A DNA stretch of 64,000 nucleotides, from contig JAEHGX010000006.1 of the NCBI GenBank assembly GCA_019248265.1, positions 1 through 64,000 of the forward strand. The letters are read 5' to 3'. The DNA comes from Candidatus Falkowbacteria bacterium S5_I03 (GTDB lineage: Bacteria > Patescibacteriota > Patescibacteriia > Patescibacteriales > UBA12465). The stretch's first letter is position 1, and each line of letters begins with the position of its first letter. Of the stretch, positions 1-64,000 are shown one piece after another. A program made the translations under genes and the position numbers. The notes under the pieces were generated by a model, which made no database searches, was not told the origin of the DNA, and saw only the letters and a program-made list of their open reading frames with translations.

Positions 1-1776
1 TAATTTATATAAACCAAAGTTACTATTCATTTTTTTTACCAGCGACATTTTAAGTTCATAGGGCAAGAGTTTGCGCTCATTGAGATAATTTACATCCTCT
101 TCCTTCAAATAAAAATTATAATAATAAACCGGATAATAGTTAACTAATTTAGAAACGGCGGTTAACATTTCCGCGTCGGGGATTGTGCCCATAATTACCC
201 GGCGATCAGGAAAGAAAAACTTATCATAATACCTAGTAATAATCACTGAATTATTTTCCGTTAAGCTAAAGATGCGTTTTGCGTTATCCTTCTCTGCCAG
301 ATTATTATAATAAAGATAGGCCAAGCCTTCTTCCGAGCCGTACAAAACAAATAAAATACTGGCGGCGGAAATAATAAGCACCGCTGAAGCTTGGATGCCG
401 CCGATAATAATTCTTTTCCAGCGTCTTTTAGGATGGTCGCCGGAAAACATTATCGCTTGTGAAAATCTGGTAATCGCCAATGCGGCAATCGGCATCATCA
501 TTAAGTAAATCGGCAACCAATAGCGGGTATAAGAATTCCCGATAGTAAAACGATTGGGATCGGGATTATCATTAAATTTCCAAGAACCATAATAAAAAAT
601 CAAAATCGCGCTAATAATCGCAAACGCCAAAAAATAAGCCAAATATTTTTTTTGAAATTTACGGATATTCAAGACCAAAATTATTAGACAGCCCAATAAA
701 AAAGCGCCTAACAAGACCGGAAACATTTCCAAAATATAATGCCGCGCCATACTGACGGATTGGTCCTTATTAAATCCAAAATAAAAAATATTGCGATAAA
801 TCGTTTCCAGGTAGGCGCCATATTTATTGTCGCCGCTGAAAAAAGACTTAACCATCTGGGAGCCGGTTTTGGATAAATCATCAAGCGAGCGATTCATTTC
901 GTTATAACCGCCATAAATCGGAGCCGAATATAAAGCTTGGTTAAAATAAGCATTCGGCAAAATTGCCAAAAACAAGCCGCACAAGATTAAAATTAATTTA
1001 ATAATTCCCAGGCGCCTAGCATAAAATAGCCAGACCACGAAAGCCGCCGGGGCTAGCCATAAAATTTCTGAGGACCTAGTTATCAGCGCCAAACCAAAAA
1101 ACCCTCCGCTGATAAAGGCGGCTAACATTTGCCACCAAATTTTCAAATCAAGTTTAAAGGTTAAAAACTTCTTATAGACGGAAATTTTAAGAGCTTCTGG
1201 TGATTCTTCCGGTTTTTTCTTTCTGCTTCCTGCCGCTAAAACGATAAAATAAACGGCCGCCACAACCAAGACTATAAATAAAACATTATGAAACATGCTC
1301 CTAACGGTATAATAAACATAGACCGGAAAAGTCGCCAATAAAAAAGCGGAGATAAGAGCAATGCGATCAGAAAATACTTTTTTAATCAGAGCATAAAAAA
1401 TAATTATTCCCAGAGCCGCAAAGAACGGTGTCAAAAAAGGAATAACCGCCGAACCAAAAATCGAACCAATTTCCCCGTACATTAAAATTATTCCCAAAAA
1501 ACTCACCGGCTTCAACCAGCCGGCATCGCTGCGAACGCTTCGCGGCATTACCATATTATCGCCGATAATGGCCGCCGTATCAAAATAAGCCAGACTTTCT
1601 CCCTGGCTAAAGCGCTTAGCAAAAAAATAATTGGCAGTTTCGTCGGGCGAAGACCATTTAGTATAGTCGGGGCTTTGAGTAAAATAATTAAAACTGGAAG
1701 TTGCCACGAAAAAAACAGTCGCCAAAACAACGACCAGCGCAATATTTATATGGGATTTAATCTTTATTTTCATCAT
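1..1776 (-). CDS. GT-C-like polytopic membrane protein, 3' end cut by window edge
   Basis: An uninterrupted reading frame of 592 codons runs from ATG at 1776 to the window edge without a stop, so the C-terminus is missing. The protein has an N-terminal membrane segment (about residues 9-26), a first extracytoplasmic loop with an acidic Asp-Glu pair (about residues 43-44, in 'SSPDETANYF'), then many hydrophobic segments with Arg/Lys-rich turns, and a soluble C-terminal part. This is the architecture of GT-C (ArnT/PMT-like) glycosyltransferases that use polyprenyl-phosphate sugars. That role is inferred from topology and the acidic loop. A second ATG directly follows the first (1773). It is divergent from the next gene. 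Confidence 0.6.
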   Translation of the reverse strand, partial: MMKIKIKSHINIALVVVLATVFFVATSSFNYFTQSPDYTKWSSPDETANYFFAKRFSQGESLAYFDTAAIIGDNMVMPRSVRSDAGWLKPVSFLGIILMYGEIGSIFGSAVIPFLTPFFAALGIIIFYALIKKVFSDRIALISAFLLATFPVYVYYTVRSMFHNVLFIVLVVAAVYFIVLAAGSRKKKPEESPEALKISVYKKFLTFKLDLKIWWQMLAAFISGGFFGLALITRSSEILWLAPAAFVVWLFYARRLGIIKLILILCGLFLAILPNAYFNQALYSAPIYGGYNEMNRSLDDLSKTGSQMVKSFFSGDNKYGAYLETIYRNIFYFGFNKDQSVSMARHYILEMFPVLLGAFLLGCLIILVLNIRKFQKKYLAYFLAFAIISAILIFYYGSWKFNDNPDPNRFTIGNSYTRYWLPIYLMMMPIAALAITRFSQAIMFSGDHPKRRWKRIIIGGIQASAVLIISAASILFVLYGSEEGLAYLYYNNLAEKDNAKRIFSLTENNSVIITRYYDKFFFPDRRVIMGTIPDAEMLTAVSKLVNYYPVYYYNFYLKEEDVNYLNERKLLPYELKMSLVKKMNSNFGLYKL

Positions 1777-1793
1777 TTTAATGTTATCCGAAA

Positions 1794-1823
1794 TTGCCAA
1801 TTTTAGCAAGAATTTGCTATCAT
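1794..1823 (+). promoter_or_regulatory. putative sigma70-like promoter of the following membrane-protein gene
   Basis: TTGCCA (1794-1799) and TATCAT (1818-1823) are separated by 18 bp. Transcription would start near 1830, so the downstream ATG at 1836 would be almost leaderless. This favours the ATG at 1836 over the in-frame TTG at 1794, which is part of the -35 box. Confidence 0.35.
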
Positions 1824-1835
1824 ATAAACAACGAT

Positions 1836-3812
1836 ATGGGCCACCTAAAACAAGCAAAAATAAGCCAAAACCTAGGAATTTTAGCCGCCTTGCTAATATT
1901 TTTTAGCGCGGCTATTTATTATTTTTATCAGCTGAATCTTGGGGCAGTGATAGCAACAATTATTTTATCTATAATTAGCCTAATTTTTTTAAATAAATAC
2001 CAAGCACTAGCCAGCGACAAAAACCCCGATTTAACTGAAAAAGCTGATACGAAGCAACAAAAAATATCAAAAACGGCCATTATTTATTTAATATTGCTAG
2101 CGGCCGCCGCCTGGGAATTAATTCAAGGCCGCAGTGGTCGACCGCTGATATCGCCCTGGGAGGTCGTAAGCGGCCATTTCTTCTGGTTTTACGCCATTAG
2201 CTCCATAACCTTAATAATCTCGCTGATGAGTGCCAGGTTGACTCAAGGGACCAAATTAATATTAATTAGCGGCCATTATTTTTTAAGCCTCTCCGTAGCC
2301 GCCATCGTCTATAAAGTTGGCTATGGCTTCGACCCCTTCATCCATCAGGCCGCCATGGAAATAATTAACCAGGCGGGTTTTATTTCCCCAAAAACGCCAT
2401 ATTATCTCGGTGAGTATGGACTCATTATAATTATCCATAAGCTCTTAGGTATTTCTATTTATACTCTCAGCAAATTTTTAGTACCCTTGGCTGCCGCCTG
2501 CTTTTTGCCAAAAGCGATTTATCAATTATTTAAATTCTTGAACCCCGGAGATGAAAAAAATAATGCCATAAATTTTTTAGGAACGCTAATTACCATTACT
2601 TTAAGCCTACCATTATTTATTGTCAGCACTCCTCAAAATTTTAGTTACATATTTGTCATCCTTGCGGTTATCAGCGGCCTGACGCGCCAAAGAAAAGCCG
2701 AAACTCTAATTTTCTCGCTGGCCGCAGCGGCTATCCATCCTATTTCCGGCATTCCAGTATTAATTTGGAGTGCTTGGCTGATATTCAAAAATCATTTTCA
2801 AAAATTAAAGATAAAATTCCAAAAAATTATTTCCGCTCTTATTTTATCAGGCGGAGCAATTATTTTGCCGTTGGCTCTATTTATAATCAGCGGCGGTAAA
2901 ATAACTAATTTAAAATTTAATTTAACAGTCCTAGGAACGACTCTGCAAGATATTTTTAAATTAGCGGCTGCCGGCCAAGAAAATTGGTTGTTGAATACAA
3001 CCTATTTTATTTTTTACAATTACAAACTGTTAATAATTGCCTTAATTACTGCCGGAATAATTATTTTTTATCAAAAAAAACAAACTAAACTTTCCGAGAA
3101 TGGAAGACATGCAATCCGCGGCATTTTATCAATTAATGCTTCTTTAATTTTAGCTTTTATTTTCAGCACCCAAATAACTTTCGGGCAAATAATCGCCTAT
3201 GAACAAGATGGTTATTCTAAGCGCATTCTTAACATTATTGTTATTTTTTTCCTGCCCTTTATCGCCCTGGCGATTAATTGGTTGATTATCAGAATAAGCT
3301 CTCAAAAAGAAAATCTATTAAAATTTATTTGGCTAAGCCTAGCTGTCGCCTTTATCACTATTTCCCTATACACGGCCTACCCGCGCTTTGATAAATATTT
3401 TAACTCCCGCGGCTACAGTACTAGTATTTTTGATTTAGAAGCTGTTCAAAAAATAGCGGCGGAGACTAAACAGCCCTATATTGTTCTAGCCAACCAACAA
3501 GTTTCTGCCGGCGCGCTAAAACTTTTAGGATTCAATCACTATTTTAAAACCTCCAAAGACGAAGAAATTTATTTTTATCCAATTCCGACCGGAGGCACCT
3601 TATATCAATATTTTTTGGATATGGTTTATAAAAGTCCCAACCGCAAAACCATGTTAAATGCCATGGATACGGCCGGGACTGACGAAGCTTATTTGGTTAT
3701 CAATAAATATTGGAACGAAAGCGGCAAGATAATTGCTGCCGCTAAATTAAGCGCCGATTCTTGGAGCGTAATCGGTAATAATGAGGTCTTTATTTTCAAA
3801 TACAAACGCTAG
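1836..3812 (+). CDS. large polytopic membrane protein, possible GT-C-type glycosyltransferase
   Basis: The 658-residue protein starts at ATG 1836; an in-frame TTG at 1794 would add 14 residues but overlaps a likely promoter. It has roughly a dozen hydrophobic segments over residues 15-540 and a soluble C-terminal domain of about 130 residues. No family motif was recognised. The acidic 'FDPFIHQAA' segment after a membrane helix, followed by many helices and a soluble tail, resembles polytopic GT-C or polymer-export proteins. It is divergent from the GT-C-like gene at the left edge and convergent with the DUF3160 gene (1 bp gap), so it is transcribed alone. Function is unassigned. Confidence 0.55.
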   Translation: MGHLKQAKISQNLGILAALLIFFSAAIYYFYQLNLGAVIATIILSIISLIFLNKYQALASDKNPDLTEKADTKQQKISKTAIIYLILLAAAAWELIQGRSGRPLISPWEVVSGHFFWFYAISSITLIISLMSARLTQGTKLILISGHYFLSLSVAAIVYKVGYGFDPFIHQAAMEIINQAGFISPKTPYYLGEYGLIIIIHKLLGISIYTLSKFLVPLAAACFLPKAIYQLFKFLNPGDEKNNAINFLGTLITITLSLPLFIVSTPQNFSYIFVILAVISGLTRQRKAETLIFSLAAAAIHPISGIPVLIWSAWLIFKNHFQKLKIKFQKIISALILSGGAIILPLALFIISGGKITNLKFNLTVLGTTLQDIFKLAAAGQENWLLNTTYFIFYNYKLLIIALITAGIIIFYQKKQTKLSENGRHAIRGILSINASLILAFIFSTQITFGQIIAYEQDGYSKRILNIIVIFFLPFIALAINWLIIRISSQKENLLKFIWLSLAVAFITISLYTAYPRFDKYFNSRGYSTSIFDLEAVQKIAAETKQPYIVLANQQVSAGALKLLGFNHYFKTSKDEEIYFYPIPTGGTLYQYFLDMVYKSPNRKTMLNAMDTAGTDEAYLVINKYWNESGKIIAAAKLSADSWSVIGNNEVFIFKYKR

Positions 3813-3813
3813 C

Positions 3814-6192
3814 TTAACGGCTTTCTTGAAAATCCCATACCGGTCCGACCGAAATTACTTTATTGCCTTGCGATTCATGGACTAAAACTTTCAATCTTAT
3901 TTTTTCTAAACTCTCCTTAATCGTGGTTTTGCTAGGAGAAGTAAGCGACAAGACTCGGCTAGCCCGAGTTTTTTGATCAACGGTGAACTTCCTGGCAAAG
4001 TCGGTAATAGTTGCGCTGTCGCGCTCGTCAAGCTCTTCCGAGGTCAGCTCTTTGATAATAATTTCACGAATATCTTTCAAATCATTATCAATATCTTGAA
4101 GATTTTTAGCGGCTGAATTTAGTTCTTCATTAAGACGAAGGGCGGTAAACATCTGCGCCAACATATTATTAGTCGCGATTAGTTCATTTACCAGCGGCAA
4201 ATTCGGCTCCACATAAACATTTTCATTATACTGGGAAAAATTACCCAAACTCTGTCCGGTGAAAACCGGAGTTACCGAAAACTTTTCCAGCGGCAGCTGC
4301 AAATTAACCCAGGCAGCGGAAGCGGTTTCTAAATTCTGCGCCGCCCACTGACTGGAAGCGGCAAAAATCGGCATTTTTTTAGAATCCGAATTTAACACCG
4401 ATTTCATAATACTTAAGGTTGACCAGTAATTAGAGGTGTGCCACAACGAAACGTCGCTGAGCCCGGCAACCAAACCGGCGGCCTCTTTTTGATAATTACT
4501 ATATCTGGTATTCCTATCAAATGTAGTATTGCCAGAGAGCGGATAAATTAAATTTATAATATCCAAAGAAAAGCCGTTGCAGCGCCGAATAGTTTTTTGA
4601 TAATCGCAAGCAGTAATATCGCCGACTACCTTAGTTGAAGTTCCTTGATAACTACCGACTAAAGGCCAGGTTAAACGATTAAAAATATAATCATTGGGCC
4701 AATAAGGTTCCGCTAGCATCTTAAATCCGATTGTCGGCCTAAAGTTAGCGTCGGTTTTACTGATTGCGCCTTGGATAGTTTTATAATCATGGGCAAAAAG
4801 TTGATTTTTTAATTTTTCTAAATTAGCCGGTGCTTCCGGATTGCTATCAGCGAACAAATCATCAACACTATAATTATCACCGAATAAAGCCACCAGGGAA
4901 TCGTGATAATTAACATAATCTATCTCATCACGCAAACCCTTAAAAAAAGCCATGAGTTTATATATTTTCGCCCAACGGTTTTTTAAGTCAGGGCGGCTGG
5001 AGAAATCAGTACTTATCAAGCTGGCGGCAATCATGCTTAAACGCCAATCTTCTTTATCCAAAAGACAATTAGGGCAGGCGCTACTTTGGTATTCTAAGGG
5101 GAAAGCGGAACTAAGCCACTTAGTCGCCAAGTAAAAATTATTAAGCTTAGCATCAATTTTATACTCAGCCGGAACATTGAAATCGGCGTAGTTTTTTTTA
5201 TAAAGCAAGTTAGGGGATTTAATATTTTGCTTGCCTTCTTTAATTAAGGCGAGCTCCTTGGCAACATCATCCTTCAAGTAAGGAGGAATGGTTAAATAAA
5301 ATCTTTCCACGTCGCCGGCGCTAAATTTGCTTTTATTATCAATGGCTCCCTGGGGGGATATCTGATCAGCGTCCGGTTTTAAAAGCTCCAAGGAAACAGC
5401 AAAGAAGGCCATCTCTAAGCGCTGACCCTCTAAAATTGAGTCGTTAATATCGCCGATTGAAGCTAATCTGTTTTCATAGCGATTCTTAGCTAGATTATAA
5501 AGTTCTTTATTAATCAGCCATAAATTATCATAAAAAATATTGCTTTCAATATCCTTGAAAACACTTTTAAGAGTATTTTGATAATAATAAATTAAAAAAT
5601 CCGAAGTAATTAAAACCGGAATTTGCTTTTCATCTAGACGCTGATATATAGAATAAAAATCATTAGCTTCATTTTGCCAAGGATTTTCGATAACCGCGAA
5701 TCCGCTACTATTTAAACTGCTTATTCCCGGCTCCAAATCTAACTTACGCGATAAATCATAATAATTCATGCCGTCTTTTTTAATATTAAGCGGCAGGCTG
5801 TAATCCTCTATTTTAAAATCCAAATTATTATCAGGGGCTTTATAAAAATCAGTAAAAGCTAAATACTCTACCGCCAAATTCGATAAAGTTGAGGAGGCGG
5901 AAGAGGTGGCTGTGCCGTCAGGATTACTCAAATCCGGTAATGTGCTTGAAGAATTAAAATTATTTTCGGAAGTGGTTGTGGCTGTCGACTCTAAAGGCAC
6001 CTGCGGCTCAACTTTATATTTTTTAACAATTAAAAAAATGGCCAATGCTAAAACAAGCACCGCCAAAACTAAAGAAATAATCAAAATTATTTTCTTGATT
6101 GGCCTCTTTGATTCCGGATCTGACGGCTCGGGTGAAAATTGATATTGTTTTTCCTGTTCAGGAGTGATAACAATTGGTTGTTCAGAAAACAT
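3814..6192 (-). CDS. DUF3160 family membrane-anchored extracellular protein
   Basis: The 792-residue protein has a short cytoplasmic N-terminus, one membrane anchor (about residues 34-57), a Ser/Thr-rich linker, and a large extracytoplasmic domain. The segment 'PVLITSDFLIYYYQNTLKS' followed by an Ile-Glu-rich stretch is characteristic of DUF3160. That family is frequent in Patescibacteria and some archaea and has no known function. It starts 4 bp after mltG on the same strand, which points to the cell envelope. Many Trp and Asn residues and 'YWSTLSIMKSVL' near the C-terminal third fit the family. Confidence 0.75.
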   Translation of the reverse strand: MFSEQPIVITPEQEKQYQFSPEPSDPESKRPIKKIILIISLVLAVLVLALAIFLIVKKYKVEPQVPLESTATTTSENNFNSSSTLPDLSNPDGTATSSASSTLSNLAVEYLAFTDFYKAPDNNLDFKIEDYSLPLNIKKDGMNYYDLSRKLDLEPGISSLNSSGFAVIENPWQNEANDFYSIYQRLDEKQIPVLITSDFLIYYYQNTLKSVFKDIESNIFYDNLWLINKELYNLAKNRYENRLASIGDINDSILEGQRLEMAFFAVSLELLKPDADQISPQGAIDNKSKFSAGDVERFYLTIPPYLKDDVAKELALIKEGKQNIKSPNLLYKKNYADFNVPAEYKIDAKLNNFYLATKWLSSAFPLEYQSSACPNCLLDKEDWRLSMIAASLISTDFSSRPDLKNRWAKIYKLMAFFKGLRDEIDYVNYHDSLVALFGDNYSVDDLFADSNPEAPANLEKLKNQLFAHDYKTIQGAISKTDANFRPTIGFKMLAEPYWPNDYIFNRLTWPLVGSYQGTSTKVVGDITACDYQKTIRRCNGFSLDIINLIYPLSGNTTFDRNTRYSNYQKEAAGLVAGLSDVSLWHTSNYWSTLSIMKSVLNSDSKKMPIFAASSQWAAQNLETASAAWVNLQLPLEKFSVTPVFTGQSLGNFSQYNENVYVEPNLPLVNELIATNNMLAQMFTALRLNEELNSAAKNLQDIDNDLKDIREIIIKELTSEELDERDSATITDFARKFTVDQKTRASRVLSLTSPSKTTIKESLEKIRLKVLVHESQGNKVISVGPVWDFQESR

Positions 6193-6196
6193 ATTT

Positions 6197-7132
6197 TTAT
6201 TTCAAATATTTATACTTGTTATTTAAATGCTCTTCGTAAGTTTTAGCATAATAAATATTTTTACCGTCGCGACTGGTCAAAAAATAATTATAATCGGTTT
6301 TAAGCGGATAAATCGCCGCCTCTAAAGCTCGTAGACCAGGATTGCAAATCGGTGTCGGCGGCAAACCTTTATATTTATAACTATTATAGGGGGAGTCTAG
6401 CTCCAAATCGGAGCCGGAATGAGTCGGATTGCTATCATTTAACAAATACGAAAGGGTGGCGTCTGATTGCAGGGCCTGGCCGGTCTTTAGACGCCCCCAA
6501 AAAATATCAGAAACAATTCGTGCATCCCTATTTTCCGAATCAGCATAATTAATCAGCGCTTCTTTTTCTATCAAAGAAGCCATAATCACAATTTCGTAAA
6601 TTGTTTTTCCTTGAGCCGCAATATCGGAGCGCATTTGCGGAGTTAATTTGTTGTCAAAATTGCTTAACATTTTATAAACGATGTCCGTAGTGGAAGCATC
6701 GGCATAAACTCGATAAGTGTCGGGGAAAAGAAAGCCTTCTAAACTGTAATAATCGGGCTTATCTTGCAAAAAACTAAACTTGTCGGAAAAATCCATCGGC
6801 CTATCCGAGTTTTTAAGAGTGCGGTAATCTAGCTTGGAAATACCAATAACTTTATCCAAATCTTCACGCGACCACTTTCCGAAAGAAAGTAGATAATTAT
6901 CAACATCCTCGACAGTCCAGCCTTCCAAAATTTTAATAGTTTCTTCCGGCCGATAAACTACATCACTGGGTTTTTGGCGTTTCTCGCGAGCATCTATCCA
7001 GCTTTCAATAAATGTCGGCAAATAAGTCTTATTCTTTTTAACAACTTCGCGGTAAAAAGGTTTTGCCAAAAGAGCCAACACTAAAATAATAGCGGCGACG
7101 AGAATCAATTTTAATGTTAAAGGCTTATCCAT
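6197..7132 (-). CDS. mltG: endolytic murein transglycosylase MltG
   Basis: MltG cleaves nascent peptidoglycan strands and so sets glycan chain length at the outer face of the membrane. The 311-residue protein has one N-terminal membrane anchor (residues 7-23) and the YceG-like domain. The signature 'ASLIEKEA' places the catalytic Glu at residue 189 (E. coli Glu218 by motif). 'LEGFLFPDTY', 'LQSDATLSY' and 'GLPPTPICNPG' are the other conserved blocks. It lies between a cytidylyltransferase-fold gene (2 bp upstream) and the DUF3160 gene (4 bp downstream), forming a three-gene envelope operon. Length is close to the usual 330-340. Confidence 0.93.
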   Translation of the reverse strand: MDKPLTLKLILVAAIILVLALLAKPFYREVVKKNKTYLPTFIESWIDAREKRQKPSDVVYRPEETIKILEGWTVEDVDNYLLSFGKWSREDLDKVIGISKLDYRTLKNSDRPMDFSDKFSFLQDKPDYYSLEGFLFPDTYRVYADASTTDIVYKMLSNFDNKLTPQMRSDIAAQGKTIYEIVIMASLIEKEALINYADSENRDARIVSDIFWGRLKTGQALQSDATLSYLLNDSNPTHSGSDLELDSPYNSYKYKGLPPTPICNPGLRALEAAIYPLKTDYNYFLTSRDGKNIYYAKTYEEHLNNKYKYLK

Positions 7133-7134
7133 AA

Positions 7135-7629
7135 TTATTTTTTAGAAGCCGCCTTAGCTTGTTCATCTAATTTGGCTTTCTCCGCCTTTAAAATGGCGGC
7201 GCGGGCAATCAATTCCGAACTGGCTCTAATTTTTTTGCCCAAGCCATCAACCATCTCAATTCCAAATTTTTTACAAATCGGATACTCAGGAACATCGCCG
7301 ATGCTATGGCGGTCGCCGCCATTAGCAAAAATATTTGGTTTAATTTTAGTCAAAGAGCGGCACACCGTTTTATCTTTATCAATCGACAAAAAAACCTCAT
7401 CAACTCCTTTTAGGGCGCCAATGACTCGCATTCTATCGGCTTCCGACATAAAAGGCACACTACCTTTAAGTTTTACTTGCTTATCATTGTTAACAATAAC
7501 CACTAGCTTGTCCCCTAGCTTAGCCGCTTTGGCAATCATATCTAAATGGCCGACGTGAAGCGGATTAAAATAGCCGGAAACAACAACTACGACCGGCTTT
7601 TTCTTAGATGCTTTTTTAGCAGTATTCAT
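7135..7629 (-). CDS. cytidylyltransferase-fold nucleotidyltransferase (RfaE/TagD-like)
   Basis: The 164-residue protein has the nucleotidyltransferase HxGH motif (His25-Val-Gly-His28 in 'FNPLHVGHLD') and a late 'RASSELI' block that corresponds to the family's ISSTxI-type nucleotide contact. Such enzymes join a nucleotide to a sugar phosphate or polyol phosphate (heptose 1-phosphate adenylyltransferase, glycerol-3-phosphate cytidylyltransferase). The substrate cannot be told from sequence. The Lys/Ala-rich C-terminal tail is an extension. It is the first gene of an operon with mltG and DUF3160, suggesting a cell-surface polymer precursor. Confidence 0.75.
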   Translation of the reverse strand: MNTAKKASKKKPVVVVVSGYFNPLHVGHLDMIAKAAKLGDKLVVIVNNDKQVKLKGSVPFMSEADRMRVIGALKGVDEVFLSIDKDKTVCRSLTKIKPNIFANGGDRHSIGDVPEYPICKKFGIEMVDGLGKKIRASSELIARAAILKAEKAKLDEQAKAASKK

Positions 7630-7746
7630 ATTTAAGGAATTTATTTTTAATGATTATATTATAGCAAAAAATTGAACAGATTAAAACAAAAGCGGGGGTT
7701 TATTTATCGACATATTTAGGGTAAAATAAGAATATAATAAAAATAT

Positions 7747-8544
7747 ATGACTATCATCCAATCCCTTATTCTCGGTCTAATTGAAGGTTTGACGGAATTT
7801 CTGCCGATTTCCTCAACGGCCCATCTGATTATTACTGCCAATTGGTTAAAAATCCCGGATTCAGAATCCCTAAAAAGCTTTCTAATTGCCATTCAACTGG
7901 GGGCAATTTTGTCAGTGGCAGTTTTATATGCCAAAACCATCATTAAAAATCCAAAATTAATTTGGAAAATTGCTGCCGCTTTTATCCCGACCTCAATTAT
8001 CGGCCTCGCGGCTTATAAGCTGGTAAAGGGTTATCTGATGGAAAGCCTGCCAATAATTGCCGGGGCTCTCATCATTGGCGGCTTGATTCTAATTATTTTG
8101 GAAAAATATTTTTCCAAAAAAGCGCTAGCGAGCACCGTTATTAAACAACCAAATGAAGCCGAACTAAGCGCGATTACTTACCGCCAAGCGGCTATTATCG
8201 GCGCTTGCCAGGCTCTAGCCGTTGTTCCTGGCGTTTCCCGCTCCGCAGCGACCATTATGGGCGGCTTATCATTAGGCATCTCCCGCAAGAATATTATTGA
8301 ATTTTCCTTTTTATTGGCCATGCCAACCATGTTGGCCGCCACCGCCTTCGATTTATACAAAAATCCCCCAATACTAAATAACCAAGAGATTATCGTTTGG
8401 GGGCTAGGTTTTGTGATGGCTTTTATAACCGCAATTTTGGGAATTAAGTTCTTTTTGCGCTATATTCAAAAAAATAACTTTATTATTTTTGGCTGGTATC
8501 GAATTATTATAGGCTTGATTATAATCGCTTGGTTATATATCTAA
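7747..8544 (+). CDS. uppP: undecaprenyl-diphosphatase UppP (BacA)
   Basis: UppP dephosphorylates undecaprenyl pyrophosphate to recycle the lipid carrier for peptidoglycan and other surface polymers. The 265-residue integral membrane protein shows both family signatures: 'EGLTEFLPISSTAHL' near residues 14-28, containing the catalytic Glu and Ser residues, and 'VPGVSRSAATI' near residues 159-169, with the essential Arg. About eight hydrophobic segments are visible. Length equals the family norm. The gene is divergent from the nucleotidyltransferase operon and convergent with an EEP-family gene one base downstream, so it is a single-gene unit. Confidence 0.96.
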   Translation: MTIIQSLILGLIEGLTEFLPISSTAHLIITANWLKIPDSESLKSFLIAIQLGAILSVAVLYAKTIIKNPKLIWKIAAAFIPTSIIGLAAYKLVKGYLMESLPIIAGALIIGGLILIILEKYFSKKALASTVIKQPNEAELSAITYRQAAIIGACQALAVVPGVSRSAATIMGGLSLGISRKNIIEFSFLLAMPTMLAATAFDLYKNPPILNNQEIIVWGLGFVMAFITAILGIKFFLRYIQKNNFIIFGWYRIIIGLIIIAWLYI

Positions 8545-8545
8545 A

Positions 8546-9307
8546 TTATTTGAAATCTAACATTAATGGTAAGTGATCAGAAACATCATCTTGAAAAACT
8601 TTAAAATCTGCCACGTCAATACCAGTCGACACTAAAATATAATCAGCAAATCTCGGCCCATTTTCATAAAACTTACTACGAGTAGACTGAATATTATATT
8701 CTTTTACTAGGTTCTTCATTCCCTGCTCCAAAATAGCAATACTCTCGCCATCAGGCAGCAAATTAAAATCTCCGCAAATTATTTGTTTGCCATTTTTTGT
8801 AGCCAAAAAATCTTTTATTTTTTTAGATTGGATAAACCGCTCCGGGGTATCCATTTTTTTTGTCTCTTTTTGCCAAAGCCCATGAAGATTAGCAACAGTT
8901 AACGTCTCATCATTAATTTCTAAATCAATCCATTGGAGATTGCCTGTTATTTTACCGCCATTACTAGTGTTATGCGGGGTCTCGTCATAGCAACGAAATC
9001 CGCCGTTATCTTTTACTTTAATATCTTCCCTAATAAAAATAGCTTGACCACCGGCAAACTCTATCGGTTCACTTTCAAAATGCTTCGTTGAAGAAATATG
9101 TTTATACGCGACAAACTCTGAAAGCAATAAGGATATTTCGTAGAAAAGATTTTCTCTGGCTTTAGCGACCGGTGTTAATTTAGGACTATCTCCAAAAAGC
9201 ATCTCCTGAAAACAAAAAATATCAATTTCCGAAGAATGTGTTTTGATAAATTCAATTAGGGGTTCATAGACAACCCCTCCCCAGAGATTTAAAGTAATTA
9301 ACTTCAT
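8546..9307 (-). CDS. endonuclease/exonuclease/phosphatase (EEP) family protein
   Basis: The 253-residue soluble protein shows the EEP-fold metal-site series in order: 'LITLNLWGG' (Asn), 'CFQEML' (Glu, residue about 35), 'ICGDFNLLPDG' (Asp-x-Asn), 'FADYILVS' (Asp) and the terminal 'VSDHLPLML' (Asp-His). These residues bind Mg2+ and activate water in DNase I-like nucleases and in sphingomyelinase or inositol phosphatases. No signal peptide is seen, so it is likely cytoplasmic. The substrate is unknown. It overlaps neither neighbour; it converges with uppP and lies downstream of a terminator, so it is probably transcribed alone. Confidence 0.8.
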   Translation of the reverse strand: MKLITLNLWGGVVYEPLIEFIKTHSSEIDIFCFQEMLFGDSPKLTPVAKARENLFYEISLLLSEFVAYKHISSTKHFESEPIEFAGGQAIFIREDIKVKDNGGFRCYDETPHNTSNGGKITGNLQWIDLEINDETLTVANLHGLWQKETKKMDTPERFIQSKKIKDFLATKNGKQIICGDFNLLPDGESIAILEQGMKNLVKEYNIQSTRSKFYENGPRFADYILVSTGIDVADFKVFQDDVSDHLPLMLDFK

Positions 9308-9391
9308 GTCATTATAAAAATATTTATTAAAAAATCATCTCATCTAATTAAAAGTATCATAAAATAAGGGAAAAATCAAAATTGCCCGCAA

Positions 9392-9416
9392 AAAAACCGC
9401 TTTATAGGCGGTTTTT
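9392..9416 (-). terminator. intrinsic terminator of the carbonic-anhydrase-like gene / atp operon
   Basis: On the minus strand a 9-bp stem (AAAAACCGC paired with GCGGTTTTT, loop of 7) is followed by a T run. It lies 18 bp past the stop codon of the preceding minus-strand gene and is the first terminator after the whole atp operon. Confidence 0.8.
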
Positions 9417-9433
9417 AAATCCAGTTTTTAGAG

Positions 9434-10252
9434 TTAAACTTGTTGAGCCAGGACTTCCTGCGGAGCGATAAAGCCGCTTACTTTAACAAGTCCGTCGTAG
9501 TCAGCCGCGATTTCTTCAGCCATCTTGGTTAGCTGCTCATACTGAGCTTCGTCTTTAGCGGAAACAATCAGATAAAATGGATTTTCTTTATCAAATCTTT
9601 TTCCAAAGGAATGATCGCCTAAGGCAATACCAATTAAAGCCTTGGCTTCAGTTTTCTGATATTCGGCACTCAAGCCGAAATGAGCAGCGGAACTGATAAA
9701 TTGACCCGGAAAACCTTCTAAATCGGCGACATTAAAACGGCCGGTTCCCTCCAAAACTAAAGTTCTTTCATTGTGAACCGGGCTAGTAAATTTATCGGCA
9801 TGGACTTCGCCATACTCGTTGCCGGTATCAGCTACCAACTCCTTAGCCTTTTGATAGCCATAATTATCGCTATCTGGACCAGGATGAGCAATGCCGGCGG
9901 CGCCACAATTTTCGTGACCAGTAATCGTCAGCCCTTGTTCTTTAATTGCCTTAACTAAAATCTCGCGATCTTCAGAATTAAGCAATAAGCCCTCACCAGC
10001 CAAAGCTAATTTCCCTAAATGGGAATTAACGCGGCCGTCGGAACATTCGAGGCAAGTTAGTTTGTGGGCAAAAGCCTCTTTAAAACCGGGAAGCGCAAAT
10101 AACTTTTCTTGAAAACCTTCTCCAGCTTTCAGCGCTTCAATTAACTCATTTTTTTGGCCCTTCTCCCATTCTTGGTTAAAGAGCTCTTCATGATTGTGAT
10201 GTTTGTCCATTGTTTCGTTTTTTTGATTAAACATATTAGCTTCATTAAACAT
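9434..10252 (-). CDS. beta-carbonic-anhydrase-like protein
   Basis: The 272-residue protein carries 'CLECSDGRV' (Cys70, Asp72, Arg74) and 'GHENCGAAG' (His113, Cys116). These match the zinc-ligand pattern Cys-x-Asp-x-Arg ... His-x-x-Cys of beta-carbonic anhydrases, which interconvert CO2 and bicarbonate. The spacing of about 43 residues between the two motifs is within family range, but the rest is diverged and the His-rich start ('DKHHNHEE') is unusual. Start choice is uncertain: ATGs at 10252, 10234 and 10210 are all in frame and none has a good ribosome site. It begins 14 bp after atpC with no terminator between, so it is probably the last gene of the atp transcript. Catalytic activity is inferred. 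Confidence 0.6.
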   Translation of the reverse strand: MFNEANMFNQKNETMDKHHNHEELFNQEWEKGQKNELIEALKAGEGFQEKLFALPGFKEAFAHKLTCLECSDGRVNSHLGKLALAGEGLLLNSEDREILVKAIKEQGLTITGHENCGAAGIAHPGPDSDNYGYQKAKELVADTGNEYGEVHADKFTSPVHNERTLVLEGTGRFNVADLEGFPGQFISSAAHFGLSAEYQKTEAKALIGIALGDHSFGKRFDKENPFYLIVSAKDEAQYEQLTKMAEEIAADYDGLVKVSGFIAPQEVLAQQV

Positions 10253-10266
10253 ACAATTTTATATTT

Positions 10267-10713
10267 TTATTTTCCTGGATTTACATTTTTTAAACGACGC
10301 CACTTATTAAGAGCTCGTTCGCGCGCTAATTCCTTTTCAATCTTGGAAGCAATATTGGTGAATTGAACGTCATCGACATTCTTCGCTTCCTCCTTAAGTT
10401 TCTCAGCCTTCTCCCGCGCTTCCTTAATTCTTGCTTCATCAAGTTCCTCCGCTCTTTCAGCCGTATCAGCTAAAATAACCACCTTATCTTTCATAACCTC
10501 CAAAAACCCGCCGGAAACCGCCATAATCTCCACAACGTTATCCGCGCGCTTAATTTCAATAACTCCCGGCTGCAAAATAGAAACCAAGGGAATATGGTCA
10601 GGAAGCACTGTTATTTCTCCGCTAGCAGTCGGCACAGTAATTTGTAAAATTTCCTGTTTGAGAACCACCTTCTCCGGAGTAACAATTTCAAATTTTATTG
10701 TCTTAGTAGACAT
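10267..10713 (-). CDS. atpC: ATP synthase F1 epsilon subunit
   Basis: The epsilon subunit couples the central stalk to the c-ring and can inhibit ATP hydrolysis. The 148-residue protein has the N-terminal beta-sandwich ('FEIVTPEKVVL', 'LPDHIPLVSILQPG') and the helical C-terminal part rich in Lys, Glu and Ala ('EARIKEAREKAEKLKEE'). Length is normal to slightly long. It is the last of the nine atp genes, starting 3 bp after atpD. Confidence 0.95.
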   Translation of the reverse strand: MSTKTIKFEIVTPEKVVLKQEILQITVPTASGEITVLPDHIPLVSILQPGVIEIKRADNVVEIMAVSGGFLEVMKDKVVILADTAERAEELDEARIKEAREKAEKLKEEAKNVDDVQFTNIASKIEKELARERALNKWRRLKNVNPGK

Positions 10714-10716
10714 AAA

Positions 10717-13070
<2,354 letters not shown>

Positions 13071-13073
13071 ACC

Positions 13074-14597
13074 TTATTTCATTAAATAATCTACCGTCAC
13101 TTTGTAATCGTTAATTAGCTTCTTCAGTCCAGTTTCTACTTCTTCATCAAGCTCTTTCTTCTCTTCAATTAATTTCAAAACAGCGTCATTTAAATCGGCA
13201 TATTTATACAAACCGTTTTCAAATTCGCGAATACGCTCTACTGGAACATCATCCATCAGCCCATTAATCAAAGAATAATAAGCTAATACCTGCTTAGCAA
13301 CAGATAATGGCTGATATTGATCTTGTTTGAAAATTTCATACAATCTCTGCCCTCTTTCCAACTTCTTTTTGGTTTCCGGATCTAAATCAGAACCGAATTG
13401 GGCGAAAGCCGCGAGTTCACGATATTGAGCTGCTTCCAAACGCATCTTACCAGCTACTTTTTTCATCGCTTTAATCTGAGCACTGGAACCAACACGAGAA
13501 ACCGATAAACCAGCATTAACCGCCGGACGATTACCTTTATAGAATAAATCCGGTTCCAAGAAAATCTGACCGTCAGTGATCGAAATAACATTGGTCGGAA
13601 TGTAGGCCGATAAATCACCAGCTTGGGTTTCAATAATTGGCAAAGCGGTAATGGAACCGCCACCAAAGTCCTTATTTAACTTACAAGCGCGTTCTAGTAA
13701 ACGAGAGTGAAGGTAAAAAACATCGCCCGGATAAGCTTCGCGTCCCGGAGGGCGGCGTAATAATAAGGAAATTTCACGATAGGAAACTGCGTGTTTGGAT
13801 AAATCATCATAAATAATCAAAACATCTTCACCTTTATCCAAAAAGTATTCAGCCATCGCACAACCGGCATAAGGAGCAATGTATAACAAAGAGGCAGGAG
13901 TAGAAGCACCGGCTAAAACAATCGTGGTATAGTCCATAGCGCCAGCTTCCGTTAATTTAGTAACAATATTGGCAACTTTAGATTCTTTCTGGCCGATAGC
14001 AACATAAACGCACTTCATGTTCTGGCCTTTTTGGTTAATGATTGTATCAACCGCAATCGCCGTTTTGCCTAATTGGCGATCACCAATGATAAGTTCTCTT
14101 TGACCGCGGCCAATTGGAATCATGGCATCAATCGCTTTAATTCCAGTTTGAACCGGCTCTTTAACAGAAGCGCGAGTGATAACACCCGGAGCAATTTTTT
14201 CTACCGGATAAAATTTAGTAGTCTCAATTTTACCTTTACCGTCCAATGGTTCTCCTAGAGGATTAACCACGCGGCCAATCATATTTTCTCCAACCGGAAC
14301 TTCCAAAATTCTTTTGGTGGCTACTACTTCATCGCCTTCTTTAATAACGGTAAAATCTCCCAAAACAATGGCTCCGACTTGGCTTTCTTCCAAATTCAAG
14401 GCAACGCCAGTAATCTCGCCTTTTTCTGTTTTAAAGATTAAAATTTCACTCATCATCGCCTCCGCTAAACCGGAAACCAGCGCGATACCATCGGAAACTT
14501 TCAAAACTTTACCGACCGATTTCTCGCTCACTTCGGCTTTAAAGCCGGATATTTCTTCTTTTAGCTGTTCAACAATGAAATCCTTTGTAGTTGACAT
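13074..14597 (-). CDS. atpA: ATP synthase F1 alpha subunit
   Basis: Alpha forms the non-catalytic nucleotide sites of the F1 hexamer. The 507-residue protein shows the Walker A motif '[15 protein letters not shown]' (about residues 170-184), '[16 protein letters not shown]', the signature '[17 protein letters not shown]', and the arginine finger within 'SRVGS'. Length is standard. The gene follows atpH by 21 bp and precedes atpG by 3 bp. Confidence 0.98.
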
Positions 14598-14618
14598 ACG
14601 TTTATGCTAAATTTATTT

Positions 14619-15020
14619 TTAATTACTAATTTTATTTTTAAGGCTATCCAAACTATTTTTTAAACTGCCATCTAAAACCTTGGAACCATATCTTAAAACA
14701 AAGCCGCCGATAATTTCTGGATTAATTTCCGTTTCTAAAATAATTTTTTTAGCGCCGGTTTGCTGCTTAAGATAATCGGTGACTGTCTCGCGGATAGCAG
14801 CCGAAAGTTCACGGGCGCTTGAAAGCTTGGCATTTAATTCGCCATGGGCTTTATTCCAAAGCTCATTAAAAGCTTCGCTGATAGCTTCCGCCTTATTTAA
14901 ATCATGATTCTTTCCTAAAACAGCAACAAAACTTTTGATAACGGCGATGGCTTCCTTTTCCGATTTGCCGGCTACTAAATCAAACAAGGCGGACGCATAT
15001 TGTGAAACGGATATTTTCAT
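14619..15020 (-). CDS. atpH: ATP synthase F1 delta subunit (OSCP), short form
   Basis: Delta links the F1 head to the peripheral stalk. Translation from ATG 15020 ('MKISVSQYASALFDLV') gives 133 residues and leaves 4 bp to the atpF stop; a start at 15065 would add 15 non-conserved residues and overlap atpF by 41 bp, so it is rejected. The N-terminal helix and the C-terminal 'INPEIIGGFVLRYGSKVLDGS' block are clear. The protein is about 40 residues shorter than typical delta (about 175), mainly in the middle, which fits the reduced style of this genome. Confidence 0.92.
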   Translation of the reverse strand: MKISVSQYASALFDLVAGKSEKEAIAVIKSFVAVLGKNHDLNKAEAISEAFNELWNKAHGELNAKLSSARELSAAIRETVTDYLKQQTGAKKIILETEINPEIIGGFVLRYGSKVLDGSLKNSLDSLKNKISN

Positions 15021-15024
15021 AAAT

Positions 15025-15513
15025 CTACTTAAGCAATTTACTAATAAACTCCTGATCTTTAGCACCGGTCATTTTTTCCGCTAATAATTTCTCAACCGTC
15101 AAAATAACTAAATCAGCTACTTCTTTCTTAATTTCTTTAAGCATTTCCGCTTTCTCGCTGACCAGCTTAGCTTTTTCCTGGCTTATTACTTGGGCGACTT
15201 CTTCTTTAGCCTTAACGACTAAAGCTGCTTTTCGTTCTTCGCCACGCTTATCAGCTTCTTCAATTATTAAATTAGCCTGTTTTTTAGCGGCCGCAATAAT
15301 ATCTGCTTGTTCTTTTTCAGTTAATACTAAGCGCTTTTCAATTTCATCAGCATCCTTCAAGCTTTTATCAATCTTCGCGGAACGCTCGGTCATTATTTTA
15401 ACCAGAGGCTTAAAAGCAAAGAAGTATAAAACCGAAAAGACAATGGCAAAATTTACCAACTGCGCAATTAACAATTGGACATCGACGTGGAAAGTTGAAA
15501 CTAATGATTCCAT
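15025..15513 (-). CDS. atpF: ATP synthase Fo b subunit
   Basis: Subunit b is the peripheral stator stalk. The 162-residue protein has one N-terminal membrane helix (about residues 15-33, 'LVNFAIVFSVLYFFAFKPL') and a long charged coiled coil rich in Glu, Lys and Ala. Only one b-type gene is present, so the stalk is presumably a homodimer. It lies between atpE (63 bp gap) and atpH (4 bp gap). Confidence 0.96.
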   Translation of the reverse strand: MESLVSTFHVDVQLLIAQLVNFAIVFSVLYFFAFKPLVKIMTERSAKIDKSLKDADEIEKRLVLTEKEQADIIAAAKKQANLIIEEADKRGEERKAALVVKAKEEVAQVISQEKAKLVSEKAEMLKEIKKEVADLVILTVEKLLAEKMTGAKDQEFISKLLK

Positions 15514-15576
15514 ATTTATTTTTTATAATAATCTAGCGCTTTCTCCCGAAAATTTCAGGAGAAATCCGTCAAAATA

Positions 15577-15816
<240 letters not shown>

Positions 15817-15852
15817 TTATTATTTCCGCCCCGCTGTTTATTTAAATTTTAA

Positions 15853-16716
15853 TTAATGTTCTTCTGCCGTCGTGTTAATTGTTAGATATGTTAAAATTAA
15901 CATCGCAAAAATAAGCGCCTGAATCAGGCCGACCAAAACTTCCAAAAACATAAACGGAATCGGAACTCCATAAGCTAAAATCGCCGACATTGAAGCCAAC
16001 AATACTTCTCCCGCAAAAACATTACCAAATAAACGGAAGGAGAGGCTGGCAACTTTAGCCAATTCCCCGATAATTTCAATTAAGCCGACAAAAGCTTTTA
16101 TCGGATTAACCAAAATAATCATCGGATCCTTCATAATCTTCTTAGGTATTTCTAAAAAGGCTTTAATGTTTATAAACTTATTCAAATATTTCCACCAACC
16201 GATAGCCAGAACCCCCATGATATGGCTCAAAACAACACCTAAAGTCGCGAGCGCCAAGGTAGTATTTAAATCAGCGGTGCCGCCGCGTAAATAAGGAATA
16301 AATATTTTTTCATCACCATGAGCGGCAATTTGACCGATAGAACCAACCCCCGGAAGCAAGCCCATCCAATTATTAATAAGAATAAAAAAGAAAAAAGCTA
16401 AAACCACGGGCGCGAATTTTAAAGATTTTTTGCGATCGCCGGTGACGCCGTCAAATATTCCCAAAAATCCCTCAATAATAATCTCCATCGCATTCTGTAA
16501 ACCAGTCGGGACTTTCTTTAAGTTTCGTCTGATAGTAATTGCTAAAATAGCAATAATAATTAAGGCAACTGTTGAAGTCGCTAAAGCATTGGTAACCGGA
16601 AAACTGCCGATATGCGCAATCGGCTCGGCAAATAAAGTATTTTCATGAATTACCTCGTTAGTATTTTCGTGAACGGTACTCTCGGCATTCTCTTGGATAA
16701 TATTCTCTGCTCCCAT
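15853..16716 (-). CDS. atpB: ATP synthase Fo a subunit
   Basis: Subunit a forms the ion half-channels next to the c-ring. The 287-residue membrane protein carries the essential Arg228 in 'SLSFRLFGNVFAGEVLL', and a C-terminal helix 'LVGLIQALIFAMLILTYL' with the conserved Gln. The first 35 residues are an unusual extension rich in Glu, Asn and His repeats ('NIIQENAES', 'HENTNEVIHENT') placed before the first membrane helix. It lies between atpZ (15 bp) and atpE. Confidence 0.96.
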   Translation of the reverse strand: MGAENIIQENAESTVHENTNEVIHENTLFAEPIAHIGSFPVTNALATSTVALIIIAILAITIRRNLKKVPTGLQNAMEIIIEGFLGIFDGVTGDRKKSLKFAPVVLAFFFFILINNWMGLLPGVGSIGQIAAHGDEKIFIPYLRGGTADLNTTLALATLGVVLSHIMGVLAIGWWKYLNKFINIKAFLEIPKKIMKDPMIILVNPIKAFVGLIEIIGELAKVASLSFRLFGNVFAGEVLLASMSAILAYGVPIPFMFLEVLVGLIQALIFAMLILTYLTINTTAEEH

Positions 16717-16731
16717 TTTTTTGGAATTAAC

Positions 16732-16983
16732 TTATTTTTTTTCTTCTTTATTTTTAGCGTATTCGTCTTCAATTTTCTTAAATTCTTTCATGGCATTTTT
16801 AACCAACCCATACATGGAAACCACAAAACTTAAAGCCACGGTGGCCAAAAAAAGCCAGGGCTCGGTGTTGAATCTGACATCCAACCATTTTCCTAAAAAT
16901 ACGCCGATAAGCACCGGAAAAGCAATCCAACCAGAAATTCTAGCCATGATTTTCAGGGCCAGGCTCCAAGTGTCATTTTTCAT
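16732..16983 (-). CDS. AtpZ/AtpI-family small membrane protein, first gene of the atp operon
   Basis: The 83-residue protein has two membrane helices (about residues 14-32 and 43-63) and a charged C-terminal tail. 'WIAFPVLIGVFLGKWLD' is the Gly-rich first-helix pattern of AtpZ/AtpI proteins, which sit at the head of atp operons and help c-ring assembly or ion homeostasis. Position as first gene, 20-30 bp after the predicted transcription start, supports the call. Whether it is closer to AtpI or AtpZ is not decided. Confidence 0.8.
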   Translation of the reverse strand: MKNDTWSLALKIMARISGWIAFPVLIGVFLGKWLDVRFNTEPWLFLATVALSFVVSMYGLVKNAMKEFKKIEDEYAKNKEEKK

Positions 16984-17010
16984 ATTTTTAGCTTATTTTG
17001 AGCCATCTTC

Positions 17011-17039
17011 CTTATAACGCAGAAAACAATAAATGTCAA
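17011..17039 (-). promoter_or_regulatory. sigma70-type promoter of the atp operon
   Basis: On the minus strand TTGACA (17034-17039) and TATAAG (17011-17016) are separated by exactly 17 bp. Transcription would begin near 17004, about 20 bases before the atpZ ATG at 16983. The match is nearly ideal, consistent with strong constitutive expression. Confidence 0.85.
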
Positions 17040-17077
17040 CCCTCCCATTTTTCAAAAATTTTGGGAAAATGGCCAGA

Positions 17078-17932
17078 TTATATCCTAAAAAAGGCCCTAG
17101 CGGTCGCGGTGGTAATCTCAGCCACTTTTTCTAACTTTATTCCTTTAATTTCCGCAATTCGAGCGGCTACATACTGAACTAAAACCGGTTCATTTCTTTG
17201 ACCACGATAAGGTTCCGGGGTCATATACGGAGTGTCTGTTTCCACCATTATCTTCTCCAGGGGTGTTTTTCTGATTAAATTATCCCACTGCTGGCTAAAA
17301 GTAATTAACCCGGTAAACGAGATAATTAAGCCAAGATTAAAATATTTCCAAGCCAAATCTTCGTCACCGGAAAAACAATGAATAACGCCCCAGGGACGAT
17401 CAGTGGGCAATAAATGACCATATTCCTTTTTAAAATCTTGCAGAATCTCCAATAAATCATCATGCGCCTGCCGACAATGGATAATCACCGGCAAATCTAA
17501 ATTTTGCGCCAAGACTAATTGTTGAGCAAAAACTTCCTGTTGTTTCTTCTTAATCGCCGTTATATCCTGAGTAGGGTCTAAATGATAGTAATCAAGGCCA
17601 ATTTCGCCAATAGCGACCACCTTTTCAAATTTAGCCAGCTTTTCGTAACTGCCATAATTAAACTCCTCGGCCCGCGGAGTGAAGCTGTATTCACCATTTT
17701 CATCATCGTCGCTTTCAATCAAGCCCTCTTGCAAATGAACGGGATGCAGGCCAATAGCGGCGTAAACGCCCTTTTCATACTTATTAGCATAATTCAAAGC
17801 GCGATTAGAGGTTTTAAATTCTGAGCCAACCAAAACCATCCAAGTCTCATTATCCAAAGACCGGCGAATAACCGCATCTGCATCATCTCTGAAGGCGGCA
17901 AAATTAACATGGGCATGGGTATCGATAATCAT
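17078..17932 (-). CDS. tatD: TatD family metal-dependent hydrolase (DNase)
   Basis: TatD enzymes are TIM-barrel, two-metal 3'-5' exonucleases or deoxyribonucleases. The metal ligands are visible in order: 'IDTHAHVNF' (His-x-His), 'AIGEIGLDYYH' (Glu), 'PVIIHCRQAHDD' (His), 'VIHCFSGDED' (His), and 'MVETDTPYMTP' (Asp). The start is set at ATG 17932, because AGAGGA lies 6 bases upstream, one of the few clear ribosome sites in the window; an upstream ATG six codons earlier lacks one. The 284-residue length is slightly above the usual 260. Its 3' end abuts the atp promoter. Confidence 0.92.
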   Translation of the reverse strand: MIIDTHAHVNFAAFRDDADAVIRRSLDNETWMVLVGSEFKTSNRALNYANKYEKGVYAAIGLHPVHLQEGLIESDDDENGEYSFTPRAEEFNYGSYEKLAKFEKVVAIGEIGLDYYHLDPTQDITAIKKKQQEVFAQQLVLAQNLDLPVIIHCRQAHDDLLEILQDFKKEYGHLLPTDRPWGVIHCFSGDEDLAWKYFNLGLIISFTGLITFSQQWDNLIRKTPLEKIMVETDTPYMTPEPYRGQRNEPVLVQYVAARIAEIKGIKLEKVAEITTATARAFFRI

Positions 17933-17952
17933 AAATCCTCTTAAAATCAAGT

Positions 17953-17978
17953 AAAAAACGCGAAAAATCGCGCTTTTT
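17953..17978 (-). terminator. terminator hairpin after the Cys/His-rich gene
   Basis: Minus-strand AAAAAGCGCG and CGCGTTTTTT arms flank an ATTTTT loop, with a T-rich tail. It lies 21 bp past the stop of the 62-residue gene and just before the tatD ribosome site. It is near-symmetrical and could act in either direction. Confidence 0.65.
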
Positions 17979-17998
17979 AACTTTTAAACCTAAATTTT

Positions 17999-18187
17999 TT
18001 ATTCTGTTTTTGGGGCTTCGTTGTTGTCGGCAACAGGAGCTTCCGGGTTAGAAACCGGGGCTTCGGGAGCAGACATAGGAGCCGCAGCTTCCTCATTCTT
18101 CTTTTCTTCGTGATTATGGCAACAATCTTCACCTTTATGGCAGCAGCAATCTTTGGCGCCAAAAAGTTTCTTAAACCAATTACTCAT
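17999..18187 (-). CDS. small Cys/His-rich putative metal-binding protein
   Basis: The 62-residue protein has a basic start (MSNWFKKLFG), then the cluster 'CCCHKGEDCCHNHE' (residues 14-27) with five Cys and three His, and a Pro/Ala/Glu-rich disordered tail built on 'PEAPV' repeats. The cluster could bind zinc, copper or an iron-sulfur centre; this is inference and no known family was recognised. A good promoter precedes it and a terminator follows, so it is a stand-alone transcript. An overlapping frame (17977-18162) gives a Lys/Arg-rich product with no support. Confidence 0.6.
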   Translation of the reverse strand: MSNWFKKLFGAKDCCCHKGEDCCHNHEEKKNEEAAAPMSAPEAPVSNPEAPVADNNEAPKTE

Positions 18188-18219
18188 AGTTTTATTTGGT
18201 TAAAATAATAAACACTCTT

Positions 18220-18247
18220 ATTTTAGCATTTTTAAGCGAAAAGTCAA
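18220..18247 (-). promoter_or_regulatory. promoter of the small Cys/His-rich gene
   Basis: Minus-strand TTGACT (18242-18247) and TAAAAT (18220-18225) are spaced by 16 bp. The start point would lie about 25 bases before the ATG at 18187. It separates this gene from the dnaJ end. Confidence 0.65.
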
Positions 18248-18260
18248 TGAAATCAAGGCC

Positions 18261-19343
18261 TTAAATATCAAGTTCATCCAGCAGATTTTTTTGTTTTCGG
18301 CTAAGGTTGGAAGGTATTTTTACTATTATTTTAACAAAGTGGTCGCCAACGCCGCGACTATGCAATTTTATAATTCCCTTTTCTTTTAGCTTGAAAATAG
18401 TGCCTGATTGCGTTCCGGCAGGAATTTTTAGCTTTAGGGCTCCATTTACAGTTTCAACATCGATCTTATCACCAACAATTGCCTGTTTAATACTAATAAC
18501 CTCCTCTGTTTTAATATCATAGCCATCACGAATAAATTTAGGATGAGCAGAAATTTTAACACGCAGGTATAAATCTCCAGCCGGTGCTCCTTTCTGGCCC
18601 GCCTCCCCTTGGCCACTTAAACGAATCGACTCGCCATTATTGATGCCGGCCGGAATTCTAACTTTTATTTTAACTTGCTCGTGATGAACTCCGGAACCGC
18701 CGCATTGCGTACATTTTTGACTATAAGTTTTACCCTCGCCTTCACAATGGGGACAGGCTGATTGAGTCTGGATATTACCCAGAATCGTTCTTTGCAGACG
18801 GGTGATTTTACCAGTCCCGCGGCAATTAGTACAAGTTTCAACTTTTGCTCCCGGTTCATAGCCTTGGCCGTGGCAATGATTACAAATGATATTTTTAGAA
18901 AATTGGATTTCTTTCTCTAATCCGAAGACGGCCTCTTTAAAATCCAAGTTTAAATTTAATTCTAAATCGCGCCCGCGAGCTTGGCGTTTAGTACTGCGCG
19001 TATTAGCGCCGCCAAAGCCAAAAATATCGCCGAAGCCGCCGAACATTTCGCTTAAATCTTCAAAATCCATATTGAAGCCGCCGCCATTTTGGAAACCGGA
19101 AAAGCCGCCATAATTGGCGCCGCCGGCTTGGCCGTTTTGAAAAGCAGAACCAAATTGATCGTATTGCTTTCTTTTTTCTGGGTTGCCCAATACTTGATAG
19201 GCTTCATTATATTCTTTAAATTTTTCCGCATCCCCACCTTTGTCCGGATGATGCTCATGCGCTTTCTTGCGAAAAGCGGTTTTGATTTCATCGGGACTGG
19301 CAGTTTTGGAGACGCCTAATATATCGTAATAATCTTTAGACAT
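18261..19343 (-). CDS. dnaJ: chaperone DnaJ (Hsp40)
   Basis: DnaJ stimulates the DnaK ATPase and delivers unfolded substrates. The 360-residue protein has the J domain with HPD at residues 32-34, a Gly/Phe-rich linker (about 70-110), four zinc-binding CxxCxGxG repeats ('CNHCHGQG', 'CTNCRGTG', 'CPHCEGEG', 'CTQCGGSG', about 150-217), and C-terminal substrate domains. All hallmark residues are intact. It is the last gene of the heat-shock operon, separated from dnaK by a hairpin-bearing 61-bp spacer. Confidence 0.97.
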
Positions 19344-19350
19344 AATTTAT

Positions 19351-19398
19351 TTATTCAACAAGTTGCCCCTCTTAATTTGAGAGGCAACCAAAGAATAA
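19351..19398 (-). other. dnaK-dnaJ intercistronic stem-loop
   Basis: The spacer folds as an outer stem TTATTC/GAATAA (19351-19356 with 19393-19398) and an inner stem GTTG plus CCTCT paired with AGAGG plus CAAC (about 19362-19388, CC bulge). It lacks the T run of a terminator at its end. It may tune mRNA processing or stability between dnaK and dnaJ. Confidence 0.5.
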
Positions 19399-19404
19399 GC
19401 AAAC

Positions 19405-21342
19405 TTATTTATTCTCTTCTACTTCGCCCTCAACCACATTATCGTCTTTTTTTTCGCTGTCGCTCTTCGCGTCGCCGGCAGGATTAGACCCTCCAGCCTC
19501 AGCTTGTGTGCCGGCGGCATCCGCTCCCGGAGCACCCGCTCCTGGTTGTTGATACATGGCAGCGCCAATCTTTTGGGCAACCGTATTCAGTTCTTCCATT
19601 TTCTTTTTCATGTCCTCTAAATTGCCGCTCTCCTTGGCCTTCTTAAGGGCTTCAACTTTTTCTTCCAGTTCTTTTTTATCTTCAGCCTTCATCTTGTCGC
19701 CAGATTCTTTCAACATTTTTTCGGTCGTGAAGACGACAACTTCTGCCTGATTTTTTATTTCTACTTCTTCTTTTTTCTTCTTATCTTCCTCAGCGTGCAA
19801 TTCAGCTTCCTGCTTCATCTTTTCAATTTCTTCTTTAGATAAACCGGAAGAAGCCGTAATCGTAATTTTTTGTTGTTTGTTGGTTGCCTTATCAGTTGCG
19901 GAGACATTTAAAATACCGTTAGCATCTAAATCAAACTTAACTTCTACTTGCGGGATGCCACGTGGTGCTGAAGGAATACCGTCTAAAATAAAGCGTCCTA
20001 AAGTTTTATTATCGGCAGCCATCGGTCTTTCGCCTTGGACAATATGAATTTCCACACTAGTTTGACCATCAGCCGCGGTCGAAAATACTTGGGATTTAGA
20101 AGTTGGGATAGTAGTATTTTTTTCAATGAGCGGCGTGGCAATACTGCCTAAAGTTTCAATACCTAAAGTAAGCGGGGTGACGTCTAGTAATAAAACATCC
20201 TTAACATCGCCTTGCAAAACTCCGGCTTGAACAGCGGCACCCATAGCCACTACTTCATCCGGATTAACGCTTAAGTTCGGCTCTTTGCCAAAAAATTCTT
20301 TAACTTTTTGTTGAACTAAAGGCATGCGAGTCATACCGCCCACCATTAAAATCTCATTAATATCGCCGATTTGGAAACCGGAATCATGAATCGCCTGACG
20401 GCAAGGTTCAATTGTCTTCTCAATTAAATCAAGAACTAAGGCCTCTAATTTAGAGCGAGACATTTTCATTACTAAATGTTTTGGTCCGTTAGCATCGGTA
20501 GTAATAAAAGGCTGATTAATTTCCGTTTCTTGAGAAGTCGATAATTCAATCTTGGCTTTTTCGGCTGCCTCTTTAATTCTTTGCAGAGCGAGCGCATCTT
20601 TAGACAAGTCAATTCCTTGGTCACGCTTAAATTCTTCAATAATCCAATTAATAATTCTTTGGTCAAAATCTTCACCGCCTAAATGAGTATCGCCGTTGGT
20701 TGATTTAACTTCAACCGTATCGGCGGAAATATCCAGTACGGAAACATCAAAAGTTCCGCCGCCTAAATCATAGACGGCAATCTTTTGGCCGTTCTTCTTA
20801 TCAAAACCATAAGCCAAGGCGGCCGCGGTCGGTTCATTAATAATACGCTTAACATCTAGACCGGCGATTTGGCCGGCATCTTTAGTTGCTTGGCGCTGAG
20901 AATCGTTAAAATAAGCCGGAACGGTAATAATCGCTTCGGTAATTTTTTCGCCCAACTTTGCTTCAGCATCGGCTTTTAATTTAGACAAAACCATCGCTGA
21001 AATTTCTTGCGGAGTATAATCTTTGTCGCCCATGGTGACCTTAACACCTTCACCGGCTTGAACAATTTTATAAGGCGCATTTTTTAAATCGCGTTGGACT
21101 TCTTCTTCGTCAAAATGACGGCCGATTAAACGTTTAACCGCATAAACCGTATTTTCGGGATTAATAACCGCCTGTCTTTTAGCGGCAGCGCCGACGATTC
21201 TTTCTCCATTTTTAGAAATGGCGACGACCGACGGGGTTGTCCGATTGCCTTCAATGTTTTCAATGATTTTAGGAACGCCGCCCTCCATGATTGCCATGGC
21301 GGAGTTGGTCGTCCCTAAGTCAATTCCTAAAATTTTTGCCAT
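19405..21342 (-). CDS. dnaK: chaperone DnaK (Hsp70)
   Basis: DnaK is the ATP-dependent folding chaperone. The 645-residue protein has the actin-like ATPase domain with '[13 protein letters not shown]' at its start, '[16 protein letters not shown]' and '[13 protein letters not shown]', the linker '[15 protein letters not shown]', then substrate-binding and helical lid domains with a Gly/Ala-rich tail and acidic end. Length and motifs are standard. It lies in the HrcA-controlled operon between hsp20 and dnaJ. Confidence 0.98.
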
Positions 21343-21382
21343 ATTTTTTATTTTTATAATTAGTTAATTACTAACTGATTAT

Positions 21383-21405
21383 CGACCCCGAATAATTCAG
21401 GGTCG
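21383..21405 (-). other. hsp20-dnaK intercistronic stem-loop
   Basis: CGACCC and GGGTCG arms flank an 11-base loop in the 79-bp spacer. It is followed on the minus strand by AT-rich sequence without a clean T run. It may be a leaky terminator or an mRNA processing site. Confidence 0.45.
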
Positions 21406-21421
21406 AAATATCAATCACTAA

Positions 21422-21850
21422 TTATTTTTTTGTTTGAATCTTAATAGATTTAGGTTTGACTTCGGCCGCCTTAGGAATATTAATCTTTAAGATGCCACCT
21501 TCGTTAACAGCGCTAGCTTGATCGCCATCAACTTTGGTCGGCAAAGGAATGGAGCGATAAAAAGAGCCGCGGCGAATCTCTTGGCGGTAATAATTCTTAT
21601 CTTCCACTTCGCTCTTTTTTTCACTTTCACCTTTAATGCAGAGAACATTATTCTCAATAGAGATATCAACCTTATCCGGATCAATTCCGGCCAGTTGCGT
21701 CTCCACAACGATATTATCCTTGTCCTCGTACATATCAACCGCCGGCGTAAAGCCGAATTGATTGCCGCGAACAGTCGGCAACATGGATTCAAAAGTCTTA
21801 TCCATGTCGTCAAATTCCGAAAAGAATGGAGTCCATTTTATTAAAGACAT
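21422..21850 (-). CDS. Hsp20/alpha-crystallin small heat-shock protein
   Basis: Small heat-shock proteins hold unfolding proteins for refolding by DnaK. The 142-residue protein has the alpha-crystallin domain (about residues 36-135) with 'PAVDMYEDKDNIVVE' at its start and 'VNEGGILKINIP' near the end, corresponding to the conserved A-x-x-x-n-G-v-L motif. The C-terminal 'PKSIKIQTK' provides the I-x-I anchor for oligomer assembly. It lies within the CIRCE-controlled operon between grpE and dnaK, an arrangement that pairs holdase and foldase. Confidence 0.93.
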   Translation of the reverse strand: MSLIKWTPFFSEFDDMDKTFESMLPTVRGNQFGFTPAVDMYEDKDNIVVETQLAGIDPDKVDISIENNVLCIKGESEKKSEVEDKNYYRQEIRRGSFYRSIPLPTKVDGDQASAVNEGGILKINIPKAAEVKPKSIKIQTKK

Positions 21851-21867
21851 AGACTTAATATCTCTTT

Positions 21868-21910
21868 CTTTAAAACTGGCACCACTTGCGGCCAGTGGAT
21901 AAAGAAAGAT
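21868..21910 (-). other. grpE-hsp20 intercistronic stem-loop
   Basis: An outer stem CTTTCTTT/AAAGAAAG encloses an inner stem ACTGGC/GCCAGT with a 10-base loop in the 71-bp spacer. It has no terminator-type T run and resembles the stem-loops in the next two spacers of this operon. Confidence 0.5.
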
Positions 21911-21921
21911 TAAAAATTAAT

Positions 21922-22545
21922 TTATTTAACAATTACTTTAGCCGGCCTGATAACCCGGCCATTCAACATATAACCCGGCATAACTTCTTTAGCGACTGTT
22001 TCACCCGTACCATCCATAGCTTCCATGGTATTATGATCAAATTTTTCACCCACGGTCTTTATTTCCATCACCCCCTTAGACTCTAAAACATCCTTAAACT
22101 GCTTCAAAACATGGCGAACGCCGACTGCCCAAGGATTATCATTATCCTCTTCTTTTAAACCTAGCAAAGAAAGCTTGAGGTGGTCATAAACAGGTAAAAT
22201 ATCTTGTAAAAAATCTTGAAGCGCATATTTTACAAAGTCAGACTTATCTTTAGCACTTTGCTTTAAAAGATTGTGATAATCGGCTAAAGCCCGCTTATAT
22301 TGATGTTCTAGGGATTCAGGAGCTTCTTCTGAGTCCGATAAGAATTCAAAACGCGCTTTTTTAATGCCGTCGACTTCAACTTCTTCCAAAAACATTTTTT
22401 TGGAACGTACCCAAATTTTGGATTCATTTTTGATGTCCTGATAAACAACCTGCTCTTCTTTAGTTTCTGAATTAAGCGCTTCGTTTAAAATCCGATATTC
22501 GCCACCTTTATAATGGCGATAGATTCCTTTTTTTAACTCTTCCAT
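21922..22545 (-). CDS. grpE: GrpE nucleotide exchange factor fused to an N-terminal DUF1653 domain
   Basis: The 207-residue protein starts at ATG 22545, 4 bp after the hrcA stop; a start 18 codons upstream would overlap hrcA. Residues 4 to about 66 are a DUF1653 domain ('GIYRHYKGGEYRIL', 'SETKEEQVVYQ', 'WVRSKKMFLEEVEVDG'). Residues 75-207 are GrpE: a coiled-coil helix ('EHQYKRALADYHNLL') and the C-terminal beta domain ('GEKFDHNTMEAMDGTG', 'GYMLNGRVIRPAKVIV'), which releases ADP from DnaK. DUF1653 has no known role and normally occurs as a stand-alone small protein. The junction reads straight through with no stop. Confidence 0.92.
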   Translation of the reverse strand: MEELKKGIYRHYKGGEYRILNEALNSETKEEQVVYQDIKNESKIWVRSKKMFLEEVEVDGIKKARFEFLSDSEEAPESLEHQYKRALADYHNLLKQSAKDKSDFVKYALQDFLQDILPVYDHLKLSLLGLKEEDNDNPWAVGVRHVLKQFKDVLESKGVMEIKTVGEKFDHNTMEAMDGTGETVAKEVMPGYMLNGRVIRPAKVIVK

Positions 22546-22549
22546 AGTT

Positions 22550-23242
22550 TTATTCAAATTTCTTTTTAATAAATTCCGCGAGCGCCAAATTATGGCCATA
22601 GTCCATGCGCATCGGTCCTAAAATTCCAAATAAGCCGTGAGCGCCTTCGTGTCGGTATTTAACCAAGATAGCGCTTAAGAAATTGCCAAAGGGATTTTTA
22701 GAGCCGATCAGGGTCTGACTGCCTTCCGGCAATTCCTCAAAAATATCATCAATTATTTCTTCCATGCGATCGATAATTCCCGAAACATCGCAAACGGCAT
22801 CAACTTGTTTAAACTCCGGTTGGGAAAATAAATTAGAGAGGCCGGTATAATATAAATCATTTTTATTAAATGCCCAAAAAACTGCGCCGCTCGCTAATTC
22901 TGAAATCGCTTTAGCGGTTTGTCTCAAAGCCAGGCCCTCTTTGTTAAAAATATTTTCTAAATTTTTTTCATCCGCTTCTTTAAGGCTACGCTTTTTTTTA
23001 ACATCCTTTATCGTTTCCAGAAACAACTCATAAGCAATTTCGGTCGGCACGCGTCCGGCAGAAGTATGCGGCTGATAAATATAACCCTCTTCTTCAAGCT
23101 CCATCATTTCATTGCGGACGGTGGCTGGCGAAATATCAAGCTTATATTTTTCCACTAAAACGCCGGAAGACACCGGTTGCGCCGTCTTCACATATTCTTT
23201 AATTATGGTTTCTAAAATAAATTGTTTGCGCTGAGAAATCAT
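22550..23242 (-). CDS. hrcA: heat-inducible transcription repressor HrcA, short form
   Basis: HrcA represses heat-shock genes by binding CIRCE; GroEL or related chaperone state usually controls it. The start is ATG 23242 ('MISQRKQFILETII'); an upstream start at 23281 lies inside CIRCE and is rejected. The 230-residue protein keeps the winged-helix part ('TAQPVSSGVLVEKY', 'SPATVRNEMMELEEEGYI', 'HTSAGRVPTE') and the terminal 'GPMRMDYGHNLALAEFI'. The usual length is about 340, so the middle (GAF-like and inserted dimerisation region) is shortened. It is the first gene of the operon it probably controls. Confidence 0.93.
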   Translation of the reverse strand: MISQRKQFILETIIKEYVKTAQPVSSGVLVEKYKLDISPATVRNEMMELEEEGYIYQPHTSAGRVPTEIAYELFLETIKDVKKKRSLKEADEKNLENIFNKEGLALRQTAKAISELASGAVFWAFNKNDLYYTGLSNLFSQPEFKQVDAVCDVSGIIDRMEEIIDDIFEELPEGSQTLIGSKNPFGNFLSAILVKYRHEGAHGLFGILGPMRMDYGHNLALAEFIKKKFE

Positions 23243-23261
23243 ATATTTTATTGCTACCGCT

Positions 23262-23290
23262 ATTATAAACAAAATTAGCACTCAAGTCAA
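23262..23290 (-). promoter_or_regulatory. sigma70-type promoter of the heat-shock operon
   Basis: Minus-strand TTGACT (23285-23290) and TATAAT (23262-23267) are separated by 17 bp. The -35 box lies in the spacer of the CIRCE element and the downstream CIRCE arm fills the -35/-10 spacer, so HrcA binding would block RNA polymerase. Confidence 0.88.
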
Positions 23291-23301
23291 GAGAGTGCTA
23301 A
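23275..23301. promoter_or_regulatory. CIRCE operator (HrcA-binding site)
   Basis: TTAGCACTC (23275-23283), a 9-bp spacer, and GAGTGCTAA (23293-23301) match the CIRCE consensus at every position. It lies 33 bp upstream of the hrcA ATG and overlaps the promoter. Confidence 0.97.
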
Positions 23302-23328
23302 TTATTACTAAAAATTAACTAATAAAAG

Positions 23329-23820
23329 CTAAATTCCTAGTTCTTGTTTATAGTCAAGATTCCGCTGATAATCGGCCGGGCTTAAAAGCTCCGGTGCGGA
23401 AAAATGATGCAACGCGCGATAAGTAATAGAATAATATCGCAAACTGTATCCATTAATAATAACATCAGTAATCAAATGGACTAAGCCGGCGAAAGCGAGT
23501 GTCAAAAAAATCATTTTTAATATTTGTTTCTGACGGAATAACCAGGCAATTAATAATAACAGGGGGAAATATTCCCAGGCATGAAAGAAAATTTTAATTT
23601 TATCACTCAGTAAAAACTGCCGGCTTTGAATAAAATAAGTAAAATTAAAATGTGGTCCGTAAAAAAAGAAATATTCTAAAACATGATCAAGATCGATTAA
23701 AAATCCTCCCAAGATTCCAAAAACAATTCCGAGCCAGAGGCGCTTGAACCGACGACCAAAATAATAACCGACGAAAACGGCCAGTGAAAAATGGATAAAT
23801 AAATGTATAGCTAAGGGCAT
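23329..23820 (-). CDS. small polytopic membrane protein with conserved His/Asp residues
   Basis: The 163-residue protein has about four membrane segments. Acidic and His residues lie at segment ends: 'GGFLIDLDHVLEYFF', 'FFHAWEYFPLLL' and 'GLVHLITDVIINGYSL'. This D-x-D-H plus H plus H-x-x-x-D pattern resembles DUF457/YdjM-type membrane-bound putative metal hydrolases. That link is tentative. It follows mrdA by 6 bp on the same strand, so it is probably co-transcribed and may act at the envelope. Confidence 0.55.
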   Translation of the reverse strand: MPLAIHLFIHFSLAVFVGYYFGRRFKRLWLGIVFGILGGFLIDLDHVLEYFFFYGPHFNFTYFIQSRQFLLSDKIKIFFHAWEYFPLLLLIAWLFRQKQILKMIFLTLAFAGLVHLITDVIINGYSLRYYSITYRALHHFSAPELLSPADYQRNLDYKQELGI

Positions 23821-23826
23821 AAATAA

Positions 23827-25923
23827 TTATTGAGTTACTTGGCTTTTATTGCTGAAATACCAATTAAAAATATCATAAGCCATCGGGACGGCCACCGTAC
23901 TTCCCTCCACGCCTTCTTCAACTAAAATGGAAATTGATAACTCCGGATTTTCATAAGGCGCAAAGCCGATAAACCAAGCATGAGGAGCTTTAACCGTTGA
24001 CCATTGAGCTGTACCGGTTTTGCCGGCCATCGTCACCGGCAAGGTATTTAAATAGCGACCGCTACCGGAAGTCACTGTTTGACGCATACCTTCACGCACA
24101 ATATTTAAATCAGCCGCATTAATAAAATTTTGTCTAATCACTTGGGGCTTGATTTCCTGAACAAGCTGATTATTGCTGTCTAAAATTTTAGCAACTAAAT
24201 GTGGTTTATATAGTGTTCCGCCGTTAGCAATGGCGGCTGTATAATTGGCAACCTGAAGCGGAGTGACTAAAACATCTCCCTGGCCGATTGCAAAGTGATA
24301 AGTATCGCCAATATACCAGGGCTCATTTTTAGTTTGTTCCTTCCAGGCAGCTGTGGGCACAAAACCGGCGACCTCGCCATTTAAATCAATGCCCGTTTTT
24401 TCTCCTAAACCAAATAGCCTGGCGTATTTAACCAAGCCGTCCAGCCCTAAGCCTTTAAAATCACCATAACCGCCACCAATATAATAGAAAAAGGTATTGA
24501 CTGACATCGCAATTGCTTTTTTAACATCCGTCATTCCGTGGCCGCCCGCCTTCCAATCAGGGAAAAACCATTCACCAATTCGCAGACCTCCATTACTTAA
24601 AAAACTAGTATTTTCATTAATGACCCTGTCTTGTAAAGCCCCGGCAGCAAAAATCGGCTTAATAGTCGAACCGGAAGGAAACTCGCCGCTAATAGAACGA
24701 TTAAAGAGCGGCTGACTGGGGTCATTTAAAAATTCATTATAATCATCATGGCTGATGCCGGCGGCAAAAGCATTGTTATCGTAAGCCGGCAAAGAAACCA
24801 TCGCCCTAATCTCGCCACTTTGCGGATTCATAATAATGATAGAGGCCTTTTTAAGTTTATACTTATCCAAATAAATTTGAGCTACTTGTGCCGCTTTTTC
24901 TTGCAAATCCAAATCAAGCGCCAACATTAAATTGGCGCCATCGTGCGCAGGGACTTCATTAATAATTTTCTTTTGGCGGCCAAGCGCGTCAACTTCAATA
25001 TTTTTGCGGCCCGCCTCGCCCTTAAGTTTTGCCTCCCAAGAATATTCAATACCCACTTTGCCGACATAATCGATTACCGAATATTTGGAACCTAGTTTTT
25101 TTAGTTCCGCGTCATTAATTTTGCCGGTATAGCCTAAGATATGAGCCAAGCTATCCACGCCGGAAACGATAGGACCACTATCGCTATCCGTTAGATATTC
25201 ACGTCTAATTTTCGTAGTTAAAAACACTCCCGGCCACTGCGGCAAGCGTAGAGAAATCAGCATCGCTTTATCATAGTCAATATTATCTTGAATAAACAAA
25301 GGCTGATAAGACTCCAACGAACCCAATTTAACGGTCGCTAGCGATTCTTTAATTTTATAAAAGGAAGGACTGTCGGAAATCAGTTTCAATTCCCGCGAAC
25401 TGGAAGAAATTGAGGTTGTTTGGAGATTGGCGGAATCGGTGCCATCAAGCACAGAGCTGATTTGCCTAATCAGTTCATCGCGTGTCAATTCATTTTTAGG
25501 CAAATCTATCGGCCGCAAATATAGAACGAAATTAGCCTTATTTCTAACCAGCGGCTTTAAATTACGATCATAAATAATGCCACGCTTCGGTTCAATAGTT
25601 TCCGCCCGCAAGCGGTTATCTTCGGAAAGGAGATAATAATAATTACCTTTGATAATTTGCAGCCAAATCGTACGCGCAAAAATCATCGCCAACGCCAAAA
25701 AAGTAATCAGCGCAAAATATTTGAGTTTAGAAAAATTAAAACTACGAGTAATAATCTCTTTATTGCTGCTGTCGGATAAAAATGACTGCTCGGTCCAATC
25801 CGAGTAATAAACCGAGTCTTTAAGCTGACCAAAACGAAAGCGGCCTTCCTTAATAGCGAAAGGGTCGGAGTCTTTATCCTGCAGCGCCTCTAGCAGATGT
25901 CGTTTTTTAGTATTGCGAGCCAT
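23827..25923 (-). CDS. mrdA: penicillin-binding protein 2 (MrdA), peptidoglycan transpeptidase
   Basis: PBP2 cross-links peptidoglycan during side-wall elongation. The start is set at ATG 25923 ('MARNTKKRHLLEAL'); an in-frame upstream codon at 25980 adds 19 non-conserved residues. The 698-residue protein has a cytoplasmic N-terminus, one membrane anchor (about 80-100), the dimerisation/pedestal domain with 'EPKRGIIYDRN', and the transpeptidase domain with SxxK ('GSTIKPIFAAG'), SxN ('MSVNTFFYYIG') and KTGT ('MAGKTGTAQW'). The extended N-terminal cytoplasmic region (about 75 residues) is longer than usual. It is divergent from the response-regulator gene. Confidence 0.94.
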   Translation of the reverse strand: MARNTKKRHLLEALQDKDSDPFAIKEGRFRFGQLKDSVYYSDWTEQSFLSDSSNKEIITRSFNFSKLKYFALITFLALAMIFARTIWLQIIKGNYYYLLSEDNRLRAETIEPKRGIIYDRNLKPLVRNKANFVLYLRPIDLPKNELTRDELIRQISSVLDGTDSANLQTTSISSSSRELKLISDSPSFYKIKESLATVKLGSLESYQPLFIQDNIDYDKAMLISLRLPQWPGVFLTTKIRREYLTDSDSGPIVSGVDSLAHILGYTGKINDAELKKLGSKYSVIDYVGKVGIEYSWEAKLKGEAGRKNIEVDALGRQKKIINEVPAHDGANLMLALDLDLQEKAAQVAQIYLDKYKLKKASIIIMNPQSGEIRAMVSLPAYDNNAFAAGISHDDYNEFLNDPSQPLFNRSISGEFPSGSTIKPIFAAGALQDRVINENTSFLSNGGLRIGEWFFPDWKAGGHGMTDVKKAIAMSVNTFFYYIGGGYGDFKGLGLDGLVKYARLFGLGEKTGIDLNGEVAGFVPTAAWKEQTKNEPWYIGDTYHFAIGQGDVLVTPLQVANYTAAIANGGTLYKPHLVAKILDSNNQLVQEIKPQVIRQNFINAADLNIVREGMRQTVTSGSGRYLNTLPVTMAGKTGTAQWSTVKAPHAWFIGFAPYENPELSISILVEEGVEGSTVAVPMAYDIFNWYFSNKSQVTQ

Positions 25924-26089
25924 TTTAATAATAAATACTTGAGTATTATTAATATTAACCCGAATTAGAGAGAAAGGCAAACCGCAGCCAAAGACAGTAA
26001 AAAACTATTTTATTTTGAGTTTATCTATAATATTCTATAATATAAACAGTTATTTTAAACTTTTTTCAGCAAACATAAAAATAAAAAAT

Positions 26090-26761
26090 ATGAAAATTCT
26101 AATCATTGAAGATGACAAGAATATTAGCGCCTCTTTAGCTTATTTTTTTAAAAGCCAAAATATAATTTTTGACATTGCCGAAGATGGTGAACGCGGATTA
26201 TTCCTGGCTAAGGTCGGCGATTATGATGTAATTTTACTTGATTACAACCTGCCAAAAATAAGCGGTCAAGAAATAATCGCTAAAATAAGAACCGACGGCC
26301 AAACCGTCCCGATTATTATGCTGACGATTCGAAACGATTTGAATGATAAAATAAACATTTTAGACATCGGCGCTGATGACTATTTAGTAAAGCCTTTTTT
26401 GCTCAAAGAACTATTAGCGAGAATCCGAGCAATCCTGAGACGACCGCTAAAATTAGAAAACCAAAAATTAATTTGTAAAAATTTAGAAATGGAGCCAACT
26501 AGTTTTAAGGTTGTTAAAAATGGACGCAATATCTCTTTAAGAACTAAAGAATTTATGCTCCTAGAATATTTATTTAAAAATAAGGGCGCGGTTGTCTCTC
26601 GCCAAGACATCATGGATCATGTCTGGGATGAAAATGGCGATCCTTTTTCCAACACGATTGAGGTCCATATGATGAACCTGCGCCGCAAAATAGAAACCAA
26701 GAAAGATCGCTATATTTTTACAATTCCTAACCGCGGCTATAAATTAGACGAAAAAATTTAA
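26090..26761 (+). CDS. OmpR/PhoB-family response regulator
   Basis: The 223-residue protein (ATG 26090) has a receiver domain with acidic pocket 'IIEDDKN' (Asp8, Asp9), phospho-acceptor Asp51 in 'VILLDYNLP', the Thr in 'IIMLTIR' and Lys in 'DDYLVKPF'. The C-terminal winged helix (about 128-220) has 'LRTKEFMLLEYLF' and 'NTIEVHMMNLRRKIE'. It would bind DNA when phosphorylated. It is followed by a tiny peptide gene, a terminator, and a frameshifted kinase gene, its likely partner. Confidence 0.93.
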   Translation: MKILIIEDDKNISASLAYFFKSQNIIFDIAEDGERGLFLAKVGDYDVILLDYNLPKISGQEIIAKIRTDGQTVPIIMLTIRNDLNDKINILDIGADDYLVKPFLLKELLARIRAILRRPLKLENQKLICKNLEMEPTSFKVVKNGRNISLRTKEFMLLEYLFKNKGAVVSRQDIMDHVWDENGDPFSNTIEVHMMNLRRKIETKKDRYIFTIPNRGYKLDEKI

Positions 26762-26780
26762 TTTAAATAATCCAAAAACT

Positions 26781-26891
26781 ATGAAACAAAAAAACCAAAA
26801 ACAAAAAACAAAATTCTTAACCTCGCGCACGCTAGCAATAGCGACTATTCTGGCTGGGCTGCTTAATCCGGGAACCCCTTGGCGCGATTAA
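26781..26891 (+). CDS. 36-residue peptide between response regulator and kinase
   Basis: ATG 26781 opens a 36-residue frame ending one base before a strong terminator. The product begins with a Lys/Gln-rich basic stretch (MKQKNQKQKTKF), then a short hydrophobic helix ('LAIATILAGLL', about residues 18-28), then 'NPGTPWRD'. This basic-hydrophobic-short-tail form resembles a signal-like or membrane-anchored peptide. It lies 19 bp after the response-regulator stop. No family was recognised; a signalling or leader role is only inferred from position. Confidence 0.5.
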   Translation: MKQKNQKQKTKFLTSRTLAIATILAGLLNPGTPWRD

Positions 26892-26924
26892 AAAAAGCGC
26901 CCTCATAAAAATGGGGGCGTTTTT
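26892..26924 (+). terminator. intrinsic terminator after response regulator and peptide
   Basis: CGCCCTCAT and ATGGGGGCG arms with an AAAA loop, flanked by an A run and TTTTT, form a strong rho-independent terminator on the plus strand. It separates the response regulator from the kinase gene. Confidence 0.85.
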
Positions 26925-26947
26925 ATTTTATTTTTAAATTTAAAATC

Positions 26948-27859
26948 ATGCTTATTATTTCATGGTCTTCTATAAAAATAAAAACACTTTCTGAAAAAAT
27001 AAAACAACTTTTAGCTCCCAGGAGTCTTGATGAAGAAATTGCTAGACGGGAACAAATACTGAATATCTTAATTTTTTTCTCGATTATTTGTTTTTCCGCC
27101 TTGAGCTTAATCCGTTTGCTTGATTTTATTGCTCATGGGTCGGATCGCGGATTAGCACCCGCACTTTTGTTATTAATCTTAAGCTTCTTCATATTTTTAT
27201 TTTGGCTCTCAAAAAAGAAAATGTTTAAAACTGCTTCCTGGTTATTAATCATAATATATTCCTTGCCGATGCTTTATTCTTTTATAACTTGGGGAGCAGA
27301 TTTACCGGCAGCTTTATTAATGGCTATTCTTATCATAACTTTTTTCGGTGTTCTAATGGGCTCCCAGGCCTCACTAATTAGTGCTTCAATCTTGAGTGTA
27401 TTTTTGATTACCCTAACGTGGCTGCAAACAAACGGATTGATGGCCACCGTAAATTATTGGCGATTAGAAAAAAATGAACTTGGCGACACCATCGCTTATG
27501 CTGTTTTAATGATGGTGATTACCGTGATTGTCTGGATATTTGATAATGGACTAAATAAAGCTTTAAGGCGAGCCCATATAAGCGAAGTAGCCTTAAAACA
27601 AGAACGTAATGACTTAGAAATTAAAGTAATCGAGAGAACGGCTCAATTAAGAGAATTAGAGGCAGAAAAAATTGAACAACTCTACAGATTAGCAGAATTT
27701 GGACGCCTATCATCCGGAGTTTTTCATGATTTAATAAATCCCTTAACTGCAGTGTCTCTTAATTTGGAACAAATAAAAAATGAAGGCACTACCAGCCTGG
27801 CTAATGCCAAAGATTGTCTTTCGCAAGCAATTACCCTTCCCATAAAATGGAAGATTTAA
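26948..27859 (+). CDS. sensor histidine kinase, N-terminal part (frameshifted)
   Basis: This frame encodes about six membrane helices (residues 37-205), a charged coiled coil (about 208-245) and the dimerisation/phospho-acceptor domain with the H-box 'LSSGVFHDLINPLTAV' (His260). It then ends with non-conserved residues at a TAA, while the catalytic domain continues in another frame from about 27835. A single missing base in 'ATTACCCTTCCCATAAAATGG' would restore one continuous kinase of about 470 residues. No canonical slippery heptamer is seen. It is either a recent mutation or a sequence error. Partner is probably the upstream response regulator. Confidence 0.8.
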   Translation: MLIISWSSIKIKTLSEKIKQLLAPRSLDEEIARREQILNILIFFSIICFSALSLIRLLDFIAHGSDRGLAPALLLLILSFFIFLFWLSKKKMFKTASWLLIIIYSLPMLYSFITWGADLPAALLMAILIITFFGVLMGSQASLISASILSVFLITLTWLQTNGLMATVNYWRLEKNELGDTIAYAVLMMVITVIVWIFDNGLNKALRRAHISEVALKQERNDLEIKVIERTAQLRELEAEKIEQLYRLAEFGRLSSGVFHDLINPLTAVSLNLEQIKNEGTTSLANAKDCLSQAITLPIKWKI

Positions 27860-28365
27860 TAGCCTGTATTAAAAAATCAATTAGACCGGAAAATAACAAA
27901 GTTAATTTCTGTCCCAGGATAGAAATCGAAACGGTAATTAATATTCTTGCCTACAAAGCTCGGAAAGCAAAAGTAGAAATAGTCTTTTCCGGGGCTGAAA
28001 GTTTTAATATTTATGGCGACCCCGTAAAATTCAGTCAAATCATAATAAACTTAATTTCCAATGGTATAGACTCTTCAGAATTTCAAACAGAGAATACTCT
28101 CAAAAAAGTTAGTGTCAACCTCACCAAAAAAGATAATTCATTAATAATCACAGTTGAAGACTGCGGGCCAGGGATAGCTCCGGAAAATATCAATAAAATT
28201 TTTCAGCCATTTTTCAGCACTAAAAACGGACAAGGCTTGGGCTTAGGGTTATCATCCACAAAAACGATAGTCGAAAAAGAATTTTTGGGAACGATTGCAG
28301 TTTCAAGCCGTCCACATGAAAAAACTGAATTTACAGTTAGCATTCCTTTATCATATGCCGCGTGA
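27836..28365 (+). CDS. sensor histidine kinase, C-terminal catalytic part (frameshifted)
   Basis: The frame picks up as 'SHKMEDLIACIKKSI', the expected continuation of the kinase dimerisation helix, and then gives a full HATPase_c domain: N-box 'IIINLISNGIDS', G1 'EDCGPGIAPEN', F-box 'IFQPFFSTK' and G2 'GQGLGLGLSSTKTI'. An ATG at 27814 in this frame, and another within 'HKMED', are possible but unlikely true starts. The domain belongs with the frame ending at 27859. The 3' end overlaps the next gene by 11 bp. Confidence 0.78.
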
Positions 28366-29167
28366 ACAGGCTTATTACTGGCCAATATGGCTTATTGAAT
28401 CTTTAAGGCCCAATTGCCAAAATCAACAAAAAACATTTTGCCAAACCCAATCAGTTTTATGGCAAGCTTTAAATATTTATGATGATATTATTGACGGCGA
28501 CAATCCCCGGGCTGATTTAATGAGAGCTAATAATAACTTTAGAAAATTTTTAAAAGTACTTTATACTTCGAATTTACCAGTTTATTTTATTGATCAAGCT
28601 GATAATATTATAAATACTTGGGAAAAAATTAATCGCCAAGAATGGCAATCTGCCAAGTTGCTAATTAAAAACGGAGGGATAAAGATTCCTCAACACCTAC
28701 CGAGTGCCGAGACTTACAATTTAGGCTACAAAAAATCGTTGCTCCTCGCTATTATGCCGATTATCAGCGCTCTAAAATTAAATTTAATTAGCAGTCGCCG
28801 AGAATTAAAAATCGCTTTTAATTTTTTTAAATATGCTCTAGCGGCTAAGCAGCTGGCCGATGACGCCAGTGATTGGTTGGTAGATTTGGAAAATGGTATT
28901 TTAAATCCGGTTAATCTACTGGTTCTAAAAGCTGCTAAAAATAAAAAAATAAAACTTAATCTTAAAACTAAGCCGGAAATAGCTTATCTGTTGTTTGCCA
29001 ATAATGCCGGGCCGCAAACAGCAAAAAATATTCTTAATTTATGTAAAAAAGCAGAGAAAGAAGCTCTTAAACTAGGAATTAAAAATACGATGCCATTAAC
29101 TAAATTTTTAATTCAACCACTATCTAAATCCGCTCAGAAAGTCTTAAATTTCCAAAATCTGCTATAA
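28355..29167 (+). CDS. class I isoprenoid-synthase-like protein (two Asp-rich motifs)
   Basis: The 270-residue, mainly helical protein starts at ATG 28355, overlapping the kinase end by 11 bp. It carries 'IYDDIIDGDN' (Asp43, Asp44, Asp47) and, 126 residues later, 'KQLADDASDWLVD' (Asp169, Asp170, Asp173). Two such Asp-rich motifs on facing helices are the Mg2+-diphosphate sites of class I prenyl transferases, squalene/phytoene synthases and terpene synthases. Sequence is too diverged to name a product. No membrane anchor is seen. Its start overlap suggests translation coupled to the kinase. Function as an isoprenoid enzyme is inferred. Confidence 0.55.
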   Translation: MPREQAYYWPIWLIESLRPNCQNQQKTFCQTQSVLWQALNIYDDIIDGDNPRADLMRANNNFRKFLKVLYTSNLPVYFIDQADNIINTWEKINRQEWQSAKLLIKNGGIKIPQHLPSAETYNLGYKKSLLLAIMPIISALKLNLISSRRELKIAFNFFKYALAAKQLADDASDWLVDLENGILNPVNLLVLKAAKNKKIKLNLKTKPEIAYLLFANNAGPQTAKNILNLCKKAEKEALKLGIKNTMPLTKFLIQPLSKSAQKVLNFQNLL

Positions 29168-29174
29168 TACCATT

Positions 29175-29852
29175 ATGAAGCTTTCCATAATTGTCCCCAT
29201 TTACAACGAAGCCAAATTAATCCCGACTTCTCTGCCGGAGATTTTTGAATTAGCGGCGGAAAAAGAAGTAATTGTCGTTGATGACGGTTCGAGCGATAAA
29301 AGTCCGGAGATTCTTCAAGAATTAAAAACGCGCTATGATTTCCAGCTTCTAACCCAAACCCCAAACCAAGGCAAAGGGGCGGCGGTCAAAAAAGCCCTAG
29401 AAAACATCAGCGGCGACTATTTTGTTATCTGCGACGCTGACTTGGAATATAAGCCTCAAGAAATTTTATTCTTATGGTCGCAAATTCCCTCACTGCCAGA
29501 AAATACGGTCATCTACGGCTCCCGCTTTAAAAATCATCACCCTTTCTCCTTCCATTATTTTGTTAATCGTTTTTTAACCATGTTAACTAATGTTTTATTC
29601 GGCTCGCGCCTAACCGATATGGAGACTTGCTTTAAACTCGTTCCTGCTGTCGCGCTCAAACAAATAAAACTCAGTGGCCAGAGATTTGAAATTGAACCGG
29701 AAATAACAGCACGGCTTTTAAAAGCCGGTTATCAAATAACGGAGTTCCCCATTAGTTATACCAGGAGAACCTATTTGGAAGGCAAAAAAATAAGCGCTCG
29801 AGACGGTTGGCTGGCGCTTAAAACTTTATTTTTAGAAAAATGGCGAGCTTAA
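29175..29852 (+). CDS. family 2 glycosyltransferase (dolichyl-phosphate mannosyltransferase-like)
   Basis: The 225-residue soluble protein has a GT2 (GT-A fold) domain: 'LSIIVPIYNEA', nucleotide-binding 'VIVVDDGSSDKS', 'NQGKGAAVKKAL', and the metal-binding D-x-D ('ICDADLEY'). 'LTDMETCFKL' and 'FEIEPEITARLL' are typical of polyprenyl-phosphate sugar transferases that supply GT-C enzymes. No C-terminal membrane helices are present. It follows the isoprenoid-synthase-like gene by 7 bp. It may supply lipid-linked sugar to GT-C-like proteins in this window. Confidence 0.88.
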   Translation: MKLSIIVPIYNEAKLIPTSLPEIFELAAEKEVIVVDDGSSDKSPEILQELKTRYDFQLLTQTPNQGKGAAVKKALENISGDYFVICDADLEYKPQEILFLWSQIPSLPENTVIYGSRFKNHHPFSFHYFVNRFLTMLTNVLFGSRLTDMETCFKLVPAVALKQIKLSGQRFEIEPEITARLLKAGYQITEFPISYTRRTYLEGKKISARDGWLALKTLFLEKWRA

Positions 29853-29868
29853 ACTTACTGGGCGACTT

Positions 29869-31902
29869 TTACGAGCGCGGCAATAAGCCGCGTTTTTTTA
29901 AATCCTCAACTTGCGGCAAATAATATAAAGCATCGGCATCGCGACGATTTATTTTTAAAGCCTTCCGCCAATTAACTTCTGCCTGAAAATAATCTCCCAG
30001 ATTCCAATAAACCATCGCTAAGTCGCTATAGGCGCTAGGAGTTTTATTTTCAATCTTCAGGCCGCGCTGGAAATAATCAATTGCCTTAAAAAGCATATTG
30101 CGATCGCTAGACGCGGAATATAAATAGGCTAGAGAAAAAATTGCTCTTTGATTTTTTGAATTAGCTAACAGAATCTGACGATATATTTCTTCCGCTAAAT
30201 CAGGCATCCCATAACTTTGGGCCAAGGCCGCCAAATAAAAGCGCTCGCGGACATTAGAAGCTCCCGCTAATTCCCGCAAACGACCTCTAAAGCCCCATTC
30301 ATTTAGAGCATACTTATCTAAAATAGCCGCATCGGTAACTGATTTACGCGCCAAGATTACATACTGCCTATCAAAATACACTAATTGCCAATCGCTATCC
30401 GCTAAAATTCGTTTTAAAAAAGTTTTGCCCCAAGGCGTCTGATCGGTATGGGAAAAATAAACGGTTTTAAAATTATATTGCGTTAAAATATCCTGCCAAA
30501 CCGTCGCCTCATTTTGCATCGGCAAATAAATATTGGTAAAAAAATTAACACTGTAAGCTTCCGGCCGATTATCAACAAAAACTTTTTCTTGATTGTCGAG
30601 TCCAAAAATAAGGGCGCTGCCATCATCGTAATTATTAAATATTGGGCCACTGAGACCGCTCGCGCGGAAGAACTCAAAAGAATCCGCCTGCCCCGTGTTC
30701 AAGCCGATGCCAAAACTGCCTTTCAAAAAATTATTACGCTCCTGATAATCGCTGATTAAAAACAGCATCACGCCCAAAATTAATAATCCCGGCAGTATCG
30801 GCAAATATTTTTTTACTTTCTCAGAAATTTCATATTTATTAGGAATTAGCCGCGACCACAAAAGCGCCACCGGCCGCTTCAAAGCGGAGCTAATTAAAAC
30901 TAGGGCCACCAAGCCGAATAAGGCTAAATTACGAGAAGCAAATAGAGCGAGCACGGAAATAAAAATTCCAAAGAACAAATCAAACCAGCGCGGCTTTTTA
31001 TAAAAAAACCAAGTAGCGATTAGGGAAACCAATAAAACAACCAATAATAATTTAAAAATGCTAAAATTGTAATTTAAAATTAAATTTTGCAGATAAAAAA
31101 CGCTTTTATTTTCCGCGATTTGATAGCCGTAATTTTTTAAAATATTGAAGGGATAAAAGAATCCGCGCCAAGTATTCGGTGTTAGGAAACACGCGGCACT
31201 CAAAAGCGATAAATTTAAAAGGTCCTTTTTAATTTTAAAGAAAGCATTTTTTAATTTAAAGCCTAGACTATTAACGCTGCCATCAAATGCCTGCCATAAA
31301 AACTTTTCCGCCAGCTTAAAGCCTATGAGAGCGAGCCCTAAGAAAAAATAAATATGAATATTGGCCCACAAAATAAATAAGGGGAGCAAAATTAAAATTT
31401 TCTTCTTGGACGAAAACCGCTCACTTTCCCAAATAAGCCAGGTAAGCGCTAAAAATAGATAGCTAAAAATTTCCGGCCTAATCTCCACCCGTTCACTAAA
31501 AAGCAGAATCGCCGGCAAGGATATAATTGCCGGTAAATAAAAACCGGCGCGCTTATAGGCTAGTTTAAAGAAACTTAAAAAAACCGCGAGCGCCAAAAGA
31601 ATGTTAAAAATGGAAAGTAGATTAAAGCCACCTACTAAATAGACAACATAGAAAATAACCCCACCTAACCAGTGGTGATTAACAAAGCGCTGGTCGGGCT
31701 CGGTGTAAGAATAAAAATTTTTAAATAAAAGATCTGGCTGACTAAAAACCAAGCGACCATTTTCTAAATGCCGGCCTAAATCAATCGCGGAAAAATCGAT
31801 TTTCTGAGCGAAGACAATGACGACCAGCAAACTTAAACCAAGCAGGATGAGTATCCGCCAAAGCTTTTGGGGTTCGCGTAAATTCTGAATAATTCTTAAC
31901 AT
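29869..31902 (-). CDS. polytopic membrane protein with C-terminal TPR repeats (GT-C-like)
   Basis: The 677-residue protein has an N-terminal membrane helix, about ten further helices up to residue 400, a soluble domain with 'VFVDNRPEAYS', and C-terminal tetratricopeptide repeats (about 565-665, e.g. 'YSDLAMVYWNLGDYFQAE'). First-loop residues 'IDLGRHLENG' and 'YTEPDQRFVNHHWLGG' are of the acidic/His kind found in GT-C-like proteins. No exact family or enzymatic role is assigned. Its last codons contain the terminator hairpin of the convergent GT2 gene. Confidence 0.6.
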   Translation of the reverse strand: MLRIIQNLREPQKLWRILILLGLSLLVVIVFAQKIDFSAIDLGRHLENGRLVFSQPDLLFKNFYSYTEPDQRFVNHHWLGGVIFYVVYLVGGFNLLSIFNILLALAVFLSFFKLAYKRAGFYLPAIISLPAILLFSERVEIRPEIFSYLFLALTWLIWESERFSSKKKILILLPLFILWANIHIYFFLGLALIGFKLAEKFLWQAFDGSVNSLGFKLKNAFFKIKKDLLNLSLLSAACFLTPNTWRGFFYPFNILKNYGYQIAENKSVFYLQNLILNYNFSIFKLLLVVLLVSLIATWFFYKKPRWFDLFFGIFISVLALFASRNLALFGLVALVLISSALKRPVALLWSRLIPNKYEISEKVKKYLPILPGLLILGVMLFLISDYQERNNFLKGSFGIGLNTGQADSFEFFRASGLSGPIFNNYDDGSALIFGLDNQEKVFVDNRPEAYSVNFFTNIYLPMQNEATVWQDILTQYNFKTVYFSHTDQTPWGKTFLKRILADSDWQLVYFDRQYVILARKSVTDAAILDKYALNEWGFRGRLRELAGASNVRERFYLAALAQSYGMPDLAEEIYRQILLANSKNQRAIFSLAYLYSASSDRNMLFKAIDYFQRGLKIENKTPSAYSDLAMVYWNLGDYFQAEVNWRKALKINRRDADALYYLPQVEDLKKRGLLPRS
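29876..29899 (+). terminator. intrinsic terminator of the GT2 transcript, inside the end of the convergent gene
   Basis: CGCGGC and GCCGCG arms with an AATAA loop, then seven T. It ends the plus-strand block and also encodes the last residues (KKRGLLPRS) of the minus-strand gene. Confidence 0.85.
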
Positions 31903-31965
31903 AAGGGCAAAAATAAGCTTAATCTTATTTTACCATATAATTTCCCATAAAATAAGGTATTTTGT

Positions 31966-32000
31966 CAAATTAAAATAGCGAATCAGAAATTGACTCGCTA
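31966..32000 (-). terminator. intrinsic terminator of trpB
   Basis: On the minus strand TAGCGA and TCGCTA arms, with an inner TCA/TGA pair and ATTTC loop, are followed by TTTTAATTT. It lies 29 bp past the trpB stop. Confidence 0.75.
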
Positions 32001-32028
32001 CTTTAACGCTTATTAATTTGAGCAATTA

Positions 32029-33228
32029 CTAAATATTCATATTTTCCACCACAAAATCTACATCCTTATCTCCCCGACCGGATAGGTTAACAATGATTAT
32101 CTGCTCTTTTGGTAGCGAGGCGGCTAATTTAAGGGCATAAGCGAGCGCATGGGCGCTTTCTAGGGCTGGAATTATGCCTTCAGTCCGCGAAAGCTCCAAA
32201 AAGGCAGCTAAGGCCTCCTGGTCATTAATAGTCTCATAGACAACTCGTCCTTTGTCTTTTAAGTCGGCGTGTACCGGACCGACGCCCGGATAATCCAGCC
32301 CGGAGGCAATGGAATGAACCGGCAAAGGTACACCATTTTCATCCTGCAATAAATAAGTGAACATACCGTGGATATTCCCTGGCTTACCTAGAGTCAAAGT
32401 CGCGGCATGCTCGCCTAAACCAAAACCGCGGCCGGACGGCTCAACGCCAATCATCTTGACTTCCTCATCTCCTAAAAATTCGTGAAATAAACCAATAGCA
32501 TTAGAGCCACCGCCCACACAAGCTACTAAATAATCCGGAAGACGATTCTCCCGTTCTAATATTTGTACTCGCGCCTCTCGGCCGACCACCGATTGAAAAT
32601 CGCGCACTATCATCGGAAAAGGATGCGGTCCGACTACCGAGCCAATGCCAAAAAAAGTTTCTTGCGGATTTTTGACAAAGGCTTCGAAGGCGCTATCCAC
32701 CGCATCCTTTAAACAGCGACCGCCGGATTTAACCGTGACAACCTTCGCTCCCAAAATTTTCATCCGAGCGACATTCGGTGCTTGTTTCAAGATATCAATT
32801 TTTCCCATATGAATTTCACATTCCAAGCCAACTAAGGCGGCAGCCGTCGCTAAAGCGACTCCGTGCTGACCGGCGCCCGTTTCCGCCAACAATTTTTTCT
32901 TACCTAAACGCTTGGCAAGCAAAGCTTCGCCCAGAGTATGATTTATTTTGTGCGCGCCGGTATGGTTTAAATCTTCGCGTTTCAAATAAATCTTCGCGCC
33001 GCCAATTTTGGCCGTTAAATTCTGAGCCAGATATAAGGGCGACGGCCGGCCGACGTAATCTCGAAGCAGGGTTTGATATTCTGCTTGGAATTCTTTATCT
33101 TCTTTAGCAATTAAATATTCTTTTTCAATCGCTTCAAAAATTGAGACCAACTCTGGTGGAATTTGACGGCCGCCATAAACGCCGAAATACCCTAATTCAT
33201 TTGGTAATGATTTTAAATTATTTTTCAT
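32029..33228 (-). CDS. trpB: tryptophan synthase beta subunit (orphan)
   Basis: TrpB joins indole and serine to make tryptophan, using pyridoxal phosphate. The 399-residue protein is TrpB1-type: '[20 protein letters not shown]' carries the PLP Lys, '[13 protein letters not shown]' the catalytic Glu, '[12 protein letters not shown]', '[15 protein letters not shown]' the phosphate loop, and '[10 protein letters not shown]' at the end. No trpA or other tryptophan genes are in the window, so it may use scavenged indole or depend on a distant trpA. It is alone between terminators, behind a 290-bp leader. Confidence 0.95.
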
Positions 33229-33518
33229 ATTATTTTTTTAGTTATTTTTTTAATTAATCTTCTTTAACAAACAGAAAAGCGCCGCCAACTATAGGTGCAT
33301 TTATGTAAAAAATAATATTTTAATTTTTGCTGATTCATATTAAACAAATAAAAAACCGCCCAATGTCTAAAGAGATACTGGGCGGCTGACTTATAATATA
33401 TAACAAAATCGCCTACCCTCTATCTGGGGCGGCCTGCCAGGAAATATTCAAATTTCTTAACTTATTCATCCTCATACTTCTATCCTAAACCAATTAACAA
33501 ATATTTACAAGTTGACAA
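33229..33518 (-). other. 290-bp trpB leader / sufU downstream region
   Basis: This gap has no long gene. On the minus strand it holds a 20-codon frame with one Trp codon (33413-33475, peptide ending 'ISWQAAPDRG'), then a strong terminator hairpin, then about 120 AT-rich bases to the trpB ATG. Two similar CCGCCC segments (one in the short frame, one in the hairpin) could compete for the same GGGCGG arm. It may simply end the SUF transcript, or act as a trpB attenuator. Confidence 0.4.
33345..33385 (-). terminator. strong hairpin terminator between sufU and trpB
   Basis: Minus-strand CCGCCCA and TGGGCGG arms, an inner partial stem and an AAAG-type loop are followed by a run of six T and TATTTG. 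It lies about 135 bp past the sufU stop. It shares 13-base blocks with a second hairpin at 62784-62818. Confidence 0.8.
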
Positions 33519-33893
33519 TTACTTAGACCCGGTCGAATCGCCAATTGCTTTTTGAACGGCTCGTAATCCCAACATCGCGCAATTATAACGTCGGGCGCTG
33601 ATTTCTACGCCAAAAATATTTTTAATATCCTCAAAATTATAAGCTAAAATTTGTTTCTTAGTCTGGCCAATTAATTCTTCGCTTAAAATAGAAATTCCGG
33701 CTTGCGAAATCGCACAGCCCTGGCCGGTGAAACTTAAGGTCTTTAATTTATTGCCGGCAAACTTTAAAAAAACAGTAATATCGTCCCCGCAACTAGCGTT
33801 TAATTCCTGCTGCTTAAAATCAGCTTGTGACAAAACACCAAAATTCCGCGGATGCTTATAATGATCAATAATATTCTGAGCGTAGATATCCAT
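33519..33893 (-). CDS. sufU: SufU/IscU-type iron-sulfur scaffold protein
   Basis: The 124-residue protein receives sulfur from SufS and relays it for Fe-S assembly. The three conserved Cys are present: 'NASCGDDITV', 'TGQGCAISQAG' and 'RRYNCAMLG'; the Asp after the first Cys is also kept. The SufU-specific insertion is short. It is the last SUF gene, 1 bp after sufS, and followed by a terminator. Confidence 0.93.
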   Translation of the reverse strand: MDIYAQNIIDHYKHPRNFGVLSQADFKQQELNASCGDDITVFLKFAGNKLKTLSFTGQGCAISQAGISILSEELIGQTKKQILAYNFEDIKNIFGVEISARRYNCAMLGLRAVQKAIGDSTGSK

Positions 33894-33894
33894 A

Positions 33895-35100
33895 TTATTT
33901 AAAAGCTTTTATTAATTCCGCTAACTTGGAAACAAAATAATCAATTTCCTTTTTAGTATTATAAAAACTGAGGCTGGCGCGCAGAGTTGCCGGTACTCCT
34001 AAATAATCATGTAATGGTTGAGCGCAATGATGGCCGGCGCGCAAAATTATTCCGGCTTGACCCAAAATATCCGCCGCGTCATGTGGATGAATACCATTAA
34101 TTGTAAGCGCAAAAATTGGCAATTTAGCTTTAGCTGTTCCGAAAATTTTTACCGCTTTTAGTTTTTTAATTTTCTGTAAAAAATAAATAGTTAACCCCTG
34201 CTCTTGCTTATGAATTGAATTATAACCAACGCTTTCCAAATATTTTAACGCTGCTCCCAGCCCAACCACGCCGGCAATATTAGGCGTGCCTGCTTCAAAT
34301 TTATAAGGCAAGTCGCTCACGCCAAAAGAATCCGACTTAACAAAACTAATCATGTCGCCACCACCCATAAATGGCGGTGTCGCTAATAATAATTCTTGGC
34401 GACCATATAAAATGCCGATTCCGGTTGGTCCGCCCAGCTTATGCCCGGAAAAAACCAGAAAATCACAAGCTATTTTTTTAACATCTATTTTTAAATGGGC
34501 AACACTTTGAGCCGCATCTATTAAAGTAACAATTCCTTTTTGTTTAGCCAGCTTAGTTAACTGAGCTACTGGATTGATTATTCCTAGAACATTAGAAACC
34601 TGGGAAACAGCCAATAATCTAACCCGACGCTTATTCAATAATTTTTTAGCCGCTAATAAATCCCAAGAGCCGTCAGCTTCCAGTGGAATATATTCCAACT
34701 TAATACCAATCTTTTTTTGAAGTTGTAGCCACGGTACGATATTGGCATGATGCTCGGCAATGCTTAAAACTACAATATCACCAGCTCGTAAATTAGCTTC
34801 CCCCCAAGAGCGGGCGACTAAATTAACACCGGCGGTCGCTCCCGAAGTAAAAATAATTTCCTCTTTTTTGGCGCCAATAAAATCCGCCACCAAATTCCGA
34901 ACCGACTCATATTTTTTGGTGGCCTCATCTGCTAATGGGTTTAAGCCACGATGAACATTAGCATTATCATTTTGATAAAAATTACTGACAGCTTCAATAA
35001 CTGGGCGCGATTTTTGCGCGGTTGAGGCATTATCAAAATAAACCAGAGGCTGGCCCTTAATTTTTTTATTTAAAATGGGGAAATCTGTTCTCCTAATCAT
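33895..35100 (-). CDS. sufS: cysteine desulfurase SufS
   Basis: SufS takes sulfur from cysteine using pyridoxal phosphate. The 401-residue protein has the PLP Lys in 'FSGHKLGGPTGIG', 'VSQVSNVLG', 'IDAAQSVAH' (PLP Asp and Gln) and the persulfide Cys in 'RAGHHCAQPLHDYL'. It is a class II desulfurase of typical length. It lies between sufD (2 bp) and sufU (1 bp). Confidence 0.95.
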   Translation of the reverse strand: MIRRTDFPILNKKIKGQPLVYFDNASTAQKSRPVIEAVSNFYQNDNANVHRGLNPLADEATKKYESVRNLVADFIGAKKEEIIFTSGATAGVNLVARSWGEANLRAGDIVVLSIAEHHANIVPWLQLQKKIGIKLEYIPLEADGSWDLLAAKKLLNKRRVRLLAVSQVSNVLGIINPVAQLTKLAKQKGIVTLIDAAQSVAHLKIDVKKIACDFLVFSGHKLGGPTGIGILYGRQELLLATPPFMGGGDMISFVKSDSFGVSDLPYKFEAGTPNIAGVVGLGAALKYLESVGYNSIHKQEQGLTIYFLQKIKKLKAVKIFGTAKAKLPIFALTINGIHPHDAADILGQAGIILRAGHHCAQPLHDYLGVPATLRASLSFYNTKKEIDYFVSKLAELIKAFK

Positions 35101-35102
35101 AA

Positions 35103-35867
35103 TTATTTAGACCGATTTTTTTTCTTAATTTCAGAATCAATCTCTTTCTTAAGCTTAGCCGGCAATCCTTCAGTAAAGCGAGCTGTCAGCGAGTTAATAA
35201 TCAGTTCCCGCGCCTGCTTCTCACTTAGACCACGGCTTTGTAAATAAAAAATATCTTCCGGTGAGAGTTGAAAGGTGCTGGCGCCATGTCCGGCCTTCAC
35301 TTCGTTGGCGTCAATTTTTAAGCCCGGAAGCATTACGCCCTTAGCGGCCCGACTTATAAGATATAATTTCATATCAATCCGCGAATCAGTCTGTTGCGCT
35401 AGCGGCTTAATTATAATATTGGAATAATATTTAGCAATCGCTTCTCCGTTTAAAAGTCCGACTACTGAAAAACGACCGCGTGTTCCCGGTTTCGTAAAAA
35501 TATAATCGTCGCTGGCGACAAAAGCTTCTTTCCCGGAAAAATAAAACAAAACTCGGCTCTCAAAGTCCGCGCCTTTTCCCAAACTATTAACAAATTTAGA
35601 ATCGCTAGCGCTAAAATAAGCGCGATAAGAGATAACTTGAGAATTGTCGCCAATGATTAATTCCCGATTTTGCGATTCCGGCGAAGCGTTACTGGCAGCA
35701 ATAAAAACATATTTAACCTGACAATTACGGCCAATAATAATTTGGATATTTTTTTCCGGCTTCTTAATGCCGCCGCTTTTTATATCAGGACTATCAATAA
35801 TAATAGCCTCCGCGCCATCGGGAACCATAATCTTTTTATCACGATTGGTAATAATTATTTCTTTCAT
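35103..35867 (-). CDS. sufD: SufD-like subunit of the SufBCD complex
   Basis: The 254-residue protein has the SufB/SufD beta-helix core, ending with 'DANEVKAGHGASTFQLSPED' and 'FYLQSRGLSEKQARELII', the shared signature. It is shorter than typical SufD (about 400), lacking most of the N-terminal helical domain. It should pair with SufB on the SufC ATPase dimer. It starts 5 bp after sufB. Confidence 0.85.
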   Translation of the reverse strand: MKEIIITNRDKKIMVPDGAEAIIIDSPDIKSGGIKKPEKNIQIIIGRNCQVKYVFIAASNASPESQNRELIIGDNSQVISYRAYFSASDSKFVNSLGKGADFESRVLFYFSGKEAFVASDDYIFTKPGTRGRFSVVGLLNGEAIAKYYSNIIIKPLAQQTDSRIDMKLYLISRAAKGVMLPGLKIDANEVKAGHGASTFQLSPEDIFYLQSRGLSEKQARELIINSLTARFTEGLPAKLKKEIDSEIKKKNRSK

Positions 35868-35872
35868 AATAT

Positions 35873-37312
35873 TTAACCGACGCTATTTTCCATTTCTAAC
35901 TCGACCATCCGGTTCATTTCTACCGCATATTCTAGTGGTAACTCTTTAACAATCGGATTGATAAAACCATTAACAATCATGGCGCTCGCCTCGCTCTCGC
36001 TTAAGCCCCGGCTGCGTAAATAAAAAATATCATCATCATTCAATTTGCCGGCGGTCGCTTCATGCGCTAACACTGCCGTCGGATTATTAATCTTAATCAT
36101 CGGAATCGTATCGGAAGCGGAACGCGGATCTAAAATTAAAGCATCGCATTTAATATTGGAAACAGCATCTTCAGCGGCCGCGCTAATTTCCACTAAACCG
36201 CGATAAACGGCGCGTCCTCCATCCTTACTAATACTCTTCATCACAATATTGGAAGTTGTTTTTGGAGCCAAATGAATTACTTTAGCGCCCGTATCTTGAA
36301 TCTGGCCATGATTGGCAAAAGCAACGCCTAAATGATCGGCACTCGCGCCTTCGCCTAGTAGTACCGAACAGGGATAAAGCATCGTCACGTTGCTGCCGAA
36401 ATTACCGCCCACCCATTCCATGTGCGCGCCCTCTTGGACTAAAGCTCTTTTAGTATTTAAGTTATAAGCATCCTTACTCCAACTTTCCACACTGCTATAA
36501 CGGAAGCGCGCTTTCTTGGCGACATAAACTTCCACACAACCGGCATGTAAAGAATCAACGCCATAACGCGGGGCGCTGCAGCCTTCGATATAATGCGCCT
36601 GTGCTTCTTCTTCGACAATTATAAGCGTGTGCTCAAACTGCCCCATACCTTTGGCATTCATCCGGAAATAGGCTTGCAAAGGCAAATCAACTTTCACGCC
36701 TTTCGGAATATATAGAAAAGTGCCGCCACTCCAAACCGCACCGTGAAGAGCGACAAATTTATGCAAAGTCGGCGGGACTGCGCGCATAAAATGTTTTTTG
36801 ACTAATTCTTCATGCGTCTGCAAGGCAACATCCAAATCTTCAAAAACTACTCCTTGGCTGCGGAATTGTTCTTTGAGACTATGATAGATAACCGTAGATT
36901 CATATTGCGCCCCCACACCGGCTAAAACTTCTTGTTCCGCCTGTGGGATACCCAGCTTATTAAAAGTTTCCTTGATATCGGCCGGTACGTCGTCCCAAGT
37001 TTGCGATTGCTTATCGGTAGCCCGGGCATAATATGTTATTTTTTCTAAATCTAAACGCGACAAATCCGGCCCCCAAGTTGGTAAAGGCATTTCTTGATAA
37101 AACTTCAAGGCTGCTAACCGTTTTTGCAGCATCCACTCCGGCTCCTGTTTTTCATGGGAAATAAAGCGCACCAATTTTTCATCCAAACCGACCTTAGTGC
37201 CGGACATATATTCCGATTGATTATAGGAATCCCATAACGAATCATGACCACTAACCGTCGCTTTCTTTTTAGGAAGATTTTTCTTTTTTAGCGCCTCTCT
37301 TGGCATTTTCAT
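35873..37312 (-). CDS. sufB: Fe-S assembly protein SufB
   Basis: SufB is the main scaffold subunit of SufBCD. The 479-residue protein has 'SGTKVGLDEKLVRFIS', 'SGGTFLYIPKGVKVDLPL', 'EHTLIIVEEEAQAHYIEGCSAP' start and 'HEATAGKLNDDDIFYLRSRG', all standard blocks. The Cys of 'EGCSAP' is present. It overlaps the sufC stop by 4 bases (ATGA), which suggests translational coupling. Confidence 0.97.
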   Translation of the reverse strand: MKMPREALKKKNLPKKKATVSGHDSLWDSYNQSEYMSGTKVGLDEKLVRFISHEKQEPEWMLQKRLAALKFYQEMPLPTWGPDLSRLDLEKITYYARATDKQSQTWDDVPADIKETFNKLGIPQAEQEVLAGVGAQYESTVIYHSLKEQFRSQGVVFEDLDVALQTHEELVKKHFMRAVPPTLHKFVALHGAVWSGGTFLYIPKGVKVDLPLQAYFRMNAKGMGQFEHTLIIVEEEAQAHYIEGCSAPRYGVDSLHAGCVEVYVAKKARFRYSSVESWSKDAYNLNTKRALVQEGAHMEWVGGNFGSNVTMLYPCSVLLGEGASADHLGVAFANHGQIQDTGAKVIHLAPKTTSNIVMKSISKDGGRAVYRGLVEISAAAEDAVSNIKCDALILDPRSASDTIPMIKINNPTAVLAHEATAGKLNDDDIFYLRSRGLSESEASAMIVNGFINPIVKELPLEYAVEMNRMVELEMENSVG

Positions 37313-38052
37313 AAAACTTTTTTAAAACCAGATTTTTCTAAACGCTTAGCAAGTTCCGGTCCGCCGCTGGCAGCAACTTTACCCTGCTTCATAACAATTA
37401 CCTTATCCGGTTTGATATATTTTAAAATGCGTAAATAATGAGTGACAATCATCGCGCTCGTATCTTTGGTTTTAAATCTAGCCATCGCCTGACCGACAAC
37501 TTTTAAGGCATCAACATCCAAACCGGAATCAATCTCGTCAAATACCGCGAGTGTCGGCGCAGCTAAAGCTAATTGCAACATTTCTGCCTTTTTCTTTTCC
37601 CCGCCGGAAAATCCCTGATTAAGATAACGCTTGCTCCAGTCGTCTTTAATCTGGAGTTGCGCGACTTCGGCGTCTAATTTCTTTTTAAAATTAAAAACAC
37701 TGGGCGCTTTCTGACCGCGCGCCGAAATTAAGGACTTGTGAAAATCAAAAAGAAAAGGATAAAAATCCAAACCGGCAATTTCCCGCGGCTGCTGCCAAGC
37801 TAAAAATATTCCTAAAGCCGCCCGTTCTTCCGGTTTTAAATCGACAATATTTTTACCTTTAAAAATAATTTGACCAGATTCTATCTGATAGGCCGGATGT
37901 CCCATAAGCACGTTGGACATAGTGCTTTTTCCAGAACCATTGGGCCCCATAATAACGACCGTTTCTCCTTTTTTGATAGTAAAGCTGACGTCATTCAAAA
38001 TAATCTTGCCACCGACAGAAACGTGTAAATTTTTAACAGTTAATAAATTCAT
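37309..38052 (-). CDS. sufC: Fe-S assembly ATPase SufC
   Basis: SufC is the ABC-type ATPase that drives SufBCD. The 247-residue protein has Walker A 'GPNGSGKSTMSNVL', Q-loop 'LAWQQPREI', signature 'FSGGEKKKAEM', Walker B 'LAVFDEIDSGLDVDAL' and switch His in 'MIVTHYLRIL'. 'MGHPAYQIESG' is typical of SufC. It overlaps the regulator stop by 4 bases. Confidence 0.97.
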   Translation of the reverse strand: MNLLTVKNLHVSVGGKIILNDVSFTIKKGETVVIMGPNGSGKSTMSNVLMGHPAYQIESGQIIFKGKNIVDLKPEERAALGIFLAWQQPREIAGLDFYPFLFDFHKSLISARGQKAPSVFNFKKKLDAEVAQLQIKDDWSKRYLNQGFSGGEKKKAEMLQLALAAPTLAVFDEIDSGLDVDALKVVGQAMARFKTKDTSAMIVTHYLRILKYIKPDKVIVMKQGKVAASGGPELAKRLEKSGFKKVL

Positions 38053-38453
38053 AATTTTTTTCCGACAAGAGAAGCCAGGCTTCGCTTGTTTAAAGCTGAT
38101 TTAATATCATCTAAAACAATATCCCAGGGACCGCGCGCCTTACAATCTTTAGCGTTCGGGCATTTGCCGTTTAGAGAAATGCAGCGGCGTTGAATGCCTC
38201 CTTCCAGGGCCTCAAAAATAGCTAACAAAGAAATTTTGCCAGCCGGTTTAGCTAGTGTGTAGCCGCCTTTAGTCCCTTCTCGACTTTTAATAAGTCCGGC
38301 TTTAGTTAAGGGCTGGGAAATCTGAATTAAATACGCTGAAGTGACCTTAAGCCGTTTGGCGAGGCCGGTTAAAGACAGTGGCGAATTACCATTGGCGGCT
38401 AATTCCAGCATAATAATTAAGCCATAATCAACGCGGGTTTTAACTTGAAACAT
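38049..38453 (-). CDS. Rrf2-family (IscR/SufR-like) transcription regulator
   Basis: The 134-residue winged-helix protein has the Rrf2 HTH ('SLTGLAKRLKVTSAYLIQI', residues 27-45), wing 'SREGTKGGYTLAKP', and three Cys (91, 98, 104) in the same spacing as the [2Fe-2S] ligands of IscR (92, 98, 104). It is therefore likely to sense Fe-S status and control its own operon. It is the first gene, overlapping sufC by 4 bases; a 25-bp dyad lies over its promoter. Confidence 0.92.
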   Translation of the reverse strand: MFQVKTRVDYGLIIMLELAANGNSPLSLTGLAKRLKVTSAYLIQISQPLTKAGLIKSREGTKGGYTLAKPAGKISLLAIFEALEGGIQRRCISLNGKCPNAKDCKARGPWDIVLDDIKSALNKRSLASLVGKKL

Positions 38454-38503
38454 AATATTAATTAGTTAACTGGCGGCCCCTAAAAAGCGGGCTAACACCC
38501 GAT

Positions 38504-38528
38504 AACTATAAGTAGTGTGATTATAGTT
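38504..38528. promoter_or_regulatory. 25-bp dyad operator upstream of the SUF operon
   Basis: AACTATAA (38504-38511), a 9-bp spacer, and TTATAGTT (38521-38528) form a perfect 8-bp inverted repeat of 25 bp in total, the length of IscR sites. It covers the -10 box and start region of the predicted promoter, about 50 bp before the regulator ATG. Confidence 0.65.
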
Positions 38529-38547
38529 CAAAAACAAAAAAAAGTAA
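38519..38547 (-). promoter_or_regulatory. predicted promoter of the SUF operon
   Basis: Minus-strand TTTACT (about 38542-38547) and TATAAT (about 38519-38524) are separated by 17 bp. The -10 box is inside the right arm of the dyad, so binding of the regulator would hide it. Confidence 0.6.
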
Positions 38548-38572
38548 AGACCCGGTCAATTAGCGGCGACGG

Positions 38573-39112
38573 CTATTTTTTTCTTAATTTTTCTAAAGAT
38601 TTATATAATACGATGCCGGCGGCTACCATCACATTAAGCGATTTATTGATGCCATACATTGGCACCTCGACTGCACCGTCAACCAGACTCAAGGTCTCCT
38701 CCTTTAATCCATAGGTTTCGTTGCCAAAAATAAAGGCTAGGGGGAATTTATATTTTAAGCGGCGATAATCAAGTGCCGAGGCAGTCTGCTCAACCGCGAT
38801 AACCTTGATTCTTTTTAATTTCCGAATTTCAGCAATCGCTTCCTGAGCCGTAGCTTTATAATCCCAGGGCACCAATTGATAGGCGCCAACCGAGGCTTTA
38901 GTAATTTTAGCATCTGGAGGCGTCGCGCAACCGCCACATAAATACAGCTTAGTCGCCCCGATAGCTTCCGCCAAACGAAAAAAGCCACCAATATTATAAG
39001 TATCCAAAACATCTTCCAAAATTATATAAAGCGGCTGGTAAACACGCTCCTGCTTTATTTTTTTAGATAATGCCGGAGTAATATTCCTCAACTCACGAGA
39101 ATTCAATGTCAT
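38573..39112 (-). CDS. SpoU/TrmH-family RNA 2'-O-methyltransferase
   Basis: The 179-residue protein is a minimal SPOUT methyltransferase. Motif 1 is 'NIGGFFRLAEAIG' (catalytic Arg), motif 2 'FIFGNETYGLKEE', motif 3 'VPMYGINKSLNVMVAAGI' (Asn). It would methylate a ribose in tRNA or rRNA, using SAM bound in the C-terminal knot. Target is unknown. It is downstream of the P-type ATPase terminator and upstream (convergent-free) of the SUF promoter region. Confidence 0.9.
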   Translation of the reverse strand: MTLNSRELRNITPALSKKIKQERVYQPLYIILEDVLDTYNIGGFFRLAEAIGATKLYLCGGCATPPDAKITKASVGAYQLVPWDYKATAQEAIAEIRKLKRIKVIAVEQTASALDYRRLKYKFPLAFIFGNETYGLKEETLSLVDGAVEVPMYGINKSLNVMVAAGIVLYKSLEKLRKK

Positions 39113-39125
39113 ATGCGATATATTT

Positions 39126-39147
39126 AAAAACGGGCCTCGCGGCCCGT
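39126..39147 (-). terminator. intrinsic terminator of the P-type ATPase gene
   Basis: Minus-strand ACGGGCC and GGCCCGT arms with a four-base loop are followed by TTTTTAAATA. It lies 33 bp past the ATPase stop. Confidence 0.85.
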
Positions 39148-39179
39148 TATATTTATTAGTAATAATAACTAGGGCTGTT

Positions 39180-41747
39180 TTAATAGTCCAAAAATTTTTT
39201 AAAGATATACCCTTTTAGTTTCTGAGTAAATACTAAATAAATGCCGACGAGCAAACCGATTGTCAACATCACCTTATAACTAGGTGCTACAAAACCAAAA
39301 TAGGAAGCAAAAGGCGTAAACGGCAATACCCAACCAATTGTCAAAATCACTAGAATTGAAACAAGCACATAACGACTAGGACGACTCTGCAAAAATGGAA
39401 TCTTTTTTGTCCGAATAACAAAAATGACTAAAATCTGTGTAGCCAAAGATTCCAGAAACCAGCCGGTTTGAAATTGACTCTCATTAAGTTTAAACACAAA
39501 AAATAAAATAATAAAAGTCAAAATATCAAAAATAGAACTTATCGGCCCAAGAAATATCATTAAATTCCTAATATTTTTAGTATTCCAGTGATGCGGTTTA
39601 GCAATCATTTCCGAGTCTACATTATCGGTTGGGATAGTTGTTTGAGAAAAATCATACAAAAAATTATTAAGTAAAAGCTGTAATGGGGTCATCGGTAAAA
39701 ATGGCAGTAAAAAAGAAGCCGCTGCCACGGAAAACATATTACCAAAATTAGAACTTAAGCCCATCAGAATATATTTTAAAGTATTGGCAAAAGTTTTACG
39801 GCCGCTATCGACCCCTAAAGATAGGACTGATAAATCGTTAGTTAATAAAATAAGATCGGCCGACTCTTTTGCGACATCAACCCCATTATTAACCGAGATG
39901 CCGACATCGGCCGCTTTTAAAGGCAGGGCATCATTAATACCATCCCCCAAATAACCAACGACATCGCCACCAGCTCTTAGAGCTTTAATAATTTTTTCTT
40001 TTTGTTGAGGCGAGGTGCGATAAAAAATGGAGATATTTTTTACCTTTAAAGCAAGTTCTTCCTGACTTAATTTTTCAACCTCTTCGCCACTCAAAAAACC
40101 TTTAACCGGTAGCTCCACTTCTTGGCAAATTTTTCTAATTACTAAATCATTATCGCCGCTGATAATTTTAACCTCTACGCCTTGGCGATTTAAATCTTTA
40201 ATTGCTTTAGCAACTGCCCTTTTAGGCGGATCAAGAAAAGCAATAAACCCGCTTAGTATCATATCGTGCTCAAAATCGTTTGCCCGCGCTAAAATATCTT
40301 TTTTTTCTTTGCTTATTTCTTCTTTGCCAACTGAAATTTCTTTATAGGCAATTGCCAGCACTCTAAACCCATCGCGGCTCAAAGCTTGATATTCATCGAG
40401 CGCTTGCTTCTTAGCGAGCGTAGAAAATTCTTTAACTTTTCCGCCTTGGCTATATTTTTTACAAAGATTAAGTATTGATTCCGGCGCCCCCTTACTAATA
40501 ATAAAAAACTTGGTAACGGTTGCTTTTGGTTGCAAAACAACAGCCAGTCGCCGACGATTAAAATCAAAAGGTATTTCGCCTATCTTATTATAACTGCTAG
40601 TTGTTAAATCAATTTTTATTTTTAAAACCGCCTCATCAAGAGGGTTAATTAATCCACTTTGGAAAAAACTATTTAAATAAGCCTGCTCTAAAACCGTCTT
40701 GCTTTCCGCGCCAAAAATATCTACATTTTTAACCAATTTTATTTTATTCTCCGTAAGTGTCCCCGTCTTATCGGTACATAAAATATTCATCGCTCCAAAG
40801 CTGTGAATGGCATTTAAACGTTTAACAATCACGCCGTGCTTAGACATGCTAAGCGATCCCTTCGCAAGCGTAATGGAAACAATCATCGGCAACAACTCCG
40901 GGGTCAATCCGACGGCGAGAGCTAGAGAAAAAAGCAAAGAATTATACCAATCAAAACCCTTAAATATGGTGTTAAGGAAAAAAATCAAAATTACCAAAAT
41001 CAGAATAGTTTGGCTGACCATAATACTAAAACTCTTGATTCCTTTTTCAAACTCCGTCGGGCTTTCGGTTAAAGAGAGATTGGCGGCAATCTGGCCGAAG
41101 TCAGTTTTGGCGCCGGTACGGACAACCAATGCCGTGCCATAACCGCTAACGATGTTAGTGCCGGCAAACAAGATATTTTCCTTATTTTTCGAAGCGCTGG
41201 CTGTTTTAGCAACCGGAAAAGATTCTCCCGTTAAGGATGATTCGTTGGTAAACAAGCCATGCTCTTCAACTAAGCGGCAATCGGCCGGAATGATTGAGCC
41301 AACGCTTAAAGAAACTAAATCGCCAGGCACCAGCTCTGCCGATTTAAGAGACTTTTTTTGTCCGTCGCGCCAAACTTCAATTTTTACTACCACTTTTTCC
41401 TGTAATTTGGCCGCGGCTTTAGCGGATTTATATTCTTGAATAAAATCTAAAAAGATACTCAAAAAAATCATGATGTAAATTACTGCCGCCGAACGTCGAT
41501 CATGAAATAGCAAAGACAGAGAGCCGGCAACTATCAGAATCAAAATCACCGGGCTTAAAAATTTACTCAATAAATTACGTAGAGCTTGATGTTTTTTTTC
41601 TAATACTAATTGATTGGCGCCAAAATGCTCCCGTCTTAAATCAGCCTCTTTAGTATTTAAACCTTTGCTGCTATTTCCTAAAGCCTGAAAAGCCTGCTTC
41701 GTGCCTAGAAGCGATATCTGATCTAATTCCGGCCAATCTTTAAGCAT
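39180..41747 (-). CDS. mgtA: MgtA-like magnesium-transporting P-type ATPase
   Basis: The 855-residue protein is a P3B-type ATPase that probably imports Mg2+. Visible motifs: actuator 'LTGESFPV', phosphorylation site 'LCTDKTGTLTENKI', nucleotide domain 'KGAPESIL', hinge 'GDGINDALPLKAADVGISV', and the C-terminal MgtA/MgtB block 'NNFLYDFSQTTIPTDNVD'. The N-terminal cation-ATPase domain and ten membrane helices fit. Length is slightly below E. coli MgtA (898). A 123-bp gap without other features precedes it. Confidence 0.92.
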   Translation of the reverse strand: MLKDWPELDQISLLGTKQAFQALGNSSKGLNTKEADLRREHFGANQLVLEKKHQALRNLLSKFLSPVILILIVAGSLSLLFHDRRSAAVIYIMIFLSIFLDFIQEYKSAKAAAKLQEKVVVKIEVWRDGQKKSLKSAELVPGDLVSLSVGSIIPADCRLVEEHGLFTNESSLTGESFPVAKTASASKNKENILFAGTNIVSGYGTALVVRTGAKTDFGQIAANLSLTESPTEFEKGIKSFSIMVSQTILILVILIFFLNTIFKGFDWYNSLLFSLALAVGLTPELLPMIVSITLAKGSLSMSKHGVIVKRLNAIHSFGAMNILCTDKTGTLTENKIKLVKNVDIFGAESKTVLEQAYLNSFFQSGLINPLDEAVLKIKIDLTTSSYNKIGEIPFDFNRRRLAVVLQPKATVTKFFIISKGAPESILNLCKKYSQGGKVKEFSTLAKKQALDEYQALSRDGFRVLAIAYKEISVGKEEISKEKKDILARANDFEHDMILSGFIAFLDPPKRAVAKAIKDLNRQGVEVKIISGDNDLVIRKICQEVELPVKGFLSGEEVEKLSQEELALKVKNISIFYRTSPQQKEKIIKALRAGGDVVGYLGDGINDALPLKAADVGISVNNGVDVAKESADLILLTNDLSVLSLGVDSGRKTFANTLKYILMGLSSNFGNMFSVAAASFLLPFLPMTPLQLLLNNFLYDFSQTTIPTDNVDSEMIAKPHHWNTKNIRNLMIFLGPISSIFDILTFIILFFVFKLNESQFQTGWFLESLATQILVIFVIRTKKIPFLQSRPSRYVLVSILVILTIGWVLPFTPFASYFGFVAPSYKVMLTIGLLVGIYLVFTQKLKGYIFKKFLDY

Positions 41748-41870
41748 AATAAATTAACTAAATTTATAAAATTTTAATCTAGCTTACCTTAATATTTTAA
41801 CAAAATTATCTAAAAATAACTATATTCCACATTTTTTTAAAAAAATGAGGCTACCGTAAAAACAATAACC

Positions 41871-42464
41871 TCAATGAATCTTGCTTAACCAGACATGCTG
41901 AATTTTGCTGGTAAAGTACTGATGACCGGAACTCAACTTTAATTCACGTTTCAATAATAAAATTTTGCTTTTGGAAAGCGACTGATAGGATCTAAATTCT
42001 ACAGAATAATGTGTTTCTAAAACATGGACTGTTTTATCAAGCACTAAGACCCCGTCATAAAAATTGCGTTTTATACGAACCGTGCGCGTACAGCTTATCC
42101 AGACAATCGAGTCGGAAAAACCTAATTCCAAAAGCTGTTGGCGAATTATTCCGTTAGGCACCTCCTCTCTAAAAATCGAGCGGAGCTGCATAGGCGACAA
42201 ATCTTGAGAAAAATCAGCTGACGGATAAATCATCTTATTTTTTAGCTCTAAGGTATGTCTACCATTTTTCATCCTGAGCCTCAAGCGGACATTGGCTTTT
42301 AAGAGTTCAGCTTTTTCTGGGTCTAGATTGGTATCAAAATAAAAATATGACATTTCTTTAAACATCGAATTTTTAAAATCTTTCAACAAAACTTCATATT
42401 TTGCCGAAGAAATGCATATTTTAAAGATACATGGTGGTTTGCCAAAATTTTTTTTCCTGGCCAT
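41871..42464 (-). CDS. CYTH-like domain protein
   Basis: The 197-residue protein (ATG 42464 preferred; an in-frame TTG at 42503 lies nearer the promoter) has the strand 'YFYFDTNLD', 'VRLRLRMKNGRHTLELKNK' and later 'RNFYDGVLVLDKTV' and 'SVEFRSYQS'. Alternating Arg and Lys on strands are the tunnel residues of CYTH (adenylate cyclase CyaB/thiamine triphosphatase) proteins that bind triphosphates. The usual first-strand E-x-E-x-K is replaced by 'CIFKICIS', so metal binding or activity may be lost. Confidence in the fold is moderate. Confidence 0.6.
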   Translation of the reverse strand: MARKKNFGKPPCIFKICISSAKYEVLLKDFKNSMFKEMSYFYFDTNLDPEKAELLKANVRLRLRMKNGRHTLELKNKMIYPSADFSQDLSPMQLRSIFREEVPNGIIRQQLLELGFSDSIVWISCTRTVRIKRNFYDGVLVLDKTVHVLETHYSVEFRSYQSLSKSKILLLKRELKLSSGHQYFTSKIQHVWLSKIH

Positions 42465-42536
42465 TGCATTAGTTTTTAAAGAAAAGAGGCCTACAATCCT
42501 CAACTACTCATTTATGTATAAACACATAATCTCCAT

Positions 42537-42565
42537 AATTTACAACAAAAACTAAATTGTGTCAA
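42537..42565 (-). promoter_or_regulatory. promoter of the CYTH-like gene
   Basis: Minus-strand TTGACA (42560-42565) and TAAATT (42537-42542) are separated by 17 bp; the leader to ATG 42464 would be about 65 bases. Confidence 0.6.
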
Positions 42566-42591
42566 TATAATTCACCAATACAGCTTAATTT

Positions 42592-42620
42592 AAAAAAACC
42601 GCTCGGTTCCGAGCGGCTTT
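42592..42620 (-). terminator. intrinsic terminator of the aldo-keto reductase transcript
   Basis: CCGCTCGG and CCGAGCGG form a perfect 8-bp stem with a two-base centre, flanked by A and T runs on both sides, so it may work in both directions. Confidence 0.85.
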
Positions 42621-42624
42621 TCTA

Positions 42625-43494
42625 CTATTTTAATTGTACCGCATTGCTTCTATCGAGCTGAATCGGAAAATCGCGACTTAGCAATTCTATATCTTCCGGA
42701 CTCATGTCCCAACCAACAGCCCCCAAATTCTCCTCTAAATGTTTTAAACTGCTTGTCTTTACTAAAGTAATTACTCCCGGCTGAGATATAAGCCAGTTAA
42801 TAGCAACCTGAGCGGGAGTTTTACCATATTTTTCACAAAGCTTATCTACTACGGCAATTCCTTTTTTAGTTAAGCTCCCCTGCTGGACCGGACGCCAAGC
42901 TTCAATAAAAATATCTTGCTCACGGCAATAATCAAGAACCCCTTTTAGTACTGGTTCTCGAAATACTAAATTATAGTGAACCTGATTTAAAACAATTTTA
43001 TTTTTAGAGGCTGCCTGAGCCGCCTTTAATCTTTCAACGTTAAAATTACAAACACCAATATTTTTTATCAGCCCCTGATCTTTTAAATAATCAAAAGCGC
43101 GCATTGTTTCCGAAATATCTATCTCCGGGTTAGGAATATGGACAAGATATAAATCTAGATAGTCCATGCCTAAACGCTTTAAACTTCCTTGGCAGGCAGC
43201 GATAACATCGTCATAAGCCAAATGCTCAGGAAGGACTTTAGAGGTGATAAATAATTTATTTCGGTCATATCCCGACAAAGCGCGCCCCAAAATTTCTTCG
43301 CTATAACCAGCGGCATACATTTCTGCCGTATCAAAACGATAACCGCCAAGCTCGATAGTTTTTTTAATAGCAGCAATATCAGGCGTTTCATCATAATTGG
43401 CTTCACGCAAAAAACTACCGCCCATATACCAGGTGCCGAAACCCAAGACCGGCATTTCTAAACCATTATTTAATTTTTTTACCGGGATATTCAT
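42625..43494 (-). CDS. aldo/keto reductase
   Basis: The 289-residue TIM-barrel enzyme reduces aldehydes or ketones with NAD(P)H. The catalytic tetrad is visible: Asp55 and Tyr60 ('RFDTAEMYAAG'), Lys86 ('FITSKVLPEH') and His119 ('YLVHIPNP'). 'GVCNFNVERL' and 'LVKTSSLKHLEENLGAV' (the phosphate-binding Lys-Thr/Ser-Ser) complete the cofactor site. Substrate is unknown. It lies 4 bp after a DUF1003 gene on the same strand and before a terminator. Confidence 0.93.
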   Translation of the reverse strand: MNIPVKKLNNGLEMPVLGFGTWYMGGSFLREANYDETPDIAAIKKTIELGGYRFDTAEMYAAGYSEEILGRALSGYDRNKLFITSKVLPEHLAYDDVIAACQGSLKRLGMDYLDLYLVHIPNPEIDISETMRAFDYLKDQGLIKNIGVCNFNVERLKAAQAASKNKIVLNQVHYNLVFREPVLKGVLDYCREQDIFIEAWRPVQQGSLTKKGIAVVDKLCEKYGKTPAQVAINWLISQPGVITLVKTSSLKHLEENLGAVGWDMSPEDIELLSRDFPIQLDRSNAVQLK

Positions 43495-43498
43495 AAAA

Positions 43499-43939
43499 CT
43501 ATTTAGATGATTTTTTAATTAATTCTAATATTTTATCCAATTTTTCACTTTCAATCCGCGCTAATGATTTCTGTAGTTCTTCAATTTCTTTCTTGGCCCG
43601 AAGATTTGTGCGATAGTCTTCCCGCGCGTGATAGCGATCGCGATCGTTCTGACGGTTTTGAGCCATCATAATAATCGGCGCCGCATAAGCGGCCTGGGTA
43701 GAAAACAACAAATTAAGAAGCACAAACGGGTAAACATCCCAGTGGCTAGTAAAGGCGACAACATTCAAGAACATCCAAACAATAACCACAATCGTTTGAA
43801 TAATAATAAAGCGCCAAGAACCAATTAAGCTGGCGGTGCTGTCAGCTACGCGCGCGCCTAGAGTTGAGGCCTTTTGATGTTTCTCGTGCCAAGTAACTTT
43901 GTCCATTTCTATTGCTTGATTATTGTTTTTATTGTTCAT
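43499..43939 (-). CDS. DUF1003 membrane protein
   Basis: The 146-residue protein has two membrane helices (about residues 42-65 and 70-93) and a charged C-terminal helix. 'LLNLLFSTQAAYAAPIIMMAQNRQ' spans the DUF1003 signature, with 'YPFVLLN' before it. The family has no proven function. It is 10 bp after the acyltransferase gene and may belong to a five-gene minus-strand cluster with SGNH hydrolase, acyltransferase and aldo-keto reductase. Confidence 0.88.
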   Translation of the reverse strand: MNNKNNNQAIEMDKVTWHEKHQKASTLGARVADSTASLIGSWRFIIIQTIVVIVWMFLNVVAFTSHWDVYPFVLLNLLFSTQAAYAAPIIMMAQNRQNDRDRYHAREDYRTNLRAKKEIEELQKSLARIESEKLDKILELIKKSSK

Positions 43940-43949
43940 AAAAGTAAAA

Positions 43950-45056
43950 CTAGGCTTTAAGTTTAGATAGTAGTTGGCGCATTCCCCAGCCCAAAGCCAA
44001 GAAAAGTCCTAAATATAAAATGGTCGCGAGCCAAGCCGGAGTGAAGCGATAAAAGATATCGAAGCGCGCCATGAGCGGCCAGTGAAATAAATAAATTTCG
44101 TAAGAAAAGAAGCCAAACCAATAAAGTAATTTAATTTCAAATTTTTTCATTAAAAACAAAATGACAATAGCCGCGCCGGTTAACAAACTTGTGGCTTCCT
44201 CTAGCCAACGCTCTTTGCCAATATTTGAATAATAAGCAGTATAAGCAAAGACGCCCAATAAAATAAGCGCAACCAAGTAATAAATAATTTGCACGGCTAA
44301 TTTATTGGTTTTAAATTTTTCTTGTATTTTTTTAAAACCGGCTTGCGCGCGACTGCCTGGATATTTAGAGACCAGGCCAGCAGTTAATACTCCGAGCGGG
44401 AAAGCAAATAAGTGAATTCGGTATAGATGAATCACGTTATCCAAAATAGACGGTTCGGCGCGGACAATTAAATATCCACCTAAATAAAGAAGGATGGCGG
44501 AAAAACAAGGATATTTTTTAAAAAATACCAAGGGGAACAATAAATAATAAAAAATAATCAAGGTAAAATACCAAAGTGGAGAGTTTAAATCAATCCATAA
44601 ATCGGCATGCGGGAAAAACCCGATAATTGACTGGAACATGTACCCTAACCCGTAAGTTTTATGGCCAATTAAAAAATCCAGAGCAAATAAAACAATTACC
44701 ACCAACCAAAAGGGGGTATAAATTTTTAACAAACGGTGACGATAAAATTGCCAAACCGACAAAGGTTTGGAAATAGAGCTCGTGGTAATTCCGTAGCCAG
44801 ATAAAAATAAAAATAAATTAACACCCAACCCGGCAGCAATGGTGAGCGGAAATAAAAAGCGATGGTCAGAAACTAAAAAATAACCGATGTGAGAAAGGAC
44901 GATTGCCAAAATCGCGAAGCCTTTTAGTTCTTGAGTTAGTGCTACTGATAAACCGGCAAAACTTTTCTGGCGACGAATTGATAATAGCAATAAAACTATA
45001 AAAATCGCCGAAAAAATCTGGGTGGCTAAAACGGCATTATTTATCGAGATGATCAT
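43950..45056 (-). CDS. acyltransferase family 3 (OafA/NodX-like) membrane protein
   Basis: The 368-residue protein has about ten membrane segments and the Acyltransferase_3 pattern: 'FAILAIVLSHIGYFLV' (catalytic His), 'NLFLFLSGYGI', 'RLLKIYTPFW' and 'SPLWYFTLIIFYYL'. These proteins O-acetylate surface polysaccharides or peptidoglycan. Its start overlaps the upstream SGNH hydrolase gene by 20 bp; in many OafA enzymes both parts are one chain. Confidence 0.88.
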   Translation of the reverse strand: MIISINNAVLATQIFSAIFIVLLLLSIRRQKSFAGLSVALTQELKGFAILAIVLSHIGYFLVSDHRFLFPLTIAAGLGVNLFLFLSGYGITTSSISKPLSVWQFYRHRLLKIYTPFWLVVIVLFALDFLIGHKTYGLGYMFQSIIGFFPHADLWIDLNSPLWYFTLIIFYYLLFPLVFFKKYPCFSAILLYLGGYLIVRAEPSILDNVIHLYRIHLFAFPLGVLTAGLVSKYPGSRAQAGFKKIQEKFKTNKLAVQIIYYLVALILLGVFAYTAYYSNIGKERWLEEATSLLTGAAIVILFLMKKFEIKLLYWFGFFSYEIYLFHWPLMARFDIFYRFTPAWLATILYLGLFLALGWGMRQLLSKLKA

Positions 45057-45783
45057 AAATTATTTGAGACCAATACTGATAGCCCAAGTCGGCCGGATGA
45101 AAACCGTCAACCGCATAATAGCCGGGCGTAAGCGAATATTGTCGCGTAGAGTTTGTTAAATCAATATAATTAACTTGATATTTATCGGCTAGCTCCCGGA
45201 TAATATCATTAAAAATAAGGCTTTTAGAATAATAATAAGCACGATAACCGGGCCACAAAGAATGTTTAGAGCCAATCAGCGGCAAACTGATAACATTTAT
45301 TTTGGCATTGGTTTTGGTGCTTAGTTGCTGTAAAATGTCTTCGTAATTACGCCTGAACTTTTGACGATTATCATTATTATGGACATCGTTAATACCGATT
45401 AGAATAGTAATAATATCGGGCTGGCTGGCAACGGCTTCCGGTAACATATCTCTGATTAAATCATAAGTTTTATAGCCTGGGTAAGAAAAATTTAAATGAG
45501 TAACTTTAGTATCTTGACCGGCAATTTTCTGCGCGACCAAATAAGGGTATGACTGTTCATAGTCGGCCAGGCCGACACCGGCAGTTAGGCTGTCTCCCAG
45601 AGCGGCATAAACAATACCGGAAGAAGTAGCTGCTGTTTCGTTAAAAATATATTTGTGTTTTAAATCAACAATCTGTAATCCGGATATCTCTATCTGATGA
45701 TAAAAAAACCAATTAGCGACGAAAAAATAAATAATCAGTAGGCCGGATAAAATCAAAAAAATAATTAAAAATTTTTTTAACAT
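45037..45783 (-). CDS. SGNH/GDSL hydrolase, membrane-anchored
   Basis: The 248-residue protein has an N-terminal membrane helix (about 5-25) and an SGNH domain: block I 'AALGDSLTAGVGL' (nucleophile Ser), block III 'ILIGINDVHNN', and block V 'AVDGFHPADLGY' (Asp and His). It is probably exposed outside and acts as an esterase or acetyl-transfer partner. The 20-bp overlap with the acyltransferase gene suggests the two work together. Confidence 0.88.
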   Translation of the reverse strand: MLKKFLIIFLILSGLLIIYFFVANWFFYHQIEISGLQIVDLKHKYIFNETAATSSGIVYAALGDSLTAGVGLADYEQSYPYLVAQKIAGQDTKVTHLNFSYPGYKTYDLIRDMLPEAVASQPDIITILIGINDVHNNDNRQKFRRNYEDILQQLSTKTNAKINVISLPLIGSKHSLWPGYRAYYYSKSLIFNDIIRELADKYQVNYIDLTNSTRQYSLTPGYYAVDGFHPADLGYQYWSQIIYDHLDK

Positions 45784-45824
45784 AATTTCCTTAAAACTAA
45801 ACTGTTAAACACTATTTATATTTA

Positions 45825-46775
45825 TTATATCTTAGTATTAGGGCAAACGCCATTAAAGAAATCGACCGTTGAGCATTTAGAACCATCTTTAAAAGTGCAC
45901 ACGGAATCAGTTTCGGCTATAGTTCGACCGCCGACCCAAGCGCAATATTTTTGATCAATAGTATCAAACCCCGTGGTTTTTACGCCACCGACCGGACAGT
46001 CGCCTCTCATAAGAGCCCATTCTTCGCAAGCGCGAGCGTCATCAAAATAACAAAGACTATACTGGCCGCCGTCACCACGCTCTTTGGTTACTAAGTTACC
46101 TCCCAATTTAAGGCAGTTAGTAGCGGCCGGATTAGCCATTTGGATAGGATCAGCTTCTAAAGCCGAGGCATCGGTCGGCACCAACTGACTACCAACGACC
46201 TGAAAATACTTAGAAACCCCAACTGAAGGAGTGCTGCTCATTGGCTCGTCGGCTCGACGATCAGCGTAATTAACAATAATTATTCCCTTTTTAATTTCTG
46301 TAGTTTGAGGTGAAATCCGATCACCCAGAAAAATAGTATTCAAAATCTGATAGCTGTCGTCAACTGCTAGCGCTCCAGCCAAATAGAAAAAAGTACCACT
46401 GCCACCATTATCTTGAGTAATTAAAAAGACGATGTCCGCTTGGCCATCCCCGTCTAAATCACCTTGAGCTTCATTACCGAAGAAGCGGGTTGTTGGCTGA
46501 GAAACACCGTCGACAATTAGTCCTGATTCAGAAACGCCATCGTTTAAAATAACTGTCTGATTATCAATTATATAAGTGGCACTCTTAACTTTGGAAATAA
46601 GGGAATTATCGGCTACTGAAAAAGTGTCCTCTATAACCGGGGCTTTAATTATCTTATTGTAATCGTCGGCCGATTGATTGTCTTCATCTTTTAAGATCCC
46701 CTTCAGGCTTAACACCGACCCGATAATTACCAACCCGATAAAGGCCACTGTCCAAACAATAAGAGTTTTTTTCAT
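45825..46775 (-). CDS. membrane-anchored extracellular protein with FG-GAP-like and two DUF333 modules
   Basis: The 316-residue protein has one N-terminal membrane helix (about 5-25), an extracytoplasmic part with the calcium-loop-like 'GDLDGDGQADIVFLI', and two Cys-rich C-terminal modules. The first ('NPAATNCLKLGG' ... 'CYFDDARACEEWALMRGDC') and second ('YCAWVGGRT' ... 'CSTVDFFNGVC') match DUF333, a small disulphide-rich domain. Function is unknown. It lies 10 bp downstream of znuB on the same strand and may be part of the zinc operon. Confidence 0.7.
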   Translation of the reverse strand: MKKTLIVWTVAFIGLVIIGSVLSLKGILKDEDNQSADDYNKIIKAPVIEDTFSVADNSLISKVKSATYIIDNQTVILNDGVSESGLIVDGVSQPTTRFFGNEAQGDLDGDGQADIVFLITQDNGGSGTFFYLAGALAVDDSYQILNTIFLGDRISPQTTEIKKGIIIVNYADRRADEPMSSTPSVGVSKYFQVVGSQLVPTDASALEADPIQMANPAATNCLKLGGNLVTKERGDGGQYSLCYFDDARACEEWALMRGDCPVGGVKTTGFDTIDQKYCAWVGGRTIAETDSVCTFKDGSKCSTVDFFNGVCPNTKI

Positions 46776-46784
46776 AAATAGGCT

Positions 46785-47591
46785 TTAAGAAATTTTTTTA
46801 TAGGCAAATGCCAAACCAAAGAATACTACATTAATCATAACAATTGTAGCCCCGGTAGGCAAATCTAGAAAAAATGAAAAGCTAATACCTAAAATTACAG
46901 ACAGTAAAGAAGCGGCAGCGCCAATCATCATCGCCGTTTTAAAGCCGCGTGATAATTGCAAGGCAGTTACCGCCGGTAATATCAACAAAGCAGAAACCAG
47001 CATCACTCCGACCATTCTAATAGACAAAACAACCGTTACCGCCGTCAAAACAGTTAATAAATTATTAATAAAAGTAGCTTTAATGCCGGTAGTCTTGGCG
47101 TATTCTTCGTCAAACGTAGCGGAAAATAAATCCCAATAAAAAAAATAAATAGCTGCCATGACAATAATTGATAATAACGCCGATAAAATAACTTCAGTAT
47201 TACTAATTGCTAAAATGTTGCCAAAAAGATAACTAAAGAGATCAACATTAAAACCATGGGACAAGCCTGCCAAGATTACCCCACCGGAAATTCCAATCGC
47301 CGATACGACGCCAATCGCCGCGTCGCCATAAACTTGGGCCTTTTCGCTTATTTTCAAAATTAAAATGGAGGCCAAAATTACTAACGGAATCGCTACATAG
47401 AAAGGATAAATTCCAAAGAATAAACCCAGGGCAATTGCTCCAAAACTAACATGAGACAAGCCATCACCGATTAAAGACATTTTTCTTAAAACTAAGAACA
47501 AGCCCAAGGCAGAACAAATAACCGCCACCAAGACTCCGGCCACAAAAGCTCGCTGAATAAAGGAGTATTGTAAAAAATTAATGATTTCCAT
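46785..47591 (-). CDS. znuB: zinc/manganese ABC transporter permease ZnuB
   Basis: The 268-residue protein has about eight membrane helices of the ABC-3 permease family: 'LGLFLVLRKMSLIGDGLSHVSF', 'IGVVSAIGISGGVILAGL' start, and 'LLILPAVTALQLSRGF'. It forms the membrane channel for the metal delivered by ZnuA. It lies 1 bp after znuC. Zinc is inferred from the Zur-type regulator and operator; manganese is possible. Confidence 0.92.
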   Translation of the reverse strand: MEIINFLQYSFIQRAFVAGVLVAVICSALGLFLVLRKMSLIGDGLSHVSFGAIALGLFFGIYPFYVAIPLVILASILILKISEKAQVYGDAAIGVVSAIGISGGVILAGLSHGFNVDLFSYLFGNILAISNTEVILSALLSIIVMAAIYFFYWDLFSATFDEEYAKTTGIKATFINNLLTVLTAVTVVLSIRMVGVMLVSALLILPAVTALQLSRGFKTAMMIGAAASLLSVILGISFSFFLDLPTGATIVMINVVFFGLAFAYKKIS

Positions 47592-47592
47592 A

Positions 47593-48345
47593 TTAATTGT
47601 GTTGATGACAAATTATGTGCTGTTCGTGCTCGCCAAAATAAGATTTCATTTTATGGTCAGCACAAAATTCAGAGAACTTTCCAAAATAAATTAATTCCCG
47701 GTCAATATATAAAAGCTTGTTGGCGTACTTGCCGATATATCCAGTATCATGAGTAATTAAAATTATAGTAATCCCTTTTTCCTGATTTAAAGTTTGTAAT
47801 AATTTAAAAAAGGCATCTCTGGAATTTGGATCAAGCGCGGTTGACGGTTCATCAAAAATTAAAACTTCGGGTTCAGAAATTAAAGCTCTGCCTAAAAGAA
47901 CTTTTTGTTGTTGACCGCCGGAAAGTTCCGATAACATTTTTTTAGCTTGTTCGGTAATTCCTAATTCCGCCATCAAGGCCCTAGCTTTTTTACGATCAGT
48001 CGCCGTAATCCTTTTGGGAAATTTTTTAGTAGACAATAACCCTAAGGCGATAACTTCCTCAACGGTCGCCGGAAAAAGAGCGTTAATTGTCGAAAATTTT
48101 TGTGGCAAATAGCCAATTTTCTGCCAATCATTAAAGCGCTCTTCATTCTCCCCAAATAATTCTATTTCTCCGGTAGTTAGCGGCAAAAGACCTAAAAGCG
48201 CCTTAACCAGCGTAGTCTTACCGGCGCCATTAGAACCAGCCAGGCCCACAAAATCTCCTTTTTCAATACCAAAAGAAATGTTTTTTAAAACCTCGCTTGA
48301 TCCATAATTTACGGAAATATTTTTTGCTTCGATAATCACTGACAT
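47593..48345 (-). CDS. znuC: zinc/manganese ABC transporter ATPase ZnuC
   Basis: The 250-residue ATPase has Walker A 'GSNGAGKTTLVKALLG', Q-loop 'GYLPQKFS', signature 'LSGGQQQKVLLGRAL', Walker B 'VLIFDEPSTALDP', and switch His 'ILITHDTGY'. The C-terminal 'EHEQHIICHQHN' is a His-rich tail often seen in zinc-uptake ATPases. It lies 6 bp after znuA. Confidence 0.93.
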   Translation of the reverse strand: MSVIIEAKNISVNYGSSEVLKNISFGIEKGDFVGLAGSNGAGKTTLVKALLGLLPLTTGEIELFGENEERFNDWQKIGYLPQKFSTINALFPATVEEVIALGLLSTKKFPKRITATDRKKARALMAELGITEQAKKMLSELSGGQQQKVLLGRALISEPEVLIFDEPSTALDPNSRDAFFKLLQTLNQEKGITIILITHDTGYIGKYANKLLYIDRELIYFGKFSEFCADHKMKSYFGEHEQHIICHQHN

Positions 48346-48351
48346 AAAAGA

Positions 48352-49284
48352 TTAATTACACTGCAAACCAGTTTTTAAATTATTTAAATTTTCTTCCATG
48401 ATTTGCAAAAAAGTTTTGTTCGCGGCTAAATCTTCCCGGCTAAGATTATGGGCGGCATTTAGCAATAACATCTTAGCGCCGGTTTCTTGAGCAATAGTCT
48501 CGGCTACCTTGGGCGAGCTCAACTCTTCATAAAAAACGTATTTGATATTATTATTTTTTATCTGATCTACTAAATTTACTAAATCCTGGGCAGTCGGCTC
48601 GGCATCCGGAGATACTCCTTGTGCTGCCAAATATTCTAAATTATAGCGTCGCGCTAAATAACCAAAGGCATAGTGTCCACCATAGACAATCTCTCTAGAA
48701 ACGCAGTTTGCTAGAACTGTTTGATATTGCAAATCCAGTTTTTTTAAAGATTCTTGATAAGCGGCGGCACGCGCTTCGTAATAAGCGGTATTTTCTGGAT
48801 CCTGCATGCTAAAAGCGGCGGCTATAGTTTGGACAATTTGCTGATCATTGGCTATATCTAACCAAATATGAGGATCATTGGCGCCGACCGGTTCATCTTC
48901 ATCATGAAAAACTCCGGGGATTAAGGTGATATTTGCGCTAGCATCTACCGCTTTTAAACTCTTATTATTTGCCCCCCGAATGATATCTTCTGCCCAAGGT
49001 TCCATAAACGGACCGGTATAAACAAAGATGCCGGCACTATTTATTTTGGCAATATCGCTCGGCTTCGGGTCAAAACTGTGAGCCTCAACTCCCGGGGGCA
49101 AAAGCAAAGAAACCTCGGCATAATCGCCGCCGATGGCTTTAGCAAAATCATACAGTGGAAAAATGGTTGTAACTACCACTAACCTCTTCTGACTAGTTGG
49201 CGATGGACTTTTATATCTAACCGCCGCATATAAACCTCCGACGGCAATCAATAACAGTCCAACAATAAATATAATTTTTTTCAT
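48352..49284 (-). CDS. znuA: zinc/manganese-binding protein ZnuA (cluster A-I solute-binding protein)
   Basis: The protein (310 residues from ATG 49284, which avoids overlap with zur) has an N-terminal signal or anchor helix (about 3-22) with no lipobox Cys. Metal ligands are visible: His in 'GVEAHSFDPKPSD', His in 'NDPHIWLDIAN', His in 'VYGGHYAFGYLA', and a late Asp/Glu. The typical His-rich loop is small ('FHDEDEP'). It captures metal outside the membrane for ZnuBC. It lies 5 bp after zur. Confidence 0.92.
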   Translation of the reverse strand: MKKIIFIVGLLLIAVGGLYAAVRYKSPSPTSQKRLVVVTTIFPLYDFAKAIGGDYAEVSLLLPPGVEAHSFDPKPSDIAKINSAGIFVYTGPFMEPWAEDIIRGANNKSLKAVDASANITLIPGVFHDEDEPVGANDPHIWLDIANDQQIVQTIAAAFSMQDPENTAYYEARAAAYQESLKKLDLQYQTVLANCVSREIVYGGHYAFGYLARRYNLEYLAAQGVSPDAEPTAQDLVNLVDQIKNNNIKYVFYEELSSPKVAETIAQETGAKMLLLNAAHNLSREDLAANKTFLQIMEENLNNLKTGLQCN

Positions 49285-49289
49285 ATATC

Positions 49290-49712
49290 TTAAATTTGGC
49301 ATTTCCGGCAATAACCGTAAAATTCTAAAGAATGATTGATTATTCTAAATTTATTTTGTTTGGTAATCTTTTTTTCCTGAGCCGCTAGCTGATCCTCTAT
49401 TTCTATTTTACTGATGGCGTGGCACTTCAGACAGACTAAATGATGGTGATGATGCTGTTCGCAGGGGATTTCATAATAATCAACTCCGGAAATATTATTT
49501 TTTAAAATTATTTGCTTGCTGGTCAAAAATAATAACTCCCTAAAAATCGTGGAGCGATTCGGGGTTAAATTCAATTTATTTAGCCGCGACAACAACTTGG
49601 CCGAGGAAAGCAAACAGTCTTCCTCTACCAGAATTTGAACAATCTCCTTGCGTAACCTGGTTAAACGCCCGCCCTGATTACGGATATTTTGAAAAATAGT
49701 ATCTTTATTCAT
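49290..49712 (-). CDS. zur: Fur-family regulator, probably Zur
   Basis: The 140-residue protein has a Fur winged helix ('RLTRLRKEIVQIL', 'NRSTIFRELLFL') and the metal-site motif 'HHHHHLVCLKC', with a second C-x-x-C at the C-terminus ('YCRKC') forming the structural zinc site. Position as first gene of the znuACB operon, with an operator at its start, points to Zur. The metal sensed (Zn versus Mn) is inferred. Confidence 0.9.
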   Translation of the reverse strand: MNKDTIFQNIRNQGGRLTRLRKEIVQILVEEDCLLSSAKLLSRLNKLNLTPNRSTIFRELLFLTSKQIILKNNISGVDYYEIPCEQHHHHHLVCLKCHAISKIEIEDQLAAQEKKITKQNKFRIINHSLEFYGYCRKCQI

Positions 49713-49715
49713 AAT

Positions 49716-49730
49716 TGCAACATTGTTGCA
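49716..49730. promoter_or_regulatory. 7-1-7 palindromic operator of the zur-znuACB operon
   Basis: TGCAACA-T-TGTTGCA is a perfect 7-1-7 palindrome, the form of Fur-family boxes. It lies 3 bp before the zur ATG, over the predicted transcription start. Confidence 0.8.
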
Positions 49731-49733
49731 TTA

Positions 49734-49762
49734 ATCATATACCCCTAAAATAATAAAGTCAA
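49734..49762 (-). promoter_or_regulatory. promoter of the zur-znuACB operon
   Basis: Minus-strand TTGACT (49757-49762) and TATGAT (49734-49739) are separated by 17 bp. The start point falls inside the palindrome, so repressor binding would block transcription. The 5' leader is only about 15 bases. Confidence 0.8.
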
Positions 49763-49835
49763 CTAAAAAAGAGCTCTATCGAACTCCTTCCCGTCGCGCT
49801 TAAATTTTGTCCGCCCAATATTCCCTGCCGCTTAA

Positions 49836-50273
49836 TTAACGATTAGAACCGCGAACTTTCTCTAAAAGCTTAATCAGCTGCTGCAACTCGCTATCGCTCA
49901 GGATAGAAAATGATTCGCTAATTGATTCTAGATATTTATTTTTAAAACTACCAAAATCATTCTTAACATTAGGCATTAGTTTAATATTTACTTGGCGGCG
50001 ATCGATCAAATCAGCCTTTCTTTCGACTAGCTTCTTATCCACCAAACCGTCAGTAAACTGGGTTACCGCTCCGGAAGTAACATTAAGAAACTTAGCAATT
50101 TCTTTGACCGAAGCCTGCCCCTGTTTTTCATTAAGAAAAAATAAAATCATCATTTCTTGGCGACGAAGCGCTAAGCCGTCAAAAGAAAAGCAATGATCTT
50201 TATGGGTAGACCGAAAGACTTCAGTCAAATTCTGAATCAGGGCTTGTAATAATTTTTGTCGCTCGTCTTTCAT
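49836..50273 (-). CDS. MarR-family transcription regulator
   Basis: The 145-residue protein has the MarR winged helix: 'ASVKEIAKFLNVTSGAVTQFTDGLVDKKLVERK' region (about 53-86, recognition helix near 'SGAVTQFTDGL') and 'DLIDRRQVNIKL' in the wing. It is the last gene of the MacA/MacB-type operon (18 bp after the second permease) and likely represses the operon through a 29-bp palindrome upstream of the first gene. The inducer is unknown. Confidence 0.9.
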   Translation of the reverse strand: MKDERQKLLQALIQNLTEVFRSTHKDHCFSFDGLALRRQEMMILFFLNEKQGQASVKEIAKFLNVTSGAVTQFTDGLVDKKLVERKADLIDRRQVNIKLMPNVKNDFGSFKNKYLESISESFSILSDSELQQLIKLLEKVRGSNR

Positions 50274-50291
50274 ATATTTTTAAAGGCTAAG

Positions 50292-51527
50292 CTACTCATG
50301 TCTTAAGGCTTCAATCGGGTCCATCTTAGAGGCGTTGACCGCCGGTAAAACACCGAAACTGATGCCAATAATTGCCGAGACGCCGAAACCGATACCGATG
50401 GCATAAAGAGGTAAAACGAAAGTCCAATTCAAGCCGTTGGCGACCGCGACGCTGGTTAATACCCAGGTCAAGAAGGCGCCAAATAAAATTCCGATAACTC
50501 CACCAATCAGTGTCACAACTACCGCTTCCACAAGAAATTCTTGTAAAATATTAGAATTTTTGGCTCCCAAAGCTTTACGCAAACCAATTTCTGCGGTTCT
50601 TTCCGTAACTACGACATACATAATATTCATAATACCAACTCCTCCGACAATTAAAGAAATAGCGGCAATCGCAATTAACAAAATGGTGATGCTGTCGAAA
50701 ATAGTGTTAATAATATCCATGAGTTGCTCTTGGGTCATAACTTCAAAATCATCTTTATCGGGATTAGTGATGTTATGATTGCGACGCATCACATTTTTAA
50801 TTTCCTCGGAAGTGACAGCGCTCAAATTATTATCCTGCACCTGAATAACTCCTTGGAGCAAATAATTTATGCCCAGCATTTTTTTCTGAGCGGTGGCCAA
50901 GGGCATGTATATATAATCATCATTCCCGCCGCTAATTCCGCTAGACGGTTCATAAACACCAATAACCTGAAAATTTAAAGAGCCAATTCGTAAAATTTTA
51001 CCAACGGGATCGTCTTGCTGGAAAAGTGAAGAAGCAATCTTATAACCGATAACCGCCACTTGGGCGCCGCCGGCATCTTCGGCGGCCGTGAAGAATCTTC
51101 CTGCCTGTAATTTATTTTTATCAATTTCAAACATCGTAGCTGAGGCGCCAACATAAACGGCCGTCTTGTGATTATTACGATAACTAGCAGCCGCTTGACC
51201 TAAAACAATTCCATAATTATTAACTACATTAGGAAGTTTTTTAATATCATCTAAATCGCGCTGCTTAAAACTGGTAATTGTAATACCGGAACTAACTTCA
51301 TCTCGCGGACTATTATTTTTATTATTAGACGGGACTTTAGTTTGGATATAAAGCGTATTGGTTCCGAAAGTATCAATTTCCTTATTAATTAACTCACGAA
51401 AACCGGCGCCAGCCGACAACACCAAAATCACCGTCGCAATGCCAATCATAATTCCTAGGGTTGTCAAAAAAGTCCGACCCTTATTGGCTAGCAATGCTTT
51501 AAATGCTTGTTGAATAGCGTTTAACAT
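50292..51527 (-). CDS. MacB-like ABC transporter permease (second)
   Basis: The 411-residue protein has a membrane helix at about 17-40, a large periplasmic-type MacB_PCD domain (about 45-270), and three FtsX-type helices ending with 'VGGVGIMNIMYVVVTERTAEIGLRKALGA' (shared signature, split here by length) and 'MDPIEALRHE'. It forms the exporter with the partner permease and the ATPase. It follows the first permease by 2 bp, so the transporter may be a heterodimer. Confidence 0.92.
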   Translation of the reverse strand: MLNAIQQAFKALLANKGRTFLTTLGIMIGIATVILVLSAGAGFRELINKEIDTFGTNTLYIQTKVPSNNKNNSPRDEVSSGITITSFKQRDLDDIKKLPNVVNNYGIVLGQAAASYRNNHKTAVYVGASATMFEIDKNKLQAGRFFTAAEDAGGAQVAVIGYKIASSLFQQDDPVGKILRIGSLNFQVIGVYEPSSGISGGNDDYIYMPLATAQKKMLGINYLLQGVIQVQDNNLSAVTSEEIKNVMRRNHNITNPDKDDFEVMTQEQLMDIINTIFDSITILLIAIAAISLIVGGVGIMNIMYVVVTERTAEIGLRKALGAKNSNILQEFLVEAVVVTLIGGVIGILFGAFLTWVLTSVAVANGLNWTFVLPLYAIGIGFGVSAIIGISFGVLPAVNASKMDPIEALRHE

Positions 51528-51529
51528 AA

Positions 51530-52795
51530 TTATTCGTACCTTAAGGCGTCTATCGGATCAAGTTTAGCCGCCTTCATTGCCGGGAATAAACCAAAAACAA
51601 TACCGGTTAAAATAGAAACTCCGACTGACAATAAAATGGAGCTGACAGAAATTATAAAAGCCCAATCATACTCTAATTTTTGCATTACTAGAGCAATTAT
51701 ATAAGAAACTAAAACTCCGATGATAATTCCAATAAAGCCGCCGAGGCTGGTAAGTAAAACCGCTTCTAATAAAAACTGATTGCGAATTGCCTTTCTGGTG
51801 GCTCCGACCGCTTTCCGCAAACCAATTTCTCGGGTACGCTCACCCACAGTCGCTACCATAATATTTAAAATCCCAATACCGCCAACTATTAAAGAAATCC
51901 CGGCCATCGCCACTAAAAATAAACTGAGCGCATCGGTAATGGTCGATAAAACTTTAACTGCCTCGGCTTGATTGCGAATATCAAAATCTAAATCAGCATC
52001 GTTTAAAATATGGTGCTGCTGTTTTAAAGTAGTTCTGATTGCTGCAATTGTAGAATCAACATTGGCGGCATCATCAACCTTAACATAGATGGAATTGAGA
52101 TGATGAATTCCTAGAATTTGATTCTGGCCGATAGCCAGAGGCAAAAAAATTAATCTGTCTTGATTTTGAAAAAAAGAGCTGCCGAGCGGGGCAATAACGC
52201 CGATAACTCGCAAAGGAACACCACCGGCATTTTCCTGAACAACACTCTTAACCTTAATTACTTGGCCAATAGGATTGACTCCTGCTTCCTTAAAAAGTTC
52301 ATCGCTAATTTCCGAACCCAGAACCACTACATTAGCGCCGCCAGCAGTTTCCGCGGCACTCATAAACTGGCCGGACTGCATCGTAAAGTTAGCAATCTGG
52401 CTATATTCCGAGTCAGTCCCAGAGAAAGTAGTATCTACTGTTTTATTATTCCAAGTAATCGTGGCGGCTCCGGAAACGGCAGCGTTAACCGCACTAGCGT
52501 AAGGAACCCGGCCTTTATCCCGTAAAGCTTCAGCGTCGCTTTCTATTAAACTAGTAATTATCAAGCCGGGGATTGGAGCGCCATTATCGGCAGTTCTTCC
52601 GGGCATCACATATAATAAATTACTGCCTAGTTTAGTCACCTGCCCCAAAATTAAACTCTGAGCGCCACCGCCGAGTGACATAATAATAATCACACCGGCC
52701 ACGCCGATAGTTATTCCTAAAATCGTTAAAATCGTGCGCCCTTTACGCGCCCGCAGATTTTTAACAACTAGTTTTATAATAGAAAGCGGTTTCAC
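51530..52795 (-). CDS. MacB-like ABC transporter permease (first)
   Basis: The 421-residue protein starts at a GTG codon (52795), with no better ATG nearby. Architecture is the same as its neighbour: N-terminal helix, MacB_PCD domain (about 45-280), three C-terminal FtsX helices with 'GIGILNIMVATVGERTREI' and an end of 'LDPIDALRYE'. It lies 19 bp after the ATPase gene. Confidence 0.92.
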   Translation of the reverse strand: MKPLSIIKLVVKNLRARKGRTILTILGITIGVAGVIIIMSLGGGAQSLILGQVTKLGSNLLYVMPGRTADNGAPIPGLIITSLIESDAEALRDKGRVPYASAVNAAVSGAATITWNNKTVDTTFSGTDSEYSQIANFTMQSGQFMSAAETAGGANVVVLGSEISDELFKEAGVNPIGQVIKVKSVVQENAGGVPLRVIGVIAPLGSSFFQNQDRLIFLPLAIGQNQILGIHHLNSIYVKVDDAANVDSTIAAIRTTLKQQHHILNDADLDFDIRNQAEAVKVLSTITDALSLFLVAMAGISLIVGGIGILNIMVATVGERTREIGLRKAVGATRKAIRNQFLLEAVLLTSLGGFIGIIIGVLVSYIIALVMQKLEYDWAFIISVSSILLSVGVSILTGIVFGLFPAMKAAKLDPIDALRYE

Positions 52796-52814
52796 GAAAT
52801 TATAATAATCTAAA

Positions 52815-53549
52815 CTATTTAATCAACTCCTTATCAGCCTCGGCAATAGTTCGATTTTTTACGGGATCATCAGACAAAATATAACCGTCTTTGATTCTAA
52901 TAATGCGCTTGGCGTGATTAGCGGTATCTGTTTCATGGGTAACTAGGATAATCGTCCGACCTTGGTTATTCAATTGTTGCAATAAAAACATTACCGTATT
53001 ACCGGATTTGGAATCTAAATTGCCGGTCGGCTCATCAGCAAAAATTACTGCCGGGTCGCAAACTAAAGCTCGGGCAATCGCTACGCGTTGTTTTTCACCA
53101 CCGGAAATTTGGTTTGTATAGTAATTTAAACGATGCGATAAACCGACAGCGTCCAATGATTTTTTAGCCAACTGCTCATGATTTTTTAACTTACTATAAG
53201 TTAGTGGCAATTTAACATTATCTAGAACTGAAGTGCGCGGCAATAAATTAAAAGATTGAAAAACAAAACCAATCTCTTTATTGCGCAGTTCAGCTAAATA
53301 ATTATCATTAAATTCATCAATATTTTGGCCTTTAAACTCATAGGTACCGGAGGTTCCCCGTTCCAAGAAACTTAAAATATGCATTAAAGTTGATTTTCCA
53401 CTTCCTGATGGGCCCATGATTGCCACAAACTCGCCTTGATCGATTTTGAAATTAACATCTTTCAAAACCGGAGTCACAACTTCACCGGTAACATATTCTT
53501 TTTTAAGATTTTTAACGGTTATTAAATTGGCAACGGATTTCTTTTCCAT
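52815..53549 (-). CDS. MacB-type ABC transporter ATPase
   Basis: The 244-residue ATPase has Walker A '[14 protein letters not shown]', Q-loop '[10 protein letters not shown]', signature '[15 protein letters not shown]', Walker B '[16 protein letters not shown]' and switch His '[10 protein letters not shown]', all of the MacB/LolD class. It is encoded separately from the permeases, as in Gram-positive-type MacB systems. It lies 4 bp after the membrane-fusion protein gene. Confidence 0.94.
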
Positions 53550-53553
53550 TTGT

Positions 53554-55308
53554 TTATTTAATTAAAGTGACTATTTCTTGATTATCGGTTATCCCGCTTA
53601 AAACTTCGACCAAACCGCCATCGGCCTGCAAGCCAGTGACTACCGGAACCTGATCAAAGGTCTTGGTTTGCGAATTATTAATTACGCGGACATATTGACC
53701 GCCATTTTGATTAATAATCGCACTACTCATAACGGCTAAGGCATTTTCTCGCTTAGCAACCATAACGGTCATATTAGCCGTCATTCCCGGCTTAATATCC
53801 GGCACATTTGGCAAATCGGCTTTTACTAAATAGTTAACCACTCCGGAAATTACGGTTGAAGCTGGATCAATTGTTAAAATTTGCCCGCTAAAATGCTGGT
53901 CCGGACCGAAAGCATCAAAAGTATAGTCGACCGTTTGACCAATTTTTAAACTGGCAACATTGGACTCGCTAACATAGGCCTCTGTATGCAAAGCGTTAAT
54001 GTTTTGCAAAATAAAGACCGGCTGCATAGCCGTTGCTTGCTGGCCGACTTTAGTATCTATTCTGGTGATGGTGCCGTCAGCCGGAGCTTTCAAAATCGTG
54101 TTTTCCAAAGCTGTTTGCGCGGCCTCAACTGTTCCCTGAGCAGATAATAACTGGGCCTTGGCGGCATTGATATCGGCCGGCTGAGCTTTAGCTTTTTGCT
54201 GGGCTAAAGTCGCTTGCGCTTGCTGCCAAGCAGCTTGCGCGCTATTTATTTGATTTTGAGCGGAATTAATCTGTGAGGTCGCTGACTGCTTGGCATTAGC
54301 TAAAGCATTAGTCGCGGCCGTTAGGGCGTCGGTCAAAGCCTGGCGTGAAGATTTAACTAAATTAATGCCGGAATTTTCGTTAGACAACGCGGTGTTAATA
54401 GTTAATTTATAAGCATCTAACTGCGCTTGGCTAAACTGTGAACTGGTAATAGAATTTTGCAGAGCAGTATAGCAATAATTAAGAGCCTTAATATTTTGAT
54501 TTAAAGCGGCCACGGCATCGTCAACTGCTTGGTAGATATTGGCGTCGCTTTTATAACCTTGAGCGGTTGCGAGACTAGCATTAGCTTTAGTTAATAATGC
54601 CTGAACTTGGCTGTTAGCACTCTTAAAATTACTTAAGCTGGAAGAATCGGTAACTCCAAAAACATTTTCTAAATTATCATCATCTAAAATTTGTTTTTGT
54701 TTGTCTAAATCGGATTTTACCGCCACTAACTGGTTAGCGATATTAACCAAAATCGCCGAACGCTTATTATCGGAAGCGGATGTTGGAGATTGTAAGTCAT
54801 CAAGAGTGAACTGCGCCTGACTAATAGTTATATCGGTGGAGGCTTTAACGGTCGCTAATTGGCTCACGGCATTTTCATAAGCTACTTTAGCCGAGACGAC
54901 CGCTTTTTCAGAAACATTAATTTGTTCCGGAGTCGACCCCGCTAAGACTCGTTGATAGTTAGCTTGAGCTTGGGCTAATTGACCGTTGGCGCTAGTCAAG
55001 GAAGCCTTAACATTAGCCTGGCTTAAAGTAGCGATTACATCGCCAGCTTTAACCGGGTCTCCGGTCTTGACCTTAATTTCCTGAACAACGCCGCTAGCTT
55101 GGAAGCTGAGACTTAAATTAGTTTCACTAACTACTTGGCCGGTAGTCAAAACTGTTTGCTCCAAGTTTTGTCTAGTAACGGTAGCTGTGGAAATATTGGC
55201 GGCATTGTTTTTCGGCTTTAACTTATAATAAGCGCCGCCGCTGACAACCAAAAGGATAATAATAGTCCAAATGATTTTCTTTTTTGTAAAAACAGAACGA
55301 ATACTCAT
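53554..55308 (-). CDS. HlyD/MacA-type membrane-fusion (adaptor) protein
   Basis: The 584-residue protein has one N-terminal membrane helix (about 11-28), a split biotinyl-lipoyl hairpin ('LSFQASGVVQEIKVKTGDPVKAG' region and 'KAPADGTITRIDTKVG'), a very long Ala/Gln/Ser-rich coiled coil (about 95-390) and a beta-barrel ('GQTVDYTFDAFG'). The coiled coil is longer than in MacA (371 residues in total for E. coli). As first gene of the operon it probably acts as the extracytoplasmic adaptor for the exporter. No outer-membrane partner is present, in line with a Patescibacterial envelope. Confidence 0.92.
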   Translation of the reverse strand: MSIRSVFTKKKIIWTIIILLVVSGGAYYKLKPKNNAANISTATVTRQNLEQTVLTTGQVVSETNLSLSFQASGVVQEIKVKTGDPVKAGDVIATLSQANVKASLTSANGQLAQAQANYQRVLAGSTPEQINVSEKAVVSAKVAYENAVSQLATVKASTDITISQAQFTLDDLQSPTSASDNKRSAILVNIANQLVAVKSDLDKQKQILDDDNLENVFGVTDSSSLSNFKSANSQVQALLTKANASLATAQGYKSDANIYQAVDDAVAALNQNIKALNYCYTALQNSITSSQFSQAQLDAYKLTINTALSNENSGINLVKSSRQALTDALTAATNALANAKQSATSQINSAQNQINSAQAAWQQAQATLAQQKAKAQPADINAAKAQLLSAQGTVEAAQTALENTILKAPADGTITRIDTKVGQQATAMQPVFILQNINALHTEAYVSESNVASLKIGQTVDYTFDAFGPDQHFSGQILTIDPASTVISGVVNYLVKADLPNVPDIKPGMTANMTVMVAKRENALAVMSSAIINQNGGQYVRVINNSQTKTFDQVPVVTGLQADGGLVEVLSGITDNQEIVTLIK

Positions 55309-55332
55309 AAATAGTGTATTAATAGTTTAATT

Positions 55333-55361
55333 AATATTAGTTTAGCAACTAAACTAATATT
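55333..55361. promoter_or_regulatory. 29-bp palindromic operator of the exporter operon
   Basis: AATATTAGTTTAG (55333-55345), CAA, and CTAAACTAATATT (55349-55361) form perfect 13-bp arms. It spans the -10 box and the -35/-10 spacer of the promoter. Size and symmetry fit a MarR dimer site; the MarR gene ends this operon. Confidence 0.8.
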
Positions 55362-55367
55362 TGTCAA
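55339..55367 (-). promoter_or_regulatory. promoter of the MacA/MacB-type operon
   Basis: Minus-strand TTGACA (55362-55367) and TAAACT (55339-55344) are separated by 17 bp. The -35 box abuts the palindrome and the -10 box is inside it. Confidence 0.8.
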
Positions 55368-55370
55368 GAA

Positions 55371-55394
55371 AAAAACGGGAATTTCTTCCCGTTT
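55371..55394 (-). terminator. intrinsic terminator of the RlpA-like gene
   Basis: Minus-strand AAACGGGAA and TTCCCGTTT arms, four-base loop, followed by a T run. It lies 26 bp past the stop of the RlpA-like gene. Confidence 0.8.
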
Positions 55395-55419
55395 CCAATC
55401 ATTTAAAAGCTGAAAAGCT

Positions 55420-55833
55420 TTAATCCGCCAAATGATTAATTTTAACTCTGACTAAACCGAGCTTTAAAGAGGCTATTTTTTGAAAAGCTAGCCTGTCTAA
55501 GTCAATCACTCGATTAGGATGTTTTCTTTTGTTCGGACCGTAATCATTGATTACAACATCGACAAATTTGCCATTAGCCAGATTAGTAACCCGCAGAATT
55601 GAGCCTTTTTTAAAATAAGGCGAAGCGGCAAACGCTCCCTCCTTAAAATCATACCAGCTGGCGATGCCGGTATCAGGCTTGTCCTGATTGACTGACGATT
55701 GTTCGTCTTTAACAATCACTCTAGCGGGGCTTAATCTGATTACGTGATCAAACGCTCCATTCGCCGGATTTTTAACCAAAACCACGGCAGGGACCAAAAA
55801 AATTACGGCCGTAAAAATAACTTTTCTAACCAT
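55420..55833 (-). CDS. RlpA-like double-psi beta-barrel protein
   Basis: The 137-residue protein has an N-terminal signal or anchor (about 3-22), a short linker, and a double-psi beta-barrel domain (about 55-133): 'GIASWYDFKEGAFAASP', 'GSILRVTNLANGKFVDVVI', 'NDYGPNKRKHPNRVIDLDRLAF'. RlpA proteins bind or cleave denuded peptidoglycan glycans; here the Asp of 'NDYGP' is kept. It lacks the SPOR domain. It is transcribed alone between two terminators. Confidence 0.88.
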   Translation of the reverse strand: MVRKVIFTAVIFLVPAVVLVKNPANGAFDHVIRLSPARVIVKDEQSSVNQDKPDTGIASWYDFKEGAFAASPYFKKGSILRVTNLANGKFVDVVINDYGPNKRKHPNRVIDLDRLAFQKIASLKLGLVRVKINHLAD

Positions 55834-55861
55834 TTTAAAAGATTTAATTAAACAAAGAACA

Positions 55862-55883
55862 AGGAGACATTTTCATGTCTCCT
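55862..55883 (-). terminator. probable terminator hairpin of purF
   Basis: AGGAGACAT and ATGTCTCCT form a perfect 9-bp stem with a four-base loop. The minus-strand tail (TTGTTCTTTG) is only moderately T-rich. Confidence 0.6.
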
Positions 55884-55918
55884 GAATACTACGCAATGAT
55901 AACAATTTTCTTCAATAA

Positions 55919-57427
55919 CTACTCAGCAATATTTTTTGGAATCTCAGGATAAGCGCCTCCAAAACAGCCGCCGCAGATGCCGCCGCCATAAGTTTCAGCA
56001 ACTACCTTATAAAGTCCGGCAACTTGCAAATAAATCAATTCATCGGCACCAATCTCTTGTTTGATAAAATCTAAGCTGCGCTTATAAGCAATCAATTGCC
56101 CGCGGGTTTGAAAATCCATACCATTAGGGCAAATGTTAATAATTGGCGGAAAGCAGACACAGAAGGTGACTTTTGTAGCCCCGGCCTGCTTAAGCATTTC
56201 CACAATTATTTTAGCAGTGTGGCTGCGAACGATTGAATCGTCAACAACAATAACTTCTTTACCAACGACCGCTTCTTTTTTCAAATGCAATTTTTTTCGA
56301 ACTACAGCAATCCGTTCCGCGGTAGTCGTAGCGGTGAAAGAACGTGATTGCCCGCCCAAAGGCGAATGTGCTCTCTGAAAAGCTTCTTCGTATAAATCGC
56401 CATTGTGGACTTGAAGGCGCGTGCTTAAAACATGCGCCAATCCTTGAGCGAAGTGCTTGCCGGAATCCAGAACCGGAACAACTAAATCACCAGTGAGGTC
56501 GGGATTTTCCAAAACAATCTGTTCGCCAATTTTTCGACGAAAATCTTCGTTATAAATACCTTTGTATTTAGAACGCGGATTTGAAAAGTAAATACTTTCA
56601 AAAATACAGAAGAACTCTCTCGGTTCAGCATATTTTATGCTGCGAAAATTTTCTTTCTTTTTTTCAAAAATAATCATCTCTCCGGCTTCAACATCGCGCA
56701 AAAATTCGGCGCCGGCAAATTGATCAAAAGATACGGTCTCCGAACAGACCATAAATCCCGAACCAAGTTTAGCCACGCTTAAAGGGCGAACACCAAAACG
56801 ATCCCGAATAGCAAAAACTTTGTCGCGAGTGATAATCAATAAAGAATAAGAACAGGCGACTTTGCTTAAAGCATAGAGAATAGCGTCTTCAACTTTTTTG
56901 GCCCCCGAAGACAAAATCAAATGGATTAAAATTTCCGTGTCCGACGTGGCGTCGAATTTGCAGCCCTGCTGTTTTAGCTCGGCCTTCAAATTTTCTACAT
57001 TCACCAAGGTCCCATTGTGAGCAATTGCAAATGGGCCATACTTAGATTCCGTCACAATCAGGGGCTGAACATTAGCCACTAAACCCGGATCGCCTTTAGT
57101 CGCATAGCGGCAATGGGCAATTGCCATGTTACCGGGAAGTTCCTGGCGAAAACGTTTTTCGTCAAAATCCCGAAACTGAACACTGAAAGGGCCGATGCGG
57201 CGCCTTTCGTAAATTTTACCTTGGCGCTGTGACACAACGCCACCGCCCTTTTCACCTCGTGTTTCAATCGGCGTGATTAACTGGCCGGATATCCAAGAGG
57301 CGCTTGGTAAATTAATAGCCGCTGCCAGGCCGCAATTCTCGGGAAATAAGTCCCGAAAGTTAAAGCCCGCTTCCTTGCAAAATTTCAATTGCAAAGAGCT
57401 TTTCCGTAAACAAGATTTTTCCGTCAT
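55919..57427 (-). CDS. purF: amidophosphoribosyltransferase PurF (orphan)
   Basis: PurF makes phosphoribosylamine from PRPP and glutamine, the first purine step. The 502-residue protein has an N-terminal glutaminase part (candidate nucleophile Cys32 in 'ENCGLAAAINL', 'HCRYATKGD', 'HNGTLVNVENL', 'SDTEILIHL') and the PRPP-binding motif 'VIVVDDSIVRSHTAKII'. The first 31 residues would be a propeptide or extension, longer than usual. 'CFPPIINICPNG' and 'GGGICGGCFGGAYP' add Cys residues reminiscent of the Fe-S-bearing Bacillus-type enzyme. No other purine genes are in the window. Confidence 0.9.
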   Translation of the reverse strand: MTEKSCLRKSSLQLKFCKEAGFNFRDLFPENCGLAAAINLPSASWISGQLITPIETRGEKGGGVVSQRQGKIYERRRIGPFSVQFRDFDEKRFRQELPGNMAIAHCRYATKGDPGLVANVQPLIVTESKYGPFAIAHNGTLVNVENLKAELKQQGCKFDATSDTEILIHLILSSGAKKVEDAILYALSKVACSYSLLIITRDKVFAIRDRFGVRPLSVAKLGSGFMVCSETVSFDQFAGAEFLRDVEAGEMIIFEKKKENFRSIKYAEPREFFCIFESIYFSNPRSKYKGIYNEDFRRKIGEQIVLENPDLTGDLVVPVLDSGKHFAQGLAHVLSTRLQVHNGDLYEEAFQRAHSPLGGQSRSFTATTTAERIAVVRKKLHLKKEAVVGKEVIVVDDSIVRSHTAKIIVEMLKQAGATKVTFCVCFPPIINICPNGMDFQTRGQLIAYKRSLDFIKQEIGADELIYLQVAGLYKVVAETYGGGICGGCFGGAYPEIPKNIAE

Positions 57428-57480
57428 GATTAATATCTTTTTGGTTAAACAATAAATTTTAAAGGACTAAATTAATAAAA

Positions 57481-57504
57481 AAATATACCACTGCTGGTAT
57501 ATTT
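57481..57504 (-). terminator. intrinsic terminator of the methyltransferase operon
   Basis: AAATATACCA and TGGTATATTT form a perfect 10-bp stem with a CTGC loop, followed on the minus strand by a T run. It lies 18 bp past the methyltransferase stop. Confidence 0.8.
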
Positions 57505-57522
57505 AGTCAAACTTAGTAAAAA

Positions 57523-58359
57523 CTATTTTTCCGCATAAAACACCCTGTGCCCCGCCAGCTGATTTTTAATTATTCGATACTGAGTGATTCCCGCTAAATT
57601 ATTTAAAGTTAACAAATGCGGCGTCAGTCGAAGCTTCTCGGTCAAAACTGAAAATGGATAGCTAAAAATAGACATTCGATAAATTTTTTTAGCTGATGGC
57701 CAGGTCTCTTTAACTTTATCGTAAATTTTTATATTTTGAAATCTCAAATTTTCTAAATCTTTTTTAAATTGCTTCTCCGAAGCTAAATTAGGCAAGGCCA
57801 TGCCCTCTAAAAAGGCTTCATAATTTTTTTGCTCTTCTTTATCATTCGCTTCTCTTAATAAGAATCCATCATCGACCACCAAGCGCCCGCCGGGTTTAAG
57901 AAGACGATATGCTTCTTTCAAAAAATCTTTTTTATCATCAGCATGGCAAACACTTTCAACCGCCCAAACGACATCAAAAGATTCGTCGCTAAAACCAGAG
58001 TTCAAAAAATCCCTTTCAAAAAAAGAAACTCTGTCTGAAACTTTTTCTTGAACGGATAATCTGTTAGCCTTATTAATCTGCTTCTCGCTGATAGATATGC
58101 CAATAACTTTTACTGAATAATTTTTTGTCAGCCAAATTGAGCTTCCGCCTACTCCACAGCCGGCATCTAAAATAACATCTCCTGATTTTACTTGAGAAAT
58201 ATCAGCTAAACATTTATTCACATTTAACAAAGCTTCTTGATGATTTTTGGTATTTTTATCAAAAAAGCCATAATGAACAGCGTTGCTATTTTTGTGATAG
58301 AAAAACTTATAAAACGGTAGAGTATAGTTATAATATTTTACAATAGTTTCTTTGTCCAT
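57523..58359 (-). CDS. SAM-dependent methyltransferase (sterol/tocopherol-methyltransferase-like)
   Basis: The 278-residue class I methyltransferase has motif I 'VILDAGCGVGGSSIWL' (about 62-77), 'VIGISISEKQINKAN', motif II 'SFDVVWAVESVCHADDK' and motif III 'LLKPGGRLVVDDGFLL'. The pattern 'WAVESVCHA' is typical of small-molecule C- or O-methyltransferases such as tocopherol and sterol enzymes. Its ATG directly follows the stop of the PEP-mobile-domain gene (no gap), so the two are coupled. Substrate is unknown. Confidence 0.85.
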   Translation of the reverse strand: MDKETIVKYYNYTLPFYKFFYHKNSNAVHYGFFDKNTKNHQEALLNVNKCLADISQVKSGDVILDAGCGVGGSSIWLTKNYSVKVIGISISEKQINKANRLSVQEKVSDRVSFFERDFLNSGFSDESFDVVWAVESVCHADDKKDFLKEAYRLLKPGGRLVVDDGFLLREANDKEEQKNYEAFLEGMALPNLASEKQFKKDLENLRFQNIKIYDKVKETWPSAKKIYRMSIFSYPFSVLTEKLRLTPHLLTLNNLAGITQYRIIKNQLAGHRVFYAEK

Positions 58360-59829
58360 TTAAGCTTTCTTTAATATTTTAATAACGCCTTTTCCGGCAT
58401 CAACTTCCACTAAATCGCCACTATGAAGAACTTTGGTGCCAATTTTTGTGCCGATTATACAAGGAATACTTAATTCCCTAGACATAATAGCGGCATGACA
58501 AGTTAAACCGCCCTCGTCGGTTATAATAGCGGCGGCTTTTTTCATAATTGGAACGTAGTCTGGCGTTGTTGATGGTACAACCAATATTTCCTTGTTTTTA
58601 AATTTCTTAAATTCGGTTTTAGATTTTATAACATGAACTTTAGCGACAACTACCCCGCGACAGGCTGTTTGCCCCTTAATTTCATTCTGTTTTTGTTTTT
58701 GAATATCGAGAAACTTTATTTTATTTTTAGCTTGCGCCACAATATTGCCTGAGTAAATTTGCGTATGACGACCATCTGCCCACATAATATAGCCCTGCTT
58801 TCTGGATTTAATAACTCCCAAATCTACTTTTAATTCTTGTCGCAAACAATCAATAATTTCAGTCGGTAAAAGATAAAAAATTTCTTCCCAAGACTTAAGA
58901 CCAAGGCGTTTAGAAACTTCTTGAAGAAAGCTTGATAAATATTGGATATTTCGATAAAACCGCTCGGTTCGCCAACTGCGAAAATAAATAGCCTCTTGAA
59001 GCGTTTCTATATGATTAATTAGTTTTCGGCTAAAACCAAAATCAATCTGATATTTTTTAACTTGAGCAATTTTTCGTCGGCGTTCGTTAATAATATTTCT
59101 AATTTTTGCCGCCACATCAGCGTTGCGCAAACTATCCAGGCGCTGATATATTTCTTTTTCGGAATAGTAACTATTGTTCATGGCTGAATTTTTTAACCAG
59201 CCATAATTTTGAAGATGCCGCTTAATCTCCACTTCTATTGCTAGCCCCTGCCGGCGCTTAAGAGCAATTTTTAATAAGCTTAATTCGTCGTCTTCCGTAG
59301 AACTAGACTTTAAAGACGCGCCAAGATTATGAATAACTTCTGGAGCCTTATCTTTACATCGCTTATTTATTTCGGTGCTGACAAAATTCTCTAGATATTC
59401 TTCAATGAACAAGGGAAAAATAATAAAAGCGCCCATTGAAAAGCAAAGCTGGCAATATTTTTCTAAATTATCAGCCAATTGGACGTTAGTGTAAATGTTA
59501 AATTTTTTTTGGTTCAGCTCTCTCGCAAATTTTTCTGTCTTATCATTTAACTTATAAGCATCGCGAAAACTATTTTTAATGAATTTTGATTCTTTTCCCA
59601 ATTTAGATAAAGTTAATGCTTGTGTCTGGCGCCAAACATTATCACCAAACATCAGTTCTTGATCTAAATATAAAACCGCCCCCATTTCATAAGGAAAGCG
59701 AAGATTATGATTATAATGGCGTGAAACACCCTCCCAAAGCAAATAAGTATAGAAAGGAGTGCGAAAACGTTTATGGATATAATGCCATTTTAAACGCGCC
59801 AGCTTATTTATATTGAGGATATTTGGCAT
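58360..59829 (-). CDS. PEP-utilising mobile (swivelling His) domain protein without ATP-grasp
   Basis: The protein (489 residues from ATG 59829; a TTG two codons upstream is less likely) has a helical N-terminal part with no recognised family and a C-terminal PEP-utilisers mobile domain (about 385-489). That domain holds the phospho-acceptor His (about residue 445) in 'DEGGLTCHAAIMSREL', then 'IPCIIGTKIGTKVL' and 'DLVEVDAGKGVI'. PPDK, PEP synthase and rifampin phosphotransferase use this His to shuttle phosphate from an ATP-grasp domain, which is absent here. The helical part may bind substrate, as in rifampin phosphotransferase. Sits between a small membrane protein gene and a methyltransferase gene. 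Confidence 0.7.
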   Translation of the reverse strand: MPNILNINKLARLKWHYIHKRFRTPFYTYLLWEGVSRHYNHNLRFPYEMGAVLYLDQELMFGDNVWRQTQALTLSKLGKESKFIKNSFRDAYKLNDKTEKFARELNQKKFNIYTNVQLADNLEKYCQLCFSMGAFIIFPLFIEEYLENFVSTEINKRCKDKAPEVIHNLGASLKSSSTEDDELSLLKIALKRRQGLAIEVEIKRHLQNYGWLKNSAMNNSYYSEKEIYQRLDSLRNADVAAKIRNIINERRRKIAQVKKYQIDFGFSRKLINHIETLQEAIYFRSWRTERFYRNIQYLSSFLQEVSKRLGLKSWEEIFYLLPTEIIDCLRQELKVDLGVIKSRKQGYIMWADGRHTQIYSGNIVAQAKNKIKFLDIQKQKQNEIKGQTACRGVVVAKVHVIKSKTEFKKFKNKEILVVPSTTPDYVPIMKKAAAIITDEGGLTCHAAIMSRELSIPCIIGTKIGTKVLHSGDLVEVDAGKGVIKILKKA

Positions 59830-59838
59830 ACACAATTT

Positions 59839-60009
59839 TTATGCCGACTTTTTCCGCCTTCTTATTAAACCAAAGACACCAAGGCTAAATATTACAAACC
59901 CCAACAACTGAGCCCCCGGACTGTCATCATACCCGCCATAGATAAATATAAATATGCCGAATAAGATGGCAAAAATACAAGATAAAATTTTTATATACTT
60001 TTTTTTCAT
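59839..60009 (-). CDS. 56-residue two-helix membrane protein
   Basis: ATG 60009 to TAA 59839 encodes a 56-residue protein with a basic start (MKKKYIK), a hydrophobic helix (about 8-24), a short acidic loop ('GGYDDSPGAQ') and a second helix (about 34-49) followed by 'RRRKKSA'. The form is typical of real small membrane proteins. It ends 9 bp before the ATG of the PEP-mobile-domain gene, so it is probably the first gene of that operon. No family recognised. Confidence 0.6.
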   Translation of the reverse strand: MKKKYIKILSCIFAILFGIFIFIYGGYDDSPGAQLLGFVIFSLGVFGLIRRRKKSA

Positions 60010-60046
60010 AGTTATTTTTACTTGCCATTAATCAAATAGATGAACA

Positions 60047-60439
60047 TTAAGCTGCTTTTTTATATTGCGACAAACCTAAAATATTACCCTCTGAATCTTT
60101 AAACCAAGCTAAAAATCCCATCGCGCCATTTTCTCCGAGAGGAGTTTTGCCACGGACAATTACCCCGCCCTGAGCGACAATTTTTTCAAGCGTCGCATCC
60201 ATATCTTCAACATCAACATAAAACATCGGGTAGGGCATCTGTGGGTCGCGTTTACTAGAACCGCCATTTATAAATCCCGATTCGGTCGGTTGCATCTTTT
60301 CATCAACCGGACCAGTCTGCCAACTGGTATAACCGAATTGCTCCCATTCAAACGGCTTCCAGTCAAAGACGTTTTGATAAAAAGATTTAGCTCTCTCCTT
60401 GTCGTCCCAAGGAAATTCAAAATGTGTAACTTTATTCAT
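60047..60439 (-). CDS. VOC-superfamily (glyoxalase/dioxygenase-fold) protein
   Basis: The 130-residue protein has the paired beta-alpha-beta-beta-beta modules: 'VTHFEFPWDDKERAKSFYQNVF' region at the start and 'VEDMDATLEKIVAQGG' plus 'FLAWFKDSEGNILGLSQ' later. It resembles the bleomycin-resistance/glyoxalase group of unknown role ('FVIEIPVDD'-type). Metal ligands are partly visible (His at 6, Glu near 124-type position uncertain). It is upstream of a small membrane protein gene on the same strand. Confidence 0.85.
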   Translation of the reverse strand: MNKVTHFEFPWDDKERAKSFYQNVFDWKPFEWEQFGYTSWQTGPVDEKMQPTESGFINGGSSKRDPQMPYPMFYVDVEDMDATLEKIVAQGGVIVRGKTPLGENGAMGFLAWFKDSEGNILGLSQYKKAA

Positions 60440-60454
60440 ATATTTACGTTTTAA

Positions 60455-60835
60455 TTATTTTAAATCAAAATAAATCGCGTAAGCAACCGCCAAAAAAGAA
60501 CTAACAAAGATTATAATATAATTCCATTTTGCTAAACTGGCATTTAAACTTTTCAATATCCCCACTAAAGCGGTTTTATCCTCTTGGTTTAAAATTTGTC
60601 CCTGTTGGGTTTTTTCCAATAAGTTAAGCTTCGAAATTAATTTGTTTCGTCGGTTTTCTATTTGAAAACGATGCCAGAAATACCAAGCAAATCCCAGCGT
60701 CCCGACATACCAAGCGGTCTCGACCCAAATTGGATCATAGTGGTTTAAAACTACAATCCCACGATAAGCGATGGTCGCAATCACGCCGATAATAAAAAAT
60801 AGAGCGTGTTTATAATTTTTATGTGAAGTTGGCAT
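60455..60835 (-). CDS. small membrane protein of unknown function
   Basis: The 126-residue protein has three hydrophobic segments (about 10-28, 38-55, 103-122) and a charged central helix containing 'LLEKTQQGQILNQEDK'. No family was recognised. It lies 15 bp upstream of the VOC gene and 20 bp downstream of the NUDIX gene, on the same strand. Confidence 0.6.
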   Translation of the reverse strand: MPTSHKNYKHALFFIIGVIATIAYRGIVVLNHYDPIWVETAWYVGTLGFAWYFWHRFQIENRRNKLISKLNLLEKTQQGQILNQEDKTALVGILKSLNASLAKWNYIIIFVSSFLAVAYAIYFDLK

Positions 60836-60855
60836 ATATAATAGTTAATAAATTA

Positions 60856-61254
60856 TCATTTTAAAAACCCAAAATACTTTAAGGCCGGTTTGATGTTGGG
60901 AGCTAAGTTCTCTTTGCCCAAATCATTTATATCTAGCCAGTCCCATTCTCTAATATCATCACCGGGGACTAGTTCGCCGACTCTTTTTGCTAGAAAATGA
61001 GCCAGAATAACACTAACAAGCTTCCCTTCAATTTCTTTTTCAATGTTTAAAAGATATGGGTTGTCATCCAATATCTCAATCTCAATACCCATTTCTTCTT
61101 TGGCTTCCCGTTTAGCGGCCGCCTTCAAATTAATTTCATCTTCTTCAACCCGGCCGCCGCAAAATTTCCAAAAATTATCGTCCCCGTGTTTATTTAATAG
61201 AACTTTATTGTTTTCGACGATAACCGGGCCAGAAGCAATAATTATTTTTGACAT
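60856..61254 (-). CDS. NUDIX hydrolase
   Basis: The 132-residue protein has a complete Nudix box: Gly-x5-Glu-x7-Arg-Glu-x-x-Glu-Glu-x-Gly, seen as 'GGRVEEDEINLK' followed by 'AAAKREAKEEMGIE'. It hydrolyses a nucleoside diphosphate linked to another group; the substrate (for example oxidised nucleotide or ADP-ribose) is not evident. The strand 'VIVENNKVLLNKHGDDNFWKF' precedes the box, as in the MutT-like group. Confidence 0.9.
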   Translation of the reverse strand: MSKIIIASGPVIVENNKVLLNKHGDDNFWKFCGGRVEEDEINLKAAAKREAKEEMGIEIEILDDNPYLLNIEKEIEGKLVSVILAHFLAKRVGELVPGDDIREWDWLDINDLGKENLAPNIKPALKYFGFLK

Positions 61255-61274
61255 ACGTTTAAAAGATAATTTTG

Positions 61275-61436
61275 TTATTCGGTCTTTTCTTTACCTCTCC
61301 AATTTATCTCAAAAGAAATAGAATATTTATTAGGAATTTTCCATTTAGATATCCGAAAACAAAAAAGCTGAAACTTATTTTCACTAATTTTTCCAAAACC
61401 AAATCTATTTAGAGTTAATTCAATGTCTATAACCAT
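61275..61436 (-). CDS. possible 53-residue protein between gpx and nudix genes
   Basis: An ATG at 61436, one base after the gpx stop, opens a 53-residue frame (start MVIDIELTL) that fills most of the gap to the NUDIX gene. The product is basic and aromatic-rich, with no recognised domain and no visible ribosome site. Its tight junction with gpx is the only support. Confidence 0.3.
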   Translation of the reverse strand: MVIDIELTLNRFGFGKISENKFQLFCFRISKWKIPNKYSISFEINWRGKEKTE

Positions 61437-61437
61437 A

Positions 61438-61920
61438 TTATAAAATTTTATTACCAACTAAATACTTCTCAATTTCTTCTGGTGTTTCTGCGGGCGAAAA
61501 ACGTTTCAAGGGGTTGCCTGTGCGATCAATTAAAAATTTAGTAAAATTCCATTTTACGCGCCCACCTAAACTTTCTGGAAGTTCTTTTTTTAAATAAACA
61601 AAAAGAGGGTGAGCCTCTTTGCCATTAACCTTTATTTTTTTAAAAATTGGAAAGCTAATTCCGTAATTTAACTGACAAAAAGAAACAATCTCCGCTTCGC
61701 TCCCCGGTTCTTGACCAGCAAACTGATTACAAGGGAAAGCTAAAATAATAAAATCTTGATTCTTATAATCTTGATAAAGCTTTTCCAGGCCGGCATACTG
61801 CTTGGTAAAACCGCAATGACTGGCAGTATTAACTACTAAAACTACCTTGCCGCGGTAAGCAGACATATTAACAACCTGGCCGCTGGCGTTTTCGGCGGTA
61901 AAATTATAAAAGCTATCCAT
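61438..61920 (-). CDS. glutathione-peroxidase-family protein (Cys type)
   Basis: The 160-residue protein reduces peroxides. The active site has Cys36 in 'NTASHCGFTKQY' (Cys, not selenocysteine), the Gln in 'FPCNQFAGQEPGS', and the Trp-Asn pair in 'VKWNFTKFLID'. Bacterial Cys-type members usually take electrons from thioredoxin rather than glutathione. It has no signal peptide. It lies 4 bp after the TspO-like gene and heads into a probable NUDIX/VOC operon. Confidence 0.93.
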   Translation of the reverse strand: MDSFYNFTAENASGQVVNMSAYRGKVVLVVNTASHCGFTKQYAGLEKLYQDYKNQDFIILAFPCNQFAGQEPGSEAEIVSFCQLNYGISFPIFKKIKVNGKEAHPLFVYLKKELPESLGGRVKWNFTKFLIDRTGNPLKRFSPAETPEEIEKYLVGNKIL

Positions 61921-61924
61921 ATTT

Positions 61925-62698
61925 TTATGATTTTCTGTTTTTTCTAAAAATTGCTATTAAACTAATTAAAAATCCTAAAATACACAAACCCGTAGTAACA
62001 ATTATTCCTTGATACTGCCCGGAAAAACCATCAGTTGATAAGTGCTTTAATAAAATTCCCGCATAAGCCCAAATCAGAACCAAACCATAGGCGATATTTC
62101 TATCTTTCCGCATTCTCAGAGAACCAATAAGCAACCCAGCGAACAAAACTATTATAGTCCAAATTTGGTCAGAAATGCCAAACCCGTTCCAATTAATGCT
62201 TACTAGAAAAACTGTAATATTGGCAATGGCGGCGACGGTAATCCAGCCGAAATAAACACTAAACGGAACGCGTATAAAAAAATTTTCTGTTAATGATAGT
62301 TTTTCTTTATTCAAAATATCGGCAATCTTAATTAGGGAAAATAAAATTACACCCATAATCAAAACGGATATGCCAATAAAATCATAGTGCCAGGCAAAAA
62401 TCCAGGCAATATTAGCCAGCGAGCTTAAAATAAAATAAAAACCGACTTTCTTAAAAAGCTCTATTTTACCCCGACCCTTATCATTTTGAAAAAGGCCGAA
62501 CTGATATAAAGAATAGCCGGCCAAAAGCAAATAAATTAAACCCCAGATGGAAAAGGTTAGGCCTGCTGGTGCAAATAAATTGGGGTAAGCATCAGAAATG
62601 GCTCCGGTAGAACGGTTATTAATAGGCAAGGCGTTGGCTAAAAAATTTATTATAATCATGGCGATATAAGCCAAGCCAGCGAAAATTTTGATAAACAT
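61925..62698 (-). CDS. TspO/MBR-like tryptophan-rich membrane protein
   Basis: The 257-residue protein has about seven to eight membrane helices. 'LFAPAGLTFSIWGLIYLLLAGY' (about 45-66) and 'IRVPFSVYFGWITVAAIANI' (about 140-160) match the tryptophan-rich sensory (TspO/MBR) pattern, Pro-x-x-x-Phe-x-x-x-Trp with a partner helix 'WITVA.IAN'. It is longer than classical TspO (about 160 residues), as in a related bacterial subgroup. TspO proteins bind porphyrins and link to oxidative stress; the specific role here is open. It is preceded by a 40-bp repeat carrying a TATAAT box. Confidence 0.7.
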   Translation of the reverse strand: MFIKIFAGLAYIAMIIINFLANALPINNRSTGAISDAYPNLFAPAGLTFSIWGLIYLLLAGYSLYQFGLFQNDKGRGKIELFKKVGFYFILSSLANIAWIFAWHYDFIGISVLIMGVILFSLIKIADILNKEKLSLTENFFIRVPFSVYFGWITVAAIANITVFLVSINWNGFGISDQIWTIIVLFAGLLIGSLRMRKDRNIAYGLVLIWAYAGILLKHLSTDGFSGQYQGIIVTTGLCILGFLISLIAIFRKNRKS

Positions 62699-62710
62699 AA
62701 ATTTATTGAT

Positions 62711-62750
62711 TATATAATAAAAATACCACGAAAAATGGTATTTTGTCTAT
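62711..62750. repeat. 40-bp direct repeat, copy 1, with hairpin
   Basis: This matches 63001-63040 except for a T/C change and small differences in the hairpin loop. It contains AAAATACCA and TGGTATTTT arms (loop of 7). On the minus strand the hairpin is followed by T-rich sequence and TATAAT, just before the TspO-like gene, so it could be both terminator and promoter region. Confidence 0.75.
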
Positions 62751-62783
62751 CTGATCATAATTTTAGATCTTAACAATTTAAAG

Positions 62784-62818
62784 CAAATAAAAAACCAGTA
62801 AATCAAAGAGATACTGGT
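62784..62818 (-). terminator. hairpin terminator related to the one upstream of trpB
   Basis: ACCAGTA and TACTGGT arms are followed on the minus strand by TTTTTTATTTG. It shares two 13-base blocks (CAAATAAAAAACC and AAAGAGATACTGG) with the hairpin at 33345-33385. It lies 42 bp past the end of a 40-codon frame. Confidence 0.65.
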
Positions 62819-62859
62819 TCAAAGAAGTTGAGGAAATTTATATTTCCCGGTCAGTTCTA

Positions 62860-62982
62860 TCAATGGCTATAATAGCCGTTATAATACCGATTTTTAGCGG
62901 CAATCATTCTCCCAATTTCTTCCAACTCTGGAATTATTTTTTTATTTTTTAATTGCCCCCTTCCAAATATACCAATTTTCAT
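62860..62982 (-). CDS. possible 40-residue protein
   Basis: ATG 62982 to TGA 62860 encodes a 40-residue, basic, Tyr-rich product (start MKIGIFGRGQ, end 'NRYYNGYYSH'). A TATAAT box within the 40-bp repeat lies about 15-20 bp upstream, and a hairpin terminator follows, so this is a self-contained unit. No family was recognised and no ribosome site is clear. Confidence 0.35.
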   Translation of the reverse strand: MKIGIFGRGQLKNKKIIPELEEIGRMIAAKNRYYNGYYSH

Positions 62983-63000
62983 AATTTCAATTTTACTTAT

Positions 63001-63040
63001 TATATAACAAAAATACCACGAAAGTGGTATTTTTGTCTAT
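63001..63040. repeat. 40-bp direct repeat, copy 2, with perfect GAAA-loop hairpin
   Basis: The central part (63009-63034) is a perfect 11-bp stem, AAAAATACCAC with GTGGTATTTTT, closed by GAAA. Flanks TATATAAC and TGTCTAT match copy 1 at 62711-62750, 290 bp away. Confidence 0.8.
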
Positions 63041-63268
63041 TTGCTCGGGGACAAGGATTTCCGCCTCAGCGAATTCGCCGTCGCTCATTCGCTTCGTTGT
63101 CGCGGTCAGCGTCCGATATGCCCCCGGCATATCGTCCGACACTCCCCTTTTCGCCGCTTTTGCTAAAGCGGCTCAAGACTCGCTTCTGCCCTGTTCGAAT
63201 CCCCGCCTCTTCGAGGCTTGTAAAATAAAACAACGCCTTGCAGCGTTGTTTTATTTTACTTGCTCGGG
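63041..63268. repeat. GC-rich cluster of inverted repeats bounded by TTGCTCGGG
   Basis: The 9-mer TTGCTCGGG occurs at 63041-63049 and again at 63260-63268. Between them are hairpins GATATGCC/GGCATATC (63115-63133), GCCGCTTT/AAAGCGGC (63155-63174), GCCTC/GAGGC (near 63204-63217) and a 17-bp perfect stem at 63220-63259. Base composition is much richer in GC than the surroundings. A GTTCGAATCC string recalls a tRNA T-arm, but no tRNA folds. Type of element is unknown. Confidence 0.55.
63220..63259. terminator. long perfect hairpin at the edge of the structured element
   Basis: A 17-bp perfect stem (GTAAAATAAAACAACGC and its complement at 63243-63259) with a CTTGCA loop. The AT-rich base could act as a bidirectional terminator, for example for the cupin transcript, but it lies about 130 bp past that stop. 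Confidence 0.5.
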
Positions 63269-63389
63269 TTCGTGGACGAAGTTCGAAATAGTGTGGCTAA
63301 TGTTAGATGAGAATTTAGGGGGGGCGTAGTTCATATAATAAAAGTATAACAATTAAGCTATATTTTTATTAATAATATTTAAAATAATT

Positions 63390-63710
63390 TTAACGAATCA
63401 TAATTAATGCCATCTTAAATCTCTCTAAAGCTTTTAAGGCGTGTATTTCATCCACTGGTAAAATAATCATCTCGCCCTTCTTAACTATATATACTTTATT
63501 ATTAATCATAATTTCTGCGTTTCCGTCAATAATATATACAAAAGCATCAAAAGGAGCCTTGTGTTCACTTAATCCCTGCCCCTTATCAAAGGCGAAGATG
63601 GTAATAGTACCAGTTTGTTTTTGAATGATTTCTCGACTAACAATTGAGCCAGCTTGATATTCTACTAAACTTTCTAACTCGTAAACACTAGCTCCATCTA
63701 TTTTAAGCAT
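63390..63710 (-). CDS. small cupin-domain protein
   Basis: The 106-residue protein is a single cupin barrel. Motif 1 is 'SEHKAPFDAFVYIIDGNAEI' (His and Glu-type positions partly replaced), motif 2 'MIILPVDEIHALKAL'. 'GTITIFAFDKGQGLSEH' is the usual first strand of this small group. It could bind a metal and a small ligand; no function is evident. It starts 10 bp after the CcdA-like gene on the same strand, so the two may be co-transcribed. Confidence 0.85.
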   Translation of the reverse strand: MLKIDGASVYELESLVEYQAGSIVSREIIQKQTGTITIFAFDKGQGLSEHKAPFDAFVYIIDGNAEIMINNKVYIVKKGEMIILPVDEIHALKALERFKMALIMIR

Positions 63711-63720
63711 ATTTTTATTT

Positions 63721-64000
63721 TTAATTAATAATAAATTGAATCAGATACTTTATTAAATATCGACAATAATATCCACCAACTAATATCAGAAGCACGCCAA
63801 GCATTAGTCGTGTATTTTTTTCTATCTTTTGAATAATATTAAAAATTTTACCCAACTTATTAATGCTATATGCAATAACAAAAGCAAAAATCATCACTGG
63901 CAAACCCGTACCGAAGGCAAAAATAATCGGCAATAAATACCCCTCACTAGAGCTAAAAATAATCGGTATCAAAACTCCAAAAAATATAATACCGCTATAT
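63721..64000 (-). CDS. CcdA/DsbD-type membrane protein, C-terminal part (5' end cut by window edge)
   Basis: The frame is open to the window edge, so the start is outside. The visible 92 residues hold three membrane helices: 'IIFSSSEGYLLPIIFAFGTGLPV', a middle helix ending near 'SINKLGKIFN', and a last helix 'TRLMLGVLLILVGGYY'. The Gly-Leu-Pro turn and final 'GVLLILVGGYY' fit the last half of CcdA/DsbD or related thiol-transport membrane proteins. The redox Cys pair would lie outside the window or is absent in this part. Confidence 0.6.
   Translation of the reverse strand, partial: YSGIIFFGVLIPIIFSSSEGYLLPIIFAFGTGLPVMIFAFVIAYSINKLGKIFNIIQKIEKNTRLMLGVLLILVGGYYCRYLIKYLIQFIIN

Follow-up and report, generated by a model that had tools for sequence, protein, structure and literature searches.

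DUF1653 and NUDIX domains ahead of GrpE in a lineage of Patescibacteria

GrpE is usually portrayed as a dimer that has disordered tails and, to our knowledge, no accessory domain. In the window (the whole stretch of 64,000 nucleotides that was analysed), the grpE gene behind hrcA appears to encode a DUF1653 domain ahead of GrpE. The questions raised by this locus are whether the fusion is real, how widely it occurs, and what such a domain might do on GrpE. A 2025 review of GrpE-like factors contains no mention of fusion, fused, Nudix or domain architecture. In the open-access literature searched, nothing relevant was found on NUDIX-GrpE or on DUF1653 function, and DUF1653 was mentioned by one paper, in passing.

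The fused protein and its operon

The DUF1653-GrpE fusion is encoded by a single unbroken frame of 207 aa on the minus strand (22545..21922). Its ATG start lies 4 nt past the hrcA stop codon, in agreement with the operon spacing that had been claimed for it. Both domains were recognised by Pfam far above the curated cut-offs. The DUF1653 match (PF07866) spans residues 7-67 with 84.9 bits against a cut-off of 23.5 (E=4.8e-24; profile positions 1-61 of 62), and the GrpE match (PF01025) spans residues 69-206 with 119.2 bits against 25.8 (E=1.9e-34; positions 20-163 of 165). No stop codon occurs between the two domains in this frame. The original prediction of a full DUF1653 domain and a full GrpE domain in one frame was thus borne out.

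The DUF1653 domain was modelled as a small all-beta barrel (pLDDT 96). Its fold matches that of the solved member 3be3 from Bordetella bronchiseptica (E=1.9e-4, TM 0.87 on the query), with which it also shares the core GxYxHYKG...Y...R...RF. A chance domain match was ruled out by the Pfam E-values together with this fold match. The only other significant fold matches were viral DUF1653-like proteins; SH3/KOW-like barrels (eIF5A, Hex-1) were weak neighbours with non-significant E-values. The model of the whole protein, a monomer with a pLDDT of 94.7, consists of the barrel (1-70), the linker (71-75), a helix (76-106), and the GrpE bundle and wing, so that the long helix, the helix bundle, and the beta wing of GrpE are all present. 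The frame, the domain matches, and the model show the same two-domain architecture, and the fusion is confirmed as real.

The genes are arranged in the order hrcA, grpE, hsp20, dnaK, and dnaJ, all on the minus strand, with a CIRCE operator located upstream of hrcA (Table 1). As judged from the sequence of this operator, the operon is CIRCE-controlled. The window genome (assembly 89% complete) contains one DUF1653 match and one GrpE match; the fusion is therefore the sole GrpE found in it. Nucleotide exchange on DnaK by this protein would be predicted from the conserved contact segments and the sole-copy status. The proposed link of the fusion to the DnaK cycle is upheld by the operon, the sole-copy status, the conserved GrpE core, and the retention of the fusion across the lineage. 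A standalone NUDIX gene is also present in the window (60877-61224, minus strand), distant from grpE.

Table 1. Features of the grpE region in the window
Feature	Coordinates	Strand	Basis
grpE coding sequence, DUF1653-GrpE fusion, 207 aa + stop	21922..22545	-	frame reading and Pfam
DUF1653 domain, residues 7-67	22345..22527	-	Pfam, structure model, 3be3 match
Short linker, residues 71-75	22321..22335	-	least confident part of structure model
GrpE domain, residues 69-206	21928..22341	-	Pfam; helices 76-106, 110-128, 138-156 and beta wing in model
Residues 84-96, counterpart of E. coli GrpE L63-R75	22258..22296	-	alignment offset 81<->60 to 1dkg; segment from PMC12915176
hrcA frame, heat-shock repressor	22550..23281	-	Pfam; likely true start ATG at 23242 (by inspection)
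CIRCE operator, inverted repeat TTAGCACTC-N9-GAGTGCTAA	23275..23301	+	perfect (0 mismatches; chance expectation, none)
hsp20, encoding a small heat-shock protein, located between grpE and dnaK	21422..21850	-	Pfam
dnaK, complete	19405..21342	-	Pfam; NTTIPT loop kept (motif read directly), GrpE contact known in homologues
dnaJ	18261..19343	-	Pfam

The GrpE domain, the DnaK-contact segments, and the heat-shock operon are common to the window protein and canonical GrpE (E. coli, 1dkg; Geobacillus, 4ani). In the fused forms of this lineage, by contrast, the DUF1653 barrel, a NUDIX domain, or both take the place of the N-terminal disordered tail and of a portion of the long helix. The window protein is aligned with E. 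coli GrpE at an offset of 21. In E. coli GrpE, the segment L63-R75 touches the substrate-binding domain of DnaK (PMC12915176). Its counterpart is residues 84-96, which places the end of the barrel about 14 residues ahead of the contact segment. In the DUF1653-GrpE proteins the module is found 5-9 residues ahead of the GrpE core, at the site of the disordered tail in other GrpEs. The tail of E. coli GrpE binds the DnaK substrate site via I17-I18-M19 (PMC12915176), and no tail motif was found ahead of the barrel or in the linker of the fused forms (0/29). Of the 48 plain GrpEs in the order, 8 have a hydrophobic pair or triplet flanked by acidic residues, and the tail motif is missing from the other 40; the function of the tail may therefore have gone earlier. 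In one fusion (L082), a tandem repeat encoding NPPTPLCQGGENSE is inserted into the linker between DUF1653 and GrpE.

Distribution and history of the modules

The closest relatives of the fusion were Patescibacteria and Candidatus Falkowbacteria records, and 111 draft genomes of the order (Falkowbacteria-like Patescibacteria, which are tiny and uncultured) were surveyed for the same architecture. GrpE was found in 106 of these genomes and DUF1653 in 45, with one match apiece. DUF1653 lies ahead of GrpE in 30 of the 45 and elsewhere in 15, two of which are partial matches at contig ends. Two more fusions in another family of the class bring the fused copies to 32. The survey called for by the original prediction therefore recovered the fusion repeatedly, and an assembly or sequencing artefact that removed a stop is excluded by this recurrence. 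No further DUF1653-GrpE was found outside the class among the DUF1653 matches of 380 phylum genomes, the long frames of which were read. Fused and standalone DUF1653 occur together in none of the 30 order genomes that carry the fusion (Fisher p=0.006); like the simple counts given here, this value takes no account of kinship.

In addition, an N-terminal extension of about 140 residues, which is a NUDIX domain, is present on many of the order's GrpEs that lack DUF1653 (for example L096, L022, L061, L067, and L093). Among the 101 order GrpEs long enough for architecture analysis, 27 are DUF1653-GrpE, 23 are NUDIX-GrpE, three are DUF1653-NUDIX-GrpE (L020, L031, L049), and 48 are plain, so that an accessory module is present on 53. 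About half of the GrpEs lack the module, and it is therefore dispensable on evolutionary time. Beyond the order, NUDIX-GrpE was found in three other genomes of the class (L224, L225, L226) and in a separate Patescibacteria record (L150:2008-2900, UBA1370). These NUDIX-GrpE and DUF1653-NUDIX-GrpE forms alter the meaning of the fusion seen in the single window.

The Nudix box, Gx5Ex7REUxEExGU, is intact in 23/30 of the fused NUDIX domains under a strict pattern. Five members, from two genera (g2, g6), have degenerate catalytic residues, and a sixth is partly degenerate; the box ahead of GrpE is destroyed in L071, L094, L073, L103, and L107. Pfam gave no NUDIX match for the two degenerate members scanned, so that the NUDIX identity of the five rests on a local profile only. 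By sequence, Thermus Ndx1 is the closest solved relative of these domains. The forms with NUDIX would be predicted to hydrolyse a nucleoside diphosphate linked to X; a particular NUDIX substrate was not assignable from sequence.

Trees of the three domains bear on how these architectures arose. A branch with support of 93/93 separates the fused DUF1653 domains from the standalone ones. The branch is non-starred, and the tree behind it is a smaller one of 67 columns from which the longest rows were left out, so that the value depends on this choice of rows. A larger first DUF1653 tree including phages was unresolved. In a quick tree of NUDIX domains, 24/30 fused copies fall in one clade (support 98), the five degenerate copies lie apart on a long branch, and the fused domain of L150 groups with standalone NUDIX (support 99). 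The NUDIX-GrpE of L150 looks like a separate origin, as far as this tree indicates. The architectures are interleaved throughout the GrpE tree, down to the level of single genera: one DUF1653 form occurs with two NUDIX forms in one genus (f11 g30) and with three in another (f4 g16), and the plain G094 is sister to the DUF1653-bearing G097 (support 99). Given this interleaving and the single clade, one old double fusion followed by losses is simpler than repeated gains. An ancestral DUF1653-NUDIX-GrpE, parts of which would then have been lost differentially, is thus well supported by the trees; recombination between grpE genes might also account for the interleaving.

Company and conserved residues of DUF1653

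The original prediction described DUF1653 as normally a stand-alone protein. This is mostly right, but in this phylum fusions of the domain to NUDIX, HD, deoxyribosyltransferase-like, and other enzyme domains occur as well. Fusions to NUDIX were found in four proteins, to an HD domain (YfbR-like) in one, and to a deoxyribosyltransferase-like domain in two, the scanned one of which has E=3e-6, just under the Pfam cut-off. A DinB-DUF1653 fusion occurs in one Burkholderiales record (L174:1865-2731). In the Patescibacteria DUF1653-NUDIX proteins (L233, L234, L236, L321), DUF1653 precedes NUDIX as it does in DUF1653-NUDIX-GrpE. They differ from the latter in having no GrpE, and the three of their NUDIX domains that were placed in the tree lie outside the GrpE-fused clade.

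The neighbours of standalone DUF1653 are of a similar kind. A same-strand NUDIX gene is found near 11/32 standalone DUF1653 loci of the order and class, within the fetched 3 kb, against 3/90 control GrpE loci; at DUF1653 loci of other bacterial groups none was found (0/20). Pfam on 83 neighbour frames identified NUDIX (15), deoxyribosyltransferase (5), ASCH (3), HIT (2), HAD (2), and Ham1 (1). Phage DUF1653 copies have NT5C, dUTPase, Thy1, and adenylosuccinate synthetase genes nearby. By guilt by association, DUF1653 is linked to nucleotide handling. Two side observations should be mentioned: one standalone DUF1653 (L035; G019 contig C1, ~273900-276800) lies within a row of NUDIX genes, and DUF1653 is found in phages and giant viruses (L201-L222), with nucleotide-metabolism genes near some phage copies.

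Fused DUF1653 domains keep the core residues G7, Y9, H11, Y12, K13, Y17, Y35, W45, R47, R65, and F66. Unlike 3be3, the window domain is fused to GrpE, and the histidine of the HSET motif is gone in 32/32 fused copies. This residue, His25, is present in 80/85 standalone copies, and N25 takes its place in the window protein. HSET lies outside the Pfam definition; membership in DUF1653 therefore stands, and the same function is not to be assumed. As the fused copies form one clade, the loss of His25 may be one ancestral change, and because of it the fused domain may no longer bind the ligand of standalone DUF1653. The dN/dS values of fused DUF1653 are 0.06-0.33 in nine usable pairs (simple Nei-Gojobori, with dS often near saturation). 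The domain is under purifying selection, which is looser, with faster change, than in the GrpE part in most pairs.

Possible roles of the module

The reading we tentatively prefer, at somewhat less than even chances, is that a module derived from nucleotide handling tunes the DnaK cycle via GrpE and descends from an ancestral DUF1653-NUDIX-GrpE. The GrpE of the cell bears a folded N-terminal accessory module, for which we infer the following mechanism. An ancestral nucleotide-handling module would have joined the N-terminal end of GrpE, beside the substrate-binding domain of DnaK, and, as its associations suggest, might make the DnaK cycle responsive to a nucleotide-type stress ligand. The NUDIX part would bind or hydrolyse this ligand. 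The DUF1653 barrel would either bind it or persist as a regulatory cap beside the substrate-binding domain, and might take over the client-release job of the missing pseudo-substrate tail. Some lineages would have kept the barrel alone. In favour of this reading are the nucleotide-linked partners and neighbours of DUF1653, the mostly intact Nudix box, the mutual exclusion of fused and standalone DUF1653, the purifying selection on the fused domain, and the missing tail motif. The loss of His25, the degenerate NUDIX domains, the many plain GrpEs, most of which also lack the tail motif, and the faster evolution of the DUF1653 part count against it. A sensing role of the fused DUF1653, as originally proposed, is possible. 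A more specific form of this reading, which we regard as unlikely, makes GrpE a nucleotide-responsive co-chaperone: DUF1653-NUDIX would sense or destroy a stress or damaged nucleotide and thereby set DnaK client release, and the window form would have kept only DUF1653. Azido-Ap4A labels DnaK in E. coli (PMC10148737), which makes Ap4A a possible ligand; nothing here singles Ap4A out.

The PilZ-DnaK chaperones CsdK1 and CsdK2 of Myxococcus couple a PilZ domain, a c-di-GMP-binding kind, to Hsp70 (PMC10313047). The likeness lies in a nucleotide-messenger-binding kind of domain on a member of the Hsp70 machine that is active in heat stress. However, their domain is fused to DnaK itself, whereas the present module is on GrpE and its ligand is hypothetical.

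A structural cap that needs no ligand is rather unlikely in our estimate, but several features agree with it. DUF1653 and NUDIX would then be interchangeable folded ends that stabilise a shortened coiled coil, or that block the way to the substrate-binding domain of DnaK or shape access to it; nucleotide chemistry would be irrelevant. Different domains indeed occupy one position, the NUDIX domain persists in lineages where it is degenerate, and the fused DUF1653 retains its fold residues without His25 and other positions conserved in standalone copies. Furthermore, helix 76-106 is short, the helix of E. coli GrpE (1dkg) being longer. Against a cap stands the intact Nudix box of most fused NUDIX domains, and the nucleotide-linked neighbourhoods shared by DUF1653 and NUDIX would not be predicted by it; the apparent separate origin of NUDIX-GrpE elsewhere also speaks against it.

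It seems still less probable that the fusion is near-neutral in a compact genome, with domains that ride on grpE for CIRCE co-expression, work apart from DnaK, and are readily lost. The frequent change of architecture within genera and the faster evolution of fused DUF1653 would suit this, as would the mutual exclusion of fused and standalone DUF1653 in genomes, which looks as if both did the same job. However, the absence of His25 from every fused copy speaks against a shared job. Several families have, moreover, retained the fused domain under purifying selection, and NUDIX-GrpE seems to have arisen a second time. The original prediction also included recruitment of protein substrates, in which DUF1653 would capture client proteins for DnaK. 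The barrel does adjoin the contact segment for the substrate-binding domain of DnaK, but no partner, neighbour, or fold match suggests peptide binding; partners and neighbours indicate nucleotides rather than polypeptides. This part is unsupported, and we consider it very improbable.

Tuning of the DnaK cycle by a module of nucleotide-handling descent, our preferred reading, would couple protein folding to the state of the nucleotide pool in this lineage. For DUF1653, the association with nucleotide handling offers a clue to function. In addition, with DUF1653, NUDIX, or both on about half of its GrpEs, the lineage provides a natural set of variants for probing the role of the GrpE N-terminus.
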